This document shows positions 1 to 64,000 of a stretch of DNA of 64,000 nt, in pieces. The translations under genes and the position numbers were made by a program. Source of the DNA: an uncultured Nitrosomonas sp. (GTDB lineage: Bacteria; Pseudomonadota; Gammaproteobacteria; Burkholderiales; Nitrosomonadaceae); NCBI GenBank assembly GCA_949281375.1, contig CASDLT010000040.1, forward strand, positions 124,001 to 188,000, written 5' to 3'. Below the pieces are notes generated by a model. That model had not been told where the DNA came from. It was given only the letters and a program-made list of their open reading frames with translations, and ran no database searches. Within the stretch, counting starts at the first letter, position 1, and every line of letters begins with the position of its first letter.

Positions 1-1
1 C

Positions 2-1363
2 ATAAACGCCATGATGGAGCCGAACGAAGAACCCCAGGCGCTGGAAATCATGCATCAGGCAAAATCCCTGATGACACGGGCTACCGAGAAGGAGCAAGCG
101 CTTATCAACGCCCTTGAGAAACGCTACTCCGGCAAAGCCGAACAAAGAACCACCAATGACAAAGCTTACGCGGCAGCAATGCGTGACGTGCACCGACGTT
201 TTCCGGATGACCCAGACATTGCGATGCTGTATGTCGAATCGATGATGGATCTGCGGCCGTGGGGTTATTGGATGCTCGACGGGATTCCCTATGAAGGCAC
301 TGCCGAAATTGTCGCGCTGACAGAAGACGTACTGCGGCGTTACCCGAAACACCCCGGCGCCTTGCATATGCATATTCACCTGATAGAGCCGACATCGACG
401 CCGGAACGCGCCGAGAAATCGGCTGATACGCTCCTTGAATTAATGCCTGAAGCAGGACATATGATCCATATGGCATCGCATATTTATCAACGCGTCGGAC
501 GCTATGCCGATTCGATCAAAAGCAATCAAATGGCCATCACCGCGGACGAGTCTTACATCGCGCAAGATCATGCGCATGGCTTATATCCGATGGTTTACTA
601 CCCGCACAATATTCATTTTCTGTGGTTTGCGGCGACATCGGATGGACAAAGTCAGCTTGCCATCGAATCAGCCAATGAAACTGCCCGTAAAATCGATGAT
701 GACGTTCTAAAAGCGCTTCCGCTGACGGCAGTTTTCCGCGTGACACCGTATTGGGCGCTAGCGAGGTTCGGGCACTGGCAGGAAATTCTTGACCTCGCCC
801 CGCCGCCATCGGTTAATGCTTTCCTGACCGGCAGTTGGCATTATGTGCGCGGCCTCGCGTGGGTGGCCACGAAGCAGCTGCAACAAGCCGAGCAGGAACT
901 CGCGGCGCTGCGCAAAATCATGACGGATCCGCAGCTAGACCATCCTTTGTTGTCGAAAAACACCTCGAGCACCGTGCTTCGTATCGCCCCGGAAGTGCTT
1001 GCAGGCGAAATCGCGGCCGCGCAAGGGCAGTACGAGCAGGCTATTGCGTATCTTGAAAAGGCGGTGCGGCTGGAAGATGCGCTGATCTATACCGAACCAG
1101 CCGAATTTCATCTGCCTCCTCGGTTGGCATTGGGCGCGATTTTGTTGGAGTCGGGTCAACCGGCAGAAGCAGAAACAGTTTTCTGGGAAGACCTACGTCG
1201 TAATCGCAATAATGGTTGGGCGCTTTATGGCTTGATGCAGGCCATGCGCGCCCAAACAAAACACGATCAAGCAGTTCTGATCGAAGCGCGCTTCAAAAAA
1301 GCCTGGGAACGCGCCGATGTGACACTGACTGCCTCTCGCTTTGGGCGTCCGATCGAAAAATGA
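2..1363 (+). CDS. TPR-repeat protein, 5' end outside the window
   Basis: The frame is open to the left edge, so the true start probably lies upstream; the first in-window ATG is at 11. The visible 450 residues are helix-rich with repeated short helical pairs of the tetratricopeptide type (for example the AEKSADTLLELMPEAGH and YEQAIAYLEKAVRLEDAL stretches), and many His and Met residues. TPR proteins are protein-interaction scaffolds; no catalytic domain is visible. No signal peptide can be judged because the N-terminus is missing. It ends 308 bp before ribE on the same strand and is probably a separate transcript. Confidence 0.75.
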   Translation: MNAMMEPNEEPQALEIMHQAKSLMTRATEKEQALINALEKRYSGKAEQRTTNDKAYAAAMRDVHRRFPDDPDIAMLYVESMMDLRPWGYWMLDGIPYEGTAEIVALTEDVLRRYPKHPGALHMHIHLIEPTSTPERAEKSADTLLELMPEAGHMIHMASHIYQRVGRYADSIKSNQMAITADESYIAQDHAHGLYPMVYYPHNIHFLWFAATSDGQSQLAIESANETARKIDDDVLKALPLTAVFRVTPYWALARFGHWQEILDLAPPPSVNAFLTGSWHYVRGLAWVATKQLQQAEQELAALRKIMTDPQLDHPLLSKNTSSTVLRIAPEVLAGEIAAAQGQYEQAIAYLEKAVRLEDALIYTEPAEFHLPPRLALGAILLESGQPAEAETVFWEDLRRNRNNGWALYGLMQAMRAQTKHDQAVLIEARFKKAWERADVTLTASRFGRPIEK

Positions 1364-1671
1364 TTAGATTCCGTTAGAAAGAATCCGGCTACATAGTAGC
1401 TCCGATGGATTCCGTCAGAAATTGAACAGCGCATAGAGCGGCACGTAGAAAAATGCGCTGTATTCAATAAGAAATGTGGTGATCGGCGCATATCTTGCAT
1501 TTCATGCATTGAGGAGAATCCCGGGAGTCAGCAGCATATATTCTTCACTACGTTTATAATATCGATTATCAATGGGCCGCAATAAATAACATCGCTCAAG
1601 AAAAGTATTCTTGATTCTCGAGATGCTGATCCTGTTGTTTTCAACATCACGCAAGGCTAGGAAATATCTGA
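1364..1671. other. Intergenic stretch upstream of ribE
   Basis: No gene is seen. It holds a short imperfect direct repeat of about 14 bases (GATTCCGTTAGAAA near 1367 and GATTCCGTCAGAAA near 1408), a TATAAT hexamer at 1555-1560 without a good -35 partner, and a 7-bp inverted repeat TCAAGAA/TTCTTGA at 1596-1614. I do not see the conserved core of an FMN riboswitch. Confidence 0.4.
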
Positions 1672-2277
1672 ATGTTTACCGGAATCATAGAAGCGATCGG
1701 GGAAATCAAGCGCACCCATCCCATCGCTGAACCCAGCAATCATGGGTTGAGTGTGTATATTTCCACTGGTGCTCTCGATCTGAGTGATATGAAGGTGGGA
1801 GACAGCGTGGCCGTGAATGGAGTGTGCTTGACGGTGACCGAGGCGATGGATGATGCGCTGGGTTTCGATGTGTCTCAGGAAACATTGCGTTGCACGCATG
1901 GGCTCGATCAGGTGGGCAAGCGCGTCAATTTGGAAAAGGCCATGCGCCTGTCTGATCGCTTGGGAGGTCACATGGTGAGCGGACATGTGGATGCGCTCGG
2001 GTCAGTAGTTGCGTATGAAACTACCGGAGAAAGTGTTGATCTGGTATTGAAAGCGCCCCCATCGGCACTCGATTTTCTGGTGCACAAAGGTTCCATTACT
2101 GTCAATGGCGTCAGCCTGACGGTTAATCGAATCGATGGCGATGAATTTTCCATCAATTTGATTCCGCACACCCTGGCAATGACTACTTTAAGCGAGCTTG
2201 AGCCCGGTATGGCCGTCAATCTCGAAACGGACATGCTAGCCCGCTACGTCGCAAGATTAATGACCATTCAACGTTAG
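1672..2277 (+). CDS. ribE: Riboflavin synthase alpha chain
   Basis: Converts two 6,7-dimethyl-8-ribityllumazine molecules to riboflavin plus the pyrimidine precursor, in the cytosol. The 201-residue protein has the family N-terminus MFTGIIEAIGEI and two homologous lumazine-binding halves, each with the characteristic NGVxLTV signature (NGVCLTV near residue 49 and NGVSLTV near residue 146). Length is normal. It is followed after 6 bp by ribB and then ribH, giving a compact riboflavin block. Confidence 0.95.
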   Translation: MFTGIIEAIGEIKRTHPIAEPSNHGLSVYISTGALDLSDMKVGDSVAVNGVCLTVTEAMDDALGFDVSQETLRCTHGLDQVGKRVNLEKAMRLSDRLGGHMVSGHVDALGSVVAYETTGESVDLVLKAPPSALDFLVHKGSITVNGVSLTVNRIDGDEFSINLIPHTLAMTTLSELEPGMAVNLETDMLARYVARLMTIQR

Positions 2278-2283
2278 ATCAAG

Positions 2284-3384
2284 ATGAAAATCAGTGCAAT
2301 TCAGGACATCATAAGTGACCTCGCCGCAGGCAGAATGGTCATTCTTGTCGATGAGGAAGATCGCGAAAATGAAGGAGATCTTGTCATTGCCGCTGATTTT
2401 GTCAGCGCGGAAACCATCAATTTCATGGCGACCCATGGCCGCGGCTTGATCTGCCTGACGTTGACCGAAGAACGCTGTCAGCAATTGGATCTGCCATTGA
2501 TGGTCTCAGCCAACCGGGCGCCGCTAGGCACCAATTTTACGCTGTCGATCGAGGCAGCTACGGGTGTCACCACAGGAATTTCAGCAGCTGACCGGGCGCG
2601 GACGGTGCAAGTTGCCGTCAAAGCCGATGCCAAACCGCAAGACCTCGTGCAACCGGGGCATATTTTTCCATTAATGGCGCAAAAGGGTGGTGTTCTTGTT
2701 CGCGCCGGCCACACTGAAGCAGGGTGTGATCTGGCACGGTTGGCGGGCCGCACGCCTGCTGCGGTGATATGTGAAATCCTGAACGCCGATGGCAGCATGG
2801 CGCGATTGCCCGATCTGATCGAATTTTCAGCCAGACATCAGCTCAAAATTGGCGCCATTGCGGATTTGATCGAATACCGCAGCCAGACTGAAAGTCTTGT
2901 AAAGCGCGTTGCCGAGCGTACGGTTCAAACCTTGCATGGAGAATTTCTGCTGACGGCCTACCGTGATGAAATCGCCAATACCATTCATCTGGCGCTGGTC
3001 AAGGGCGCCATTCATCCGGACTCGGAAACCCTCGTGCGCGTCCATGAGCCATTGTCGGTCATCGATTTTCTTGATGTGCAGGATGCAACGCATTCATGGA
3101 ATATCCATGACGCGATGAAATTAGTCGCCGAAGCGGGACATGGCGTGATTGTATTGCTGCACCGCAAGGAAAATTCTGCCCAATTGATTAAACGGATAGA
3201 ATCGCAAGAAACGCGTCTCCCGCATCCCGCTAAAACGGATCTCAGAAATCATGGTATCGGTGCTCAAATCCTGAAAGATCTGAACGTTGGCAAGATGCGG
3301 CTGATGGCCGCGCCGAGAAAAATGCCCAGCGTGACGGGTTTTGGACTGGAAGTGACCAGCTATGTGGATACACGGCAATCATAA
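2284..3384 (+). CDS. ribB: DHBP synthase with degenerate GTP cyclohydrolase II domain (RibBX type)
   Basis: The N-terminal half (about residues 1-205) is 3,4-dihydroxy-2-butanone-4-phosphate synthase: the acidic motif [15 protein letters not shown], and [13 protein letters not shown] are intact. The C-terminal half aligns in position with GTP cyclohydrolase II but lacks what that enzyme needs: the zinc-binding Cys cluster (normally SECLTGD...RCDCG) is replaced by a stretch without cysteines ([18 protein letters not shown]), and the YLRQEGRGIGL motif is replaced by [12 protein letters not shown]. Family knowledge: RibBX-type proteins with a catalytically dead RibA-like half are common in Proteobacteria. 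A functional ribA must therefore be elsewhere in the genome. Confidence 0.9.
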
Positions 3385-3434
3385 ATTTTTTGAACTATTG
3401 AACATCGCCCATCGAAGATGAACAGGAGCCAGAG

Positions 3435-3917
3435 ATGACCTACTACGACAATATTGTTGAATTCGAACCTAATCGGGATGGCGCAGACGTGCGCGTCGGT
3501 ATTGTCATGAGCCGTTTCAATGGCGATATTGGTGAAGGATTGCTAAGCGCGTGTACGGCGGAGCTCAAGAAAAGTGGTGTTCAGGACGCCAATATTCTCC
3601 TGGTGACCGTGCCTGGCGCACTCGAAATTCCGCTCGCGCTGAAAAGAATGGCAATATCCGATCAATTCGACGCACTTATTGCGCTCGGTGCTGTCATACG
3701 CGGCGATACCTATCATTTTGAGATCGTTGCGAACGAGTCTGCCCGAGGTGTGATGAGTGTCCAACTGGACATGGAAATTCCCATCGCGAATGGCATTTTA
3801 ACGACCGACAACGACGATCAGGCCATCGCCCGCATGAGCCAGAAAGGAATGGAAACCGCGCAGGTTGCGCTGGAAATGGCGAATTTGCAATTGAAAATTG
3901 ATGAAATAGCGCTATGA
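3435..3917 (+). CDS. ribH: 6,7-dimethyl-8-ribityllumazine synthase
   Basis: Condenses DHBP with 5-amino-6-ribitylaminouracil to lumazine, the substrate of RibE. The 160-residue protein shows VGIVMSRFN, the [14 protein letters not shown] segment and [20 protein letters not shown] with the catalytic His. It is preceded by a clear ribosome-binding site (AGGAGCC) and overlaps nusB by 4 bp (ATGA), indicating translational coupling. Confidence 0.95.
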
Positions 3918-4414
3918 CAACATTGACCCCTGAATCCAGATCATCGTCCGTCGGCGGAAGTGAAAAAATCAAAAGCCGCCGCCGCATTGCGCGTGAGTTC
4001 GTAGTGCAAGGCCTCTACCAGTGGAGAATTGCCGGCGGCACAGCCAGCGTCATCGAGCAGCAATTGCGTGAATCGGAAACATTCATGCATGTTGACGAGA
4101 AACATTTCTCTCAGGTTCTGAAAGGTGCGCTTAACGATGTCGACACGCTCGACCAGTTGATCCAGCCTTGCTTGGATCGTCCGGCACACGAGCTTAGCCC
4201 GGTGGAATATGCCATTTTGTTGTCGAGCACATACGAATTGGTTTCTCATCCGGAAATTCCCTATCGCGCCATCATTAACGAAGCCATCGAACTGGCTCGC
4301 ACGTTCGGCGGTAGTGATGGTTATAAATATGTTAACGGCGTGCTCGATAAACTGGCTGTTCGGCTGCGTCCGGTAGAAATAGAAGCGCAACGTCTGGCTA
4401 AAAAACCAGGTTAG
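3914..4414 (+). CDS. nusB: Transcription antitermination factor NusB
   Basis: All-helical RNA-binding factor that with NusE (S10) binds boxA in rRNA leaders. The 166-residue product has the family start [20 protein letters not shown] and the C-terminal core [10 protein letters not shown]...[19 protein letters not shown] with [13 protein letters not shown]. It overlaps ribH by 4 bp and is followed after 3 bp by thiL; ribH-nusB-thiL is a widely conserved order. Confidence 0.95.
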
Positions 4415-4417
4415 CGA

Positions 4418-5395
4418 TTGGCTGACACTCATTCAGAATTTGAGATCATCGACCGGTATTTCAATCGACCGGCTTCCGGGGCGGTTCTGGGAATTGGCGA
4501 TGACGCCGCGCTGATCACTGTGCCGCCGCAAACCGAACTGGCGATCTCAACGGATACGCTGGTGTGCGGTAAACACTTCCTTGCAGATACCGATCCTTAC
4601 CAGCTTGGTCATAAATCGCTGGCCGTCAATCTATCGGACATGGCCGCGATGGGCGCCAAACCACGCTGGGTGTTGCTGGCGCTGACACTACCGGATCATC
4701 TGGCTCGACATCCGACTTGGTTGAGCGAATTCAGCCAGGGTTTTGGCGCGCTGGCAGCCGAACATGATGTCGTCCTGATCGGTGGTGACACTACTGCCGG
4801 CCCGTTGAACATTGGCGTGCAAATCATCGGAGAAGTGCCTGCAGGCAGGGCGCTGCGCCGCAGTGGTGCGAAAGTGGAGGATGATATCTGGGTCTCTGGT
4901 CAGATCGGCAATGCCGCGCTGGCCCTGCAACATGAATTGCACCAGCGAACGCTCGCACCGGATGAGATCGCGCATTGTCTGCCGGCGTTGCTCAGGCCTG
5001 TTCCCAGAATTCAGTTAGGGCAGCGGTTACTGGGCTTAGCCCATAGCGCCATCGATATTTCCGATGGATTGCTCGCCGATCTCGGCCACCTGTTGAAAGC
5101 ATCAAGGAAATCTGGCTATATAACGATGGCGGATATTCCCTGTTCAGGAGTATTAAAAAAATATTTGTCTGATTCTGCGGCAGTTAATTGCTTACTAGGC
5201 GGCGGCGATGATTATGAGTTATGCTTTACAGCAGCAAAAACAAAGCGTCCGATTATTCAGCAATTGGCCGAAGAACTTGCCGTGCCACTAACACGTATCG
5301 GTGAAATACAGGCAGGTAACGGATTGATCATCAAAGATGCCGACGGCAATGCAATGACATGGGAGACTCGAGGATATGACCACTTCAGTGCCTGA
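4418..5395 (+). CDS. thiL: Thiamine-monophosphate kinase
   Basis: Phosphorylates thiamine monophosphate to thiamine pyrophosphate using ATP. The 325-residue protein carries the PurM-like signatures EFEIIDRYFNRP, GIGDDAAL, STDTLV, the Mg-binding NLSDMAAMGAKPRW loop, GGDTTAGP and SDGLLADLGHL. The start is TTG at 4418, 3 bp after nusB; it fits the conserved N-terminus. The last 20 bp overlap pgpA. Confidence 0.93.
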   Translation: MADTHSEFEIIDRYFNRPASGAVLGIGDDAALITVPPQTELAISTDTLVCGKHFLADTDPYQLGHKSLAVNLSDMAAMGAKPRWVLLALTLPDHLARHPTWLSEFSQGFGALAAEHDVVLIGGDTTAGPLNIGVQIIGEVPAGRALRRSGAKVEDDIWVSGQIGNAALALQHELHQRTLAPDEIAHCLPALLRPVPRIQLGQRLLGLAHSAIDISDGLLADLGHLLKASRKSGYITMADIPCSGVLKKYLSDSAAVNCLLGGGDDYELCFTAAKTKRPIIQQLAEELAVPLTRIGEIQAGNGLIIKDADGNAMTWETRGYDHFSA

Positions 5396-5945
5396 GACGA
5401 ACGCGCTACCCAGCGCCCAAATGACCCTGTTTCGTCCCACTCTGTCTCTGGTTTACAGTCATCCGGCTTATGTGATTGCATTCTGCGGCGGCGTTGGATT
5501 GATCCCGATTGCCCCGGGCACGATGGGAACGCTCGCTGCATTCCCATTATTCTGGCTACTGAATCATTACCTTGATCCGATTCCTTTTTTATTGTTGATC
5601 GACGTCATGTTCATTGCTGGTATCTGGGCCTGTGGTCTCAGTGGTAAGGCGCTGGGATCGCCGGATCATGGCGGCATGGTCTGGGATGAAACCGTCGCGT
5701 TTCTTCTGGTGCTTTACTTCACGCCAGCTCATTGGGCTTGGCAACTTGCAGCATTCCTATTGTTCCGCTCGTTCGACATCGCCAAACCGCAACCCATTCG
5801 TTATTACGACAGTCATCTGCGGGGCGGCTTCGGCGTCATGTTCGATGACCTGCTGGCTGCCTTTTTCACGTTATTATGCCTAGCTGGTTGGAAAGCCTGG
5901 GTGCCCGAGGGTTTTATTGAAAAAGCTCTATTTATCAATCTATAA
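5376..5945 (+). CDS. pgpA: Phosphatidylglycerophosphatase A
   Basis: Inner-membrane phosphatase that makes phosphatidylglycerol from phosphatidylglycerophosphate. The 189-residue protein shows IPIAPGTMGTLAA, DHGGMVWDETVAF and FRSFDIAKPQPI, with several hydrophobic membrane segments. It overlaps the end of thiL by 20 bp and closes the rib-nusB-thiL-pgpA run. Confidence 0.93.
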   Translation: MTTSVPETNALPSAQMTLFRPTLSLVYSHPAYVIAFCGGVGLIPIAPGTMGTLAAFPLFWLLNHYLDPIPFLLLIDVMFIAGIWACGLSGKALGSPDHGGMVWDETVAFLLVLYFTPAHWAWQLAAFLLFRSFDIAKPQPIRYYDSHLRGGFGVMFDDLLAAFFTLLCLAGWKAWVPEGFIEKALFINL

Positions 5946-5950
5946 ACTTG

Positions 5951-5964
5951 TTTTGCTAGCAAAA
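5951..5964. promoter_or_regulatory. 14-bp perfect palindrome between pgpA and the solute-binding protein gene
   Basis: TTTTGCTAGCAAAA is a loop-free perfect palindrome 6 bp after the pgpA stop and about 110 bp before the next start. It could be an operator; without a loop it is a poor terminator. Function is not established. Confidence 0.3.
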
Positions 5965-6073
5965 TTTGCAACTCTGTAGGCAAATACGCTACATTGCCAA
6001 CCTATTCGAATAAACTCTCGAATGAATCGCTATAAAAGCTGCAGTTCAGTTTTAAAACAGACGAGGATTTTTA

Positions 6074-7336
6074 ATGGATCGGCGGACTTTTATACTCCAG
6101 AGTGGCACCATTGCATCGGCAGCGATGACTTCTCTGGCTTTTCCGGGCATTGCCAAAGCGTATAACCGCAAACCCACCATCAAAGTCGTGGGCACCCATG
6201 TCACATTGCAGGAATCGATTCGTCTTCAGGCAGAAAAAGATCTGGGCATTGCGATCGAATTTTATCCCGGTGGCGATGCGGAAGTGCTGTTGAAAGCATC
6301 GACCGATCCATTCAGCTTCGATGTCTATGAGCAATGGTCGGACAGTATCAAGGTCTTATGGATGGCCAACGCGATCCAGCCCATCGATATCCGTAAACTT
6401 AGTTATTGGGAAGAAATCAACGGCTTGAGCAAAAATGGCCGGTTGACTGATACTGCACCCATCGGCCTCGGTGATTCGCCCCATAAACTATTGTATTTAC
6501 AGCCTGATGGTTCTTTGGGTTCGACCGTTTCAGGTCATGTCAGCTTTCTGCCTTACGTGCATAACACCGATTCATTTGGTTACAATTCCGCGGTTATTCC
6601 ACAAGCGATTCCTTATCAGACCGAAAGCTGGGGCTGGCTATTGGACGAGCGCTATCATGGCAAAGTAGCGATCGTCAATGCACCCACGATCGGGATTTTT
6701 GATATGGCGTTGGCAGCCCAGGCGCGTGGTTTGATGACATTCAACGACATGGGCAACATGAGCCGGGAAGAAATTGACACGCTATTTGACATCATGATCG
6801 CCAAAAAAAGACAGGGGCATTTTCGCGGGGTCTGGACTTCCGTGCCGCATTCGGTCGAACTCATGGCATCAGGTGAAGTCATCCTTTCCAGTTTGTTTTC
6901 TCCGGCTGCCAGCCAGTTGAACGGCATGGGCATACCCTGCGTATATGCTGCGCCGAAAGAAGGCTACCGTGCCTGGCAAGGTGTGATGTGCCTGTCTCGT
7001 GCATCGCAGGGCGAACGCCGTGAGGCCGCGTATGCGTTTATGAACTGGTGGTTATCCGGTTGGCCTGGCGCGTTTATTGCGCGGCAAGGGTATTACATTT
7101 CGAATCCGCAGCGATCCAAGACATTCATGTCGCAGGCCGAATGGGATTATTGGTATGACGGAAAACCAGCAACTTCCGCGCTTCAAGGCACCGATGGCAA
7201 CATTTCTGTTCGTGAAGGCGATATCAGAACTGGAGGCTCTTATACCAAACGATTTGAACATGTGGCAATCTGGAACACAGTGATGGCTACCTATGAGTAT
7301 TCACTCATGAAATGGAACGAATTCGTTCTGTCCTGA
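6074..7336 (+). CDS. Orphan extracellular solute-binding protein (PotD/SBP_bac_8-like), Tat-type signal
   Basis: A 420-residue secreted protein. The N-terminus begins MDRRTF, a twin-arginine-like signal followed by a hydrophobic stretch ending SLAFPGIAKA, which predicts export of a folded protein. The mature part looks like a periplasmic ligand-binding protein for ABC import of polyamine- or iron-like ligands (segments such as SFDVYEQWSD and NTDSFGYNSAVIP). No permease or ATPase gene is adjacent; a histidine kinase follows after 10 bp and a response regulator after that. The context suggests a ligand-sensing accessory of the two-component system rather than a transporter part (inference). The ligand is unknown. 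Confidence 0.75.
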   Translation: MDRRTFILQSGTIASAAMTSLAFPGIAKAYNRKPTIKVVGTHVTLQESIRLQAEKDLGIAIEFYPGGDAEVLLKASTDPFSFDVYEQWSDSIKVLWMANAIQPIDIRKLSYWEEINGLSKNGRLTDTAPIGLGDSPHKLLYLQPDGSLGSTVSGHVSFLPYVHNTDSFGYNSAVIPQAIPYQTESWGWLLDERYHGKVAIVNAPTIGIFDMALAAQARGLMTFNDMGNMSREEIDTLFDIMIAKKRQGHFRGVWTSVPHSVELMASGEVILSSLFSPAASQLNGMGIPCVYAAPKEGYRAWQGVMCLSRASQGERREAAYAFMNWWLSGWPGAFIARQGYYISNPQRSKTFMSQAEWDYWYDGKPATSALQGTDGNISVREGDIRTGGSYTKRFEHVAIWNTVMATYEYSLMKWNEFVLS

Positions 7337-7346
7337 AGTTCGCGCC

Positions 7347-9230
7347 ATGATTCAATACCTGATCAATCATGTCAGATTGCAACATCGGATTTACGCCAGT
7401 TTTATCGCGGCCACCATTGTCATCGTTGCGATCATTCTAATCACCTATGCGGTTTTCGCCAGAATCGATCGTGATTTGCGTGACTTTATCTTCTCCAGTA
7501 AGCAATCCCGCATCGATTTGCAACTCACTGCACAAGTGGCCGAGCTTCATCGCCTGTCGCTCACCTTTACCTATGAAGGGCATCGCTCAGCCGCTGAACA
7601 GGTAACGCATAGTTACCAGAACCTTATGCAGCAAATCGATCAAACGCTCCAGCAAAATTCGCCATCGGTGAAGACGATTCTGACTACGATCAAGCACCGC
7701 CTGGAGAGCTACTACATGGCTTTCGAGCAGCTTAAACAGCAACGCGATCTGCGCCAGCAATTGATCAATGTCGAATTCCGCAACAACGCCAGCAATGTCG
7801 AAGCACTCATCAATCAATTGCTTGAAAATTCGAGCAATTCACTTGCAGTACAGCTTGAAATCAAAAGCATACTCAATACGCTGTTGCTCGTCGAGAAGAA
7901 TGTATTCCGATATTTGGATTCATTAGATGCCAGCTATATCACAGCCGCCCAGCACAACCTCAACCATGTGGTGGATCGATTGAATGCACTCAATCAAACT
8001 GAGAACTCTTCCCATGCCACCATCCATCAGGCCCTGCATAAACTGGATCAATATCAGCGAAGTTACATCAAGGCCGTCCAGCATATGCGTGGATACCTGT
8101 ATCTCATCAATGTCGTGATGGCTGCCGAAGCTTACGAAATCAACTTTCAGTCAAAAAAACTGTCATCATTGATCGTCAGTGAAATGCGTTCCAAAGAAGA
8201 GTCGATCCGTAATAGCCAGGCCGAAGCGCTAAGTATTCTGGTGATGTCGGCGTCGCTGCTCCTCAGTCTGCTCATTGTCTTGTCTTATAGCATTGGGCAA
8301 AGTATTTCAATACCCATCATGCGCCTTACCGAAACATTCAGGCAGCTGACGAATGGTTCTGGTAATGCCAAAATATTCAGCTATCCTGTCGTCGATGAAA
8401 TCAGTCAATTGTCGCAAGCTGCGGCGGCATTCAGAGACAAGAATACCCAAACCGAAAAATTACTGACGCGATCGATCCAGTTAACCCAGGCGCTGGAGAA
8501 GAACCGCCTCGCGCTCGAGCGCTCGAATGATGAACTTGAGCAGTTTGTATACACCGTTTCACATGACCTCAAAGCGCCACTGGTGACCAGCATGGGTTTC
8601 ATCGGCATCATCCGCAAGCTTGCCGATCAAGGAAAATATGATCAAGCCATCCAGAAACTGGATAAAGTTACGTCATCGATCGAGCGGATGGGGCAATTGA
8701 CGAGCGATTTGCTTGAACTCAGCCGTATTGGCCGCATTGATGTCGATATGAAAAAGATAGACCTCAATATCTTGTTGAAGCAATTGGCGCACTCCCAACA
8801 GGAGCAATTACAAAGCGCAGGATTGCAGTTTATCGTTCAGTCCCGGCTTCCTGTCATTGTGGGGAATGAAAGCCGCATCCTGCAACTGTTCGAGAACATT
8901 GTTTCGAACGCAATAAAATACGCCCGCAATCCTGAGCAAGCACCCGTCCTTGAAATAGGATCCATCATTGAGCAGGATTATCATCTGATCTACTGCAAAG
9001 ACAATGGACCTGGCATCGAGCTGGCCTTTCAGCAAAAGGTTTTTGCGTTATTTTATCGTCTGGATAAACAACCCGAAGGCACCGGAATTGGACTGGCCAT
9101 CGCCAAAAAAGTGATGAGGTCGCATGGAGGCGACATCTGGATTGAATCAACAGGCGGAAAAGGCACGACTTTCTGGTTAAAATTCCCCATTGTTAATGAG
9201 CAAGCGAAGGAGGCAAAATATGACCTATGA
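7347..9230 (+). CDS. Membrane sensor histidine kinase
   Basis: A 627-residue kinase. A transmembrane segment lies near residues 17-38 and a second near 291-312, enclosing a long helical periplasmic sensor region of about 250 residues. A HAMP-like linker follows, then HisKA with the phospho-acceptor in YTVSHDLKAPL (His406), and a HATPase_c domain with N box (ENIVSNAIKYA), G1 box (KDNGPGI), F box and G2 (GTGIGLAIAKKVMRSHGG). It is transcribed with the upstream solute-binding protein gene (10-bp gap) and overlaps the response regulator by 11 bp. The all-helical sensor region could receive a signal from the binding protein (inference). Confidence 0.88.
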   Translation: MIQYLINHVRLQHRIYASFIAATIVIVAIILITYAVFARIDRDLRDFIFSSKQSRIDLQLTAQVAELHRLSLTFTYEGHRSAAEQVTHSYQNLMQQIDQTLQQNSPSVKTILTTIKHRLESYYMAFEQLKQQRDLRQQLINVEFRNNASNVEALINQLLENSSNSLAVQLEIKSILNTLLLVEKNVFRYLDSLDASYITAAQHNLNHVVDRLNALNQTENSSHATIHQALHKLDQYQRSYIKAVQHMRGYLYLINVVMAAEAYEINFQSKKLSSLIVSEMRSKEESIRNSQAEALSILVMSASLLLSLLIVLSYSIGQSISIPIMRLTETFRQLTNGSGNAKIFSYPVVDEISQLSQAAAAFRDKNTQTEKLLTRSIQLTQALEKNRLALERSNDELEQFVYTVSHDLKAPLVTSMGFIGIIRKLADQGKYDQAIQKLDKVTSSIERMGQLTSDLLELSRIGRIDVDMKKIDLNILLKQLAHSQQEQLQSAGLQFIVQSRLPVIVGNESRILQLFENIVSNAIKYARNPEQAPVLEIGSIIEQDYHLIYCKDNGPGIELAFQQKVFALFYRLDKQPEGTGIGLAIAKKVMRSHGGDIWIESTGGKGTTFWLKFPIVNEQAKEAKYDL

Positions 9231-9657
9231 GCATCGAGACTTGCTGTTGATCGAAGATAGCGACGAGCACGCCGAACTGGCGTTATTTTACATTTCCGAG
9301 TATCGCCCGGATATTCATGTCATCCGGCTGGCTGACGGCGGTGTGGCAATGGATTATCTCGAATCTGTCAGTAATCTGACTAAACCGCTGCCCTGGTTAT
9401 GTCTGCTCGATTTGCAATTGCCAAAGTATGACGGCCATGAGATTCTTTCCGTCATCAAATCCGACAGCATCCTGATCAAAATGCCGGTCGTGGTTTTTAC
9501 GACTTCCGCTGCTAAAAAAGATATTTCCCGCTCCATCAGCCATCACGCCAACAGTTTTATCACCAAACCGATGGGCGCGGATGGCTATGGTAAAGCGATA
9601 CATTCCATTCTCAGTTATTGGGAACTGAATCAGCATTCCTTGATATCCCTCGGATAG
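9220..9657 (+). CDS. Single-domain response regulator (Rcp1/CheY-like)
   Basis: A stand-alone receiver domain of about 145 residues with no output domain. It has the acidic pair in LLIEDSDEHAE, the phospho-acceptor Asp in CLLDLQLPKYDG, the Thr/Ser switch in VVFTTSA and the Lys in FITKP. The start at 9220 is chosen over a longer in-frame start at 9190 because AAGGAGG lies at 9207-9213, 6 bp upstream. It overlaps the kinase stop by 11 bp, so kinase and regulator are translationally coupled. Proteins of this subgroup pass phosphate to a partner or act by protein contact. Confidence 0.9.
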   Translation: MTYEHRDLLLIEDSDEHAELALFYISEYRPDIHVIRLADGGVAMDYLESVSNLTKPLPWLCLLDLQLPKYDGHEILSVIKSDSILIKMPVVVFTTSAAKKDISRSISHHANSFITKPMGADGYGKAIHSILSYWELNQHSLISLG

Positions 9658-9806
9658 AAAAACGTTGATGAATTGACTGCACCAGCGAATCGCTTCACTG
9701 CGGTACTGACTCCCTCAGCCATCATATTGATAAGTTTCGGTTGCTGCGTCTGCCCGCCGATCGATCCATCTCGTTCGTCAGATTTATCAACGTTTCCTAT
9801 GCGAAA

Positions 9807-10007
9807 CTAGCAGCAGCGATTGAGCCGCCCTTTACTCCCATATCGGGCTTCCTGGCGTTCGCGAAAAAATTCTTCATAGGACATGATGGATTGATCCGGA
9901 TGCGCCATTTTCATATGGTCGACATAAGTGCTGTATTCCGGCATTCCGACCATTAACCGCAAGCTCTTTGAAAGCTGACCCATTGTTCGAGTAACGTTTT
10001 TCAACAT
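9807..10007 (-). CDS. ybdD: YbdD/YjiX family small protein
   Basis: A 66-residue protein with the family pattern LMVGMPEYSTYVDHMK, HPDQ, and MSYEEFFRERQEARYG followed by a CC terminus. Small proteins of this family are encoded directly downstream of CstA/BtsT pyruvate-type transporters, as here (16 bp after cstA, same strand). It is probably co-transcribed with cstA; the molecular role is not well defined. Confidence 0.9.
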   Translation of the reverse strand: MLKNVTRTMGQLSKSLRLMVGMPEYSTYVDHMKMAHPDQSIMSYEEFFRERQEARYGSKGRLNRCC

Positions 10008-10023
10008 CAGAGTTCTCCGCTAT

Positions 10024-12096
10024 TTATTTATCAAGGGTGACGTACGCAGGTGATAGCTCAAAAGGCGCTTCTTGCACAGTAGGGTGATGGGCCCTCCGGG
10101 CTTGAAACACTGTTCTGATGCCGAAGCACAGCATGCTGACCAGCACCAGCATGAACAACGCAGCCAATGATGCATTGACATAATCGTTAAAAATGACTCG
10201 CTGCATTTGTTCAATCGACTTGGCCGGCACCAGCACCATGCCATCCACGATTGCCTCTTGGTATTGATTGGCATGTGCGAGGAAACCAATCCTCGGATTG
10301 TCATTGAAAATCTTGTGCCAGGCGGCCGTCAGGGTGCAGATGCTGACCCACGTCAACGGCAGCAGGGTAATCCAGGCAAAGCGATCCAGCTTCATTTTGA
10401 ACAATACGCTGGTGCACAGGATGAGCGCGATGCCAGCCAACATCTGATTGGCAATGCCGAATAGCGGCCACAACGTATTGATTCCGCCCAGAGGATCCAC
10501 CACTCCCTGGTACAGGAAATAACCCCAGCCAGCTACGCACAAACCGGTGGCAGTCAGGCTGGCGATGATCGAATCAGTGCGTTTCATCAAGGGAATAAAC
10601 GAACCGAGCAAATCTTGCAGCATGAAACGTCCTGCTCGGGTTCCAGCGTCGACTGCAGTGAGAATGAAGAGCGCTTCGAACAGAATCGCAAAGTGATACC
10701 AGAACGCCATCATTGCTGTGCCGCCGACCACTTCCGATAGAATCTGCGCCATGCCCACCGCCAGTGTCGGCGCGCCACCGGTACGGGAAATGATGCTATG
10801 TTCACCGACATTCTGCGCAGTCTGCGTAATCATGTCCGGTGTTACGTAGAAACCCCACTGCGCAATCGTGTGCGCCGCCGATTCCGCGCTCGTGCCAATG
10901 ATCGCAGCCGGGCTGTTCATTGCAAAATAGATACCGGGTTCCAGCGTTGCTGCGGCGATCAGCGCCATGATCGCCACGAATGATTCCATCAGCATCGCGC
11001 CATAACCGATGAAACGCGCGTCTGTTTCCGACTGGATCATTTTTGGTGTTGTTCCCGAGGCGATCAACGAATGAAAACCAGAAATCGCGCCGCATGCGAT
11101 CGTGACAAACAGAAAAGGAAACAAATCGCCAGACCAGACCGGGCCGGTGCCATCGACAAACTGTGTCAGGGCGGGCATTTTCAATTGCGGCGAAATGATG
11201 ATCACGCCAATCGCCAGCCCCACGATTGTACCGATCTTTAAAAAAGTAGATAAATAATCGCGCGGTGCCAGCAAAAGCCACACTGGCAGCACCGCCGCAA
11301 TAAATCCATAGGCGATCAGCGCCCAGGTTAGTTGTTCGGCCGTCAAAGTGAACATCGCCGCCCACTGCGGATCTTCCTGGACATACTGACCAACCACGAT
11401 CGACAACATCAATAACGTAAAGCCGATGAATGATACTTCGCCAATAGCGCACGGGCGGAAATAACGGGTATACAATCCCATGAATAAAGCAATTGGAATG
11501 GTTGCGGCCACCGTGAAGGTTCCCCACGGCGACTCGGCCAAAGCCTTGACGACGATTAGCGACAGCACCGCCAGCAACACCAGCATAATGAAGAATGTGC
11601 CGCTCATCGCGATCATGCCTGGCACGTGTCCGAGTTCAGACTTGATCAGATCACCCAATGATCGGCCATTACGTCGCGTCGAAATGAACAGTACGATAAA
11701 ATCCTGCACTGCACCGGCAAATACCACGCCCGCCAACAACCATAACAATCCGGGCAGGTATCCCATCTGCGCGGCCAGAATCGGGCCGACTAACGGGCCG
11801 GCGCCCGCGATGGCAGCAAAATGATGACCGAACAGGACATATTTATTGGTCGGTACATGATCAAGGCCATCGTTATGCTTATAGGCTGGCGTCATTCGCC
11901 GGTCATCCAGCTTCAGCACGCGATTGGCGATGAACAGACTATAAAAGCGAAAAGCAATCAAATAAATGCATACAGCGGCAATGACTATCCAGATTGCGCC
12001 GATCGATTCTCCACGGTTCAGCGCAATGACCGCACAGGCCGATGCACCACACAACGAAAACAGCAGCCAGCCAAGTTTATTAAGTAAGGTATTCAT
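10024..12096 (-). CDS. cstA: Carbon starvation protein A / pyruvate-peptide transporter
   Basis: A multi-spanning inner-membrane transporter of 690 residues, close to the E. coli CstA length. Conserved segments include HNDGLDHVPTNKYVLFGHHF, AGAGPLVGPILAAQMGYLPG, QDFIVLF, GAISGFHSLIASGTTPKM and FGIANQML. Family members import pyruvate and/or peptides. Start set at 12096 because the conserved N-terminus begins there; an in-frame upstream start at 12165 would add 23 unrelated residues. It is divergent from a Crp-family regulator gene, which may control it. Confidence 0.93.
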   Translation of the reverse strand: MNTLLNKLGWLLFSLCGASACAVIALNRGESIGAIWIVIAAVCIYLIAFRFYSLFIANRVLKLDDRRMTPAYKHNDGLDHVPTNKYVLFGHHFAAIAGAGPLVGPILAAQMGYLPGLLWLLAGVVFAGAVQDFIVLFISTRRNGRSLGDLIKSELGHVPGMIAMSGTFFIMLVLLAVLSLIVVKALAESPWGTFTVAATIPIALFMGLYTRYFRPCAIGEVSFIGFTLLMLSIVVGQYVQEDPQWAAMFTLTAEQLTWALIAYGFIAAVLPVWLLLAPRDYLSTFLKIGTIVGLAIGVIIISPQLKMPALTQFVDGTGPVWSGDLFPFLFVTIACGAISGFHSLIASGTTPKMIQSETDARFIGYGAMLMESFVAIMALIAAATLEPGIYFAMNSPAAIIGTSAESAAHTIAQWGFYVTPDMITQTAQNVGEHSIISRTGGAPTLAVGMAQILSEVVGGTAMMAFWYHFAILFEALFILTAVDAGTRAGRFMLQDLLGSFIPLMKRTDSIIASLTATGLCVAGWGYFLYQGVVDPLGGINTLWPLFGIANQMLAGIALILCTSVLFKMKLDRFAWITLLPLTWVSICTLTAAWHKIFNDNPRIGFLAHANQYQEAIVDGMVLVPAKSIEQMQRVIFNDYVNASLAALFMLVLVSMLCFGIRTVFQARRAHHPTVQEAPFELSPAYVTLDK

Positions 12097-12236
12097 TGGT
12101 TTTCCAACTATTAAGAGATTGTAGGGATTTTGTGACAGTTTCATGAGCCTACATTTTATAGCCAACGATTAAAAATTCTAAATAAGCCTATTTGCAAGTA
12201 GAATATTTATAACCTTACTTTGATTGAGAGGATCAA

Positions 12237-12956
12237 ATGATCGCACGACATCTCCCTATGGAACGAGCTTGTGCGCTGTTGACGGCGATTAAAGAATTTA
12301 CTGCCTTACCACTGCATGACCGGGAAATGATCGCACAAGTGTGTCAATGGCATCGGTATGAAGTTGGTGAAGAAATCTTGCGCTATCATGATCATTCGAC
12401 AAGTGTCTTTTTTATCACGCAGGGGGAGGCGCGGGTAACCTTTTATTCAGTGTGTGGCAAAGAAGTCATATTATGTGATTTGCCGGCAGGTGAGATATTT
12501 GGCGAATTGACAGCCATTGATGGCCAGCCGCGCTCTGCAACGGTGGTCGCCAAATCAAGCTCACTGGTGGCAACCATTTCGTCGGCGGATTTCCATGATT
12601 TGATTTTCCGCAATCGGCAAATTTCGGCAGCGATCCTGCAGCGACTGACCGCGCAGATACGCCGCTTGACTGAGCGGGTATTCGAGTTCAGTACCCTGGC
12701 TGTCCGTAATCGTGTTCAGGCGGAATTACTTCGTCTTGCGCGAAAACATCCTGTCGTCGCGAATAAAGGAAGCATCTCTCCCATACCGACCCATACCGAA
12801 TTGGCCAATCTTGTCAGTACCCATCGGGAAGCGGTGACCCGGGAATTAAACCGCCTGGAAAAAGAACAATTGATTCTACGCAAGGATCACGAATTGCATA
12901 TTCTCGACATGGCAAAGCTGGTTAGTATGATTGAGAATGCGCGTGGTGATTTGTAG
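12237..12956 (+). CDS. Crp/Fnr-family transcriptional regulator
   Basis: 239 residues: an N-terminal cyclic-nucleotide-binding-like beta barrel with a phosphate-binding cassette (GEIFGELTAIDGQPRSATVVA split across about residues 85-105), a long dimerisation helix and a C-terminal winged helix with THTELANLVSTHREAVTREL as recognition region. The cassette's Glu and Arg-Ser pair resemble Crp rather than Fnr, and no N-terminal iron-sulfur cysteines are present, so cAMP or another nucleotide is a possible ligand. It is divergent from cstA across 140 bp. Confidence 0.88.
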   Translation: MIARHLPMERACALLTAIKEFTALPLHDREMIAQVCQWHRYEVGEEILRYHDHSTSVFFITQGEARVTFYSVCGKEVILCDLPAGEIFGELTAIDGQPRSATVVAKSSSLVATISSADFHDLIFRNRQISAAILQRLTAQIRRLTERVFEFSTLAVRNRVQAELLRLARKHPVVANKGSISPIPTHTELANLVSTHREAVTRELNRLEKEQLILRKDHELHILDMAKLVSMIENARGDL

Positions 12957-12982
12957 CATATAAGCCGTAAGTTGTCGTGCAT

Positions 12983-13012
12983 AAAAAAAAGCACACCAGA
13001 AAACTGATGTGC
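12983..13012 (-). terminator. Intrinsic terminator for hppA, probably bidirectional
   Basis: A 9-bp stem (GCACACCAG at 12991-12999 and CTGATGTGC at 13004-13012) with a 4-base loop. Read on the minus strand all nine positions pair (one G-U) and are followed by eight T's, 20 bp past the hppA stop. On the plus strand it is slightly weaker but follows the Crp-family gene and is followed by TTTTT, so it may serve both. Confidence 0.85.
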
Positions 13013-13032
13013 TTTTTGTTGTGGTTGATCTC

Positions 13033-15090
13033 TTACAGCAATGGAATGATCAAGAGCGCCACAATGTTGATGATCTTGATCAGCGGGTTGATTGCAGGGC
13101 CTGCAGTATCTTTGTAAGGATCACCGACAGTGTCGCCGGTAACGGATGCTTTGTGAGCTTCGCTGCCTTTGCCGCCAAAATGACCGTCTTCGATATATTT
13201 TTTGGCATTATCCCAGGCACCGCCACCGGTGGTCATGGAAATCGCAACAAACAGACCTGTGATGATCGAACCCATCAGTACACCACCCAGAGCTTGCGCT
13301 CCGAGAATCACGCCAACCAGTAACGGAATGAGCACGGGCAGTAAAGAAGGTATCATCATTTCCTTGATCGCGGCTTTTGTGAGCATATCCACGGCACGCG
13401 AATAATCAGGCTTGCTTGTACCTTCCATGATGCCGGGGATTTCCTTGAATTGACGGCGAACTTCAATCACTACGGAACCTGCCGCACGGCCTACCGCTTC
13501 CATCGACATTGCTCCGAACAGGTAAGGAATCATACCGCCGATGAAAAGTCCGATGATGACCATATGATTGGATAAATCAAAGGTCAGGGTGTGGCCGGCA
13601 TGCTCGAGCGCATGGGTGTAATCGGCGAACAATACCAGAGCGGCCAGTCCAGCGGAACCAATCGCGTACCCTTTGGTAACGGCTTTGGTGGTGTTACCTA
13701 CGGCATCCAGCGGATCGGTAATGGCACGGACTGAATCAGGCATTTCGGACATCTCGGCGATACCGCCAGCATTGTCGGTAATCGGACCATAGGCATCCAG
13801 TGCGACGATGATACCTGTCATGGATAACATGGCCGTTGCAGCAATGGCAATACCGTACAAGCCAGCCAGTGCATAGGCCAGCAGGATACTGATACATACT
13901 GCAAGTACCGGTGCCGCAGTAGAACGCATTGAAACACCCAGACCAGCGATGATGTTGGTTGCATGTCCGGTCGTCGATGCTTCAGCAACGTGCTGAACGG
14001 GCGGGAAATCGGTTGAGGTGTAGTATTCGGTAATCACTACCATCAATCCAGTCAATACCAGCCCGATCGTGGCTGCCAGGAATACCCGCATGACCAGCAT
14101 GCCGCCAGCAACTTCGGTGCCGTCGATATTCAGGGACATGTCGCCCATGAACCAGACGGTTACCGGCAGATAAGTCAATAGCGCGATACCGCCAGCTACG
14201 GCCAGTCCACGGTACAGAGCGTTCATGATCTTACCGCCGTCGCGCATTTTGACGTAATAGCAACCGATGATGGAAGCGACGATGGACACTGCGCCAAGCA
14301 TCAACGGGTAAATGACTGCGTCAACCGCATTGGTTGAAAATAGCAGTGCGCCCAGGATCATGGTAGCGATGATGGTTACTGCATAGGTTTCGAACAGATC
14401 GGCTGCCATCCCAGCGCAGTCACCGACGTTATCACCCACATTATCAGCAATCACCGCAGGGTTGCGTGGATCATCCTCTGGAATACCTGCTTCAACCTTG
14501 CCGACCAGATCAGCGCCAACGTCTGCGCCTTTTGTAAAGATACCGCCACCCAGACGAGCAAAAATGGAAATCAATGATCCACCGAAGGCAAAACCAATCA
14601 AGGGTTTGATCACATCGCTGACTGCTTGGTTAGGATCGGCGCCGTCAAATAATGAAGCGCAGTAACCTGCAACACCGAGCAAGCCCAATCCAACCACCAG
14701 CATGCCAGTCACTGCACCACCGCGGAAAGCAATGGCCAATGCCTCATTCAGGCCAACCGTGGCGGCTTGAGCGGTACGCACATTGGATTGAACCGAAACC
14801 GTCATGCCGAGAAAGCCGGCAGTGCCCGAGAGGAAAGCGCCCAGCGCAAAACCGATGGCCGTATCCAGGCTGAGTGCGAGCCATAAAGCCAGAAACAGAA
14901 CGATACCGACGATACCGATGGTCATATACTGACGTTTCAGATACGCGGAAGCACCTTCCTGAATAGCCGTAGCAATTTCTTGCATACGCTGGTTGCCCGT
15001 CGATTGAACATAGATGCCCCTGATCCAGATACCACTGAATACCAGGGCTATAATCGCGCTACCGATTGCGATAATTAAACCATTCGCCAT
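13033..15090 (-). CDS. hppA: Membrane proton-pumping pyrophosphatase, K+-independent type
   Basis: Couples hydrolysis of PPi to ion pumping across the inner membrane. About 685 residues with many transmembrane helices and the catalytic loops [38 protein letters not shown] and [25 protein letters not shown], and [15 protein letters not shown]. The GNTTKAVT sequence has Lys and Thr at the positions that are Ala in K+-dependent enzymes, which predicts K+-independent H+ pumping (family knowledge). Start at 15090, with GGAG 6 bp upstream; an in-frame TTG at 15102 would place the Shine-Dalgarno inside the gene. Its neighbours pfp and adk also handle PPi or adenylate phosphates. Confidence 0.94.
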
Positions 15091-15312
15091 AAAGAACTCC
15101 AATTAAAGTCAGACCACATATAATCACATGTAGAATTTGGCCTAATAATTCCACATTATTAAACACTTGTCCCAGATCGTACAATCAGGACGTATTTTAT
15201 CTGTTCTTATTGCCTGAGTGCATCAAATTTCAAGAAATTTGAATCGGTATTAAAATGAATCATGAGTGTGCGATGCCACTGCAACACCAACCGCTTGTAA
15301 TGCCAGTTATTT

Positions 15313-16572
15313 CTATAGCTTGAATTCGCCCAATTTTTTTGCAACAGCAGCATTTTTCAACCGGACGTAGTCAGGCAATCCATTTTTGTAGGGTGGGTAG
15401 TCTTCGCCCTCAATCAATGGTGATAAGTATTCGCGGCATGCCGACGTAATACCGAAACCATCTTCACTGATGAACTCAGCGGGCATCATTTTTTCGACGT
15501 TTGCGACATTGGAGAGCTGAGCCATTCCAACTGACCATTTGTAGGGCGCATTTGATTCGCGAACAATGGTCGGCATGACCGAGTTGTGACCTGCAATTGC
15601 ATATTCCACCGCGGCTTTGCCCATGGCATAGGCTTGTTCGACGTCAGCTTTTGATGCAATGTGGCGCGCGGCACGTTGCAAGTAGTCGGCAACGCCCCAA
15701 TGGTATTTCAACCCCAGGCCATCTTTGATGATGCTAGCCACTACTGGCGCAACGCCACCTAGTTGGGCGTGACCAAACGCATCACGAAGCCCCTGATCGG
15801 CCAGGAAATTGCCATCTCCACCTTTTACGCCTTCGGATACCACCACGGAGCAATAGCCGAATTCCTTGACGCAGCGATCTACCTTGGCCAGGAATTTTTC
15901 CTTATCGAAAGTGACTTCCGGAAACAGAATGACCACGGGAATTTCACAATCGGCACTAGATGCCAGGCCGCCTGCTGCAGCGATCCAGCCAGCGTGACGT
16001 CCCATCACTTCCAGGATGAACACCTTGGTCGATGTCTTGGCCATGCTGGCCACATCGAAGCTGGCCTCGCGCGTTGAAACTGCAATGTATTTGGCCACAG
16101 AGCCGAATCCAGGGCAGCAATCGGTGATCGGCAGATCATTATCCACGGTTTTGGGGACGTGAATGGCCTGAATCGGATAACCGAGTGTATCGGCCAATTG
16201 CGAGACCTTGAGGCAGGTATCGGCCGAATCGCCGCCGCCATTGTAGAAAAAATATCCAATATCGTGCGCTTTGAATACTTCGATCAGACGTTCATATTCG
16301 CGCCGGTTCTGTTCCAGGCTTTTCAGTTTGTAGCGGCATGAGCCGAAAGCCCCGGATGGGGTGTGACGAAGCGCAGCAATTGCTGCGGCTGATTCGGCAT
16401 TGGTGTCGATTAAGTCTTCGGTCAGCGCGCCAATGATGCCGTTGCGTCCTGCATAAACATTACCGATTTTATCAGTATGTTGGCGGACGGTTTCCAGTAC
16501 ACCCGCGGCTGAGGCGTTGATGACTGCCGTAACGCCTCCGGATTGCGCGTAGAAAGCATTTTTAATTGCCAT
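15313..16572 (-). CDS. pfp: Pyrophosphate-dependent 6-phosphofructokinase
   Basis: Reversible PPi-linked phosphorylation of fructose 6-phosphate. The 419-residue protein shows the PPi-type signature GGGDSADT (ATP enzymes have GGDGS), PKTVDNDLPITDCCPGFGSV with the catalytic Asp, MGRHAGWIAAAGGLA and the substrate loop. AGGAGA lies just upstream of the ATG. Located between hppA and adk on the same strand; PPi-linked glycolysis/RuMP-type carbon flow is typical of methylotrophs and nitrosomonads. The product could also use sedoheptulose phosphates. Confidence 0.93.
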   Translation of the reverse strand: MAIKNAFYAQSGGVTAVINASAAGVLETVRQHTDKIGNVYAGRNGIIGALTEDLIDTNAESAAAIAALRHTPSGAFGSCRYKLKSLEQNRREYERLIEVFKAHDIGYFFYNGGGDSADTCLKVSQLADTLGYPIQAIHVPKTVDNDLPITDCCPGFGSVAKYIAVSTREASFDVASMAKTSTKVFILEVMGRHAGWIAAAGGLASSADCEIPVVILFPEVTFDKEKFLAKVDRCVKEFGYCSVVVSEGVKGGDGNFLADQGLRDAFGHAQLGGVAPVVASIIKDGLGLKYHWGVADYLQRAARHIASKADVEQAYAMGKAAVEYAIAGHNSVMPTIVRESNAPYKWSVGMAQLSNVANVEKMMPAEFISEDGFGITSACREYLSPLIEGEDYPPYKNGLPDYVRLKNAAVAKKLGEFKL

Positions 16573-16628
16573 TTTTATCTCCTGATTAATGAAGTCGTAA
16601 GTAAGTAATTATTTGTTTATCCGACATG

Positions 16629-16667
16629 CAAGAACTCAGGAGCAAGTGAGATTGTCCTGAGTTCTTG
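16629..16667. other. Perfect 13-bp inverted repeat between adk and pfp
   Basis: CAAGAACTCAGGA (16629-16641) and TCCTGAGTTCTTG (16655-16667) pair perfectly around a 13-base loop. It lies 38 bp past the adk stop and 57 bp before the pfp start, both on the minus strand. There is no T-run after it on the minus strand, so it is either an unusual terminator, an mRNA 3'-end protector or a leader hairpin of pfp. Confidence 0.6.
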
Positions 16668-16704
16668 ACAGTTTTGTCTGCAAGTCCGAATGAATCTTGC
16701 GAAT

Positions 16705-17373
<669 letters not shown>

Positions 17374-17578
17374 TCAGTTTCCGATTATGATATTGATTGA
17401 CCGATGCGGCGGATTTAACTGTGCCGCTTCAATGACATCTCGCGATTATATCTCAGGCAAGGCAGATACTCGAGTTTTTTACCGCGTGAAGAAAGGTGAA
17501 GTTTGTCTCCTTGAAATCGAATTACATTGATATCATGCAGCTTATGCGATAATTGACCGACTTTTAACAGGAAAAATC

Positions 17579-18625
17579 ATGGACGAAAACAGAAGTAAAG
17601 CGCTTGACGTTGCGTTGGCCCAGATCGAGAAGCAATTTGGCAAGGGCTCCATCATGCGGTTGGGCGCCAACGATGTTGCCTATGATATTCAGGTCGTCTC
17701 GACAGGCTCTTTGGGGCTTGATATTGCATTGGGCGTCGGCGGTTTGCCGCGCGGCCGGATCATTGAAATTTATGGCCCTGAGTCGTCGGGTAAAACGACG
17801 TTGACACTGCAAGTCATCGCCGAAATGCAAAAACTGGGTGGAACCGCGGCCTTTATCGATGCGGAGCATGCGCTCGATCCGCAATACGCGCAGAAAATCG
17901 GCGTCAATGTGCAGGAGCTGTTGATATCACAGCCCGACAATGGCGAGCAAGCGTTGGAAATCGCCGACATGCTGGTACGCTCTGGCTCTGTCGACATTAT
18001 CGTGGTCGATTCGGTGGCAGCGCTCACGCCCCGGGCGGAAATCGAAGGCGATATGGGCGATCCGCAAATGGGATTGCAAGCGCGCTTGATGTCTCAGGCG
18101 CTGCGCAAACTGACCGCAAATATCAAGCGCAGCAACACGATGGTGATTTTCATCAATCAGATCCGCATGAAAATTGGCGTCATGTTTGGCAATCCAGAAA
18201 CGACGACGGGCGGCAATGCGCTGAAGTTCTATGCCTCAGTGCGTTTGGATATCCGTCGCACCGGAGCGATTAAGAAAGGCGAAGAAACAATCGGCAATGA
18301 AACCCGCGTGAAAGTCGTCAAGAATAAAGTGGCTCCGCCTTTTAAACAGGCCGATTTTGATATTTTGTACGGAGAGGGCATTTCACGCGAAAGCGAAATC
18401 ATCGAACTGGGCGTATTGCATAAGCTCATCGATAAAGCTGGTGCGTGGTATGCCTACAAAGGCGAGAAAATCGGCCAGGGCAAGGACAACGCACGCGATT
18501 ACCTGAAAGAACACAAGGATATTGCACGGGAAATCGAACACAAGATTCGATCTATTGTTGGTGTCGATGCGGGTGTGCCTGAGAAGGAAAAGATTGGCGC
18601 AGACAAAGCTGATAAAGAGAAATAA
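17579..18625 (+). CDS. recA: Recombinase RecA
   Basis: DNA strand-exchange ATPase for homologous repair and SOS induction. 348 residues with Walker [10 protein letters not shown] (near residue 67), Walker [11 protein letters not shown], the L1/L2 loops around [17 protein letters not shown] and the [23 protein letters not shown] segment, and an acidic/lysine-rich tail. I see no CTGT-N8-ACAG LexA box in the 217 bp upstream. RecX follows after 11 bp. Confidence 0.97.
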
Positions 18626-18636
18626 GAGACATCGAT

Positions 18637-19089
18637 ATGCGCTCAGCCCTTGAAATGCGCGCTTTGCGCTATCTGGCGCGGCGCGAATATTCCCGTCTCG
18701 AACTGGAACGCAAGCTTTCTGCGCATGACCGTTCGCTCGCGCCGGCAATATTGGCAGAAGTATTGGATAAACTTGAATGTGAGGGGGTATTGTCGACCGA
18801 ACGCGCAGCCGAGCAAATCATTCGCTCCAGCCGGGCGCGTTTTGGCAGCAGACGGATTATTCATGCGCTGAAGGAAAAAGGTATCGATGCAGCGTGCATT
18901 CAAGAAGCATTGCCGAGTTTGAAGGAAACTGAACAGGGTGCTGCATTCGCCGTTTGGCAAAAAAAATTCGCGAAATCTCCGGAATCCAAAGAGGAGTGGG
19001 GAAAACAGATGCGGTTCATGATGAATCGAGGTTTTTCGATTGACGTGATCCGACACGTTTTATCGCGTGCATGCGAGGAGAATGAATGA
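18637..19089 (+). CDS. recX: Regulatory protein RecX
   Basis: Modulator of RecA filament growth. 150 residues of tandem three-helix repeats, with the family pattern AL...YLARREYSRLELERKL and RFGSRRIIHALKEKGI. It lies directly after recA and overlaps the next gene by 4 bp (ATGA). Confidence 0.92.
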   Translation: MRSALEMRALRYLARREYSRLELERKLSAHDRSLAPAILAEVLDKLECEGVLSTERAAEQIIRSSRARFGSRRIIHALKEKGIDAACIQEALPSLKETEQGAAFAVWQKKFAKSPESKEEWGKQMRFMMNRGFSIDVIRHVLSRACEENE

Positions 19090-19451
19090 AAAGATTATGG
19101 TTGCGCCTGCTCCTGATGCTGGTCATCGGGTTGGCGCCACACTGGGCGAGCGCAGATGAAATTGTTGCGATTGGTAAAATCAACGCATCTCCGGTGGATT
19201 TTGACGGCAAGGAAGTGCGCCTGAAGGGCATCGCCCAAAACCCGACCCGTTTGCCACTGATCGATCTGAAATCCTACGTATTGAAAGATACGAGCGGAGA
19301 AATCATGATTCTTACAGAATCGGATCTGCCTAAAATGAATGAGGAAATTACCATCCGCGTCAGAATCAAAAGCGTAGCGATCATCAGAGGTGAGGCGCTG
19401 GGGCTGACGGCTCTTGAACTGGAACGATACGATCAATTACACGAACTATGA
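19086..19451 (+). CDS. Small periplasmic OB-fold-like protein between recX and alaS
   Basis: 121 residues with a cleavable signal peptide ([23 protein letters not shown]) and a beta-rich mature part ([40 protein letters not shown]) that fits an OB-fold like those in YdeI/BOF-type periplasmic proteins. It overlaps both recX and alaS by 4 bp, so translation of all three is probably coupled although the product is exported. Function is unknown. Confidence 0.75.
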
Positions 19452-22045
19452 ACAGCAGCGAAATACGGCAAAAATTTCTTCAGTTTTTTGAATCGCACGG
19501 TCACGCCGTCGTAGCGTCCAGCCCGCTCGTTCCGAGCAATGATCCCACCCTGTTGTTTACGAATGCCGGGATGGTGCAGTTCAAGGATGTTTTTTTGGGG
19601 CAGGATACAAGGCCTTTTGTACGAGCAGCTAGTTCGCAGCGATGCGTGCGCGCTGGTGGCAAGCATAACGATCTGGAAAATGTCGGTTACACGGCGCGCC
19701 ACCACACTTTTTTTGAAATGCTCGGCAATTTCAGTTTTGGAGATTACTTCAAGCGCAATGCCATTTTGTTTGCCTGGGAATTTTTGACGCAGTCGCTCCA
19801 GATTCCTCGCGAGAAATTATGGGTCACCGTTTACGCAGAAGATGATGAAGCAGCCGATATCTGGCTCAATGAAGTGGGCGTCGACGCCGCTCGTGTGGTG
19901 CGGATAGCGACGATGGATAACTTCTGGCAGATGGGCGACACTGGGCCGTGCGGACCATGTTCTGAAATTTTTTACGATCATGGTCCGGATGTCATGGGCG
20001 GACCACCCGGTTCGGCGGATGCCGATGGCGACCGTTACATCGAGATCTGGAATCTGGTTTTCATGCAATACAACCGCGATAGCGCAGGTACGCTTCATCC
20101 ATTGCCAAAACCATCCGTCGACACAGGTATGGGACTAGAGCGGATTTCCGCGGTCATGCAGCAGGTGCACAGCAACTACGACATTGATTTATTTAAGAGT
20201 CTGATCCAAGCCGCGGCTCGCGTTACGCAAACCCAGAATCTGGCGGATAATTCATTGAAGGTGATTGCCGACCATATCCGCGCCTGCGCTTTCTTGATCA
20301 CCGATGGCGTCATTCCAGGCAGTGAAGGGCGTGGTTATGTATTGCGACGCATCATTCGACGCGCCATTCGCCACGGATATCAGCTGGGATATAAACAACC
20401 ATTCTTTTATCTATTAGTAGAAGATTTAAGTCAGGTAATGGGACAGGCCTATCCTGAGCTGGTGGCGGCCAAAACCCGCGTTGCTGCGGTGTTACAGCAG
20501 GAAGAAGAGCGTTTTGCTGAAACGCTGGAACATGGCATGCAAGTGCTGGAAAGCGCATTGAGCCATGATTCTGCCTTACTCGATGGGGAAACCGTCTTCC
20601 GATTGTACGATACCTTTGGTTTTCCACCCGATCTGACAGCGGATATCGCCCGCGAACGCGGCATTGCGATTGATCATGCCGGATTCGAGCAAGCGATGGA
20701 GCGTCAGCGGGAGCAGGCGCGTGCAGCCAATAAGTTCACGATGCAGGAAGGGATTGAGTATAACGGCGGTCAGACTGTTTTTCACGGCTATGAATCGTTG
20801 CAGCATGACGGACAAGTCGTCGCGATTTACAAGGAAGGCAGTTCGGTCAGCTTCATCGAGGCAGGTGACGAAGCGGTCGTGGTATTGGATCAGACACCAT
20901 TTTATGCCGAATCGGGCGGACAAGTCGGTGACTGCGGCGAATTGCTCGTGGCCAATGGAACGTTTGTGGTGGCAGACACCCAGAAGATCCAGGCTGGTGT
21001 CTTTGGCCACAAAGGAACATTGCGCAGCGGTCGGCTCGTAATCAAGGATGCGGTGCTGGCCAAGGTTAATCCGATCGCCCGTGCCAGCACGGCGAATAAT
21101 CACTCGGCTACGCATTTATTGCATGCTGCATTGCGTAAGGTGCTTGGTACCCATGTGACGCAGAAGGGTTCGCTGGTGGATGCCAATCGTACCCGCTTCG
21201 ATTTTTCCCATCATGCGCCGCTCACGGCTGACGAGATTCGTGAAACCGAGCGTCTAGTTAACGAGCAGATCCGGCACAATTCGGTGGTTGAAGCATCGAC
21301 GATGAAATATGACGACGCGATCAAGCGCGGGGCGATGGCGCTGTTCGGCGAGAAATATTCCGATGTGGTGCGAGTGATCGGCATGGGGGAATTTTCGACC
21401 GAACTGTGCGGCGGTACGCATGTGTCGCAAAGCGGTCAGATCGGATTCTTCAAGATCATCACGGAATCTGGTGTCGCCGCTGGCATTCGTCGCGTTGAAG
21501 CAGTAACGGGTATCGCTGCGGTCGAATATGTGCAGCAACGCGAAGCGCAACTGCTCGAAATCGCGCATGCCTTGAAAGCAAATCCGCAAGAAGTGACCCA
21601 GAAAATTGCTCAGATCATCGACAATGTCCGTCAAACCGAAAAAGAACTCAACCGGCTGAAATCCAAGCTGGCGAATTCGCAAGGCGGCGATCTGGCGGAA
21701 CAGGCGCAGGAAGTTCACGGTGTCAAGATTCTGGCGGCTCATCTGGATGGTGCAGATGCCAAAATTTTGCGCGAAACGCTGGATCAACTGAAAGCTAAAC
21801 TGAAAACCTGCGCAATCGTGTTGAGCAGCGTGGACAATGGCAAAATCACATTGATCGCGGGCGTCAGCAGCGATCTGACGAATCAGGTAAAGGCGGGCGA
21901 GCTGGTCAATTTCGTGGCTCAGCAAGTCGGCGGTAAAGGTGGCGGCCGGCCGGACATGGCGCAGGCGGGTGGAACCCAACCCGAACATCTGCCAGCAGCG
22001 CTGGCAAGTGTCATGAACTGGGTGGGTCAGAAAATGATTTCATGA
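19448..22045 (+). CDS. alaS: Alanyl-tRNA synthetase
   Basis: Charges tRNA-Ala. 865 residues with the class II core ([15 protein letters not shown], the [24 protein letters not shown] motif 1-2 region, GLERISAV motif 3), the editing domain with [11 protein letters not shown] and the zinc-binding CGGTH, and the C-terminal C-Ala domain ending in [15 protein letters not shown]. Full length. Overlaps the upstream gene by 4 bp. Confidence 0.97.
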
Positions 22046-22276
22046 TCATTTAAGCCGTGCATCATCCTTGCCTCAGCGAGGCCGCTCCATAACGGTTCAG
22101 AGTGGGCACTCTCGCGCTTCAGTAACTGAGAACGCATCGTGCATCAGAATTTCTGACGCTGTCTTCTGATTATTATGGGTGCCCACCTGAGCCGCTCCGG
22201 TTGCGGGAGACGCATTAACGCGGTTTTGATCATGAGTTTCTCCGTCCGCTCAATGGATCGATTAAATGTATTATCC
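22046..22276. other. Intergenic stretch after alaS
   Basis: No gene and no convincing terminator were found. It ends at a dispersed MITE-like repeat. A minus-strand open frame here is a by-product of the repeat. Confidence 0.3.
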
Positions 22277-22426
22277 AAGAAAATGCTGATTAATTCTGCG
22301 AAGGAGATGAGGTGCAAAGCGCGTGGAACGCAGCAACCAAGAACTATCGGTACGATAGGCGAGGGGGGCGATAGCCGCACAACGAAGCGATTCGCTCGTG
22401 TAGCGAATTAATTAGTGCTTCCCTAA
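22277..22426 (+). repeat. MITE-like dispersed repeat, copy A
   Basis: About 150 bp. Left end AAATGCTGATTAATT (22281-22295), internal segments GAACGCAGCAACC and a GAAGCGATTCGCTCG hairpin, right end GCGAATTAATTAGTGCTT, CCCTAAC. Ends are inverted repeats of each other with a few mismatches. The same element occurs at 30835, 40074 (inverted), 60710 (short) and, decayed, at 37925. Confidence 0.8.
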
Positions 22427-22465
22427 CTGAGTCCATCAGCATTCCATCACTGTGAGGAGAGTAAA

Positions 22466-22798
22466 ATTAATCCTGTTCTTAATGCTATGCTGGCCTATAT
22501 GCTCGTTCTGGGGCTGACCGGGTGCGGAACTATCGATACAGTAATTCGGGGGGATTCGGTCACCCGGCAGAATCTCAATCACGTGAAATCACCTTGTGCA
22601 ACCATTCCGCGGATCTACAGTGGCGTTATCTACGATATGTGTTTATTACGTGGAAAGCCTTCGCGTGCAGCGTTGTGGCTGGGGCCAGGACCCGAATTGA
22701 TGCTCGTGGACTTGGCATTGTCCGGTGTACTCGATACGGCCGCTTTACCTTACACTATCTTTGGACAAATCAGGGAAGGTTCAATTGAACGTAGATGA
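22466..22798 (+). CDS. YceK/YidQ-family small lipoprotein, possible ATT start
   Basis: Small outer-membrane-type lipoprotein: lipobox LTGC, then CGTIDTVIRGDS and the family end DLALSGVLDTAALPYTIFGQ. The first ATG (22487) leaves only 12 residues before the Cys, no basic residue and no ribosome-binding site. An ATT at 22466 lies 6 bases after a strong GAGGAG (22454-22459) and gives a 19-residue signal sequence, so it is taken as the start; this remains uncertain. Function of the family is unknown. Confidence 0.7.
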   Translation: MNPVLNAMLAYMLVLGLTGCGTIDTVIRGDSVTRQNLNHVKSPCATIPRIYSGVIYDMCLLRGKPSRAALWLGPGPELMLVDLALSGVLDTAALPYTIFGQIREGSIERR

Positions 22799-22899
22799 AG
22801 AATTGATCTGTTAGAATCCCGCTACTGAGATATATACGATCGATAGTACTCTCAACGATCGCTGTTTACCCCTGCAACACATAACCGCACACAGACTCG

Positions 22900-25512
22900 A
22901 TGAGCCTCCAAAAAAACGCGCATACCCCGATGATGCAGCAGTACTTGCGCATCAAGGCAGAGCATCCGGACAAGTTGATGTTTTATCGGATGGGGGATTT
23001 TTATGAGTTGTTTTATGGTGATGCGGAGAAAGCTGCGAAACTGCTGGGAATCACGTTGACGCAGCGTGGCGCGTCGGCGGGGGAGCCTATCAAAATGGCT
23101 GGGGTTCCCTATCATGCCGCAGAACAATATCTGGCCAAGCTCGTCAGGGCCGGGGAATCCATTGCCATCTGCGAACAGGTCGGTGATCCCGCTGCCAGCA
23201 AGGGGCCTGTGGCTCGTAAAGTGATGCGCATCATCACCCCGGGCACACTGACGGATGCTGCATTGCTCGAGGATAAGCGCGATTGCCTGTTGCTGGCGCT
23301 CACGCAGCATGACTCGACGCTGGGGTTGGCCTGGCTGAACCTCGCGGCTGGGCAAATGCGCGTGATGGAAGCATTGCCGCAGCATCTGCTAAGCGAGCTG
23401 GAACGTCTGCAGCCGGCTGAGATTTTAGTGCCTGAGACGCTGGCGTTACCCGAGCTTCAGCAAAAGAACTGGGCATTGAAGCGCCTGCCGGTGTGGCAAT
23501 TCGACCGGGATAGCGCAATCAACGGGTTGACGCGGCAATTTGAGACACATGACCTGGCAGGATTTGGTTGTGATGATCTGCCCATCGCGTTGTGCGCTGC
23601 GGGAGCATTATTGGAATATACCCGCCTGACGCAGAGTTCTGCAGTTCTGCATATCACATCATTGCAGGCAGAGCGGCAAAGTTTGTACGTGCGCATGGAT
23701 GCCGCCACGCGCCGCAATCTGGAAATATCGGAAACCATCCGCGGCGAGCGCTCGCCCACGCTGCTGTCCTTGCTCGATACTTGTTCGACCAGCATGGGCA
23801 GCCGGTTATTACATGTCTGGCTGCACCATCCCTTACGCGATCGAACTGTTATCCAGCAGCGACTCGATAGTGTCACGGCATTGATCGGAGAAAACCGGGA
23901 GGAACATTACTCAGCCGTGAGCAGATTATTGCGGCAATGCATCGATATCGAACGGGTCACTGCACGGATCGCCCTCAGATCGGCGCGCCCGAGAGACTTG
24001 TCTGGCCTGCGCGATAGCTTGCAAGTGCTGCCGGATCTGATGCAGGCCGTGGCCTCTTGCGATACTGAGAAAATCCGCCAGTTGACTGAGGCGATGCGCA
24101 TTCCCTCCGCATTGGAGACTTTGTTGCGCAACGCACTGCTGCTGGAGCCTGGAGTGGTGCTGCGTGAAGGCAATGTGATCGCCGATGGCTACGATGCCGA
24201 GCTTGACGAATTGCGAGCGTTGCACAGCAATTGCGGAGAATTCTTGCTGCAACTCGAGCTACGCGAAAAAGCACGCACTGGCATTCCGAATCTGAAGGTG
24301 GAATATAACCGCGTGCATGGTTTCTATATCGAAGTCACGCATGCGCATGGCGATAAAATTCCCGAGGATTACCGACGCAGGCAAACGTTGAAAAGTGCTG
24401 AACGATATATTACGCCTGAATTAAAGACGTTTGAAGACAAGGCATTATCTGCCCAGGATCAAGCTCTGGCGCGGGAGAAATATTTATATGAGGGGCTGCT
24501 CGATAAACTCGGGCAGTACATCCTTGCTTTGCAGGGGTTGGCAGCGAGCATAGCGGAGCTTGATGTGTTGTGTGCTTTTGCCGAGCGTGCCCAGGCGCTG
24601 GATTATGCAGCGCCGCAGTTTACGGATGAGCGTATTCTGATGATCGACACTGGCCGTCATCCAGTGGTGGAACGGCAGGTGGAAAATTTTGTTGCCAATG
24701 ATGTTCAGCTAGGCGCCCAGATGACTGGTAAACCACAGATGCTGTTGATTACTGGTCCAAACATGGGCGGCAAATCGACGTATATGCGGCAAACTGCGCT
24801 GATCGCATTGCTGGCGCATTGCGGTAGTTACGTGCCTGCAAAAAATGTCTGCATGGGGGTGCTGGATCAAATCTTCACTCGAATTGGCGCAGCAGATGAT
24901 CTCGCCAGCGGACGTTCGACATTCATGGTCGAAATGACCGAGACCGCCAATATTCTGCATAACGCCACTTCCCGAAGCCTGGTGTTGATGGACGAGGTCG
25001 GGCGCGGCACCTCCACCTTTGACGGACTGGCGCTGGCGCTTGCCATTGCACGGCATCTGGTGAGCATGAATCGAAGCTTTGCATTGTTTGCAACACATTA
25101 CTTTGAACTTACCAAGCTGGCTGACGAATTCAAATCCATCTGCAACGTTCATTTGGATGCGGTGGAATACAAGCACCGCATTGTTTTCCTGCATAAAGTC
25201 AATCCCGGGCCTGCCAGTCAGAGCTATGGTTTACAGGTGGCCGCGCTCGCCGGGGTTCCGGAATCGGTGATCACGCTTGCCAAGAAACAGTTGATTCGCC
25301 TGGAACAGGAAAATATTGCCCGGCAATCTCAGATGGATCTATTTGCAGTGCCGGTACCCGAGTCTGAGCCTGAGTTCACGGAAAATAAACCGCATCTCGA
25401 TCCGGTCACTGCGATGCTGAACGAGCTGTCGCCGGATGAGCTTACGCCACGGCAAGCGCTTGAACAGTTATATGCTTTGAAAAAACTTCTGGATAGTGTA
25501 GATGATCGCTGA
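22900..25512 (+). CDS. mutS: DNA mismatch repair protein MutS
   Basis: Mismatch-recognition ATPase. 870 residues: N-terminal mismatch-binding domain with [14 protein letters not shown] (the Phe-x-Glu motif), connector, lever and clamp domains, Walker [14 protein letters not shown], Walker [17 protein letters not shown] and the ATHYFELT signature, and a C-terminal helix-turn-helix tail. Length normal. slyD follows convergently after 21 bp. Confidence 0.97.
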
Positions 25513-25533
25513 CGGACGGTTAAATGGACAGGT

Positions 25534-26013
25534 TTAATGGTGATGATCGTGGGGGCCATGCACATGCTGATGCGAAATTTCTTCGGGTGTCGCGTCGCGC
25601 ACATCGGTTACTGTGCAGGCAAAGATCAGTTTCATGCCTGCAAACGGGTGATTCCCGTCGACGATCACTGAATCATCGGTTACATCGGTCACTTTATAAA
25701 TGACCACATCATTGGACCCTTCGACGCCGCCTTCAAAATGCATGCCTACCGTCACATTCTGTGGAAATGAATTGCGCGGTTCTACGCGGATCAATTCAGC
25801 GTCATATTCACCGAAAGTATCTTCCGGTTCCATGGGCACCGAGCAAGTAAAACCAATTTCCATGTCATGCAATGCCTCTTCAATCATCGGAAAAATACCG
25901 CCATAACCGCCATGCAAATAGCTGATCGGCGCTTCGGTTTTTTCCAAGACGTTGCCGGTGGCGTCCGTTAGTTCATAGTTAATTGAGACTACACTGTTTT
26001 TCTTGATGCGCAT
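25534..26013 (-). CDS. slyD: FKBP-type peptidyl-prolyl isomerase, SlyD-like, His-rich tail
   Basis: Cis-trans prolyl isomerase and chaperone. 159 residues: FKBP half (MRIKKNSVVSINYEL...LHGGYGGIFP...AL), the inserted flap (IF) domain with NHPFAG motif returning to the FKBP strand, and a C-terminal tail rich in His (SHQHVHGPHDHHH), which in SlyD binds nickel and other metals for hydrogenase/urease maturation. Convergent with mutS. Confidence 0.93.
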   Translation of the reverse strand: MRIKKNSVVSINYELTDATGNVLEKTEAPISYLHGGYGGIFPMIEEALHDMEIGFTCSVPMEPEDTFGEYDAELIRVEPRNSFPQNVTVGMHFEGGVEGSNDVVIYKVTDVTDDSVIVDGNHPFAGMKLIFACTVTDVRDATPEEISHQHVHGPHDHHH

Positions 26014-26210
26014 GATGAAACCTTCTATTAATCAATCAAAAATAATTGCACACGATAGTCGTTCGAATATCAATATTCAACTAAGTTCAGGCCATTATAC
26101 GCATAAAGTGCTTTTCCGTTGCTCCTAAATGGTTTTTGCGGGAGTGATTTCCGAGGCGATAACAACAGGGATCTTTTCAATCTCTTCTCTTCTGAAACAA
26201 GGGTTTTGCA

Positions 26211-26239
26211 TTGACGGGCGCCGTGATAATCTCTATACA
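26211..26239 (+). promoter_or_regulatory. Sigma-70 promoter for the MazG-like gene
   Basis: TTGACG (26211-26216), a 17-bp spacer and TATACA (26234-26239). Transcription would start near 26246, about 110 bases before the ATG at 26359. Confidence 0.6.
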
Positions 26240-26358
26240 GGCAATTTTCAAAGCACACCGCTGTTTTTTGTGCTTGTTTCAAAACCGGGAGTCTCTCTGT
26301 ACGGTCATCGTTATGAATCAATTTGAAATCTAGGGTTGGACAATCTGTGGAGATAAAA

Positions 26359-26802
26359 ATGAACGAGTTAATGAAAAAAATCATTGCAGTGGAACAGGAA
26401 AAAAATTCAAGCAAAAAATTTGACCCCACCGTTAGGGTTCTGAAGCTTGTCTCATCAGCAGGAAAACTGTCGCGGACGATAGCTGCTAGAGAAGATTGCA
26501 GAAATGATGCTGGTCACTGCATCATCGACATATTGATTCTTTCGGTGATCAATAACCGTAGCATCGAACAATTCCTGACGGGATCAAACCTGGCAAATAT
26601 TGATGAAAGTCATGATACCGTCACGAGTTATATGTATGAACTTTGGCAAGCCCTTGGCACGTTATCCACTGCGATTACATCGGGCGATGACTATCGATCC
26701 ATCTTGGATGATATGCTGATCATCCTGGCTGGAATAGCGAGATTCTCAAATTACTCTCTTGAAGAATGCGTCGAGATCGCGAATCATGATTTGAGTCATT
26801 GA
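26359..26802 (+). CDS. MazG-like all-alpha NTP-pyrophosphatase-like protein
   Basis: 147 residues, all helical. The four-helix layout and the phrases VLKLVSSAGKLSRTIAARED, DIDILILSVINNRSIEQF-like central region and ILAGIARFSNYSLEECVEIA resemble MazG-like house-cleaning NTP pyrophosphohydrolases, but a clear full EExxE...ExxD metal site is not seen, so activity is doubtful. Start at 26359 follows GGAGATAAAA; a longer in-frame start at 26323 lacks a ribosome-binding site. Stands alone with its own promoter. Confidence 0.55.
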   Translation: MNELMKKIIAVEQEKNSSKKFDPTVRVLKLVSSAGKLSRTIAAREDCRNDAGHCIIDILILSVINNRSIEQFLTGSNLANIDESHDTVTSYMYELWQALGTLSTAITSGDDYRSILDDMLIILAGIARFSNYSLEECVEIANHDLSH

Positions 26803-27203
26803 AACGACTGCTGGATGGCTTGCTGATGAAAATGATGCGGCCCTCCACGCGTTGGTTTTTGCTTGAAGTCATGTACCTCATCTTCTGTACTTCACCTTGA
26901 GTCATGGTCCAGTTCTCACCGGTAGCCACTCATCTTTAACGTATTAGGTCGCTCCTTTCCCGTAAGTTTGCCTGAGCGGCATGACGGTAACTTTCGATTC
27001 CATCTTCGTTGACCAGGCTGCGCTTGCTGCTCTCTCGATGCTTCAACCAATGGCAGAGGTGAATTCAGAAGGCTATTCATGCCTTTCTTTTGGGTTCAAA
27101 CGCCATCCCCCAGGAAATGTGACCTTGCGAACCGACTGATATTTTTTTATTCGATACATTGATTGCTCGACTGTTTTCACTAACTAAACTTGAGATTATA
27201 AAA
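26803..27203. other. Intergenic stretch with possible gene remnants
   Basis: No intact gene is supported. On the minus strand there are two short frames in succession (about 26944-27055, and 26750-26929 beginning near a GTG) that read like protein (HWLKHRESSKRSLVNEDG; GENWTMTQGEVQKMRYM) but are broken by stops. They may be decayed genes; identity unknown. Confidence 0.35.
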
Positions 27204-27506
27204 ATGGATAAATTAAATAAAAATCGTGCATTGATACTCATCATGGCTTCAATGATTGTAGTTTTTTCTACTGCGTGTTCTGGGGGCACGAGCCCCAGTG
27301 CCGAAAGAGAAGCTGACCGCCTGGAAAATAAAGCCGACCAAATCAGAAAAGAAGATGAACAGATTCGTAAAGCAAATGAAAAAGCTGGAGAAGCAGTAGC
27401 GGATAAGAAAGAACAAGAAGCTAAACAATTAAGAGATTCTGCTGAAAAAAGAGCCGACCAGATCGAGGATGATGCCGATAGAATCAGAAAAGCAACGGAA
27501 AAATAG
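27204..27506 (+). CDS. Small lipoprotein with charged heptad repeats
   Basis: 100 residues. Lipoprotein signal MDKLNKNRALILIMASMIV followed by lipobox STAC, then a highly charged helical region with repeated ADQIR/AD-x-IRK units (ADRLENKADQIRKEDEQIR, EKRADQIEDDADRIRKA). Looks like an Lpp- or YgdI-like coiled coil anchored to a membrane. Start chosen at 27204, where the signal begins. It opens a three-gene run of small envelope proteins. Confidence 0.75.
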   Translation: MDKLNKNRALILIMASMIVVFSTACSGGTSPSAEREADRLENKADQIRKEDEQIRKANEKAGEAVADKKEQEAKQLRDSAEKRADQIEDDADRIRKATEK

Positions 27507-27584
27507 ATAATTTTCGATTTTAAGTCGATCTCGATGTCAATGTGTTCTCGCAGGCTTGGGGTATTAATTAGCGGAGGTAATTGG

Positions 27585-27923
27585 ATGAAATCATTTAATT
27601 TGTTTTTTGGCATTCTACTCTTCAGTATGTTTTCTTCACATGTCATTGCGCAAAACGACTCATTAAAAAATGCAGTTTCACATGCAGAAGAAGCAGTCAA
27701 CGCAGTGACCGGAAAAGAAATATCAGTTCACGCAAACGCAGCTAAAACTGCGGCGTTAGAGGCGAAAAAAGACGGTAATTTCTCGGATGATGCCAAGTAT
27801 CATCTTGAAGCAGGAATTATCAGTTTGGAACGGGTCATTGAACGCGGTGACAGCGGAGCTGTAGAGGAAGCGCATAAACAAGCGAACGATGCGCTTAAGC
27901 ATTTCAAGGAAATCAGTAAGTAA
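27585..27923 (+). CDS. Periplasmic SmbP-like small metal-binding protein
   Basis: 112 residues with a signal peptide ending HVIAQ. The mature part consists of short helical repeats of the type AVSHAEEAVNAV, HLEAGIISLERVIERG, EEAHKQANDALKHFKE, matching the layout of SmbP from Nitrosomonas europaea, a copper-binding four-helix protein. This copy has fewer histidines (about five) than SmbP, so its metal capacity may be lower. Start at 27585 follows GCGGAGG. Confidence 0.75.
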   Translation: MKSFNLFFGILLFSMFSSHVIAQNDSLKNAVSHAEEAVNAVTGKEISVHANAAKTAALEAKKDGNFSDDAKYHLEAGIISLERVIERGDSGAVEEAHKQANDALKHFKEISK

Positions 27924-28023
27924 TCGAGCAACAAGATGAATTGATAAAAGCAGGTTCGTGGATATGTGCCGCATTGATGGGCATGAATTCATGATTTTAA
28001 ACATTTACGTGAGGAGCTGGCTT

Positions 28024-28377
28024 ATGGAAACAGCAGAAAAAACATCAAAAACAAAGAATGCTTCGGGATTAGATAAAGCCTCCCACTTGGCTCATGAAGC
28101 CATTGACAACACCACGCTTGCAACATATGAAGTGGCCAACACCATTGTCGATAAAGGCGATGAATTAAGCGAAGCGGCCCATGAGACTGTGGACAAGATC
28201 ACAACGACCGCACAGCAGACGTATGACAGAATGATTGACAAAAAGGATCGGCTGAGGAATGCCGAACAACAGCTCCTGGAGACATATTCCACGTATATAC
28301 GTCAAAACCCGATTACGTCAGTGGGTATCGCAGCGGGAGTAGGGTTTTTGTTAAGTAAGTTATTCAATAATCGTTAA
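28024..28377 (+). CDS. DUF883/ElaB-YqjD-type inner-membrane protein
   Basis: 117 residues: a hydrophilic helical N-terminal region (KTKNASGLDKASHLAHEAID...) and a C-terminal amphipathic/transmembrane anchor YIRQNPITSVGIAAGVGFLLS followed by basic residues. E. coli members bind ribosomes and hold them at the membrane in stationary phase. Start 28024 follows GAGGAG. Third gene of the 27.2-28.4 kb run. Confidence 0.85.
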   Translation: METAEKTSKTKNASGLDKASHLAHEAIDNTTLATYEVANTIVDKGDELSEAAHETVDKITTTAQQTYDRMIDKKDRLRNAEQQLLETYSTYIRQNPITSVGIAAGVGFLLSKLFNNR

Positions 28378-28484
28378 ATATTCTTTTTTGGCGATTAATG
28401 GCCGGGATGTTTCATTATGAGCTTGAGAATTTCTGGCATAAGTGAAACGTCAATTCAACCTGGATTCTGAATGAAAGGTTTTTT

Positions 28485-28524
28485 TTCGATCAGGGCATGC
28501 CGATTCATTGACTCCCTGATCGAA
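28485..28524. other. 11-bp perfect inverted repeat after the tyrosinase gene
   Basis: TTCGATCAGGG (28485-28495) and CCCTGATCGAA (28514-28524) around an 18-base loop. It lies between convergent genes. T-runs lie on the plus-strand upstream side, so it is not a textbook terminator in either direction. Confidence 0.5.
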
Positions 28525-28544
28525 TTCTATCGATTCAAGAGTCT

Positions 28545-30026
28545 TCAATTACCCCGAATTATTCGAATACTGTAAGCTCCTATTCCAATTGGCGAATAAT
28601 GCCTGACGCGCGCAAAATATTCACCTGGTGACAGCGGGCGGCGAATGCGGGCATTGAAGGAATCACCCCCATCGTCGTCGCTGCCAATTTCCGGAATCTG
28701 GCTGTTCGGGCCGTGCAAGCTCATGACCGTATCGGTTGCTCCACTGGTTTCGATCGTGTACGTATCCTCAGCGGTGACGGTAAACCGGTAGACGTCGCTT
28801 TCATTGGCTGCAGAAAGAGTCGCATTGATACTCACGCCATCAAGGGTTAGTTCAGGGATCGGATTGGGATTTGCGCCGTCCGCGCGAACGGCGATAGCGT
28901 AATTTCCGGTGGCATTCGGACTGAACAGGCGAATGCGCAGATAATACGTTCCTGCGGATAACGTACGCGTGATTTGAGAATTGAAATTTTCGCCAGCGTC
29001 GTCATCTGATGCAACTTCGAGGTTGGCATCGTTCGGGCCGAATAGCGTCATGAATGTATCGGATGGGCCGGCTGTAGCCATCGTATGCGCTCCGAATGCC
29101 GGAACATCGAACCGGAAAACATCGACTTCGCCCGCTGTGGCGATATCTGCTTGGGTCGGGGCGGCACCAACGATCAGCACGGTGGGCTGAGGTTGCGGTT
29201 GAGGTGTTGCGTCATCGTATACAATCCCCAAGGCGACGCTATCGAGCACATCGATTGGTCGCGAACCGACTGGCCCTGATGGCGTATTATTCATGAGATC
29301 GGTCAAATTTTGTCCAAACGGACCGCCGGTGGCAGGTAAATAGCCTTGAGTCGGGAATCGCAGTTGCCATTCATGCCAGATCTTATCCACCATGCTGTGA
29401 TGCATGAAGAATACCGGATCATTCGGAGAGGTCATCGGCAACATCGAACCGCCGACCCAGACATGGCCTCGATTGTGCAGATTGGGTCCGGTCCAGCCTT
29501 CCACTTGATTGCGGAAACTGGGATTACTGTTCATATCCCAGGGTGATCGGTCATACGGTGTGACCGCGATGACTTGATTGATTTCCGTTTGTGTAGGCAA
29601 GTTTGAGAAGCCGTTTTGCCCGAACTCGCGCATCAGAGGCCCTGACGAGACTCCACTAGCATTGATGATGCTCCATTGGCCGGCGCGGAATGGCCCGGTG
29701 CGAACGACTCCACTTGCATCACCATTGCCGCCCAGCAGATCATCATTCCACATCGAGGCAGTGCTTCCGCCGGATGGCCAATTCCAATAGGGTATGCCGA
29801 GATTCGGATTGCCTGAAACGCGCTGCAGCTCACGTTCCAGGTCGAAAATAAAGCGGCGGTGCCAGGGCAAAAAAGCCGGGCAGCGGTGAATGGCGTTCAT
29901 GATGGCATTTGCGTGCCTGAGAACGAATTGGTCATAGACGCCTTCGGCCTTCAAGGCGAGAATGGCGGCAACGAATTCAGCCCGTTCAGCAGCGGTCAAG
30001 GTATTTGCGTCTTTACGGATAGCCAT
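28545..30026 (-). CDS. Tyrosinase with two C-terminal PPC-type beta domains
   Basis: Type 3 copper oxidase expected to hydroxylate phenols and oxidise catechols with O2. 493 residues. CuA ligands are His38, His47 and His56 (RHANA, AIHRC, PWHRR); CuB ligands His184, His188 and His210 (NLHNRGH, FMHHSMVDKIW). After about residue 280 there are two tandem beta domains of the bacterial pre-peptidase C-terminal type, each ending in a Y(Y/F)xR-type strand (GTYYLRIR, GEYFARVR). No signal peptide is visible, which is odd because PPC domains normally occur in exported proteins. A 71-aa gene lies 30 bp upstream. Confidence 0.9.
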   Translation of the reverse strand: MAIRKDANTLTAAERAEFVAAILALKAEGVYDQFVLRHANAIMNAIHRCPAFLPWHRRFIFDLERELQRVSGNPNLGIPYWNWPSGGSTASMWNDDLLGGNGDASGVVRTGPFRAGQWSIINASGVSSGPLMREFGQNGFSNLPTQTEINQVIAVTPYDRSPWDMNSNPSFRNQVEGWTGPNLHNRGHVWVGGSMLPMTSPNDPVFFMHHSMVDKIWHEWQLRFPTQGYLPATGGPFGQNLTDLMNNTPSGPVGSRPIDVLDSVALGIVYDDATPQPQPQPTVLIVGAAPTQADIATAGEVDVFRFDVPAFGAHTMATAGPSDTFMTLFGPNDANLEVASDDDAGENFNSQITRTLSAGTYYLRIRLFSPNATGNYAIAVRADGANPNPIPELTLDGVSINATLSAANESDVYRFTVTAEDTYTIETSGATDTVMSLHGPNSQIPEIGSDDDGGDSFNARIRRPLSPGEYFARVRHYSPIGIGAYSIRIIRGN

Positions 30027-30056
30027 GAAGATTTCCTCCCGATCAATTGCAATGAA

Positions 30057-30272
30057 TTATTCATCGATATGCGAAAATTCGACGGTGTGCTTGGCGATTG
30101 CTCGCGCCAGCTCGAGTAACGAGTCATACAAGGTATAAGGGAGGTATTTCGAGGAATATTTATCTTTTATCGGATCATACTGATAGTCGATTTCCTTGCC
30201 ATTGATGGTCAGACCGGTATTATCCTTGATCGTAATTGTGCAACCTGCGAAGGTTTCGGTATGTTGTGCCAT
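30057..30272 (-). CDS. 71-aa protein upstream of tyrosinase, candidate partner
   Basis: A small acidic protein with a beta-rich N-terminal half (TITIKDNTGLTINGKEIDYQYD) and a helical C-terminal half (YTLYDSLLELARAIAKHTVEF). GAGGAGC precedes the ATG. It lies 30 bp before the tyrosinase gene on the same strand. Not recognised as MelC1; position and size suggest a copper-loading or caddie-like helper (inference only). Confidence 0.7.
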   Translation of the reverse strand: MAQHTETFAGCTITIKDNTGLTINGKEIDYQYDPIKDKYSSKYLPYTLYDSLLELARAIAKHTVEFSHIDE

Positions 30273-30381
30273 GGTATAGCTCCTCGTTAGAAGTCATTCT
30301 TGATTGTCGTGATATAAAAAATCGACGTTCTCCCTATCGATTGTGCCTGGGGTAAGCTCCATTCACACTGTTCAAATGAAG

Positions 30382-30819
30382 TTACTCATCGATTTCACAC
30401 TGCAGTTCTGCAGAAGTGATCTTTTCTGCATGACGTCCTTGCCCGCGAATCACCGCTGCAATGTCTATCCAATAGCCATTCAGCGTAGCGTTATCGAGAT
30501 TTGCGATCCCCAGTGTGCGCGGGAAATCTACGGTCACATTTTCTGTTCCTGATGCCTCGAGCGTGAGCAGCTCGATGCGAAGGGTTTTGCCAATATGAAA
30601 TGCTCTGAACCGTCCAGAATGAGTAACTTGTTCGGCCGCGAAACAGCTAAGATACTGGGCTTGCAGCCTGAATGTACCTTGTTTGGCTACAGTCAGTAGT
30701 CCCGACTGCAGCGTAGGCAGTGCCGAGCATTTGTCTGCTTCCACTGCTCGTATCTTGCATGTCAAGTTCTTCAAATCACCAGCCGGCTGCGCAAAGACGG
30801 CAGAATGCGTGACTGCCAT
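30382..30819 (-). CDS. Secreted protein of unknown function, 5' end altered by a MITE
   Basis: The mature part (from about AQPAGDLKNLTC) is beta-rich with three cysteines and no recognised domain. The only ATG near the expected start (30819) leaves about 10 residues before the Ala-Gln cleavage site, too short for a signal peptide. A MITE-like repeat begins at 30835, 16 bp upstream; its end is in frame and would encode the missing basic/hydrophobic portion (FPKLISISLS). So either translation now starts inside or beyond the repeat, or the gene lost its signal. The frame is open back to 31089. Confidence 0.55.
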   Translation of the reverse strand: MAVTHSAVFAQPAGDLKNLTCKIRAVEADKCSALPTLQSGLLTVAKQGTFRLQAQYLSCFAAEQVTHSGRFRAFHIGKTLRIELLTLEASGTENVTVDFPRTLGIANLDNATLNGYWIDIAAVIRGQGRHAEKITSAELQCEIDE

Positions 30820-30834
30820 TGTCACAATGATTGA

Positions 30835-30986
30835 TAGGGAAATGCTGATTAATTTGGGGAACGAGATTAAGCGCCAGCCGCACGGAACGCAGCAACCGAG
30901 ACCTATCAAAACATGATAGGTGAGGGAGCAAGTACTGCGCAACGAAGCGATTTGCTCGTGCAGCGAACTAGTCAGCCTTTCCTTAG
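30835..30986 (+). repeat. MITE-like dispersed repeat, copy B
   Basis: About 152 bp. Left end TAGGGAAATGCTGATTAATT, internal GGAACGCAGCAACCGAGACC and CGAAGCGATTTGCTCGTGC, right end AGTCAGCCTTTCCTTAG. Shares order and most bases with copy A. It lies between two genes of the copper block and fuses in frame with the 5' end of the 30382 gene. Confidence 0.8.
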
Positions 30987-31098
30987 AAGCAAAATGCATG
31001 AAGTCATTATGCATTCCTGCATAACCGTGCAAAACCAATGATTCAGAAATTGTCAGAAACATGACCTGTTCAGAGCAAGCTGGGTGCATGTTATGTCA

Positions 31099-31872
31099 TC
31101 ATTTCACGCACATGCCAGCACAGTCCGCGCCCTGTTTTGCAGGATCGCAATCATCAGCGGGATCATCGACGCATTTCATGCCGTCTGGGCAGGGAAAACC
31201 GGCAATGCCGCCACACATTTGCTTAGGTTTCTCGCTCTGGTATGCGGAACTACCCTTCGGCGGGTAATCGATGCGTTTTCCTTCGCCAGCTTTGGAATGT
31301 TCCGCTGATCCGATACTGACGGTTTCTTGCAACTTGTGTGGCTGAACGGTCTGCACATCGATCGACTCGACATCCCCATCGGTATGCCGCGCGGTATATA
31401 TGCTGACGACATCCAACGGCACCGGACTTTTCACGACCAGGAAGCCTTCCAGGAATGCGAAATCGACACATACCCCGTTAATCGGACAAAAGTAACCTGC
31501 GATGTCGAAACAGCTCACGCCGACCGCCCCATCAGGCTGAAGGACGGCGCTTTTGAAAGGAGTGACATCGAAGGGGCCGGGGTCGGCGCCAAACTGGGTC
31601 GCCAGCGCTACTTTGGCTGCAACTGTGATTTTCTTGTTGGTTGGGTTATGGATATTAACGAGGGTACGGTAGATGCCTCGCGCCAATGTGCCATCCTGAT
31701 GCGGCAGCAATAGCGAACAAGCGACTTTGGCCGCATATTGATACTCGGTCTTTACAGTTTCTGCATATTTGGCCGATTCTGCCTGAACAATGCGTGGCAA
31801 GCCAATCAAACCGAATGCGCCACAGAGTCCGAGCAGTAAAGAACAAGCATTTATTGCGTTGAGTTGTTTCAT
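31099..31872 (-). CDS. Secreted protein with C-terminal Cys-rich module
   Basis: 257 residues: signal peptide (MKQLNAINACSLLLGLCGA...VQA), a beta domain of about 160 residues containing paired Cys (SCFDIAGYFCPINGVC), a linker, and a final module with eight-cysteine-like spacing: CGGIAGFPCPDGMKC, DDP, CDP, GADC, GMC. The same module ends the 35229 lipoprotein. Start at 31872 chosen for spacing from GGGAG. It lies 154 bp after the copper oxidase fusion gene, same strand. Function unknown; modules of this kind are extracellular and disulfide-rich. Confidence 0.75.
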   Translation of the reverse strand: MKQLNAINACSLLLGLCGAFGLIGLPRIVQAESAKYAETVKTEYQYAAKVACSLLLPHQDGTLARGIYRTLVNIHNPTNKKITVAAKVALATQFGADPGPFDVTPFKSAVLQPDGAVGVSCFDIAGYFCPINGVCVDFAFLEGFLVVKSPVPLDVVSIYTARHTDGDVESIDVQTVQPHKLQETVSIGSAEHSKAGEGKRIDYPPKGSSAYQSEKPKQMCGGIAGFPCPDGMKCVDDPADDCDPAKQGADCAGMCVK

Positions 31873-32026
31873 AATCATCATCTCCCTGGTTGAATGCGCT
31901 CGATCGAGCAACTTTTTGTAATACCGGTCAGCTTGTCACAGAAAAATTTATTCCGAAAAATCGTCGTTTCTGTTTCACGGCAATGCGTTTGATTTGCTGT
32001 GGAAGTTGACTAGCCCTTATTTCCTA

Positions 32027-35000
32027 TCAAGATATCGACACAAAGCGCGCCACTGACGGCGCACCTTGGTCATTGATCACGAACAGCATGTAATAGCCCG
32101 GCGGTGCGATATTCCCATGCGCGGGTGCTGCCGTTTCCAGCGTTGAAACAGTGCGCGAGCGGATCGGCAATTTGATGTAACGCTGTCCGGCATCGGTATG
32201 ATGTGTGACTGCAATTGGCGCGAGCAATGCGATTGCGGCGATATCCATTGCCTCCGGTGTTTCAATGACAAAAAGATTTCCATATGAAACAGCAGGCGGT
32301 GCATTGACGATGACTGGACGTGTTCCGAGACTCAGATAGCCTGGAGAATAAAGCTCCATCGAATGCTGGTCGGGATCCGCCGTTCCCGGCGCTACGCCGC
32401 CGGCTGACACAATTTTGCCATCCGGCAGCAAGACGCATACCGAATGGTATTGGCGCGGAAAATTCAATGGTGCGCCTACCGTCCAGGCATTGGTTGCCGG
32501 ATCATAGATTTCTGTTTCCAGCACTGGTGTCGGAGACCATTTCTGGCCATTACTATGGCCGCCAATGATGAGTATCCTGCCGGTCGGAAGTACCACGGCG
32601 TTGACATTGGTGCGGCCTGTAGTCATGTCGGCTATGCGCGTCCATGTCGAGCCTGCGATGCCGCCATTGAATTCGATCATCTCCGCCGTCGCATTATTGC
32701 GAGCCGTTGCTGTACCGGATACACCGCCACCGAATACAAATAGACGGCTATTGACTGGGCTGACGGTGGCGTCAATCATCAGCAGGCTCATACCTTCCTG
32801 CCGATCGTAAAACTGTTGCTGACCGTAATCAGTCCATACGCCCGCATTAGGTCCCGTCAGCGTCAAATAAGCGGTCTGCGTTCCGGTTGCCGCAGCCCAA
32901 CCGGCGCGGGTATAGAAGATTTCGCCAGAAGGCAGCAGATGCATGCCCGGATAGAGTTCATCGAATGATCGGTTTGCGCCTGTGACAGGTGCCCACCCAC
33001 CACCACCGAATACTTCGACTTCTGCCGCGACAGGATGTCCGCCCGAAAATGCGAGAATCTGCCCATCGCTCAGGCGCACGGCGGTCGGATACCAGCGGGC
33101 ATGAGTCATGTTGGCGCTTGGTGCAAACGTACCACTGTCGGGATGGGTGGCATTGGGGGTGAAAATAAAGCAACGGTTATTGGTATGCCCGGCGCCATTG
33201 GTGTCACCACCGATGATAAGCAAGCGACCGTCCGGCAGGAAAGTATGTCCACAACAGAAAAAATCTTCCGGCAAAGTGATGACGCCAGGCATGATCTGCT
33301 GGGCTGCGGGATCCCAGACACAGGCTTCGAGCGGATAATTTCTTTCCGCAGCACCGGAAAATAGCAATACATGACCGCTGTTCAATAATGCGCCATGAAC
33401 CACAAAAATCGGTGAAGGTTCAAGCAGTACCCAGTGATCCTTGCCATCTCCACCGCAGGGATGGTGCTCGACTTCGGGGCATTCATGCACGCGCAGAGTG
33501 GGCATCTGGTAACAGATTCGCTCAAGTTCATCATCGCTCAGCTGAACTTCCTGCAACGACCGAAGGATGGCCGCCATTCCTTCCATCATATGCATTTCCA
33601 CGTGGCAGTGGATCAGGAAATCAGCCTGCAGGCGATATTTCTTGCGTTTTTTTGAATATTTATTGTCGTGATCCGAACTGTCCGAAGGCGTATCGTGCTC
33701 ATGGTCATGAGGAGAAAGGTGAGAATCAGGCATGGCTCCATTCGCATCCTCATGCTCATGCCTGGATTCGCTTCTGGTGAGGGAATGACTATCTGACTCA
33801 TGTTCGTGGGGATAAACGTCTCCACTGTCATTTTCCGACCCGGAGGATAACGGAGGGTGTGCGCCGGCATGATTTTCATGTGGGTCGCATCCGCAATCCA
33901 GCGGCAATGGCTGAAGAATGACGGGCGGTACGATAGTATCGGCGACAAACGACTCGGCCGGACCGAGTGAGCGTGTATCGATCCATTCATTCCCCCAACG
34001 CCAGCGTTGTCCATGCAGATGAAAATTGTGCCACACCATGCTCATGTCCAGGTTGAATACATACCAGCGCACGCGCGTTCCGCTTTTTGCCACGATGGTT
34101 GGCGTGGTGCCGACGAACGTGCGGCCATTGATCGCAAACGATTCCAAACCTGCGCCGCTGCGCTCGGTCACGGTATGAGGTTGATTGCCCGCATGCTTCC
34201 AGGTGACGACCGCGCCGACGCCGACCGTGATGTCATCGAGTTCGAATCGTGCTGGTGTATCCAGAATGTTGATCGTAGTGGATAAAAAACCTGTGGTCGT
34301 GACGCGAATGCGTCCTTGCATCGGATGAAAGCGACAATAATAATCAAATGTCCCTTCCTGATTGAAGGTATGGGTGAACGCACCGCCGGCATTCAGCGTA
34401 CCGCTGTCGAACAGTGCATTATCGACATGTGCAGTTAGGCGATGAAAAAAAATCGGCACTTCCAGGTCTGTTTCCTCGCACCCGGGATCACGCACAATGA
34501 TGCCGCCAAACAACCCGCGCTTGATGGCTTCCTCGATGTGCATGTGATGGTCGTGGAAAGGCCAGGCGCCAATGGCATCCTGCTTGACATCAAATACGTA
34601 GCACCATTGTTCGCCCGGACAGATCGCATCGCTGCGGTTAGATCCCTCGTGGGCTTGAACGCCGAACGGCCAGGAACCATCCGAGTCGATGCCATAATGC
34701 AGACCATGTACATGAAGGCTGTGCGGCTTGTTGTCGCCATTAAGTACATGAACATACAGTCTTTCTCCAGGTTGTGTATAGATGACGGTACCGGGAATTC
34801 GGCGTTCGATGCGGGGTTCATTGATATCCGCAGTGATCAGTGGCGCGTCGTTCAGCATGGTATACGCGGCATCTTGATATTCACGGTACACCAGCGCATT
34901 TAGAGAGCGACGGTCAACTTCCGTTTCGGATATGGTTGCGTCTGCATGATCCATGTTTCTCATGCAGTCAAGGCGATGTTTGTGGTGCTCCGCGTCATCG

Positions 35001-35062
35001 GGAGCGACGGGACTGTAGTTGGGAATTGTTTCGATTTTGAGGTATATGTGCCTGACGGTCAT
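32027..35062 (-). CDS. Fusion of multicopper oxidase and galactose/glyoxal-oxidase-type copper radical oxidase
   Basis: 1011 residues. Residues 1-510 form a multicopper oxidase with all four copper motifs: HVHGLH (His117, His119), HDHH (His170, His172), HNFHLHG (His345, 348, 350) and HCHVEMHMMEGM (His485, Cys486, His487, His491, Met496). A second blue-copper-like site is at His231, Cys243, His246, Met248. A His/Asp-rich insert spans 390-477. Residues 530-1011 are an AA5-type propeller plus C-terminal beta domain with the radical-copper residues kept: Cys603/604 (FFCCGH), Tyr658 (ARWYP), Tyr872-His873 (RQYHS), His954/955 (VTHHTD). No signal peptide. Start 35062 follows AAGGAG. A chain holding two different copper oxidases is unusual. 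Confidence 0.88.
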   Translation of the reverse strand: MTVRHIYLKIETIPNYSPVAPDDAEHHKHRLDCMRNMDHADATISETEVDRRSLNALVYREYQDAAYTMLNDAPLITADINEPRIERRIPGTVIYTQPGERLYVHVLNGDNKPHSLHVHGLHYGIDSDGSWPFGVQAHEGSNRSDAICPGEQWCYVFDVKQDAIGAWPFHDHHMHIEEAIKRGLFGGIIVRDPGCEETDLEVPIFFHRLTAHVDNALFDSGTLNAGGAFTHTFNQEGTFDYYCRFHPMQGRIRVTTTGFLSTTINILDTPARFELDDITVGVGAVVTWKHAGNQPHTVTERSGAGLESFAINGRTFVGTTPTIVAKSGTRVRWYVFNLDMSMVWHNFHLHGQRWRWGNEWIDTRSLGPAESFVADTIVPPVILQPLPLDCGCDPHENHAGAHPPLSSGSENDSGDVYPHEHESDSHSLTRSESRHEHEDANGAMPDSHLSPHDHEHDTPSDSSDHDNKYSKKRKKYRLQADFLIHCHVEMHMMEGMAAILRSLQEVQLSDDELERICYQMPTLRVHECPEVEHHPCGGDGKDHWVLLEPSPIFVVHGALLNSGHVLLFSGAAERNYPLEACVWDPAAQQIMPGVITLPEDFFCCGHTFLPDGRLLIIGGDTNGAGHTNNRCFIFTPNATHPDSGTFAPSANMTHARWYPTAVRLSDGQILAFSGGHPVAAEVEVFGGGGWAPVTGANRSFDELYPGMHLLPSGEIFYTRAGWAAATGTQTAYLTLTGPNAGVWTDYGQQQFYDRQEGMSLLMIDATVSPVNSRLFVFGGGVSGTATARNNATAEMIEFNGGIAGSTWTRIADMTTGRTNVNAVVLPTGRILIIGGHSNGQKWSPTPVLETEIYDPATNAWTVGAPLNFPRQYHSVCVLLPDGKIVSAGGVAPGTADPDQHSMELYSPGYLSLGTRPVIVNAPPAVSYGNLFVIETPEAMDIAAIALLAPIAVTHHTDAGQRYIKLPIRSRTVSTLETAAPAHGNIAPPGYYMLFVINDQGAPSVARFVSIS

Positions 35063-35228
35063 GGCCGACATCTCCTTTCTGAAAAGGTACTGATCCACAA
35101 AAAAAGTACGCTCGGTCAGCCGCGCTAGTCCTGATGTCTACTCAAGGCTGCTACGGTTCAATCGAAGATGTCAGATGTTACTCACTCACTCAGTCATTCA
35201 TAGCGTACTTTCCTGATTCATTGGTTAG

Positions 35229-35702
35229 CTAGTATTTGTCTGTGCATATTCCCGGACAATCCGCGCCGCCTTTAGTGGGATCGCAGGTATCGTCGGGATT
35301 GTCGATACAGCTTAGTCCGTCCGGGCATGCCTTGCCGGTAATTCCACCGCAGGCTTGAGGTTCGGCATTTTTGCATTCTCCCAGGTGGTCAATCGATTGC
35401 CCTACAGCGGCAGCTTCACAGGCATTGCCATAGGTTTTTCCGTCACAGCCGCATACCGGCTGGTACTCTTTGGTGCAGACGTCCGGTTTGGATTTGCACT
35501 GCCCTTGAGCATCGGCGATTTTGCATTGCCCAACTCCAAAATCGCAAAATTGTGTGGCCGGGCAGGTTAAACCTTGAATGGTGCCGCAGATCTGAGGTTG
35601 TGGTTGTGGTTGTGGTTGTGGTTGTGGCGGTGTATTTTCCTTGCATCCGATCAGCATGACGCAAATAGAAAAGGCGACTGCTACAGTAAGCAATGTTTTC
35701 AT
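35229..35702 (-). CDS. Lipoprotein with Kazal-type domain and Cys-rich module
   Basis: 157 residues: lipoprotein signal with lipobox LIGC, a PQ dipeptide repeat spacer (about six PQ units), a first Cys cluster (CGTIQGLTCPATQFC), a Kazal-type inhibitor domain (VCGCDGKTYGNACEAAAVG to GEC), and a final module CGGITGKACPDGLSC...CDP...GADC..IC that repeats the end of the 31099 protein. Kazal domains inhibit serine proteases. The start is at the basic/hydrophobic MKTLLTV. Lies 166 bp upstream of the copper oxidase fusion, same strand. Confidence 0.85.
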   Translation of the reverse strand: MKTLLTVAVAFSICVMLIGCKENTPPQPQPQPQPQPQICGTIQGLTCPATQFCDFGVGQCKIADAQGQCKSKPDVCTKEYQPVCGCDGKTYGNACEAAAVGQSIDHLGECKNAEPQACGGITGKACPDGLSCIDNPDDTCDPTKGGADCPGICTDKY

Positions 35703-35880
35703 AAAGTATCCCCTTATAAAGATCAATAGATTGCTGCTGTATTTTTGTTTTTATTGATGAAGGCTGATCAGATGAGCTTTCAGCGCTTCTTTAGCAGCCA
35801 TCGGAGCATAACGTTTTAGCAGTGATTGTTCTGTACGGTAAGTTACATTGTGAGAAGGGGATTAAGGCATCGAGATTCCA

Positions 35881-36870
35881 TCAGTGCGTAGTTTCCTGAA
35901 ACGCCTTTACGACATTCATCAGATCATCAAGAATCTGTCGGGCTTCCGGTTCACTCAACGAGCGGCTGTGATGCCGATCATCTGCAGCAATGTCGTCAAG
36001 TTTCAGGGTGCTATAGGGAAGGGCATCCCTTGCGACATATTTCTTCACGGCTTGCATCAGTTCTTCCGGCGTCATTCCGAAAGCCGATAGAAGAGCATCG
36101 CCATAGTCAATGCCATTATTCAATAAAGAGATATACTCCCCAAGTCTTACCATGTTTGTCCTATTACCAAATAGGAAGTAATGCATCAGTGCCCAAGCCT
36201 GCGAGTGCGCATCAGTAAATCGATTGCCGTCGCCGTGATAGCTAACTTGATCTGACAGGAATTCTTTCATGGGTATCCATTCAGCATGGCGCTTCATGAA
36301 TGTCCAGCGATGAAATTGGGGATTTCCGAATGTCACTATATCCCGCTCCCGCTCGAAAGTTTCAAATATCGTAGCTAATCCTTCGTTGAACCAGCCGGGA
36401 ATACGGGCAGGGTATTTGGAAATGAGGTAATGGATATATTCATGATAAATGATAGGGAATTGAGGATTTTTTTCGAAGGGAATGGCGTATAAAGCAATAT
36501 AATTTTTTCCTTGAACAAAGTATCCGGCGGTGTTTTTCGACAACTGGAATGGGGCGAATGAGTGGGGATTCTTGAACAGATAGATTCGAACAGGGATCGT
36601 TTCTTCAAATGGCGGAATGGTGGTGATTTTTAATGCAATAGCCCGGAAAATTTCAAATTCATTCAGAAAATCAATGGCGACTTTCTCCTGTGCATTGCTG
36701 TATAGCATAAAGTTTTGACTCCTGATCTCTTTCCATTCATCGAGGTCTGCAAAGGGATCGATAGTCGCGCACCCACTCAATAATGACAGATACCCCAGCA
36801 TGCTCATGCTTAATGTCATATTCCTGAGCCAGCGCATCCCCTCATAAGTGAATGAAATCATGTATTCCAT
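35881..36870 (-). CDS. Lipoprotein with gluzincin-type HExxH metalloprotease motif
   Basis: 329 residues. Lipobox LLSGC near residue 36, then a domain with HEYIH and, 20 residues on, WFNEGLATIFE supplying the third (Glu) zinc ligand, as in peptidase MA-like/DUF1570 proteins. Start 36870 is preceded by AGGTGAG. Probably faces the periplasm or outer surface. Upstream of the Kazal lipoprotein, same strand, and may belong to the same accessory block. Confidence 0.8.
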   Translation of the reverse strand: MEYMISFTYEGMRWLRNMTLSMSMLGYLSLLSGCATIDPFADLDEWKEIRSQNFMLYSNAQEKVAIDFLNEFEIFRAIALKITTIPPFEETIPVRIYLFKNPHSFAPFQLSKNTAGYFVQGKNYIALYAIPFEKNPQFPIIYHEYIHYLISKYPARIPGWFNEGLATIFETFERERDIVTFGNPQFHRWTFMKRHAEWIPMKEFLSDQVSYHGDGNRFTDAHSQAWALMHYFLFGNRTNMVRLGEYISLLNNGIDYGDALLSAFGMTPEELMQAVKKYVARDALPYSTLKLDDIAADDRHHSRSLSEPEARQILDDLMNVVKAFQETTH

Positions 36871-37005
36871 ATTGCTCACCTCATTTTTGCCTAAGGACAT
36901 GCACATGGGCAATCCGACCTGAACAGAATAAATTCTTAATGGAGAACGGGGTGTTTGATTATCCTATTGATTATAATATCAATAGATTGTAAAGGGTGAG
37001 AAGAT

Positions 37006-37707
37006 TCAATCCTGAAAATAATTATGCAAAGGTGCTCGCAGACATAGCTCAATCTGTTTCTTCACGCCCATTTTTTTATACACTGAGGATAGATAATTGC
37101 GTACGGTTTTTTCGGTCAGCAGCAGTTTCTGGCTGATTTCCCTGGCAGATAAGCCCTTGCCGGCAAGGTGCGCGACACGGCGTTCATTATTGTTCAGATC
37201 GGAGAGAATCAATGCTGTGATTTCGGAAGGTAAACAAGGCTGCGCGATACGATGTTCCGGCGATCGCAGCGTCTGAGACAGAAGATCGCTGAGTGTGACA
37301 CGACAGTCGCGATCTGCATAAATGGCACAGATCGCATTGACGAGCAGCCTGCTCGAGCTGGATTTGCTGATAATGCCTGAGACCCCCAGTGGAAGCGTAT
37401 AAAACCGGAGGTGTTCCGGATGCAAGTGGGAAAACAACACGATTTTGCTATGCGAGCAGCTCTTTCTCAATTGGGAAACATGTTCAGCGCACTGATCATT
37501 GATCAGATCGGTACCCAGCAGAATGACATCCGGTTGATGCCTTGCGGTCAATTCAGGCAAGCCATCGATCGTGTTGGTTTCCTGAACAAGTCCGATGACT
37601 GGGTGATTCTCAAACAGATAGCGTATGCCCAGGCGGATGAGATGGATGCGCTCTGCCACAAGGATGCGGATTTTATGTCGAGTCGTTTCAATCATATGGT
37701 CAATCAA
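37006..37707 (-). CDS. LuxR/NarL-type response regulator with degenerate receiver
   Basis: 233 residues: receiver-like domain (residues 13-125) and a C-terminal LuxR HTH (LNNNERRVAHLAGKGLSAREISQKL...TVRNYLSSVYKKMGV). In the receiver the phospho-acceptor Asp is replaced by Gly65 (PDVILLGTD) and the acidic pair after strand 1 is LVAER, so classical phosphorylation is unlikely; the Lys (ISKSS) remains. It lies upstream of the metalloprotease lipoprotein and may regulate the accessory block. Confidence 0.87.
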   Translation of the reverse strand: MIDHMIETTRHKIRILVAERIHLIRLGIRYLFENHPVIGLVQETNTIDGLPELTARHQPDVILLGTDLINDQCAEHVSQLRKSCSHSKIVLFSHLHPEHLRFYTLPLGVSGIISKSSSSRLLVNAICAIYADRDCRVTLSDLLSQTLRSPEHRIAQPCLPSEITALILSDLNNNERRVAHLAGKGLSAREISQKLLLTEKTVRNYLSSVYKKMGVKKQIELCLRAPLHNYFQD

Positions 37708-37924
37708 GCTCTGATAGTCTGATGAATCGAAATTGATGATTCAATGAGTGACAATAATTCCAAATTTCAAGGAGCACTGCATCACCCATGTGAGTGAGGT
37801 GATGCTCGTTACAGAGCTTTAAGTCTTGCTGAGAGTGACCAGAATAACAATTGATTTGTGAAAACCAGAGTGAGTTTTGTCACAATTTGTCGACGAGTTT
37901 TTTGCAGAAAAATAATGAATGCAA

Positions 37925-37990
37925 CCCGATGAAGCGAGTGCCGCGCAACCAGGCACTTCGCTCGCATAGCGAATTAATCGGCGCTTTCTT
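37925..37990 (+). repeat. Decayed end of the MITE-like repeat, copy E
   Basis: The segment CCGCGCAACCAGGCACTTCG, CTCGCATAGCGAATTAATCG, GCGCTTTCT matches the right arm of copies A and B with mismatches. It supplies the last codons and the stop (37974-37976) of the following LuxR-type gene. Confidence 0.55.
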
Positions 37991-39131
37991 TCATTAAAGA
38001 GACATTGGGATGCGACCGGTAGAAATTGACCAATTCCCGTTGATTTTTGGTAGAGGTTTTTGCGAACAATATTTTAAGATGAGTTCGTAAGGTATTCATG
38101 CTGATATCTAGCGAGCTGGCAATTTCACGAGTGCTTTGCTGTTGCAATAAATGATGCAGGACACCGGTTTCCGCCTTCGTTAAACGATACAGTCTGGCAA
38201 AAGCGCCAAGTCCATCGCTCACAAACCGTTCAGGCTCGGAAATGACTGCCATGATCCTTGCCGGGGTTTGTAATTGCTCGCCTCGTGCTGCGGATACAGG
38301 AGAAAACACCGCTACCCGGGGAGTGAAGAATGAATCATTGGCAAATTTCAAGACACCTCCCTTTCCTTCCAGTGCATCGCGCAAGACCCTCATCAGCGAT
38401 ACCTGTTGAGACGATACCGGGCTGAATAAATATCCTCTCTGAATCGATGGGTTGCCGTGACGAAGCATCAATTCGGCTTTGCGATTGGCAAATAAAATTC
38501 GACAGGTTTCATCCATAAGAACGATAGCTTCATTGCTATGATGCAGCGCGTGTTCAGTTAATTGACGCAATTCCCTCTCTTCAGCCATTTTTCGGCGAAT
38601 GAAGAGTGAGCGCTGAAAATGCGGCATTAGTAACCGGATTAAATCTTCGTCTTTTTTATCGAATGGTTCAGCAAAAAACGATTTGTAGAAACTGAGAACA
38701 ACGGGATTGGGTCGTTGTGGCGTTGATTCTTCGATAATGGAAGTCAACACCACCCCAGTTCCGTTCATCATGGGTTTGAAAAAATCCGTATAAATTTCAG
38801 TGTTCTGGAAGGAATGTCGGTCGATGAACTGATCGCCGTGAAAAATCGCGCCGCTGTGGGTCAGATGATGCTGAGCTGCGCCCGCTTTCCATTGGTCATG
38901 TTCCCAATAATAGGCGCCATAAGCCTGAGCAGCATCGTGGGTGGCATTTTGCAACGGAGATAGCACTACCATGTGATGACTGCCTACTTCGGGCGATCCA
39001 AACATGATGCTGTCCTCAGCGTTCACGCATTGTGCAAGGGTATGAATGAGAGAAGGCCACAGCGCATCATTGAGCGCCGCATCGTAAATATGAGCGATGA
39101 GCGCGTTAATTTTTTCTAAGTCATAGGTCAT
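37974..39131 (-). CDS. LuxR-type regulator with N-terminal sensor and PAS-like domain
   Basis: 385 residues. An N-terminal sensor region (1-180), a PAS-like segment (LTEHALHHSNEAIVLMDETCRILFANRKAELML) and a C-terminal HTH (LTKAETGVLHHLLQQQSTREIASSLDISMNTLRTHLKILFAKT). No phospho-receiver. The C-terminal residues come from a decayed repeat. Its target is unknown; closest accessory genes are those of the copper block. Confidence 0.85.
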   Translation of the reverse strand: MTYDLEKINALIAHIYDAALNDALWPSLIHTLAQCVNAEDSIMFGSPEVGSHHMVVLSPLQNATHDAAQAYGAYYWEHDQWKAGAAQHHLTHSGAIFHGDQFIDRHSFQNTEIYTDFFKPMMNGTGVVLTSIIEESTPQRPNPVVLSFYKSFFAEPFDKKDEDLIRLLMPHFQRSLFIRRKMAEERELRQLTEHALHHSNEAIVLMDETCRILFANRKAELMLRHGNPSIQRGYLFSPVSSQQVSLMRVLRDALEGKGGVLKFANDSFFTPRVAVFSPVSAARGEQLQTPARIMAVISEPERFVSDGLGAFARLYRLTKAETGVLHHLLQQQSTREIASSLDISMNTLRTHLKILFAKTSTKNQRELVNFYRSHPNVSLMKESAD

Positions 39132-39483
39132 AGCGAAATTGCAATGATCATGTATTCCACGCCCAGCAATTAATTGGCGTGATGGTTATTTTATTTGATT
39201 ATTGCGCTCCTGCGGGCCGTTGTGAAGTATCCTGCCGTTACAATTCGAGGAAATGCACTTTGCCATCCCCTTTAGCAAAGACACCGGGCAAGGATTGATT
39301 TGCAGAAAAAGTTGAACAGACCGATCGGGGAGATTTGGGCAGTCGGTTGAGGCGCATGAAGGCTTGTAATGCTTGCAACATTCATGAACCTGCACAAACA
39401 TATCTAAATGGACATCCAGCAACTGTTAACAATAACGCTCTGGTTTTTTTATAAAGAAATACCTTAAAATCATGCAGCTTCGT
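39132..39483. other. Intergenic stretch
   Basis: No gene is supported. A Cys-rich 78-residue minus-strand frame (39186-39422) has no ribosome-binding site and no family resemblance. No repeat copy is present. Confidence 0.3.
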
Positions 39484-39810
39484 TTATTTTGAATCATCTT
39501 TTTTAGTCGATGGGTGAGAGCACGTGTCAGTTCGGATAATATTTGAAGGTGTGCCGCGGCAATCCGTATCTTCCAGTCCTTGCTCAGTATCACGATGAGC
39601 TTGATGAATTTTTTCCCGGGAAGGAGCCCCTTCGGAACTCTGCGTGCTTTTAGCGCCCGCCGTCTCATCTCGCTCATGAGGCATCATCATGTCGGGAGCT
39701 GTTTTAACTTCAAATTCCTGCTGGTTAGCAAGATCAATATTTTCTTCCATGAGGCCAGTATCACCACCTTTTTTTATCTCTTCCGGGGTAAGTTTCTGAT
39801 TCGAAGTCAT
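39484..39810 (-). CDS. Small hydrophilic protein of unknown function
   Basis: 108 residues, very hydrophilic and acidic, probably disordered (MTSNQKLTPEEIKKGGDTG, PHERDETAGAKS, DTEQGLEDTDCRG). Similar short hydrophilic proteins with an HERDE-like motif occur in betaproteobacteria, function unknown. The ribosome-binding site is weak. Confidence 0.55.
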   Translation of the reverse strand: MTSNQKLTPEEIKKGGDTGLMEENIDLANQQEFEVKTAPDMMMPHERDETAGAKSTQSSEGAPSREKIHQAHRDTEQGLEDTDCRGTPSNIIRTDTCSHPSTKKDDSK

Positions 39811-40347
39811 GATTAATAATCCGCATAAAACCTCAGCATAATTAATTTCAGACATTCAATCTGTTCTGTAGCTCACATAGATAGCGATATGTTCCTAAGT
39901 GCTTAGGACGCTCGTGATAAAAATTTTCACTCAGATCAATTGCTAAAAAGAACAGCAACTTTAAGGTGTCGATCTTAAACTTAGTGTTTTGACGCAATAT
40001 TAAGTAATAGATTAAAGATTTTTCCCAATTTCTCTAGTCTGCTGCGGCTATGCCAAAAGACTTCGGCATCTATTCCTAAGTAAACGCGGATTAGTTCGCT
40101 GCACGACCGAATCGCTTCGTGGTGTTACGTGTTACTCGCTTCCTCCCCTATCGTATTGATATGTCTCGATTGCTTCGTTCCGTGTACCTTCAGTTTCATC
40201 TCGCTCGCCGAATTAGTCAGCATTTTTCTTCTTAAGGGACTCGGATGATAGTGGCAAGCGATAGGCAAACGAGGAAAAAAAACATAATTACTGGCTAAAT
40301 GCCGTCGTTATCAGTGTATTCCGGATGTTTGCGTGATTGTACTTGAA
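39811..40347. other. Intergenic stretch holding repeat copy C
   Basis: Apart from the repeat at 40074-40235 nothing is seen; 39870-40070 is AT-rich and could hold promoters for the 39484 gene. Confidence 0.3.
40074..40235 (-). repeat. MITE-like dispersed repeat, copy C (inverted)
   Basis: Inverted relative to copies A and B: begins CCTAAGTAAACGCGGATTAG with GTTCGCTGCACGACCGAAT, holds CGATTGCTTCGTTCCGTGTA and ends CGAATTAGTCAGCATTTTTC, TTCTTAAGG. Lies in the gap downstream of rnhB. Confidence 0.75.
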
Positions 40348-40980
40348 TTAAAACGGGTATTTCCGAGTGCCAAGCAGCGCTTTTACCGGTGCAAAGCTTT
40401 GCCGGTGGATTTCGCTGATTCCATATTCCTGTAGAGCCATCAAATGCTGCGGAGTGGGGTAACCTTTGTGCTGATCGAATCCATAGCGGGGGAAACATCG
40501 ATGCATTCTCTGCATTTCCGCATCGCGCGCTGTTTTGGCCAGAATGGAAGCTGCTGAAATTGCCGGAATCAGACTATCGCCGCGAATGACTGTGTGCACT
40601 TTGCAGGTCAGCGCGGGTTTTTGATTGCCATCGACCAGCACGATTTCCGGCATACAGGGCAGACTTTCGACTGCGCGTTTCATTGCCAACAGACTGGCTT
40701 GTAGGATGTTGAACTGATCAATTTCCTGCACTGAAGCAATTCCAATTGCCCATGCCGTGGCATTTTTTTTGATTGCGATGGCCAACGCGTCACGTTTCTT
40801 TTCGCTTAAACGCTTGGAATCGTCCAAACCATCAATAATCCGATCAGAATCCAAAATCACGCAGGCGGCAAATACAGGCCCGGCCAGCGGCCCCCTGCCT
40901 GCTTCATCGACTCCGCCTGTTAAAGGGAGGAGGGTGTAGCCATCGATGGAGTCATGCGCCTCGCGATCATACGACTTCAT
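40348..40980 (-). CDS. rnhB: Ribonuclease HII
   Basis: Removes ribonucleotides from DNA. 210 residues with the metal-binding [35 protein letters not shown] and SILAKTARD. Start set at 40980 where MKSYDRE begins; it overlaps no other gene and sits 5 bp after fabZ. In most proteobacteria lpxA and lpxB lie between fabZ and rnhB; both are absent here. Confidence 0.94.
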
Positions 40981-40985
40981 CACTG

Positions 40986-41429
40986 CTATACAGCTCGTAC
41001 CGTGCACATCAACTGAGCTTCTGTGACCAGTTGACCGTCGACCTCGGCGCGTGCCGAATATTTCCACAATCCCTTGATTTGTCGCTCGATCGAAACCTTG
41101 AGAATCAATTGATCACCCGGCATCACGGGTCTTTTGAAGCGTACGCCATCGATACCGACAAAATAGTAAACGCTGTCTTCTTTAGGAGCCGAATTTTCAG
41201 ATTTGATTGTCAGAATCGCGGCTGCCTGGGCGAGTGCTTCAACGATCAGAACACCCGGCATCACTGGATGATGCGGGAAATGTCCGGAAAAAAAAGGTTC
41301 ATTGATGGAGACATTCTTCAATGCAACGATATCCTTGCCGGTTTCGAACGACAAAACGCGGTCGACCAGCAATATTGGATAACGATGCGGTAGATATTTC
41401 AAGATGTCATGAATATTCATAATGCTCAT
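40986..41429 (-). CDS. fabZ: 3-hydroxyacyl-ACP dehydratase FabZ
   Basis: 147 residues with the hot-dog fold signatures [13 protein letters not shown] and [22 protein letters not shown] containing the catalytic His and Glu. Provides trans-2-enoyl-ACP for fatty acid and lipid A acyl supply. Ribosome-binding site AGGAA. Immediately follows skp; lpxD, usual between them, is missing. Confidence 0.95.
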
Positions 41430-41492
41430 GCTGTTTTCCTAATGATGCAAGATTCTTCCCTGAAGAGAGTGCCTGCTCTGTTGAATGGTGAG

Positions 41493-42026
41493 TTATTCAT
41501 TTTCAAGTATCTTAATGACCTGATCAGTGATATCGATGCGTTGACTTCGATACACTGAGTCCTGCAATTGCAGGATCAGATCATATTTTTCACGTTCTGC
41601 GATTTTACTGATTGCGCGATTGATGCGATCCAGAATCACGCCATATTCTTCATTCTGGCGGGCGCTGAGATCTTCGCGCGATTGTTTTTGCGCTCGTTGA
41701 AATTCTCTGCTGAGATTGGCTAGATTTCTTTCCAGGCTGCGGCGTTCCGTTTCTTCCATATTGTTGCCATCTTTTTCGAGCCGATCCTGAAGCGCCTTGG
41801 CTTGGGCAGTAATTTTCTTGATATCGTCGTCGCGTGATGAGAATTCCTGTTCAATTTTCTTTTGCGCCTGAACAGCAAGAGACGATTCGCGCAAGATTTT
41901 CTCGGTATTGACGACGCCTATCTTGATACTGTTGGAAATGACTAAACCAGGAACGGCCACAAGCGTGATAAAAACCCAGGCCATTATGGCAAACCACCAG
42001 CGGTTGATTGAATGTTGCCTCTTCAT
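41493..42026 (-). CDS. skp: Periplasmic chaperone Skp/OmpH
   Basis: 177 residues: signal/anchor region (WWFAIMAWVFITLVAVPGLV), then SIKIGVVNTEKILRESSLA and a long coiled coil (about residues 50-125). Holds outer-membrane proteins for BamA. Start 42026 begins MKRQHS. It follows bamA by 22 bp. Confidence 0.92.
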   Translation of the reverse strand: MKRQHSINRWWFAIMAWVFITLVAVPGLVISNSIKIGVVNTEKILRESSLAVQAQKKIEQEFSSRDDDIKKITAQAKALQDRLEKDGNNMEETERRSLERNLANLSREFQRAQKQSREDLSARQNEEYGVILDRINRAISKIAEREKYDLILQLQDSVYRSQRIDITDQVIKILENE

Positions 42027-42048
42027 GAACAAGGTCTCGTGGTCAAAT

Positions 42049-44430
42049 TTAGAATTGCTGGCCAAACATGAACTGGAACCGTTGCAGATTGTCGCTCTCT
42101 TTTTCGTTGAGCGGTTCGGCAATACTGACTTTCAATGGCCCCATCGGCGAGATCCAGGTTAGCGCAATCCCAGCAGAATAGCGCATCAGATCACCCACTC
42201 CTTCGATTTTGACCGTATTGCCATTGGCATCTATTACATCACGCCCGAATTCATCTTTCTGAGTCGTGGTGGTAAATCGATTGAAGGCCGTACCGCCGTC
42301 GGCAAATACGCTCAAGCGAAACGATCGGTCGTCCTTCAGGAATGGGACCGGAAACATCAATTCGACATTACCCACGACTCGCTTGCTTGCCCCGACTGCT
42401 AATAGTCTGCGAGTGACTGAGCTTGTATTGGAAGGGAAAATGGTATCATCGCGCGGGCCCAATGAATTCAAATCATAGCCCCTTACAGAATTATTACCAC
42501 CGGCAAAGAAGTTCTTGAAGAAGGGCAGATCCTTTCCAGAGTAGCCATCACCATAGCCAATCTCAGTATTGATGTGCAGGGTAAAGAAATCGGTCAGGGG
42601 AAAATACCATTTCTGATGATAACTGGCCTTGTAATAATTCAAATCGCCACCCGGCACGCTGACCTCGGTAAACAGCCGATGCGTCGTCCCGGATGTTGGC
42701 CAGATCGCGCTATCGCGACGGTCTCTGGCCCAACTAATCGTGAATGGGAAATTATTGGTCGATTCGCCAAAATCTTTTACAAATTGACGATAGCGTTGTG
42801 GGCTATTTTCAAAAACCCCGATTGTGGTATTTTCAGCAGCGAGACCCAGCGACACGATATCGTTTTCTGCAATCGGGACGCCTACCCGAATCCCCGCTCC
42901 GATAGTGTCGGTCTTGAATTCACCAAAACTCGCCAATTTGCGGGTATCCAGTACGCGCTTATAGGCATCGAATCCCACGCTTAATCCATTGACCGTGGAG
43001 TACGGATTGGTGAACGATATCGCATAGGTTTCGTTGATGGCGCCGCGATTGGCGTCCAGACTGAAGAAATTGCCAGTGCCGAAAATATTGTTCTGAGATA
43101 CTGAGGCGTTCAGGATGATCCCCTGGCGATCGGAATAACCCGCACCAAACATGATCGCTCCGGTGGGACGCTCTTCCACCTTGACATTGATGTCGACCTG
43201 ATCAGTTTTATTGGGCACAGCGGGGGTTTCGACATTGACGGTGTTGAAGTAGCCTAATCGATCGACCCGTTGCTTCGAATTGTTGATATGTTTGGTTGAA
43301 TGCCAGGCACCTTCCATTTGACGGAATTCCCGGCGGATGACTTCATCACGGGTGCGATCATTGCCGCTGATGTTGATGCGACGGACATAGACACGGCGGC
43401 CCGGATCGATAAAAAAAGTGAACGCGACCTTGCGATTCTCATGATCCAATTCGGGTGAAGCGTTGATGTTTGCAAAGGCGTAGCCATCATCTCCGAACCG
43501 GTCAGTGATCAGCTTGGTGGATTCAGTCAGTTTCTGGCGTGAGAATACCTTATCGCTTTTGAGCAAGATCAGTTTCCGGATGTCTTCTTCCGGTATCAGC
43601 AGGTCACCGGCTACCTTGATGTCGGACACGGTGTATTGCGGACCTTCGGTGAGGTTGATGGTAATGTAGATATCCTTCATGTCGGGGGTGATCGAAACCT
43701 GTGTGGATTCTATGTTGAACTCCAGATAACCCCGATCGAGGTAAAAGGAGCGCAAGGTTTCAAGATCGGCCGCGAGTTTTTGTTTTGAATACTGATCATT
43801 CTTGGTGAACCAGCTCAATATATCGGGCTTCCTCAGCACGAGCTGGCCGCGTAATTCATTGTCCTTGAATTGTTCATTGCCGACGAAATTGATTTTTTTG
43901 ATCCGGGCGGTGCGACCTTCGTAAATATCGAAGTTGATAGCCACCCGGTTGCGTTCCAGCGGCGTGGTCGTGGTTGTGATCTTGACCGCATATTTCCCGC
44001 GGGTGATGTATTGCCTTTTCAATTCCAGTTCTGCACGTTCCAATAATGAGCGGCTGAAGATACGCGATTCGGAGATGCCAGCCTGTTTCAAACCTTCCTG
44101 CAATTTGTCTTTTTCGAATTCTTTGGCCCCGTTAATGCTGATTTGCGCGATAGCGGGCCTTTCATCCACTTCGACAATTAAAATACCTGCTTCTGATTTG
44201 ATGCGCACATCCTTGAAGAAGCCCGTCGCATAAAGCGCCTTGATGGCCTCAGTCGCTTTGGCTTCATCCAGCGTATCCCCAACCTTGATGGGAAGGTAGC
44301 TGAATACGGTACCTGCTTCAGTGCGTTGTATGCCTTCGACACGAATATCTTTCACCACGAACGGGTCAATTGCCCAGGAAAAGGTCGTATAGAATAGCCC
44401 GGCAAGTGCAACCAGATAGGTAAATTTCAT
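42049..44430 (-). CDS. bamA: Outer membrane assembly factor BamA
   Basis: 793 residues: signal peptide, five POTRA domains and a 16-strand barrel. Visible are DIRVEGIQRTEAGTVFSYLP, VRGYDLNSLGPRD (the surface loop 6 VRG motif) and the final aromatic residue of the barrel (FMFGQQF). Lies 3 bp after rseP. Confidence 0.96.
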   Translation of the reverse strand: MKFTYLVALAGLFYTTFSWAIDPFVVKDIRVEGIQRTEAGTVFSYLPIKVGDTLDEAKATEAIKALYATGFFKDVRIKSEAGILIVEVDERPAIAQISINGAKEFEKDKLQEGLKQAGISESRIFSRSLLERAELELKRQYITRGKYAVKITTTTTPLERNRVAINFDIYEGRTARIKKINFVGNEQFKDNELRGQLVLRKPDILSWFTKNDQYSKQKLAADLETLRSFYLDRGYLEFNIESTQVSITPDMKDIYITINLTEGPQYTVSDIKVAGDLLIPEEDIRKLILLKSDKVFSRQKLTESTKLITDRFGDDGYAFANINASPELDHENRKVAFTFFIDPGRRVYVRRINISGNDRTRDEVIRREFRQMEGAWHSTKHINNSKQRVDRLGYFNTVNVETPAVPNKTDQVDINVKVEERPTGAIMFGAGYSDRQGIILNASVSQNNIFGTGNFFSLDANRGAINETYAISFTNPYSTVNGLSVGFDAYKRVLDTRKLASFGEFKTDTIGAGIRVGVPIAENDIVSLGLAAENTTIGVFENSPQRYRQFVKDFGESTNNFPFTISWARDRRDSAIWPTSGTTHRLFTEVSVPGGDLNYYKASYHQKWYFPLTDFFTLHINTEIGYGDGYSGKDLPFFKNFFAGGNNSVRGYDLNSLGPRDDTIFPSNTSSVTRRLLAVGASKRVVGNVELMFPVPFLKDDRSFRLSVFADGGTAFNRFTTTTQKDEFGRDVIDANGNTVKIEGVGDLMRYSAGIALTWISPMGPLKVSIAEPLNEKESDNLQRFQFMFGQQF

Positions 44431-44433
44431 TAT

Positions 44434-45801
44434 TTAACCAGTGATGAGCCGATTGATATCGTTATAGATGGCAAACGTCATGAGTGCAAGCAGCATGGCC
44501 AATCCAATTCGCTGGCCGATCAGGATAAACTTGTCGGGGACCGGCGCTCCGCGGATCATCTCGATCAGGTAGTACATCAAGTGTCCACCATCCAGAATCG
44601 GAATGGGCAACAGATTCAATACCCCGATACTGACGCTAATCAACGCCAGAAAGGCCAGGTATGAGACCAAACCCATCTGCGCGGACTGCCCCGCGTAATC
44701 TGCAATTGAAATGGGGCCACTGACATTTTTCCAGGACACATCACCGGTAATCATTTTGGATAGCATCCGCAGCGTCAGGATGGTCGTTTCCCAGGTTTTT
44801 TCCAGAGCCTTCTGTACCGCCTTGCCGGGTGGATATGTAACTGTGACCATGAGTTCATCGATTTCGGCCTGATTGATGACCGGTGCGATGCCGATTTTGC
44901 CGATCGACTTGCCATTTTCCGTCGCGACTTCTGGCGTAAGGGTTAGATCGACGATTTGGTTATTGCGCAGGATCTCCAGTTCAAGCGTTTTACCGGGACT
45001 GCTGCGGATTTTCTGCACCAGTGCTCCCCAGGTTTGAATTTCGACCTGATCGATGGCCAGGATTTCATCGCCAACTTGTAAGCCGGCATGATAGCCAACA
45101 CTGTTTTCGATCACCTGTGCAATGACGGGTTGAATGATCGGCTGGTAACTGGTCAGTCCCAGACTTCCAGGAAAATTTTCATTCAGCTTGTCAGGATCAA
45201 CATGACTTAGATCCAATTGATGCCAGTTGATTTCGCCTTTTTTATTGATCGTTTGCACCTTGACATTGGCCGATTGATCAATGGCGTAGCGCAGCAGTGT
45301 CCAACGTGCATCTTGCCAGCTTGCTACAGGTTCATTTTCGATATTGGTGATGGTGTCGCCTGGCTCAAATTGAGCCAGGGCAGCCGGCGAGTTGGGTTCG
45401 ACCGCGCCGAGCATAGGTTTCATGCCTTGTACACCGAGGATGAACAGCCACCAGTACAGAACAATCGCCAGCAGGAAATTTGCAATCGGCCCAGCTGCAA
45501 CAATGGCGAAACGGCGACCTACCGATTGACGATTGAATGAGCGCGATAACTCTTCCGGCGGAACCTTGCCTTCATTCTCATCCAGCATTTTGACGTAACC
45601 GCCCAATGGGATAGCTGCAATGACCCATTCTGTCTGATCCTTGCCCCAGCGCCTGCGAAAAATTGGCTGACCAAAACCGATGCAGAACCGCAGCACTTTC
45701 ACGTTATTCCAGCGGGCTACCAGATAATGGCCAAACTCATGAAACGTGATCAAAACGCCCAGGGCGACGATGAATGAAATAATTGTGTAAGTTATTGACA
45801 T
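44434..45801 (-). CDS. rseP: Site-2 protease RseP
   Basis: 455 residues. Zinc site HEFGH near residue 22, PDZ region (GLQVGDEILAIDQVEI) and the second zinc ligand segment LNLLPIPILDGGH near the C-terminus; four transmembrane helices. Cleaves RseA in the sigma-E response. Directly precedes bamA. Confidence 0.96.
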   Translation of the reverse strand: MSITYTIISFIVALGVLITFHEFGHYLVARWNNVKVLRFCIGFGQPIFRRRWGKDQTEWVIAAIPLGGYVKMLDENEGKVPPEELSRSFNRQSVGRRFAIVAAGPIANFLLAIVLYWWLFILGVQGMKPMLGAVEPNSPAALAQFEPGDTITNIENEPVASWQDARWTLLRYAIDQSANVKVQTINKKGEINWHQLDLSHVDPDKLNENFPGSLGLTSYQPIIQPVIAQVIENSVGYHAGLQVGDEILAIDQVEIQTWGALVQKIRSSPGKTLELEILRNNQIVDLTLTPEVATENGKSIGKIGIAPVINQAEIDELMVTVTYPPGKAVQKALEKTWETTILTLRMLSKMITGDVSWKNVSGPISIADYAGQSAQMGLVSYLAFLALISVSIGVLNLLPIPILDGGHLMYYLIEMIRGAPVPDKFILIGQRIGLAMLLALMTFAIYNDINRLITG

Positions 45802-46030
45802 ATCACATTTCGATAAAAGGAATGCATGGGGAGGAAGTGCGGGGAAGATCTGAGAAACGGCGATGCTTCTTTAGCTGATTTTGCTTTGCTTGACCATTGC
45901 TCGCCAGCTTTCTCAGAGCTGTCCGTACTGCACTGATGATTGTCATTTCACTGTTGTAAAGTTAATGCAAAGTAAATACTACCATTAATACTAAAAAATT
46001 AAATCTCAACATCATCAGCGATTTCCAGAA

Positions 46031-47218
46031 CTAATGAGAATTGACCAGCCATTGTCGTGCCTGGTCTCGTGCGCACGCGTCCGTTCTCAGGACGTCCTCA
46101 AGCGTCACTATCTCTTCGGAATGGATGGTCTCCATGACATGCTCGATCATGCGAGGTATGGCAGTGAATGGCATGCGCCTGTTCAAAAAAGATTCCACTG
46201 CCACCTCGTTGGCGGCATTGAGTACTGCAGGCATATTTCCTCCGGAATTCAACGCTTGATACGCTAATCGCAGACAGGGAAATCGTTTGAAATCAGGTTG
46301 TTCGAAATCAAGATGAGCCACTTTGAACATATCCAGAGCGGATACCCCGCTGTCGATTCTGTCCGGGTAACCCATGGCATGCGCGATGGGTGTGCGCATA
46401 TCAGGATTTCCCAATTGCGCGATGACAGAACCATCCACGTAGGCCACCATGGAATGGATAACGCTTTGCGGGTGGATAACCACTTGTATGTTTTCCGGCG
46501 ATGCATTGAACAACCAGTGCGCTTCGATGACTTCCAGTCCTTTATTCATCATCGTCGCCGAATCCACCGAAATTTTTTGTCCCATGTCCCAGTTCGGATG
46601 GGCGCAGGCTTGCTCGGGAGTTACTGCATCCAGTGAGTCGATGGGCGCACAACGAAAGGGACCTCCAGACGCGGTGAGCAGAATGCGGCTGACGCCGACA
46701 GTTGCCAGATGACCATCAAAGCAGTGTGGCAAGGATTGATAGATGGCATTATGTTCGCTATCAATCGGCAATAGTGTGGCGTTATTTTGCTTTACCAGAT
46801 CCATGAAAATCCGTCCGGCCATAACCAAGGTTTCTTTGTTGGCCAAAAGAACAAGCTTTCCGCTACGTGCGGCTGCAAACGTCGGAAGAATGCCGGCAGC
46901 TCCAACGATGGCGGCCATCACCGCATCAACTTCAGGCAACGAAGCGACGGTTTCCAGCGATTCAATGCCCGATAACACTTCAGTGCTGAGTCCGGCGGAA
47001 CGCACGAATTTCGCCAATTGCTGAGCGCTGTGGTCGTCGAGCATGACGGCATAGCGAGGTTGGAAGCGCTGGCACTGTGCGAGCATCTTTTCAGTATTAT
47101 TGTTAGCGGTGAGCGCAAAAGCCTGAAAGCGGTCAGGATGACGCGCGATTACGTCTAAAGTGCTTTCTCCAATACTACCGGTCGAACCGAGTACCGTAAT
47201 TTGTCGGACAGTTTTCAT
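46031..47218 (-). CDS. dxr: 1-deoxy-D-xylulose 5-phosphate reductoisomerase
   Basis: 395 residues. NADPH-binding start [28 protein letters not shown], and the metal/substrate loop [11 protein letters not shown] with the GPF segment, typical of DXR in the MEP isoprenoid pathway. Overlaps cdsA by 4 bp. Confidence 0.97.
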
Positions 47219-48039
47219 GACGAGGGTGAATAAAATAAGAGTACAGCTAACATTGCAAGTGGCAGGGTAGAAGTCAGGGCGTCAATTCTATCAAGTATTC
47301 CTCCGTGTCCCGGTAGAATATTGCCGCTGTCTTTGACGCCGGCCTGGCGTTTGATCAAGGATTCATATAAATCGCCGACAACACCCAACACGGCCATGAC
47401 TATGAGCAAGGGCGTCAGGGCGATCATCAAAGCCTGATCCGCCAGCCATAAGCTCCAGGCTATGCCGTACAGAAATACCGCGATCAAGGCACCCGCAACA
47501 CCCTCCCAGGTTTTGTTGGGACTGATCGACGGTGCAAGTTTATGTTTACCAAGAGCACGGCCGGTAAAGTATGCAGCCGTATCCGATATCCAGATCGTCG
47601 CCATAAATCCCAGTAACAACATCGGACTGATCGTGCGTAATTGATAAAGAGCCAGACATGTGGGGATTAGCACAATCCAGCCAAAGATCATTGCAAAAAC
47701 CGGATGCTCAATTTTATACGTCTGCTTCAGATAGAGTGGTGCAGCTATTATCCAGAAAACGACTGAGATGCCGTACGCAGCGATTAAATCGCGCGTGTAG
47801 ACATCCATCTGCATGGATTCACGTAAAAAAATGACTGATTCGCTACCGATGAGAACGGTGAGCAGCATAAAAACGATGGTGTGCTTGACCGAAAGTCGGG
47901 TTAACTGACTCCATTCACGTGCGCCAATGACTGTTAATCCGAGTATCAGCGTGACCCAAAAGATATCGGGCAGATAAAATAGCGCGGAAAGAAATAGAGG
48001 TAAAATGACACTGGCGGTGATAAGACGGGTTTTAAGCAT
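47215..48039 (-). CDS. cdsA: Phosphatidate cytidylyltransferase
   Basis: 274 residues with several membrane helices and the signature [41 protein letters not shown]. Makes CDP-diacylglycerol. Start 48039 (MLKTRL) chosen over a much longer open frame running into uppS. Confidence 0.95.
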
Positions 48040-48052
48040 GAAATCGATTGTT

Positions 48053-48820
48053 TTAGCCTTTGGCAGACAGGGCCATTCGGGTTTGTTCGCTGGTTCGGCC
48101 AAAGCGCCGCTCTCGCTGTTGATAGGATTGAATCGCCAGCTCAAGTTCATGCTCGTTGAAATCTGGCCACAACGTGTCGGTAAAATATAGCTCTGTATAA
48201 GCAAGCTGCCACAACAGGAAATTACTGATGCGACACTCCCCGCCCGTGCGAATGAACAAATCTGGCTCCGGAGCATAGTTGAGGGAGAGATGCTGAGCCA
48301 AATTCTCTTCGTCGAAATTCAAGGGTAATTCTGCTGACTGCGCCATCATTTTGCGCACTGCTTGCATGATATCCCAGCGCCCACCGTAATTGGCTGCAAT
48401 TGTGAATGTAAGCCGCTTGTTTTCAGAGGTTAATTGCTCGCCATTGCGAATGAACTCAACAATTTTTGGTTCAAATTTGGATAAATCACCGACCACCTTG
48501 AAGCGGATCCGATTTTCATGCAGTTTGGTGATTTCTTGTTCTAATGCGCCTGTGAACAATTGCATCAGATAAGAAACTTCTTCAGCCGGCCGTCGCCAAT
48601 TTTCACTGCTGAATGCAAATACTGTCAGGTATGGGATTTCCCGTTCGATGCAGGCTTTGATAATGCCGCGAACCGTTTCAACACCTTGCTGATGCCCAGC
48701 TACGCGCGGCATGAAGCGTTTGCGCGCCCATCGGCCATTACCATCCATGATGATGGCAATATGTCGAGGTATCAAACCTATTTCGGGAATTTCTCGAGTT
48801 GAGCTTGGTCCTTGAGGCAT
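48053..48820 (-). CDS. uppS: Undecaprenyl diphosphate synthase
   Basis: 255 residues with [36 protein letters not shown] and the C-terminal [20 protein letters not shown]. Makes the C55 lipid carrier for wall and O-antigen. One base separates it from frr. Confidence 0.96.
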
Positions 48821-48821
48821 A

Positions 48822-49379
48822 TCAGACAGCCATCAGTTCGGCTTCTTTTACTTGTAGAACCTTATCTATTTCGGTGATATAACGATCGGTAAGTTTTTGA
48901 ATTTCATCCTGCCCCCGGCGCTCTTCATCTTCAGAAATTTCTTTGGATTTCAATAGTTCTTTGAGGTGCGCATTGGCATCTCTACGAATATTGCGCATGG
49001 CGACGCGTACGGCTTCCGATTCTTGTTTGACGACTTTGATGAGATCTCGCCGGCGCTCTTCGGTCAAAGCCGGCATTGGTACGCGAATGGTTTCACCGAC
49101 GGGCATCGGGTTTAAACCTAGATCTGATTCCCGAATTGCTTTTTCTATGGCGGTAGCCATTTTTTTTTCCCAGGGAATAACACCAATGGTTCGGGCATCG
49201 ATTAGCGTGACATTGGCGACCTGATTGATGGGAGTGGGGGCGCCATAATAATCCACAGTAACGTGATCGAGAAAGCCTGTATGTGCTCGTCCACTTCTAA
49301 CCTTACTTAAATCTAGCTTCAATGCTTCCAGGCTTTTCTGCATTTTTTGTTCAGCAGATTTTTTTACATCAGCAATCAT
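48822..49379 (-). CDS. frr: Ribosome recycling factor
   Basis: 185 residues: three-helix bundle with [25 protein letters not shown] and the [16 protein letters not shown] segment. Splits post-termination ribosomes with EF-G. Confidence 0.97.
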
Positions 49380-49485
49380 GATTTTTATCCCTTATACATC
49401 ATTATTTCAAGAGATTCCGAGGGAAGTGATGAAACTATGCGCTGCCAGTACTCGTTATGTTTTAAGCTTCCCGACGCTATCCAGA

Positions 49486-50202
49486 TCAGATCGTTACCAA
49501 GGTTCCTTCGTCTTCTCCAGTTATTATACGTTTGAGTGCGCCCATCTTGAAAATACTAAACACATTCAGAGGCAACTTTTGATCACGACATAGGGTCAAG
49601 GCAGTTGCATCCATTACTTGCAGGTTTTTGGAGATGGCTTCATCAAAGGATAATCGGTCGAACCGTGTAGCATCCGGGTTGGTTTTGGGGTCACTGGTAT
49701 AGATACCATCAACTTTAGTAGCTTTGAGCATGATATCGACGTTCATTTCCATACCCCGCAACGCGGCTGCGGTATCCGTAGTAAAAAAAGGATTTCCCGT
49801 TCCAGCTGCAAAAATGACTATTTTGCCATCTTTCAGATAGCGCATGGCTCGCCCTCTAATATACGGCTCAACAGCCTGGTCGATGCGCAAAGCAGATTGA
49901 ATCCGCGGAACCAGTCCTGCCAGTTTCATCGCATCTTGCAATGCCAGAGCGTTCATTACCGTGGCAAGCATTCCCATATAGTCGGCTGTGACACGTTCGA
50001 GCGCATCATTCGTTGATTTCATACCACGAAAAATATTACCCCCGCCGACAACGATAGCGATTTCTACACCCAGCTTACTGACTTCCTTAATTTCCGAAAC
50101 GATTTTTCCCATTACTGCAGGATTGATTCCATACTGATCTTCGCCCATCAGGGCTTCGCCGGATAGTTTGAGTAAAATTCGTTTATAGGCAATTGTCGAC
50201 AT
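49486..50202 (-). CDS. pyrH: Uridylate kinase
   Basis: 238 residues with [40 protein letters not shown] and [18 protein letters not shown] phosphorylation, allosteric hexamer. In the conserved rpsB-tsf-pyrH-frr order. Confidence 0.97.
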
Positions 50203-50231
50203 TGATGACAGTATTGTGGAGTGAGGATCTT

Positions 50232-51116
50232 TTATTTGGCTTGTTCCATCTGAGCTTTTACTTCTTCTGCGAAATTTTCAGATTTTTTCTCTATGCCTTC
50301 ACCGACTACAAACATGGTAAAACTGTTCACTCGAGCCTGTTTCTGGGTTAAAAGCTTTTCGACAGTCTGGTCAGGATCTTTGACAAAGGGTTGGCCTAGC
50401 AATGTAACTTCTGCAAGGTATTTTGCAATGCGCCCATCGACCATTTTTTCGATGATATTGGCAGGTTTTCCACTTTCAGCGGCTTGAGCCGTAAAGATCT
50501 GGCGTTCATGTTCAAGTAATTCAGAAGATACTTGTTCTTTCGATACGCAGATGGGCTTGCTGGCGGCGATATGCATGGCCAAATCTTTGCCCAGCGTTTC
50601 ATCACCACCGTCATAGTCAATCATGACTCCAATTTTTGTGCCGTGCAGATAAGAAGCCAGTCGATTTTGGGTTACATGCCGTCCGCAGCGGCGAATGCTG
50701 ATGTTTTCCCCTAATTTCATTACCAGAGCTTTGCGCGTTGCTTCGACATTTTCTCCGCCCGGGAGAGATGCATCACTCAAGGCAGAAATTTCAGTGAGAT
50801 CTTGAGTGGCGATCAACTCAGCTAAAGTTTTGGCAAAATTGATAAAGTCATCGTTCTTGGCGACGAAATCGGTTTCGCAATTGACTTCAACCAACGCGCC
50901 CTGTTTGCCATCCGCAGATATATATGCGCCAATGACGCCCTCCGCTGCAATCCGCCCTGCTGCTTTGCTTGCTTTAGCTCCGCTTTTAATTCGCAGCAGA
51001 TCTTCAGCTGCTTTCATGTCGCCATTGGTTTCTATCAGAGCCTTTTTGCATTCCATCATGCCCAGGCCCGTCAATTCACGCAATTCTTTAACCATATTTG
51101 CGGTAACGTCCGCCAT
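50232..51116 (-). CDS. tsf: Elongation factor Ts
   Basis: 294 residues with the UBA-like start [20 protein letters not shown] and core [14 protein letters not shown]. Exchange factor for EF-Tu. Start 51116 set by the family N-terminus. Confidence 0.97.
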
Positions 51117-51264
51117 ATTTACTCCAGATACAATTAATTGATGATTGGAAGGAAAGTATAGGTGACACAATATACTTATTGCATCTCAGTGATTAACTTG
51201 GAATACTGGTACTCCATATCATTCGATTGTTAGAAACTGAATCCTGCAATAAGTGTTTGTGACG

Positions 51265-51987
51265 TTATTCTGATTCTGCGCCGGTCATATCTATTACTTC
51301 CTGGAGGGATTGATTACGGCCTTCCAGAATAGCATCAGCTACACCACGAGCATATAAACGAATTGCTCGGCTTGAATCATCATTTCCAGGAATAATGTAC
51401 TCTAAGCCATCCGGATTATGGTTGGTGTCAACCACTCCAATGACAGGAATTCCAAGCTTTCTGGCTTCGGTGATAGCACCTTTTTGATAACCTACATCGA
51501 TTACGAATAATGCATCGGGCAAACCTTTCATATCTTTGATGCCACCCAGGCTGCTATTTAATTTATCCAATTCTCTCTGTAGATCCAATGCTTCTTTTTT
51601 TACGAGTTTATCGAGTGTACCGTCCTGAACCATCGTTTCCATGTCTTGCAGGCGTTTGATTGATTGCTTGATGGTCTTGAAATTGGTAAGCATTCCCCCG
51701 AGCCAGCGCTGGTCAACATAGGGTGATGCGCAACGGCTGGCTTCTTCGCGCACGATGTCGCGGGCTTGTCTCTTGGTGCCGACAAATAAAATAATGCCTT
51801 TGTTGGCCGACAATTGGCGTACATATTTCATGGCTTCTTGATACATTACCAATGTATTTTCAAGATTGATAATGTGGATTTTGTTGCGGTGGCCATAGAT
51901 ATATGGCGCCATTTTGGGATTCCAGAAGCGTGTTTGATGGCCAAAATGCACACCGGCTTCCAGCATTTGTCGCATGGTTACAGACAT
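51265..51987 (-). CDS. rpsB: 30S ribosomal protein S2
   Basis: 240 residues with the family start [25 protein letters not shown] and [25 protein letters not shown] precedes the ATG. A promoter lies about 145 bp upstream. Confidence 0.97.
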
Positions 51988-52131
51988 AAATTCTCCTTTA
52001 GGATTGAGCCTCCATTCATTTCAGCAATTACAGATTATCTTGTAGTTAAACAGAATGTTTTACTGAAAACGAATGTGTGAATTTAATTTGACTAGATTCC
52101 TGATGAATCATCAAGGTCAAATTATTTTTTC

Positions 52132-52159
52132 ATTATAGCATTTTTGAGAGCTTACTCAA
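52132..52159 (-). promoter_or_regulatory. Sigma-70 promoter of rpsB
   Basis: TTGAGT (52159-52154 on the minus strand), 16-bp spacer, perfect TATAAT (52137-52132). Predicts a 5' leader of about 135 bases before the S2 start, long enough for the autogenous control known for rpsB leaders. Confidence 0.75.
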
Positions 52160-52250
52160 GCCGGGACCTAGTAGCGGATACGCAGGAGGGCGATGACGAA
52201 AAAACTAATCGGATGGAGTGCGTCCCTTGAACTGATTGAAAGTCAGTTTA

Positions 52251-53003
52251 TCAAGTGGCGCAAGAAGAATTACCCATTTTTAGTCTGAGTCGATCAATGT
52301 CATTGATTTGTATGTGTTTATTATCGACTGTGATAATGCTTTCATCTTGTAGTTTAGAAAAAGCACGGCTTACCGTCTCAAGTTTGAGGCCGAGATAACT
52401 GCCGATTTCTTCTCGCGTCATGCGTAAATTAAAATTGTATTCCGAGTATCCGCGAATTGAGAAGCGACGGGATAAATTGAGCAAAAAACTTGCTAATCGT
52501 TCCTCTGCTTTCATGCTTCCCAGCAATAGCATGACGCCATGATCTCTTACAATTTCGCGGCTCATGATTTTATGGAAATGGTGCATCAGTGAAGGAATAG
52601 AGAGGCTGATTTCTTCTAATTTTGCAAAAGGAATTTCACAAACTTCGCTATCTTCGAGCGCAACGGCATCGCAGGTGTGAATTTCAGAGCTGATTGCGTC
52701 CAGTCCGAGCAGTTCGCCAGTCATATGGAAGCCAGTGACTTGCTGCCGTCCGTCTTGCTCTAAAACGCAGGTTTTGAGAAATCCGCTACGGATGGCGAAA
52801 AGTGATTGAAATTTGGTGCCTGTATGATGGAGATAGCCGCCTCGTGGAATCTTGCGCTTATGGCTAACTACATCGCCGAGTTTCTGTATTTCCTGAGTAT
52901 TAAGGCCCACTGGTAAGCATAGCTCTCGCAGGCTACAGGTTGCGCAGCTTGATTTGATATTGGATATATCGAGATGACTATATGATGAAGTTTGTAAAGA
53001 CAA
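52251..53003 (-). CDS. fnr: FNR-type oxygen-responsive regulator
   Basis: 250 residues. Iron-sulfur cysteines at 20, 23, 29 (CATCSLRELC) plus Cys122 (VCEIPF), the same numbering as E. coli FNR, and a recognition helix with ETVSRAF, matching the Glu-Ser-Arg contacts of FNR. Start is TTG at 53003; no ATG fits and the Cys numbering supports it. A perfect FNR box lies 42 bp upstream, between this gene and the divergent HemN-like gene. Confidence 0.92.
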   Translation of the reverse strand: MSLQTSSYSHLDISNIKSSCATCSLRELCLPVGLNTQEIQKLGDVVSHKRKIPRGGYLHHTGTKFQSLFAIRSGFLKTCVLEQDGRQQVTGFHMTGELLGLDAISSEIHTCDAVALEDSEVCEIPFAKLEEISLSIPSLMHHFHKIMSREIVRDHGVMLLLGSMKAEERLASFLLNLSRRFSIRGYSEYNFNLRMTREEIGSYLGLKLETVSRAFSKLQDESIITVDNKHIQINDIDRLRLKMGNSSCAT

Positions 53004-53044
53004 GATTTTTCCAGAGGTTAGAAACCAGATTTCAATATGTTAAT

Positions 53045-53058
53045 TGATCTTGATCAAT
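53045..53058. promoter_or_regulatory. FNR box
   Basis: TTGATCTTGATCAA is a perfect TTGAT-N4-ATCAA site. A GATAAT hexamer at 53080-53085 puts a plus-strand start near 53092, so the site centre is close to -41, the class II activator position for the HemN-like gene. It may also autoregulate fnr. Confidence 0.8.
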
Positions 53059-53152
53059 GAACCTTCCCACGATCTAAGGATAATTTTACCGATATTACTG
53101 AATAAAGTGGAAACTCTTTTTAAATTCCATTCCTCTCAAAAGGAATAATTGG

Positions 53153-54547
53153 GTGAATCCATCGTTAATTTCAAGCTCATTACCAGTCAATATCAATCTA
53201 ATTCGACAATTTGAGCACCATTATGCTGACTATCGATTATATCCATTAATGGAATATTTTGATCATGCATATGATGCCTTTGCTTATACTTCGTGGCTCA
53301 ATGATCACAATACCCGCTATTTTCGCAAATCCTTATCTCTGCATATCCATATCCCTTTGCGGGGTGCAGTGTGTCAATTCAATCAAATTCTTTTTCAAGA
53401 AAATGACGATATAGAAAAGTATCTGCATTATTTGATTCGTGAAATAGAGCTTCAGGCGCATTTATTTGAGGATGATATTAGAGTCGAACAGATTTATTTT
53501 GAGGGCGGCGCGATCAATATCTTAAGCAGCGAGCAACTGAGCGGCGTCATTGATGCAATAGAGCGGAAGTTTAGCGTGATCAACGAAAAAGAGCTGTATA
53601 TCGAGATCGATACACAGTTGGCGACACCTTATTCGATGTGCCAATTAAAAAGCGCTGGCTTTAATTGCGCAATGATGGGGGATAATGCCTTCGATCAGGT
53701 AACGCCGCAATCTGTTCATCACTTGCAGCCAGAAGATCGCATGGTTCCGGCCATCCGGGATGCTCAGGATGCCGGATTTAAAACGATCAGAGTTGAACTG
53801 ATCTATGGATTGCCAAACCAAAGGCTGGAGAATTTTCTGTTCACGCTGAATAACATCATTGCCGCAAATCCTCATCAAATTCGATTGCTGAACTATCTTT
53901 ATTTCCTCACCAAACTCAAGCCGCAGAAGAAAGACCTTCAAGAAGGCTGGCCTGCAGAAGAGGCAGGATTTGAAATGCTTACAGTGGCGATGGGCTATTT
54001 GGCCGATGCGGGTTATGTTCATATTGGGATGAATCTTTTTGCATCCCGTCATGATCAACTGGTAGCCGCTCAGCGGCAAGGCCGGTTATATTATGGTTTG
54101 CAGGGCTATTCGATTAATCCGGATTGCACGCGCGTTGCGGTGGGTGTTTCCGCAATTGGAAGTATTGGGCCTGTTTTATATCAGAATTTCTGCAACCTTC
54201 AATCCTACTACGACAAGCTTGAGCGCAATGCGCTTCCTATTATGCATGCTCATGAAATGAGTGCTGATGACTTAATCCGCCGTTCTGTCATGCAGGCGCT
54301 GATTTGTCATTCAGTATTATCCTATGAGTCGGTAGAAACTTTTTTTTCGATCGAGTTCAGGCAATACTTCGCACCTGAGCTTTCTGATCTGCGAGTATAT
54401 GAACAAGCGGGGCTGCTTACGCTGAAGGATGAAGAAATTGTGGTAACGCCAATGGGACAATCATGGGTGGGAAATATTTGTCAGGTATTCGATCGCTATT
54501 TACGTACCAGCAGACAACAAAATAAGGATTATCCCATTCAGCCATGA
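53153..54547 (+). CDS. HemN-like protein lacking the radical-SAM cysteines
   Basis: 464 residues collinear with oxygen-independent coproporphyrinogen III oxidase HemN over the whole length: YPTAxxF-like start region, IELIYGLPNQRLENF, YVHIGMNLFA, GLQGYSINPDCTRVAVGVSAIGSIG, LIRRSVMQALICHSVLSYE. But the iron-sulfur motif, HIPFCxxxCxFCxC in HemN, reads HIPLRGAVCQFNQI: only the second Cys (Cys74) is left, with Arg70, Asn77 and Ile79 at the others, and GGGTP is replaced by EGGAI. It cannot bind the 4Fe-4S cluster in the usual way. The reading frame is intact, so a new role is likely. Confidence 0.88.
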   Translation: MNPSLISSSLPVNINLIRQFEHHYADYRLYPLMEYFDHAYDAFAYTSWLNDHNTRYFRKSLSLHIHIPLRGAVCQFNQILFQENDDIEKYLHYLIREIELQAHLFEDDIRVEQIYFEGGAINILSSEQLSGVIDAIERKFSVINEKELYIEIDTQLATPYSMCQLKSAGFNCAMMGDNAFDQVTPQSVHHLQPEDRMVPAIRDAQDAGFKTIRVELIYGLPNQRLENFLFTLNNIIAANPHQIRLLNYLYFLTKLKPQKKDLQEGWPAEEAGFEMLTVAMGYLADAGYVHIGMNLFASRHDQLVAAQRQGRLYYGLQGYSINPDCTRVAVGVSAIGSIGPVLYQNFCNLQSYYDKLERNALPIMHAHEMSADDLIRRSVMQALICHSVLSYESVETFFSIEFRQYFAPELSDLRVYEQAGLLTLKDEEIVVTPMGQSWVGNICQVFDRYLRTSRQQNKDYPIQP

Positions 54548-54609
54548 ACCTCGGTTCCCGAGAATGTGTAAGAATTCCCGGGTTACCAATGCCCTTGCAG
54601 GGATTGAAA

Positions 54610-54918
54610 TTATTTTACTTGACTGTTCGACAGCACATAGTCAGCCAATCGATCTGCCGCGTCACCCTGGATATTTTTAAAGGCCGGCATTCTCATGCTT
54701 CCCGACTGAAACTTTTTGGTAATGGCTTCTTTAGTTGCGACTTTTTCGCTCAATATCATGGCTACGTCAGGGCTTAAGGGTTTATGACATTCAGTGCAGA
54801 CTGAACTGAAAATCTTTTCACCTGACGCATCTGCCGGAGGGGTATAGTCCCTGCTCGTACTACAACCTATCAGTAAGAATGCTGCAGACCCTAAGAGTGC
54901 TAATTTTAAGTTTTTCAT
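54610..54918 (-). CDS. Small lipoprotein cytochrome c
   Basis: 102 residues: lipobox LIGC, heme-binding CTECH near residue 41 and probable axial Met in MRMPAF. Class I-type monoheme electron carrier tethered to a membrane. Start 54918 begins MKNLKLAL. Convergent with the HemN-like gene. Confidence 0.88.
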   Translation of the reverse strand: MKNLKLALLGSAAFLLIGCSTSRDYTPPADASGEKIFSSVCTECHKPLSPDVAMILSEKVATKEAITKKFQSGSMRMPAFKNIQGDAADRLADYVLSNSQVK

Positions 54919-55104
54919 GATTAACTCCATATCCGTTGATTTCAAAAAGTTTGAATGTGGCAAATCGCAATCCGATCGATTCAAGATTTTGCCATCGTCG
55001 TTGCTGTGTAACTGTGAGCCAAATTTGCTGGCCACCTTACCGCGGGGTATGACTCATTGTCAAACAAATGTTTGAATAGTTCGTCGTGATGAAAGGTTGG
55101 ATTT

Positions 55105-55128
55105 CTGAGTAGCTGAGTAGCTGAGTAG
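55105..55128. repeat. Three tandem CTGAGTAG octamers
   Basis: Three perfect adjacent copies of an 8-bp unit, followed by CG. Copy number could vary by slippage. Confidence 0.8.
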
Positions 55129-55280
55129 CGAAATCCACTGTTCTAATTAAGTGGACAATTGACTAGCACCGTATTTCCCTTGCATTGATAACCTTTTTTC
55201 CTCTCAATACCTCCCGAGTCACTGCCTGTAGTTATTCAACAGATTTGTCCTAAAAGTGCTGAACAGCCATTGGGGTTTTC

Positions 55281-55452
55281 TTTCTTGACACTTTCTTAAC
55301 ATTTGTTGTGTTTATGTATACAAGGCATGTGCAACCCATCAGAAAAAAATTTCGTATTGTTCGCTTAGTGTATTAAATATTAAGCATAAATAACTCTAAT
55401 ACCTTCGATTGCTGTAGTTGTTTTTCTTGACACTTTCTTAACAATTGTTGTG
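55281..55452 (+). repeat. 30-bp direct repeat pair
   Basis: TTTCTTGACACTTTCTTAAC followed by A(T/A)TTGTTGTG occurs at 55281-55310 and 55423-55452, 29 of 30 bases identical. Each has a TTGACA hexamer but no clear -10 at 16-18 bp. Confidence 0.8.
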
Positions 55453-55728
55453 GTATCGTGCCAAACGAAGCAATTTTGAAGAGTGAGAAAGAGTTATCGA
55501 TTGTGAGGGAAGTTCTGGAAAATTCGCGCGCAGCGGTTAAAAAAGCCGAGAACGACATAAAAAGCGCAGCAGGTTTTCAGCGCTTCGTGCAATAAATTTG
55601 AATGTTGGCGACAGTAAACAGTAAAAAATGATCTGTATGAGAGAAGTGTATACAAGTTTTTCGTGTCATTTTGATTTACGAATTTATCCACTATTTTAAG
55701 AAATAACCATTAAAGAAGAGGAGATTGC

Positions 55729-56487
55729 ATGTTTAAGAAAATTAGTATCTGTATCGTGCTCGCTGCACTGAGTTTGGCAATAAATCGTCCCGCTGCGGCT
55801 GACAAGACCGTAGAGGATTTTGAAGTGTGGGGAGGTATTTTCACACAGGGTAATTTTGGTTTCTTGAATTCGCAAAACCCTGATTTAAAAAAATTCAGGT
55901 GGTGGATGGAAGGACAAGGCCGGTTTGGCAATGATGCCACGCAATTTACCCAATCTTTAATTCGTCCTGGCTTGGGTTATGCAATAACCGATAAAATCGT
56001 CGTATGGGCAGGTTATGCTTGGGCGCCTACGGCTGAACCGTTGTCAATAGCGCATCCATTTAATGAGCATCGGATCTGGCAACAAGTAACTTGGGCGGAT
56101 AATTTTTCATTTGGCAGATTATCGGCGCGTAGCCGTCTTGAGCAGCGATTCTTTGACCATAATGCACCCATGCCTGGCTCAAATGATGTGGGTCATCGAT
56201 TCCGTCAACTGGTTAAATTGGCAGTACCAATGCCGTCATTAAATCCGAATCTTAGTTTTATCGTTCAAAGTGAATTGTTTATTGGCTTGACGAACATTGA
56301 TAATAATCCTGGCTTTATTTCTCAAGGTTACGATCAGAACCGGGCCTTCGTTGGATTGGGTTACAAAGTCAATCAAATTGCGACCGTTGAATTGGGCTAT
56401 ATGAACCAATTCATCAATCGGCCGCATAGCGCTCGTCCAGATCAGATGATGCATAACCTTGTAGCCAGCTTGTTTTTAAACTTCTGA
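55729..56487 (+). CDS. DUF2490-family outer-membrane protein
   Basis: 252 residues: signal peptide ending RPAAA, then a beta barrel rich in aromatic strands (FRWWMEGQGRFGND, LIRPGLGYAITDKIVVWAGYAW, RLEQRFFD, FVGLGYKVN) ending in a C-terminal Phe. Function of DUF2490 is unknown. AGAGGAGA precedes the start. Confidence 0.87.
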   Translation: MFKKISICIVLAALSLAINRPAAADKTVEDFEVWGGIFTQGNFGFLNSQNPDLKKFRWWMEGQGRFGNDATQFTQSLIRPGLGYAITDKIVVWAGYAWAPTAEPLSIAHPFNEHRIWQQVTWADNFSFGRLSARSRLEQRFFDHNAPMPGSNDVGHRFRQLVKLAVPMPSLNPNLSFIVQSELFIGLTNIDNNPGFISQGYDQNRAFVGLGYKVNQIATVELGYMNQFINRPHSARPDQMMHNLVASLFLNF

Positions 56488-56533
56488 TATTCTTCAGTCC
56501 ATCAATAGAAATAAGTTTTTTCTAAATACTTTA

Positions 56534-56575
56534 ATAGCCGGGTCATTTTCTTCCGATTGAAAATTACCCGGCTAT
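56534..56575 (+). terminator. Rho-independent terminator after the DUF2490 gene
   Basis: ATAGCCGGGT (56534-56543) pairs with ACCCGGCTAT (56566-56575), extended by ATTTTC/GAAAAT around an 8-base loop, one mismatch; followed by GATTTTCTC. Confidence 0.8.
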
Positions 56576-56704
56576 GATTTTCTCTCCAGCGGTTTTACTG
56601 CTGCCTTTTCAAAGTTTTTTCCCCATTCATCAGCGCTAAGCTGTAACCAGTCATTCCCCATTTTCGATTACCATACGGTTCTTTTCTGATTTTCTTTTTA
56701 TTGC

Positions 56705-59605
56705 ATGCAAGATTTTAAACCTGGTCAACGCTGGATTTGCGACGTCGATTTACAACTGGGCCTGGGTACGGTTCAAACTGTTGAACATAGAATCGTACAC
56801 ATCATTTTTAAAACCACCAATGAAGTGAGATCGTACGCGAAGCAATCGGCGCCACTCACGCGCGTCATTTTCAAAGTCGGCGACGCCATCCGCAACCAGC
56901 ACGGCATCTCCTTCAGAATAACGCACGTAACTGATCGAAATGGTCTGAAGCTGTATTCCGGGATCAGCGAGAGGGGCGACCATATCGAGATGTCAGAAGA
57001 ACAGTTAGCGCATCAGATCCAGCTGAATCGCCCTATGGAACGATTATCCACCGGCCAATTCGATCACGACAAATGGTTCCGGATTCGCTATCGCTCTCTG
57101 CTGTTGCGTGACCAATTGTCGAGCGCGCCGTTGTATGGTTTGATCGGCACCCGCACCAGCCTCATTCCCCATCAGCTTTATATAGCGCATGAAGTTTCGC
57201 GCCGTTATGCGCCGCGGGTTTTGCTCGCCGACGAAGTGGGGTTGGGCAAGACCATCGAAGCGGGATTGATCCTGCATCAGCAGTTGCTGACTGAAAAAGC
57301 CAAGCGTGTGCTGATCGTGGTGCCGGAAACATTGATTCATCAATGGCTGGTTGAGATGCTGCGGCGCTTCAATCTGCAATTCAGCATTTTTGACGAAGCG
57401 CGCTGCCAGTCGTTGGACGACAGCGAAGAATGGGAAAATCCATTTCAGAGCGAGCAGTTGGTTTTGTGCAGCCTGAATTTCTTATGCCAGCACCCGGAAC
57501 GGCTAGACGCGGCGTTAGAGGGCGAATGGGATTTGCTGATCGTCGATGAAGCCCATCATCTTCAATGGTCAGAGCACGACGTGAGTCCGGAATACGCTGC
57601 GGTCGAACAACTTGCCGGTCGCACCAAAGGGGTATTGCTGCTGACTGCGACGCCCGAACAATTGGGGAAAGCCAGTCATTTCGCGCGGCTGCGGTTGTTG
57701 GATCCGCATCGGTTCGATCGTTTCGAGAATTTCGCGGCCGAGGAGCAATCGTACGAACCGATTGCGAAAGCAGTGGAAGCATTGCTCGAGAATCAGTCAT
57801 TGAATGACGACATCGAGCGCACCGTTCTGGCGCTGGCCGATACTGCGCATTCGGAACAACTCATTGCCCAATTGCACGAGAATGAACCGGAATCGCTGAT
57901 CGCTAAAAATGCCCGAATAGCGCTCGCTGAGTTGCTGCTCGACCGGCATGGCACCGGGCGCATCCTGTTCCGCAACACCCGTGCGGCAGTGCAGGGGTTT
58001 CCCGGGCGCAAGCTGATCGCTTCGCCGTTGCCGTTGCCTGAGGACTATCAAGTCTGCCTGGCGACGTTTGAAACCGCGCCGTTATCAAAACCGCAACTGC
58101 TGTTGTGCCCGGAATTGCTGTATCAGGTCAGAGTCGACGAAGATCAGCCGTACTGGACAGAGATCGATCCGCGCATCCAGTGGTTGAGTTCGATGCTGAA
58201 ACGCTTGAGACCGCAAAAAGTGCTGGTCATCACGGCGACGGCGCAATCTGCGCGTGATATTGCCCAGGCGCTGAAGCTGCTGACCGGGCAATTTATCCCG
58301 GTTTTTCATGAAAGCATGAGCCTGATCGAGCGCGATCGCGCCGCTGCGTTCTTTGCCGACAAGGAATCGGGCGGGCAGGTCTTGGTGTGCTCCGAAATCG
58401 GCAGCGAAGGTCGCAATTTCCAGTTTGCGCATCATCTGGTGCTGTTCGATCTGCCGCTGAATCCCGATCTGCTCGAGCAGCGCATCGGCCGGCTCGACCG
58501 TATCGGCCAAACGGACACCATTCAGATTCACGTACCTTATCTGGAAAATAGCGCGCTGGCAGTCATGTTCCATTGGTATCACGAAGGTTTGAATGCGTTT
58601 GAAAAAACCTGTCCGGCGGGTCAGGTCGCATTTCAACACGTCAAAGCGGAATTGATCGACGCACTGCATCAGCGCTGCACGCGGGCGGACATGCTGAGTG
58701 ATCTGGTCGAGGCCACGAGAACGCTCAATCGAGATCTGAATGACGCCCTGGAGCGCGGCCGTGACAAATTGCTGGAATACAACTCCTTCCGTCCTGCCAT
58801 CGCGGAATCGATCTGTCAACAAGCCAATTCCGCTGATCATGACCCCGAGCTGATCGATTACATGGACACGGTATTCGACTGCTGCGGCGTACATATCGAA
58901 GAACACCGCGCCGGCAGTTTCCTGATCGAGCCGAGCGAGCACATGAGCATGCCCTTTCCCGGTCTGGACGATGAAGGCTCGATCATCACCTATCAGCGCA
59001 ATGTCGCGCTGAGCAACGAAGACGTGCACTTTCTGACCTGGGAACATCCGATGGTCATACACGCGATGGAGCGGATCCTGAGCCAGGAAACCGGCAATGC
59101 CGTGGTGGCCATGTTGAAACACCCGCGCATCCCCCCCGGCACGCTGTGGCTGGAAGCCCTGTTCGTGCTCGACGCCGGTGGGCACAATGTGCAGCAAGGC
59201 AACCGTTATCTGCCGCCTGCGGTGATTCGCATCCTGCTGGACGAGCACGGCAATGGCAATCACCCGCATCTCGACCATGAAACGATCAATCAACACCTGC
59301 AACCGGTCGCCACCGGCATCGCCAAGCAAGTCATCCAACTGAAGGAAGACGCCATCCGCGAGCTGCTGGCCGCCAGTGAACGGCAAGCCAGCGCCCAGGC
59401 GCCGCAACTCATCACCCAGGCGGAAGCGCGTATCCGGCAAACCTTCGTCCCTGAAATCGAACGCCTCAAAGCCTTGCAACTCGTCAATCCGAACGTGCGC
59501 GACGAAGAAATCCAGTTCTTTGAACAACAATTGCAGCAATTGACCAATGCACTGCAATCCAGCAATTTGCGGCTCGATGCCGTGCGGGTGATCGTGGCGA
59601 CGTGA
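56705..59605 (+). CDS. rapA: RNA polymerase-associated helicase RapA
   Basis: 966 residues, near the E. coli RapA length. N-terminal Tudor-like domains (FKPGQRWICDVDLQLGLGTV), Swi2/Snf2 motifs LLADEVGLGKTIEAGLIL (I), LLIVDEAHHLQ (II), LLLTATPEQL (III), and C-terminal helicase half with SEIGSEGRNFQFAHHLVLFDLP and QRIGRLDRIGQ. Recycles RNA polymerase. Its final 33 bp recur imperfectly at 60618. Confidence 0.95.
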   Translation: MQDFKPGQRWICDVDLQLGLGTVQTVEHRIVHIIFKTTNEVRSYAKQSAPLTRVIFKVGDAIRNQHGISFRITHVTDRNGLKLYSGISERGDHIEMSEEQLAHQIQLNRPMERLSTGQFDHDKWFRIRYRSLLLRDQLSSAPLYGLIGTRTSLIPHQLYIAHEVSRRYAPRVLLADEVGLGKTIEAGLILHQQLLTEKAKRVLIVVPETLIHQWLVEMLRRFNLQFSIFDEARCQSLDDSEEWENPFQSEQLVLCSLNFLCQHPERLDAALEGEWDLLIVDEAHHLQWSEHDVSPEYAAVEQLAGRTKGVLLLTATPEQLGKASHFARLRLLDPHRFDRFENFAAEEQSYEPIAKAVEALLENQSLNDDIERTVLALADTAHSEQLIAQLHENEPESLIAKNARIALAELLLDRHGTGRILFRNTRAAVQGFPGRKLIASPLPLPEDYQVCLATFETAPLSKPQLLLCPELLYQVRVDEDQPYWTEIDPRIQWLSSMLKRLRPQKVLVITATAQSARDIAQALKLLTGQFIPVFHESMSLIERDRAAAFFADKESGGQVLVCSEIGSEGRNFQFAHHLVLFDLPLNPDLLEQRIGRLDRIGQTDTIQIHVPYLENSALAVMFHWYHEGLNAFEKTCPAGQVAFQHVKAELIDALHQRCTRADMLSDLVEATRTLNRDLNDALERGRDKLLEYNSFRPAIAESICQQANSADHDPELIDYMDTVFDCCGVHIEEHRAGSFLIEPSEHMSMPFPGLDDEGSIITYQRNVALSNEDVHFLTWEHPMVIHAMERILSQETGNAVVAMLKHPRIPPGTLWLEALFVLDAGGHNVQQGNRYLPPAVIRILLDEHGNGNHPHLDHETINQHLQPVATGIAKQVIQLKEDAIRELLAASERQASAQAPQLITQAEARIRQTFVPEIERLKALQLVNPNVRDEEIQFFEQQLQQLTNALQSSNLRLDAVRVIVAT

Positions 59606-59700
59606 AACCATCCAGCAGCGTGGCAATGTCGAAATAAACACAGTCAACTTTGGCGAGAGGTATGATACAAACCCGTGTTACTCAAACCTCAGGAGTCTGC

Positions 59701-60096
59701 ATGAATCAGCAAATCATCGTGAAGCGAGCGCAAGACCGCTTGCCCGATCTGCTGGCGCTGTATGCCTTCGGCAGCCGCATCCAGGGTCAAGCCAATGCTG
59801 ACAGCGATCTGGATCTGGCGGTATTGGTGGCCGGTTATGCTGATCCATTGCTGTTGTTCGATCTGGCTGGAGAATTGGCCGATGTTACGGGTTGTGCCGT
59901 GGATTTGCTCGATCTGCGGGCAGCATCGACAGTCATGCAATACCAGATCATCACCACCGGCGTGCGCTGGTGGCAAAAAGACAGTCAGGCGGCACTTTAT
60001 GAAGCAGCCATTCTGAGCGAAAAGACCGCGCTGGATGAAGCGCGCAGCGCGTTGATCGATGACATTCAGCAACGTGGGAGTGTGTATGGCCGATGA
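59701..60096 (+). CDS. mntA: MntA-type nucleotidyltransferase antitoxin
   Basis: 131 residues with the minimal nucleotidyltransferase motif GSRIQGQANADSDLDLAV. Antitoxins of this type adenylylate the HepT toxin on Tyr. AGGAG precedes the ATG at 59701. Overlaps hepT by 11 bp. Confidence 0.9.
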   Translation: MNQQIIVKRAQDRLPDLLALYAFGSRIQGQANADSDLDLAVLVAGYADPLLLFDLAGELADVTGCAVDLLDLRAASTVMQYQIITTGVRWWQKDSQAALYEAAILSEKTALDEARSALIDDIQQRGSVYGR

Positions 60097-60466
60097 TGTC
60101 TTGCTGAACAAGGCCGCCACCATCGAACGTTGCGTGCTGCGCGCCCGCGAGGAGTACGCGGCTGATCCCGCCACGTTTGCCGAAAATCTCACCCGGCAGG
60201 ACGCCGCCATTCTGAACATTCAGCGCGCCTGCGAAGCGGCGCTGGATATGGGGCAGCACTTAATCCGCCGCGAGCGGCTGGGTATTCCGCAAAGTGCGCG
60301 CGATGTGTTTACGCTGCTGGCGCAAACAGGCTGGATCGATGCGGACTTGGCGGACAAACTGAAACGCATGGTGGGGTTTCGCAATATTGCAGTACATGAT
60401 TATCAGGCGCTGCAATTACCCATTACTGTGGCGGTAATCAAAAACCATCTGGGCGAATTCCTGTAA
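60086..60466 (+). CDS. hepT: HepT-type RNase toxin
   Basis: 126 residues, HEPN helical fold, with the catalytic RNIAVHDY (RX4HXY) near residue 106. RNase that is silenced by adenylylation of the motif Tyr. Start 60086 with GGGAG upstream. Catalytic residues are intact. Confidence 0.9.
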   Translation: MADDVLLNKAATIERCVLRAREEYAADPATFAENLTRQDAAILNIQRACEAALDMGQHLIRRERLGIPQSARDVFTLLAQTGWIDADLADKLKRMVGFRNIAVHDYQALQLPITVAVIKNHLGEFL

Positions 60467-60709
60467 TACAGCAAAGCGGTGTTGCTCAAGGACGCGGCGC
60501 ACTCCCGGCAGCAGACATGATATGTAGTGGTGGTTTTGTTTCGACTCAATTCAGCCTGGCTTGGATTTCCGGTTGAGTGGGGGGCGTCGCAATGATAGAG
60601 AGTGGAAGGTACTGGTCGTTGATACCATGCGGGTGATAGTGGCGACATGACTAAGCGCAAAGTAATTCGGTCGATCAAACCGGATATAATGCAAAATCTT
60701 TGTTGGCAC
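60467..60709. other. Intergenic stretch between hepT and the MITE
   Basis: No gene seen; carries the rapA 3'-end copy. GGATATAAT near 60681 could be a -10 for the downstream operon. Confidence 0.3.
60618..60650 (+). repeat. Imperfect copy of the rapA 3' end
   Basis: 33 bp with 27 matches to the last 33 bp of rapA (59573-59605), including the stop codon: GTTGATACCATGCGGGTGAT, AGTGGCGACATGA. The two copies flank mntA-hepT directly, as an att-like duplication would. Confidence 0.6.
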
Positions 60710-60784
60710 TAGGGGAACGCTGATTAATTTGACGAACGAGATGAGGCGATTCGCTCGTGCAGTCAATTAATCAGCATTTCCCTA
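60710..60784. repeat. Short MITE, copy D
   Basis: 75 bp with 20-bp terminal inverted repeats matching at 18 of 20 positions: TAGGGGAACGCTGATTAATT (60710-60729) and AATTAATCAGCATTTCCCTA (60765-60784). Ends carry TA, as expected for TA target duplication. 17 bp before the DUF3223 gene. Confidence 0.9.
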
Positions 60785-60801
60785 ACAATAAGGGATCAAA
60801 A

Positions 60802-61107
60802 ATGGCAAGAGGAAAACCAGTGGTTCTTGAAACCATAAGCTTCGACAATCAAAGCCTAGCCCATACTTTTTTCCAGGAAATGCTTCAACGCTATGTACCG
60901 GGAGAGTTGGTTTCACCTGAGGACACTATTCATCTTGCTGAACTGTTCAAGAGGCACCCGAGTTATCCAACAAAGATTGGACCCGGCGTCAACTATTTCG
61001 AAGTCATGCCGGAAAAATTTGGTTCTCAATGCTTTTGCGCGGTATTAAAGGATGGAACTAAGGAAGGTTTCTCCTACAAGAGGTGCGTGACACAAAAAGG
61101 CGATTGA
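60802..61107 (+). CDS. DUF3223 (DCL-like) protein of the defence operon
   Basis: 101 residues with the DUF3223 pattern: FFQEMLQRYVPGELVSPED, LAELFKRHPSYPTKIGPGVNYF, QCFCAVLKDGTKEGFSYKRC. The domain is best known from plant DCL proteins (plastid rRNA processing) and RNA polymerase-associated proteins, so RNA binding is possible. AAGGG precedes the ATG. The hamA gene starts 12 bp after the stop. Confidence 0.8.
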   Translation: MARGKPVVLETISFDNQSLAHTFFQEMLQRYVPGELVSPEDTIHLAELFKRHPSYPTKIGPGVNYFEVMPEKFGSQCFCAVLKDGTKEGFSYKRCVTQKGD

Positions 61108-61119
61108 TCCTTTGATTGG

Positions 61120-62046
61120 ATGAACTCGATGGACTTCGAAATTCTCATCAATGACGACTACCTGAATCTGGTTCAGAACACAGAGCTAACTCCTGTCGAT
61201 AACAAGACCGTTCTTAGCCTCGCTAACGATTTTGAGGATGAGAAGTGGCGACGTGAAAAATTTGAGAATTTCGTCTGGGACAACATAGCCTTGACCGCAT
61301 TGTCGGCACAGGAGCGGGAAAAACTGGCAGGCAAGAGTGCTTCGACTCTACGGGCAGCAGCAAAAAATTTGCGGCTAACCGACAAGGAGGGTGATAAAGG
61401 GAAGGGGAGTGAACTTGCCGAAATTGTGCTCTATGGAATCATGCATCACCACTACAAGGCGTTACCCGTCGTCCCCAAGATTTTCTACAAGCAAAACACG
61501 CAAGACAACGCCAAAGGGGCTGACAGTGTTCATATCGTCCTCGAGGGCGATGACGGGTTTTCGCTTTGGTTCGGAGAGGCGAAGTTCTACAACAGCATTG
61601 AAAACGCAAGACTATCATCTGTCGTCGAATCTGTCGGGAACTCTCTGAAAACTGAAAAGCTGAAAAAAGAAAATAGCATCATCACCAACATGGCAGACGT
61701 TGATCGACTGGTCGAGAACAAGGATCTGGTTGCCAAGATTAAGCTTGCTTTGTCCCCCGATAATTCGATGGACAACATCAAGCCGATCCTTCATATCTCC
61801 ATCCTGCTCCTGCATGAATGCACCCTTACAGCCAAAGCAAAGGAGATGGGTGACAAGTATAGGGAAGAAATTCGTAGGTACCACCTTGATCGTGCCACTG
61901 CCTATTTCAAGAAGCAAATCGAAGAGCTATCCGACAAGGTTGCCAAGTATTCATCAATCAAATTCCACATCATTCTGTTTCCTGTTCCTGACAGGAAAGA
62001 ACTGATTGATCGATTCTCGAATGCGGTCACGCATCACAAGGGATAA
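61120..62046 (+). CDS. hamA: Hachiman defence protein HamA (DUF1837)
   Basis: 308 residues. DUF1837 core with GSELAEIVLYGIM, VPKIFYKQN, GADSVHI and WFGEAKFYNS, the last two giving a PD-(D/E)xK nuclease pattern (Asp, then Glu-x-Lys). In Hachiman, HamA nuclease is released by the HamB helicase on sensing damaged DNA. Only 6 bp separate it from hamB. Confidence 0.85.
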   Translation: MNSMDFEILINDDYLNLVQNTELTPVDNKTVLSLANDFEDEKWRREKFENFVWDNIALTALSAQEREKLAGKSASTLRAAAKNLRLTDKEGDKGKGSELAEIVLYGIMHHHYKALPVVPKIFYKQNTQDNAKGADSVHIVLEGDDGFSLWFGEAKFYNSIENARLSSVVESVGNSLKTEKLKKENSIITNMADVDRLVENKDLVAKIKLALSPDNSMDNIKPILHISILLLHECTLTAKAKEMGDKYREEIRRYHLDRATAYFKKQIEELSDKVAKYSSIKFHIILFPVPDRKELIDRFSNAVTHHKG

Positions 62047-62052
62047 CGAGCG

Positions 62053-64000
62053 ATGGATATCTTCGAGGAATGTTCTGTCATTAATGACTTGCTTCAAGCC
62101 GATAAAGGAGTTGAGGCAAGAAACCGTCTTATTCTTTTGCTTGATAACTTCTGCAAAGAAAATCAATCCTACGATCCGTTGCTAAACCACCTGATTCGAG
62201 AGTCAGGGCTGTATCCCTATCTCGAACCCGAAACATCAAGTTGGCAAGACCGGTTCGTTTTCGAATCATTCAAAGTAGACATCGGGCAAGATGCCCCTGT
62301 GACACTTCACAGCGAACAATCGTTAGTCTTGAAACACCATTCTGAATGGCGACGATCTTGCCGTCAGCGCACCGACGAGTTTTGGTAAGAGCATGATCAT
62401 TGATGCCTACATCGCAATTAAGAAACCTACGAACGTCCTGATTTTGGTTCCAACCATTGCGTTGACCGATGAGACCAGGCGTAGGTTAAGCAAGAAATTT
62501 TCTGGCGAATACAAGATTGTGACGACATCGGAAGTCGAGCTTGGAGAGAAAAACATTCTCATCTTTCCACAGGAAAGGGCGATTCATTATTGCGACAAGC
62601 TTAAGCAGCTTGATTTGCTCGTCGTCGACGAGTTCTACAAGGCAAGCCAAACATTCGATAAAAAGCGGTCGCCGGCCCTCTTGAAAGCCATGCTTAAGCT
62701 GGGCGAGAAGGCTGCGCAGAAGTATTACTTGGCGCCGAATATTTCTGATTTGAACGATAATCTATTCACAAAAGGCATGCTGTTTCTGCGTATGGATTTC
62801 AATACGGTGTTTCTTGAAAAGCATGAGATATACAAGGAGATCAACAAGGACGCGCAAAAGAAAAATAATGCGTTGTTGGAGATTCTTGGTAAGCAAGAAA
62901 AGAAGTCCCTGATATACGCAGGCAGCTATTCTAACGTCGATAGCGTAGCAACACTGCTCATAGAAAACACTGAAAGGGAACACAGCAAATTGCTTTCAGA
63001 TTTTTCGGCGTGGCTTGCGACGAACTATCATCCGAACTGGAAGCTGACCAATTTAGTAAAGCGAGGTGTTGGCATCCACACCGGTCAGCTTCATCGTTCC
63101 CTAAGCCAAATACAGGTTCGGCTCTTTGAGGAGGAGCAAGGCGGGCTGCAAACACTGGTCTCGACATCTTCCATCATTGAAGGGGTGAATACATCCGCGG
63201 AAAACGTCATTGTATGGAGCAACAAGAAGGGGAATCTGAAACTTGACGACTTCACCTATCGTAACATCATAGGGCGAGGTGGACGGATGTTCAGGCATTT
63301 TGTCGGCAATATTTTTATTCTTGAAGAGCCCCCAATTCCTGCTGAAACCCAACTTGAATTGACCTTTCCCGACGAGTTGCTTGCTGATGTGGATGATGAG
63401 AAATACAAGCAGGAACTCACCAGAGAACAGTTGGCAAAGCTCTTGCACTACAAGGAGGAGATGGCACAGCTAATGGGGCAAGAGTCATTTGAGCGCCTGA
63501 GAAATGAAGGGATGCTGATTTCCAGCGATACGGAACTAATTGCCACGATAGCTCTTGCGATCAAGAACGACCCCAAATTTGTAAGAGCACTTGCTAGTCT
63601 ACATGCGTCATCAAACGACTATTGGGGTTGGGCGCTCTCTAATAAAGTCCTAAAGCTTGTCCCTAGTGGATGGGATACTACTTATACGAAATTTGCTGAA
63701 TTCGTGAGAGCGTTATCCAATAATTGGAGCATTTCAATCCCTGAACTTCTAGATCAGCTATCAGAGCATGACGTTACGATCGACGATTTCTTCAAGATGG
63801 AACGCAATGCAACGTTCAAATTGACCGCATTGCTGAACGACATCAACGTTATCCAGAAGGAAATAACGCCCGAACACAAGGTGGATATCTCTCCCTTCAT
63901 CGCAAAGTTGTCCAAGGCATTCCTGCCATCATGTGTGATGGAACTTGAAGAGTACGGATTACCTCGAATGCTGGCTAAACGGATCACTGCATCCGGCCTT
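62053..64000 (+). pseudogene. hamB: Hachiman helicase HamB, frameshifted, runs off the window
   Basis: The first frame (62053 to a stop near 62388) gives the normal N-terminus up to LHSEQSLVLKH. The helicase continues in the next frame from about 62338 to the window end without a stop: Walker A APTSFGKS (62369-62392), VVDEFYKAS (motif II), HTGQLHRSLS (IV), TSSIIEGVNTSAEN (V) and NIIGRGGRMF (VI). One extra C in CACCATTCTG at 62335-62344 explains the shift: without it the protein reads KHILNGDDLAVSAPT. Real mutation or sequence error cannot be told apart here. Confidence 0.82.

Follow-up and report, generated by a model that had tools for sequence, protein, structure and literature searches.

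The window analysed here is a stretch of 64,000 nucleotides from an uncultured Nitrosomonas sp. (GCA_949281375.1 CASDLT010000040.1:124001-188000), an ammonia oxidizer of the family Nitrosomonadaceae with a genome of 3.04 Mb. On its minus strand, positions 32027-35062 hold a single open frame that runs from an ATG at 35062 to a stop at 32027 with no internal stops and encodes a protein of 1011 residues, in which a multicopper oxidase (MCO, residues ~91-505) and a complete copper radical oxidase module of the AA5 family (residues ~546-1011) form one intact chain. Frame and coordinates are as given in an earlier note on this DNA, made from the sequence alone, which had described two copper oxidases in one polypeptide. 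Searched against Pfam as a frame of 1023 residues, 12 longer than the 1011-residue numbering used here, the protein matches Cu-oxidase_3 (6e-15), Cu-oxidase_2 (6.5e-14), Copper-bind (1e-4), Kelch_6 (3e-18) and GO-like_E_set (3e-22), and scores 35.4 bits with Glyoxal_oxid_N, slightly below the cut-off of 37.5. Its nearest homologue occurs in Nitrosomonas sp. JL21 (87%).

Members of the MCO and AA5 families are mostly exported. A signal peptide was sought in the fusion protein and its homologues; the window protein has none, as had been noticed earlier, and the absence is common to the homologues. An AAGGAG ribosome-binding site precedes ATG 35062 at a spacing of 9 nt and, since it is correctly placed, no signal peptide is concealed upstream of this start. 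That the frame is an assembly artefact or a read-through across two genes is practically excluded: the same contiguous frame, uninterrupted by any stop or assembly join between the halves, is borne by independent genomes, 17 of 125 in the family (some assembled in 1-3 contigs) as well as methanotroph and Anaeromyxobacter assemblies.

Gene cluster around the fusion

The fusion gene belongs to a conserved cluster, all of it on the minus strand in the window. The first gene, upstream of the fusion in Nitrosomonas, encodes a lipoprotein-like exported protein with a Kazal domain (35229-35726; Kazal_1, 5e-8). On the other side of the fusion lie two conserved neighbours, namely p270 (31099-31911), an exported protein for which the Pfam search gave no family, and p235 (30382-31089), which is probably exported and whose true start is likely further in, its relatives having 158-186 residues. 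They are followed by a 71-residue protein without signal peptide (30057-30272) and a MelC2-like tyrosinase with two C-terminal PPC domains (28545-30026). The order Kazal protein, fusion, p270, p235, 71-residue protein and tyrosinase recurs in Nitrosomonas (loci L010, L018, and L020; at L008 the 71-residue frame is not called). The fusion, the tyrosinase and the 71-residue protein lack signal peptides and three neighbouring partners look exported. The Kazal protein and p270 have a Cys-rich tail in common (CGGI-x-G-x2-CPDG-x2-C-x-D-x-P-x-D-x-CDP...GADC-x-G-x-C).

The tyrosinase carries the di-copper central domain (PF00264, 3e-42), with copper-binding His blocks that align to those of the B. megaterium enzyme, and scores 266 bits against the MelC2 equivalog NF047834, short of the cut-off of 450. 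The 71-residue protein is homologous, by profile match, to N. europaea NE1242 (PDB 2JV8), and its predicted model (pLDDT 82) matches the Streptomyces MelC1 caddies with a Z of 10 (66 residues, 2.2 Å; best unrelated match, Z 4.5). With this predicted fold and an adjoining tyrosinase, it is most likely a tyrosinase caddie without export signal. NE1242, an uncharacterized protein from structural genomics that has been represented by a structure only, likely belongs with the tyrosinase caddies of the MelC1 fold as well and so gains a probable function. Adjoining caddie and tyrosinase genes are also the arrangement of the Streptomyces MelC1/MelC2 pair (PDB 1wx2, 6j2u), from which the present one differs in a caddie of 71 residues that lacks an export signal, in the two PPC domains of the tyrosinase and in the clustering of both genes with the fusion.

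The association with tyrosinase extends beyond this gene order. Nitrosospira has another tyrosinase (35-38% identical), encoded on the strand opposite the fusion at a distance of ~1.7 kb and accompanied at two loci (L006, L021) by a caddie-like protein. Tyrosinase genes occur in 17/17 genomes with the fusion and in 55/108 other genomes of the family (Fisher p 4e-5, and 0.004 within the genus, both uncorrected for ancestry), and by the listed coordinates they lie within about 3 kb of the fusion in 8 of the 17. Neither the tyrosinase/caddie cluster nor the permuted cupredoxin and the paralogues described below figured in the earlier note. The core metabolism of ammonia oxidizers already relies on copper enzymes, and the cluster reveals in these bacteria an undescribed copper-oxidase module composed of the MCO-AA5 protein, a tyrosinase and its putative caddie.

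Other features of these neighbourhoods may be mentioned. Tyrosinase and MCO genes are no more than ~3 kb apart on five contigs (G085:C80, G011:C89, G079:C115, G094:C10, and G110:C10), and copper oxidase genes seem to cluster in general in the family. Five Nitrosospira loci (L006, L012, L014, L021, and L065) encode near the fusion a conserved protein of ~245 residues (family c5) without Pfam family, and some Nitrosospira fusion loci hold an HlyD/ABC-2 exporter set.

The two copper oxidase halves

Ligand conservation was examined in a set of 17 homologues (identity 55-89%), two of which end at contig borders: a methanotroph contig lacks the C-terminus and a Crenothrix contig the N-terminus. The MCO half comprises three domains. 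Domain 1 (residues ~91-205; 34448-34792) matches Cu-oxidase_3 and contributes half of the trinuclear copper site (H117, H119, H170, and H172). Domain 2 (residues ~206-312; 34127-34447) is a blue-copper-like cupredoxin and holds a second type-1 copper set (C243/H246/M248 and H296). The last domain (residues ~313-505; 33548-34126) matches Cu-oxidase_2 and provides a type-1 copper site (H345, C486, H491, and M496) together with the rest of the trinuclear site. All four MCO motifs listed in the earlier note are present (H117-x-H119, H170-x-H172, H345-x2-H348-x-H350, and H485-C486-H487-x3-H491-x4-M496), with the ten trinuclear and type-1 His, the Cys and the axial ligand in place and with Cu-oxidase_3 and Cu-oxidase_2 above their cut-offs. 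Neither these ligands nor the second blue-copper-like set, which the note had also pointed out, show any change in the homologues wherever the residue is covered. By sequence, the nearest solved relatives of this half are ceruloplasmin, which has a VYREY-x-D region in common with the fusion, and the two-domain laccases; the fusion differs from them in having one pair of MCO end domains that flank a permuted cupredoxin, and a C-terminal AA5 module.

In domain 2 the halves stand in reversed order, the Cys-His-Met half coming ahead of the half with the first His. A plastocyanin profile matches the natural order at positions 65-98 (29 bits) and, once the halves are swapped, runs unbroken over positions 12-98 (35.4 bits); the same swap raises the Anaeromyxobacter homologue from 34.3 to 36.9 bits. 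Domain 2 is therefore likely a circularly permuted blue-copper domain, the gain in bits being modest.

The last MCO domain also contains a His/Asp/Ser-rich insert (residues 390-477; 33632-33895), around which the halves had been thought to be joined. This part of the earlier interpretation does not hold, in contrast to its account of a natural, conserved MCO/AA5-type fusion with full sets of metal ligands and no signal peptide. The insert lies between MCO motifs 3 and 4, is highly variable in length and sequence among the homologues (few His are left in some of them) and is missing from the paralogous fusions P2 and P3 introduced below, which excludes a role as inter-domain linker; it appears to be a fast-evolving ornament of the P1-type fusion found in the window rather than a joint. 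The actual joint is a conserved, Cys-rich stretch at residues ~506-545 (33428-33547). Ratios of dN/dS are 0.25-0.45 in the insert, 0.04-0.10 in the join (506-545) and mostly 0.03-0.15 in the other regions, although some single regions with few or saturated silent changes scatter and the N-terminus gives 0.2-0.4 in two close pairs. Purifying selection thus acts on the MCO half, the AA5 half and the join between them.

The AA5 module (residues ~546-1011; 32030-33427) consists of a kelch propeller and an early-set domain. The search with profile models suggested earlier for residues 530-1011 retrieved the kelch and GO-like_E_set families, with Glyoxal_oxid_N just under its threshold, and the score with PF09118 is 79 bits (cut-off 25). 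An AlphaFold model of this half matches Streptomyces GlxA with a Z of 41.4 (454 residues, 2.6 Å) and fungal galactose oxidase with a Z of 40.1; structure prediction of the whole fusion, likewise suggested, was informative for the AA5 half, whereas the model of the MCO half is unreliable. The Cys-Tyr-Tyr-His-His set reported for this module is complete, with the Cys and Tyr of the cofactor (C603, Y658), the axial Tyr (Y872), the two His (H873, H954) and in addition the stacking Trp (W657), and all six are unchanged in the 17 homologues where covered.

W657 immediately precedes the linked Tyr, the placing of W288 in GlxA and also of W509 in a Fusarium aldehyde oxidase (PMC13094651), which points to an AA5 half of the glyoxal-oxidase/GlxA kind and not to galactose oxidase proper. 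The fusion scores 218.9 bits against the GlxA equivalog NF052501 (cut-off 800), and so is a relative rather than GlxA itself. Fold, copper and Cys-Tyr residues and the Trp before the Tyr are common to the fusion and GlxA (PDB 4unm), but GlxA has no MCO. Likewise, the galactose and glyoxal oxidases of CAZy AA5 (PDB 1gof, 9n3u) have the propeller, the early-set domain and the full ligand set in common with the fusion; they are fungal, secreted and without MCO, whereas the fusion lacks a signal peptide.

Distribution, paralogues and repeated joining

Full-length fusions of the type found in the window (P1) are carried by 17 of 125 Nitrosomonadaceae genomes. Beyond the family, P1 is present in a Methylococcaceae and an Anaeromyxobacter assembly and, as a C-terminal part cut by the end of its contig, in Crenothrix, a distribution that answers the earlier call to look for the architecture in other genomes. 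It is not widespread: a scan of 398 genomes sampled from the phylum hit the MCO half at E <= 1e-25 only in the genome of the window itself, 369 genomes of the class yielded one further fusion, of P2 type, and a search of plasmids gave no full-length match. Both halves belong to known families by the features tested, and their fusion appears undescribed in the open literature; no paper on an MCO-AA5 protein, let alone the many described proteins that would have made the architecture commonplace, was found in the open-licence literature. An AA5-CE3 protein of Burkholderia pseudomallei (Mazurkewich 2023, as cited in PMC11267884) is comparable in that an AA5 oxidase of a bacterium is likewise linked to a second enzyme domain; as described in the citing paper that domain is an inactive carbohydrate esterase, whereas the partner here is a copper oxidase whose site is intact.

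Two paralogous fusions have the rare MCO half in common with P1. P2 (L049, L056) is present in a genome of the Nitrosospira group (G094) and in one of another family (G288), and the axial Met of its last-domain type-1 site is replaced by Leu. P3 (L050, L051, and L066) is present in three genomes (G022, G079, and G080); its AA5 Cys is replaced by Ser and the fusion is retained. At one P3 locus (L051) a tyrosinase-VWA gene lies upstream. Remnants of the fusion persist in G095 (L062), with stops and gaps, and in G021 (L063), where residues 1-81 and 938-1011 are joined in one piece, and end fragments remain in G083 (C57), G100 (L064), and G104 (L068). The fusion thus appears to have been lost repeatedly within the family, without necessarily taking tyrosinase and partners with it. 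In G021 the complete cluster is kept around a fusion remnant of 150 residues.

In a tree of AA5 modules the P1, P2, and P3 halves are not united in a single clade. P1 stands beside a standalone AA5 of G022, a genome of the genus Nitrosomonas, and P2 beside an FG-GAP-linked AA5 (L034) and a standalone AA5 of Nostoc (L048). In AU tests, on a set that includes long branches, a clade of P1 and P2 was rejected (p 7.8e-5), as was one of P1, P2, and P3 (p 1.6e-7), and one of P1 and P3 was not (0.13). A single fusion event followed by vertical descent is hence rejected for P1 with P2 and for the three together, and, given that the P1 and P2 halves are not one clade, AA5 must have been joined to this MCO, or swapped on it, on more than one occasion. 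The same tree pattern could result from an ancestral fusion whose AA5 was later replaced, or from fission of P2-like fusions. After the standalone AA5 gene nearest P1 (L067:4772-6628, in G022) comes, 215 bp or more further on and in the same orientation, a gene for a standalone laccase-type MCO (span to L067:10244) with all four motifs and a long C-terminal extension; judged from sequence, this pair is the unfused form of the fusion's partnership.

A few further candidates were considered. Two long myxobacterial AA5 frames (L042, L047) were rejected as additional fusions, their N-terminal parts having no recognizable MCO motif and resembling non-coding extensions. A full-length fusion of 74% identity at the end of an IMG/VR contig filed as viral (L070; 2721756095_000004) is probably flanking bacterial DNA. 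The window's own genome has another AA5-like gene (526 aa) and an MCO gene ~4.4 kb apart in the same orientation (G000:C10:22280-28300); two such AA5-like genes (L002, L003) are without the usual Cys and Tyr motifs.

Possible function of the fusion

By family and ligands, the AA5 half would oxidize an aldehyde or alcohol with O2, giving H2O2, and the MCO half would take up single electrons and reduce O2 to water. MCOs are one-electron oxidants driven by O2. Glyoxal oxidases lapse into a non-radical state that calls for a one-electron oxidant, and are revived by ABTS radicals made by peroxidases or by strong inorganic oxidants; some AA5 oxidases are active without added activator (PMC10928124). 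It is from the pairing of this requirement with an oxidant of that kind that we propose, tentatively and with somewhat less than even confidence, that the fusion is a single two-site copper enzyme in which the MCO most likely re-oxidizes, and so activates, the AA5 radical site. Whenever the AA5 site is in its non-radical state, the MCO half would draw one electron from it, directly or by means of a mediator, either phenolic or a metal, perhaps by way of the extra blue copper, and would so bring back the Cu(II)-tyrosyl radical, O2 being the sole oxidant. Together with the tyrosinase and the caddie, the fusion may constitute a copper-oxidase module for which phenolic or carbonyl compounds or polymers would be the substrates.

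Several results support re-oxidation of AA5 by the MCO: the repeated joining of the two and their unfused neighbouring gene pair, the complete and invariant ligand sets with purifying selection on both halves and the join, the match of the AA5 fold to GlxA (Z 41) with the Trp before the linked Tyr, and the tyrosinase in 17/17 fusion genomes, adjacent in Nitrosomonas and Nitrosospira. Against it count the AA5 oxidases that are active without activator, the lack of a signal peptide and the P3 paralogues, whose Ser in place of the AA5 Cys implies that the fusion can serve without the Cys-Tyr cofactor. A fuller version, in which a self-activating copper radical oxidase uses the O2-driven MCO to make and keep its tyrosyl radical, with the permuted cupredoxin's blue copper as relay, was assembled more than once and is coupled to tyrosinase and caddie in ammonia oxidizers, is a possible but rather unlikely combination. 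Copper radical oxidases inactivate and in use require added peroxidases or oxidants, so that a fusion with an O2-using oxidase would, if the proposal is true, directly model self-activation; the hypothesis is unusually testable, on one purified protein.

The main rival holds that the chain carries two independent catalysts in equal amounts and without electron exchange, the MCO (with the tyrosinase) acting on the phenols and the AA5 half on the alcohols or aldehydes of one and the same compound or polymer. MCO, AA5, and tyrosinase do all occur together here, tyrosinase, MCO, and glyoxal oxidase co-occur in the Mn(II)-oxidizing secretome of a fungus (PMC7902709), and AA5 modules in Nitrosomonadaceae are fused to many other domains (Ig, CARDB, and FG-GAP); co-location alone, however, leaves the repeated choice of the rare MCO half unexplained, and this reading is a serious possibility yet an unlikely one.

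Copper loading or detoxification, whereby the MCO with its His-rich insert would bind or oxidize Cu(I) and hand Cu(II) to the AA5 half, and perhaps to the tyrosinase, in a copper-poor compartment, would suit the insert, the lack of a signal peptide and the neighbouring caddie with its predicted fold of a tyrosinase copper chaperone. It is improbable in view of the fast evolution of the insert, its few His in some relatives and its absence from P2 and P3. Less probable again is a chain with a single working catalyst, whose other half has no activity and acts as scaffold or binding module, as AA5 might if its propeller bound glycans: the Ser for Cys replacement in P3 would fit such a role, but P1 shows low dN/dS and no change in any catalytic residue of either half.

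Follow-up and report, generated by a model that had tools for sequence, protein, structure and literature searches.

A HemN homolog lacking the radical-SAM site beside fnr in Nitrosomonas is a candidate pseudoenzyme under purifying selection

The window analyzed here is the whole stretch of 64,000 nucleotides from an uncultured Nitrosomonas sp. (GenBank assembly GCA_949281375.1). Within it, a gene for a full-length homolog of the oxygen-independent enzyme family HemN is transcribed divergently from fnr and convergently with a gene for a c-type cytochrome (Table 1). Its reading frame runs for 464 codons without an internal stop, and the sequence AAAAGGA precedes the GTG start. The cytochrome gene is used here as a synteny marker, and no functional part is claimed for it. 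Two genes downstream of the hemN homolog, at 55729-56487, lies a gene for a DUF2490 protein that is conserved in many Nitrosomonas.

Table 1. Positions in the window of the hemN homolog, its promoter elements and its neighbors
Feature	Position	Strand	Remark
Divergent fnr (250 aa), N-terminal cysteine cluster CATCSLRELC	52251..53003	-	Conserved neighbor
FNR box TTGATCTTGATCAA	53044..53057	+	Score 10/10
-10 element GATAAT	53079..53084	+	Centre 31 bp from the centre of the FNR box; putative function
Full-length HemN homolog without radical-SAM site	53153..54547	+	464 aa, GTG start, stop included
Remnant of the cluster motif, residues 64-78, HIHIPLRGAVCQFNQ	53342..53386	+	Replaces YxHxPFCxxxCxxCxCxK; only C74 (=Cys66) left, Cys69 deleted in frame; from alignments
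EGGAIN at the GGGTPT site, residues 117-122	53501..53518	+	From alignment
HemN_C domain, residues 370-436	54260..54460	+	Pfam E 4.8e-7; most constrained part after motif loss
Convergent c-type cytochrome gene	54610..55035	-	Conserved downstream neighbor

By overall homology the encoded protein belongs with HemN. The TIGR00538 model for HemN covers residues 13-457 of the protein at 324.2 bits, against a curated cut-off of 324.95, and the same model scored it at 323.7 bits in a search of the whole genome, also below the cut-off. Escherichia coli HemN (PDB 1olt) is the best match by sequence as well as by fold (residues 13-454 aligned, E 7e-65). At an E-value of 0.001, HemN_C was the only Pfam domain found in the protein and Radical_SAM was absent, and none of the three marks of the radical SAM superfamily, namely CX3CX2C, GGGTP and the Pfam Radical_SAM domain, is present. 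Assignment to the HemW type was considered and rejected, as the HemW heme motif HNxxYW occurs nowhere in the 464 residues and the score with TIGR00539 (HemW) is 77 bits against a cut-off of 205.

Residues of the active site were read from an alignment to 59 canonical HemNs, that of E. coli among them. The original prediction held that three of the four cluster cysteines of HemN were lost and that GGGTP was gone, and the alignment bears out both statements: where HemN has YVHIPFCxxxCxxCxC the window protein reads HIHIPLRGAVC...QFNQ, so that the CX3CX2CXC motif is represented by R70, C74, a deletion at Cys69 and F76, and the glycine-rich segment is replaced as given in Table 1. In the numbering of canonical HemN, the site as a whole reads Y56H, C62R, C66C, C69 deleted, C71F, R149Q, Q172N and R184H, and the HLP segment is gone too. 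The N-terminal arm is YADYRLYP in place of GPRYTSYP. H64 stands at the position of Tyr56 and L316 at that of F310, the two second-SAM residues conserved in canonical HemN.

An AlphaFold2 model of the protein, built from 36 window and locus sequences (mean pLDDT 79.2, pTM 0.80), is predicted to have the full-length HemN fold, with both the barrel and the C-terminal domain retained. The top PDB match of this model in Foldseek was 1olt (E 2.9e-38, TM 0.82/0.88), and the next match had an E-value of 2e-7. The loop at residues 70-80 has a pLDDT below 50, but residues 71-80 are also low in a control model of a copy that keeps the cluster motif (pLDDT 87.3), and the disordered cluster loop is therefore not diagnostic. 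Compared with the control, confidence drops at about residues 178-192 and 248-261, which are the HemN segments with Gln172-Arg184 and HLP.

The FNR box that the original prediction placed in front of the gene is there and is perfect. As positioned from the -10 element it lies near -41.5, which is the spacing of a class II FNR promoter. The arrangement recurs throughout the genus: among the full-length copies with enough upstream sequence the box scores 9-10 of 10 in 44 of 45 and 8 of 10 in G004, and in all 45 a -10-like hexamer lies 21-23 bp past the box, again putting the box near -41.5. All 17 copies that have lost the cluster motif (described below) combine a box of at least 8/10 with a -10 hexamer at the fixed spacing. 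The leader of the window gene (53058-53152) and that of its counterpart in Nitrosomonas sp. JL21 are approximately 100 bp shorter than in most relatives, with the box 109-111 bp upstream of the aligned start versus about 200 bp. Of the 39 genomes that lack the full-length gene, 20 had their locus examined as well, and there the box scores 10 in six, 9 in five and 8 or less in nine. Because 11 of these 20 gene-less loci keep a box of at least 9/10, the presence of the box is no proof of its use; judged from these sequences, the box tends to vanish after the gene is lost, although not at once. That the box belongs to fnr only is unsupported as a rule, since nine of the 20 loci have no box at that score, though the others keep one.

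The order rpsB-tsf, fnr, hemN, cytochrome c, DUF2490 and RapA is common to most copies in the genus, as far as the sequence stretch extends, and fnr adjoins a canonical hemN in four of five outgroup loci (outgroup locus L024 was left out). Since the gene order of the genus is kept and fnr lies beside hemN in the outgroups, the window gene represents the ancestral hemN rather than a stray paralog, and it was inherited vertically as part of a conserved fnr-hemN divergon. When named genomes were scanned for conserved blocks, almost all of the nearest matches carried the name Nitrosomonas, the nearest being Nitrosomonas sp. JL21 (G074), at 74% identity. The genome that contains the window is 3.04 Mb long and 99.99% complete. 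A second intact hemN, the presence of which had been left for checking, was not found there: a TIGR00538 search at 1e-40 recovered the window gene alone, and a protein search of the genome gave no further HemN candidate, the other homologue it returned being a separate, intact HemW on contig C38 with CX3CX2C and HNTNYW.

To place the window gene within its genus, 85 Nitrosomonas genomes were sampled. TIGR00538 has a match at 1e-40 in 46 of them, and 42 of the 85 exceed the family cut-off. The set examined comprises 46 full-length copies from 45 genomes; G008, in which the N-terminal part is missing at a contig edge, was excluded from the tree and the codon work. In some copies the stop falls a few codons short of where the match ends; it was masked as a gap in the codon alignment, and the last residues of these copies are unreliable. 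One metagenome-assembled genome (MAG), G091, contributes two copies, from two diverged fnr-hemN loci (L039 and L047); the contamination of this MAG is listed at 7%, and so the two loci are probably from two strains.

Several features of canonical HemN have been replaced in the genus as a whole. The N-terminal arm is altered in all 46 copies, with G20, R22 and S25 of HemN never kept, and the genus shares replacements at several residues of the second-SAM site or the substrate side. Cys71 is absent from 43 of the 46. The three copies with a cysteine at this position (FFCHCNQ; L048, L049 and L011, from G080, G079 and G033, respectively) are surrounded in the tree by copies that have Phe or Ser there, a pattern that may reflect either retention or regain. 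Sites were classed as genus-derived if 90% or more of the 59 canonical HemNs agree on one residue and 80% or more of the 29 motif-kept copies on a different one; there are 22 such sites, among them D209E, R308Y, F310L, Y336L and F381S. The window protein retains the derived residue at 21 of these 22 sites, in part because the sequences are closely related, as well as all 18 of the ancestral conserved sites at residues 301-360 and 22 of 24 in HemN_C. The genus as a whole had already replaced residues specific to HemN (for the most part Cys71, the N-terminal arm, F310, R308 and Y336) when the radical-SAM cysteines were lost.

The CX3CX2C motif is intact in 29 of the 46 copies, and at least one of its three cysteines is gone in the other 17. 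In a protein tree for which canonical HemNs served as the outgroup, these motif-lost copies fall into ten groups, four of them with more than one copy (the window and JL21; G005, G031, G092 and G102; G029, G032 and G089; G024 and G093) and the rest with a single copy (G007, G108, G026, G004, G087 and G002). A motif-kept sister is supported at 96-100 for G108, G026, G004, G087 and G002. The gene tree, which has weak inner nodes (support 28-61), suggests ten independent cysteine losses on the presumption that no cysteine was regained, or at least eight if the three deep clades with weak placement (window and JL21, the G005 group, and G024 with G093) are merged. The cysteines lost differ between groups, and much of the remaining first-SAM site decays alongside them, most motif-kept copies having its residues intact and most motif-lost copies having them changed together. 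Partial decay of this site is seen in the motif-kept copies of G103, G107, G083, G071, G006 and G018, and the motif-lost copy of G087 shows little change beyond the cysteine. The original interpretation, that the active site had been lost specifically, holds in that the protein is still under purifying selection, as set out below, but the loss is not private to the window gene, since the genus shows about ten in all.

Pairwise codon likelihood for the window and JL21 copies gave a dS of 0.62, a dN of 0.165 and an omega of 0.265, with a likelihood ratio of 82.8 against an omega of 1. Among eleven further pairs in which one or both members are motif-lost, ten had an omega of 0.14-0.42 and G107/G108 one of 0.495, and in eleven motif-kept pairs omega was 0.08-0.35, with nine at or below 0.18. 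A branch model with 46 sequences estimated omega at 0.140 for motif-kept lineages, 0.182 for the stem branches on which the losses occurred and 0.245 after loss, the last being approximately 1.75 times the motif-kept value. The post-loss omega rejects both 1 (2dlnL 441) and the motif-kept value (2dlnL 55), and so constraint has weakened yet is far from gone. The relaxation is real, since the gene has been deleted or broken in many relatives. Approximately 41 stops would be expected under neutrality on the two branches since the window and JL21 split, and there is none inside either frame; no internal stop was found in any of the 17 motif-lost copies. A dN/dS near 1, by which the idea of a preserved protein was to be judged, is therefore absent, and the omega values and open frames rule out a simple pseudogene, in line with the original prediction.

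Selection after motif loss is uneven along the protein. In fits with branch lengths fixed from the 46-sequence branch model, post-loss omega is 0.27-0.31 in the barrel, 0.21 at residues 301-360 and 0.135 at residues 361-455 (HemN_C), compared with 0.14-0.16, 0.11 and 0.099, respectively, in motif-kept copies, and the C-terminal domain is thus nearly unrelaxed. For the N-terminal arm, the corresponding test gave a 2dlnL of -1.6, which is optimizer noise. Relaxation of the whole genome in motif-lost species was considered and is not seen at the neighboring fnr, for which omega is 0.009-0.152 in 12 of the pairs.

We lean towards the view that the window gene encodes a HemN pseudoenzyme, driven by FNR, whose residual role does not involve radical chemistry. 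The sequence part of what defines a pseudoenzyme, a homolog kept by selection after its catalytic residues are gone, is found here. On this view the vertically inherited hemN of Nitrosomonas has turned into a pseudoenzyme. At the ancestral fnr-hemN divergon, the gene has lost its [4Fe-4S]/SAM site as a set (Tyr56, the cysteines, GGGTP, Arg149, Gln172, Arg184 and HLP), and selection has since kept it open and conserved. FNR may switch the gene on at low oxygen from the class II promoter. The product would presumably be unable to cleave SAM or to oxidize coproporphyrinogen III, and the aerobic HemF may cover that job. Catalysis is not expected because the N-terminal "trip-wire" and Tyr56 are both altered; for HemN, PMC13266988 gives the trip-wire a presumed role when substrate and product associate or are released, and describes Tyr56 as stacking on the second SAM. 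The most tentative step is that selection may be keeping a non-radical property of the HemN scaffold, via the C-terminal half. That property would most likely be the binding of a tetrapyrrole (coproporphyrin(ogen) or heme) or of a partner from the heme pathway. Tetrapyrrole binding is a fair guess and no more, based on the existence of HemN-like heme binders without dehydrogenase activity.

A serious rival, which we regard as possible but less probable, is that a dispensable gene is slowly being lost, such that the active-site residues go first, then the frame and then the gene, and motif-lost copies are dead or nearly so and only temporarily kept. HemF makes HemN dispensable in the presence of oxygen, and HemF was found in 39 of the 41 genomes searched, that of the window among them. 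Consistent with such a course, 39 of the 85 genomes have no full copy of hemN (no TIGR00538 match at 1e-40), remnants of the gene lie between fnr and the cytochrome gene in four of the 20 gene-less loci, G010 holds pieces of the gene with a stop, and omega rises after motif loss. Slow loss fits less well with the age of the loss in the window and JL21, which predates their split and has been followed by branches with an omega far below 1, or with the 17 motif-lost copies, which all lack internal stops where dozens would be expected neutrally and which all have an intact promoter. The uneven selection, strongest outside the catalytic site, also argues against it.

A more tentative possibility is that the HemN of the Nitrosomonas ancestor already had a second, non-radical job, in which the C-terminal half handled tetrapyrroles at low oxygen under the control of FNR, and that radical-SAM chemistry was dropped afterwards. 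Because such a job needs no cluster, the chemistry could have been dropped about ten times in parallel. Were this so, a single genus would hold a natural series leading from a HemN-like radical SAM protein to a pseudoenzyme.

The role put forward in the original prediction, that of a heme or porphyrin sensor or carrier at low oxygen, is a special case of the pseudoenzyme reading and seems unlikely in that specific form. The FNR-type promoter would suit it, as would His290, a residue found in every motif-kept copy and 76% of the motif-lost ones but in none of the 59 canonical HemNs. HemN-like heme carriers are known, namely HemW and Campylobacter jejuni CgdH2 (Cj0363c), the latter being described in PMC10320005 as a HemN-like protein that binds heme and showed no coproporphyrinogen dehydrogenase activity. 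CgdH2, unlike the window protein, keeps the 4Fe-4S motif and sits in the MenK-like branch. Against a sensor or carrier, the window protein lacks HNxxYW, the genome has an intact HemW of its own, and His66 is kept in just 53% of motif-lost copies.

Continued radical SAM activity, with C74 and other ligands holding a cluster, is highly improbable: one motif cysteine is left in the window and JL21 copies, but Tyr56, GGGTP, Arg149, Gln172 and Arg184 have changed as well, the residual ligand sets vary between clades, and the confidence of the cluster loop is low, though it is low in the motif-kept control too. Sequencing or assembly error, for which nothing was found at the window gene, can be dismissed, because the sister species JL21 carries the same Arg at Cys62 and the same missing Cys69 codon; single-tip losses in MAGs (e.g., G026 and G004) might individually be errors, but other motif-lost copies belong to an isolate, N. 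ureae Nm13 (G007), and to G108, a genome in a single contig.

Comparison with known systems places the window protein close to HemN/CgdH (TIGR00538), with which it shares full-length homology, the predicted fold, the C-terminal domain, adjacency to fnr and the FNR box. It differs from them in lacking CX3CX2CXC, GGGTP and Tyr56, in having the GPRYTSYP arm, Cys71, R308, F310 and Y336 replaced, and in scoring just under the family cut-off. Motif-kept Nitrosomonas copies (e.g., N. oligotropha Nm45 and Nm75) share with it the orthologous locus, the promoter and the genus-derived residues; unlike it, they keep CX3CX2C and the first-SAM site, usually without Cys71, and for that reason are likely to be radical SAM proteins still. 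The heme chaperone HemW resembles the window protein in being HemN-like without being a coproporphyrinogen oxidase, but HemW has HNxxYW and usually CX3CX2C, whereas both motifs are missing from the window protein, whose scores place it with HemN. Class C radical SAM methylases (NocN, 9p2u) share the two-domain HemN-like architecture, with a weak sequence match. NocN, according to PMC13266988, binds two SAMs with an intact cluster, and this cluster/SAM site is gone in the window protein. FNR has been described in Nitrosomonas MAGs, in an article in which hemN appears, within the portion available, only in the title of a reference (PMC8510549). Among the open-licence papers searched, we found no literature on hemN in Nitrosomonas beyond co-mention and no description of cluster-less HemN relatives, from Nitrosomonas or elsewhere.

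Its recurrence across the genus makes the loss of the active site more notable than when it was first observed in a single gene. If the pseudoenzyme reading is correct, one genus would supply motif-kept, partly broken and cluster-less orthologs at one locus and under one promoter, and with this full range a residual low-oxygen role of HemN could be tested by simple comparison. A "hemN" annotation in Nitrosomonas does not establish anaerobic heme synthesis, since most motif-lost copies still pass the family cut-off. The remnants of the gene at gene-less loci differ in extent, that at L169 (G025) being the largest and those at L157 (G101), L163 (G036) and L165 (G100) being short; they are apparently of different ages and may form a series for dating the loss of the gene.
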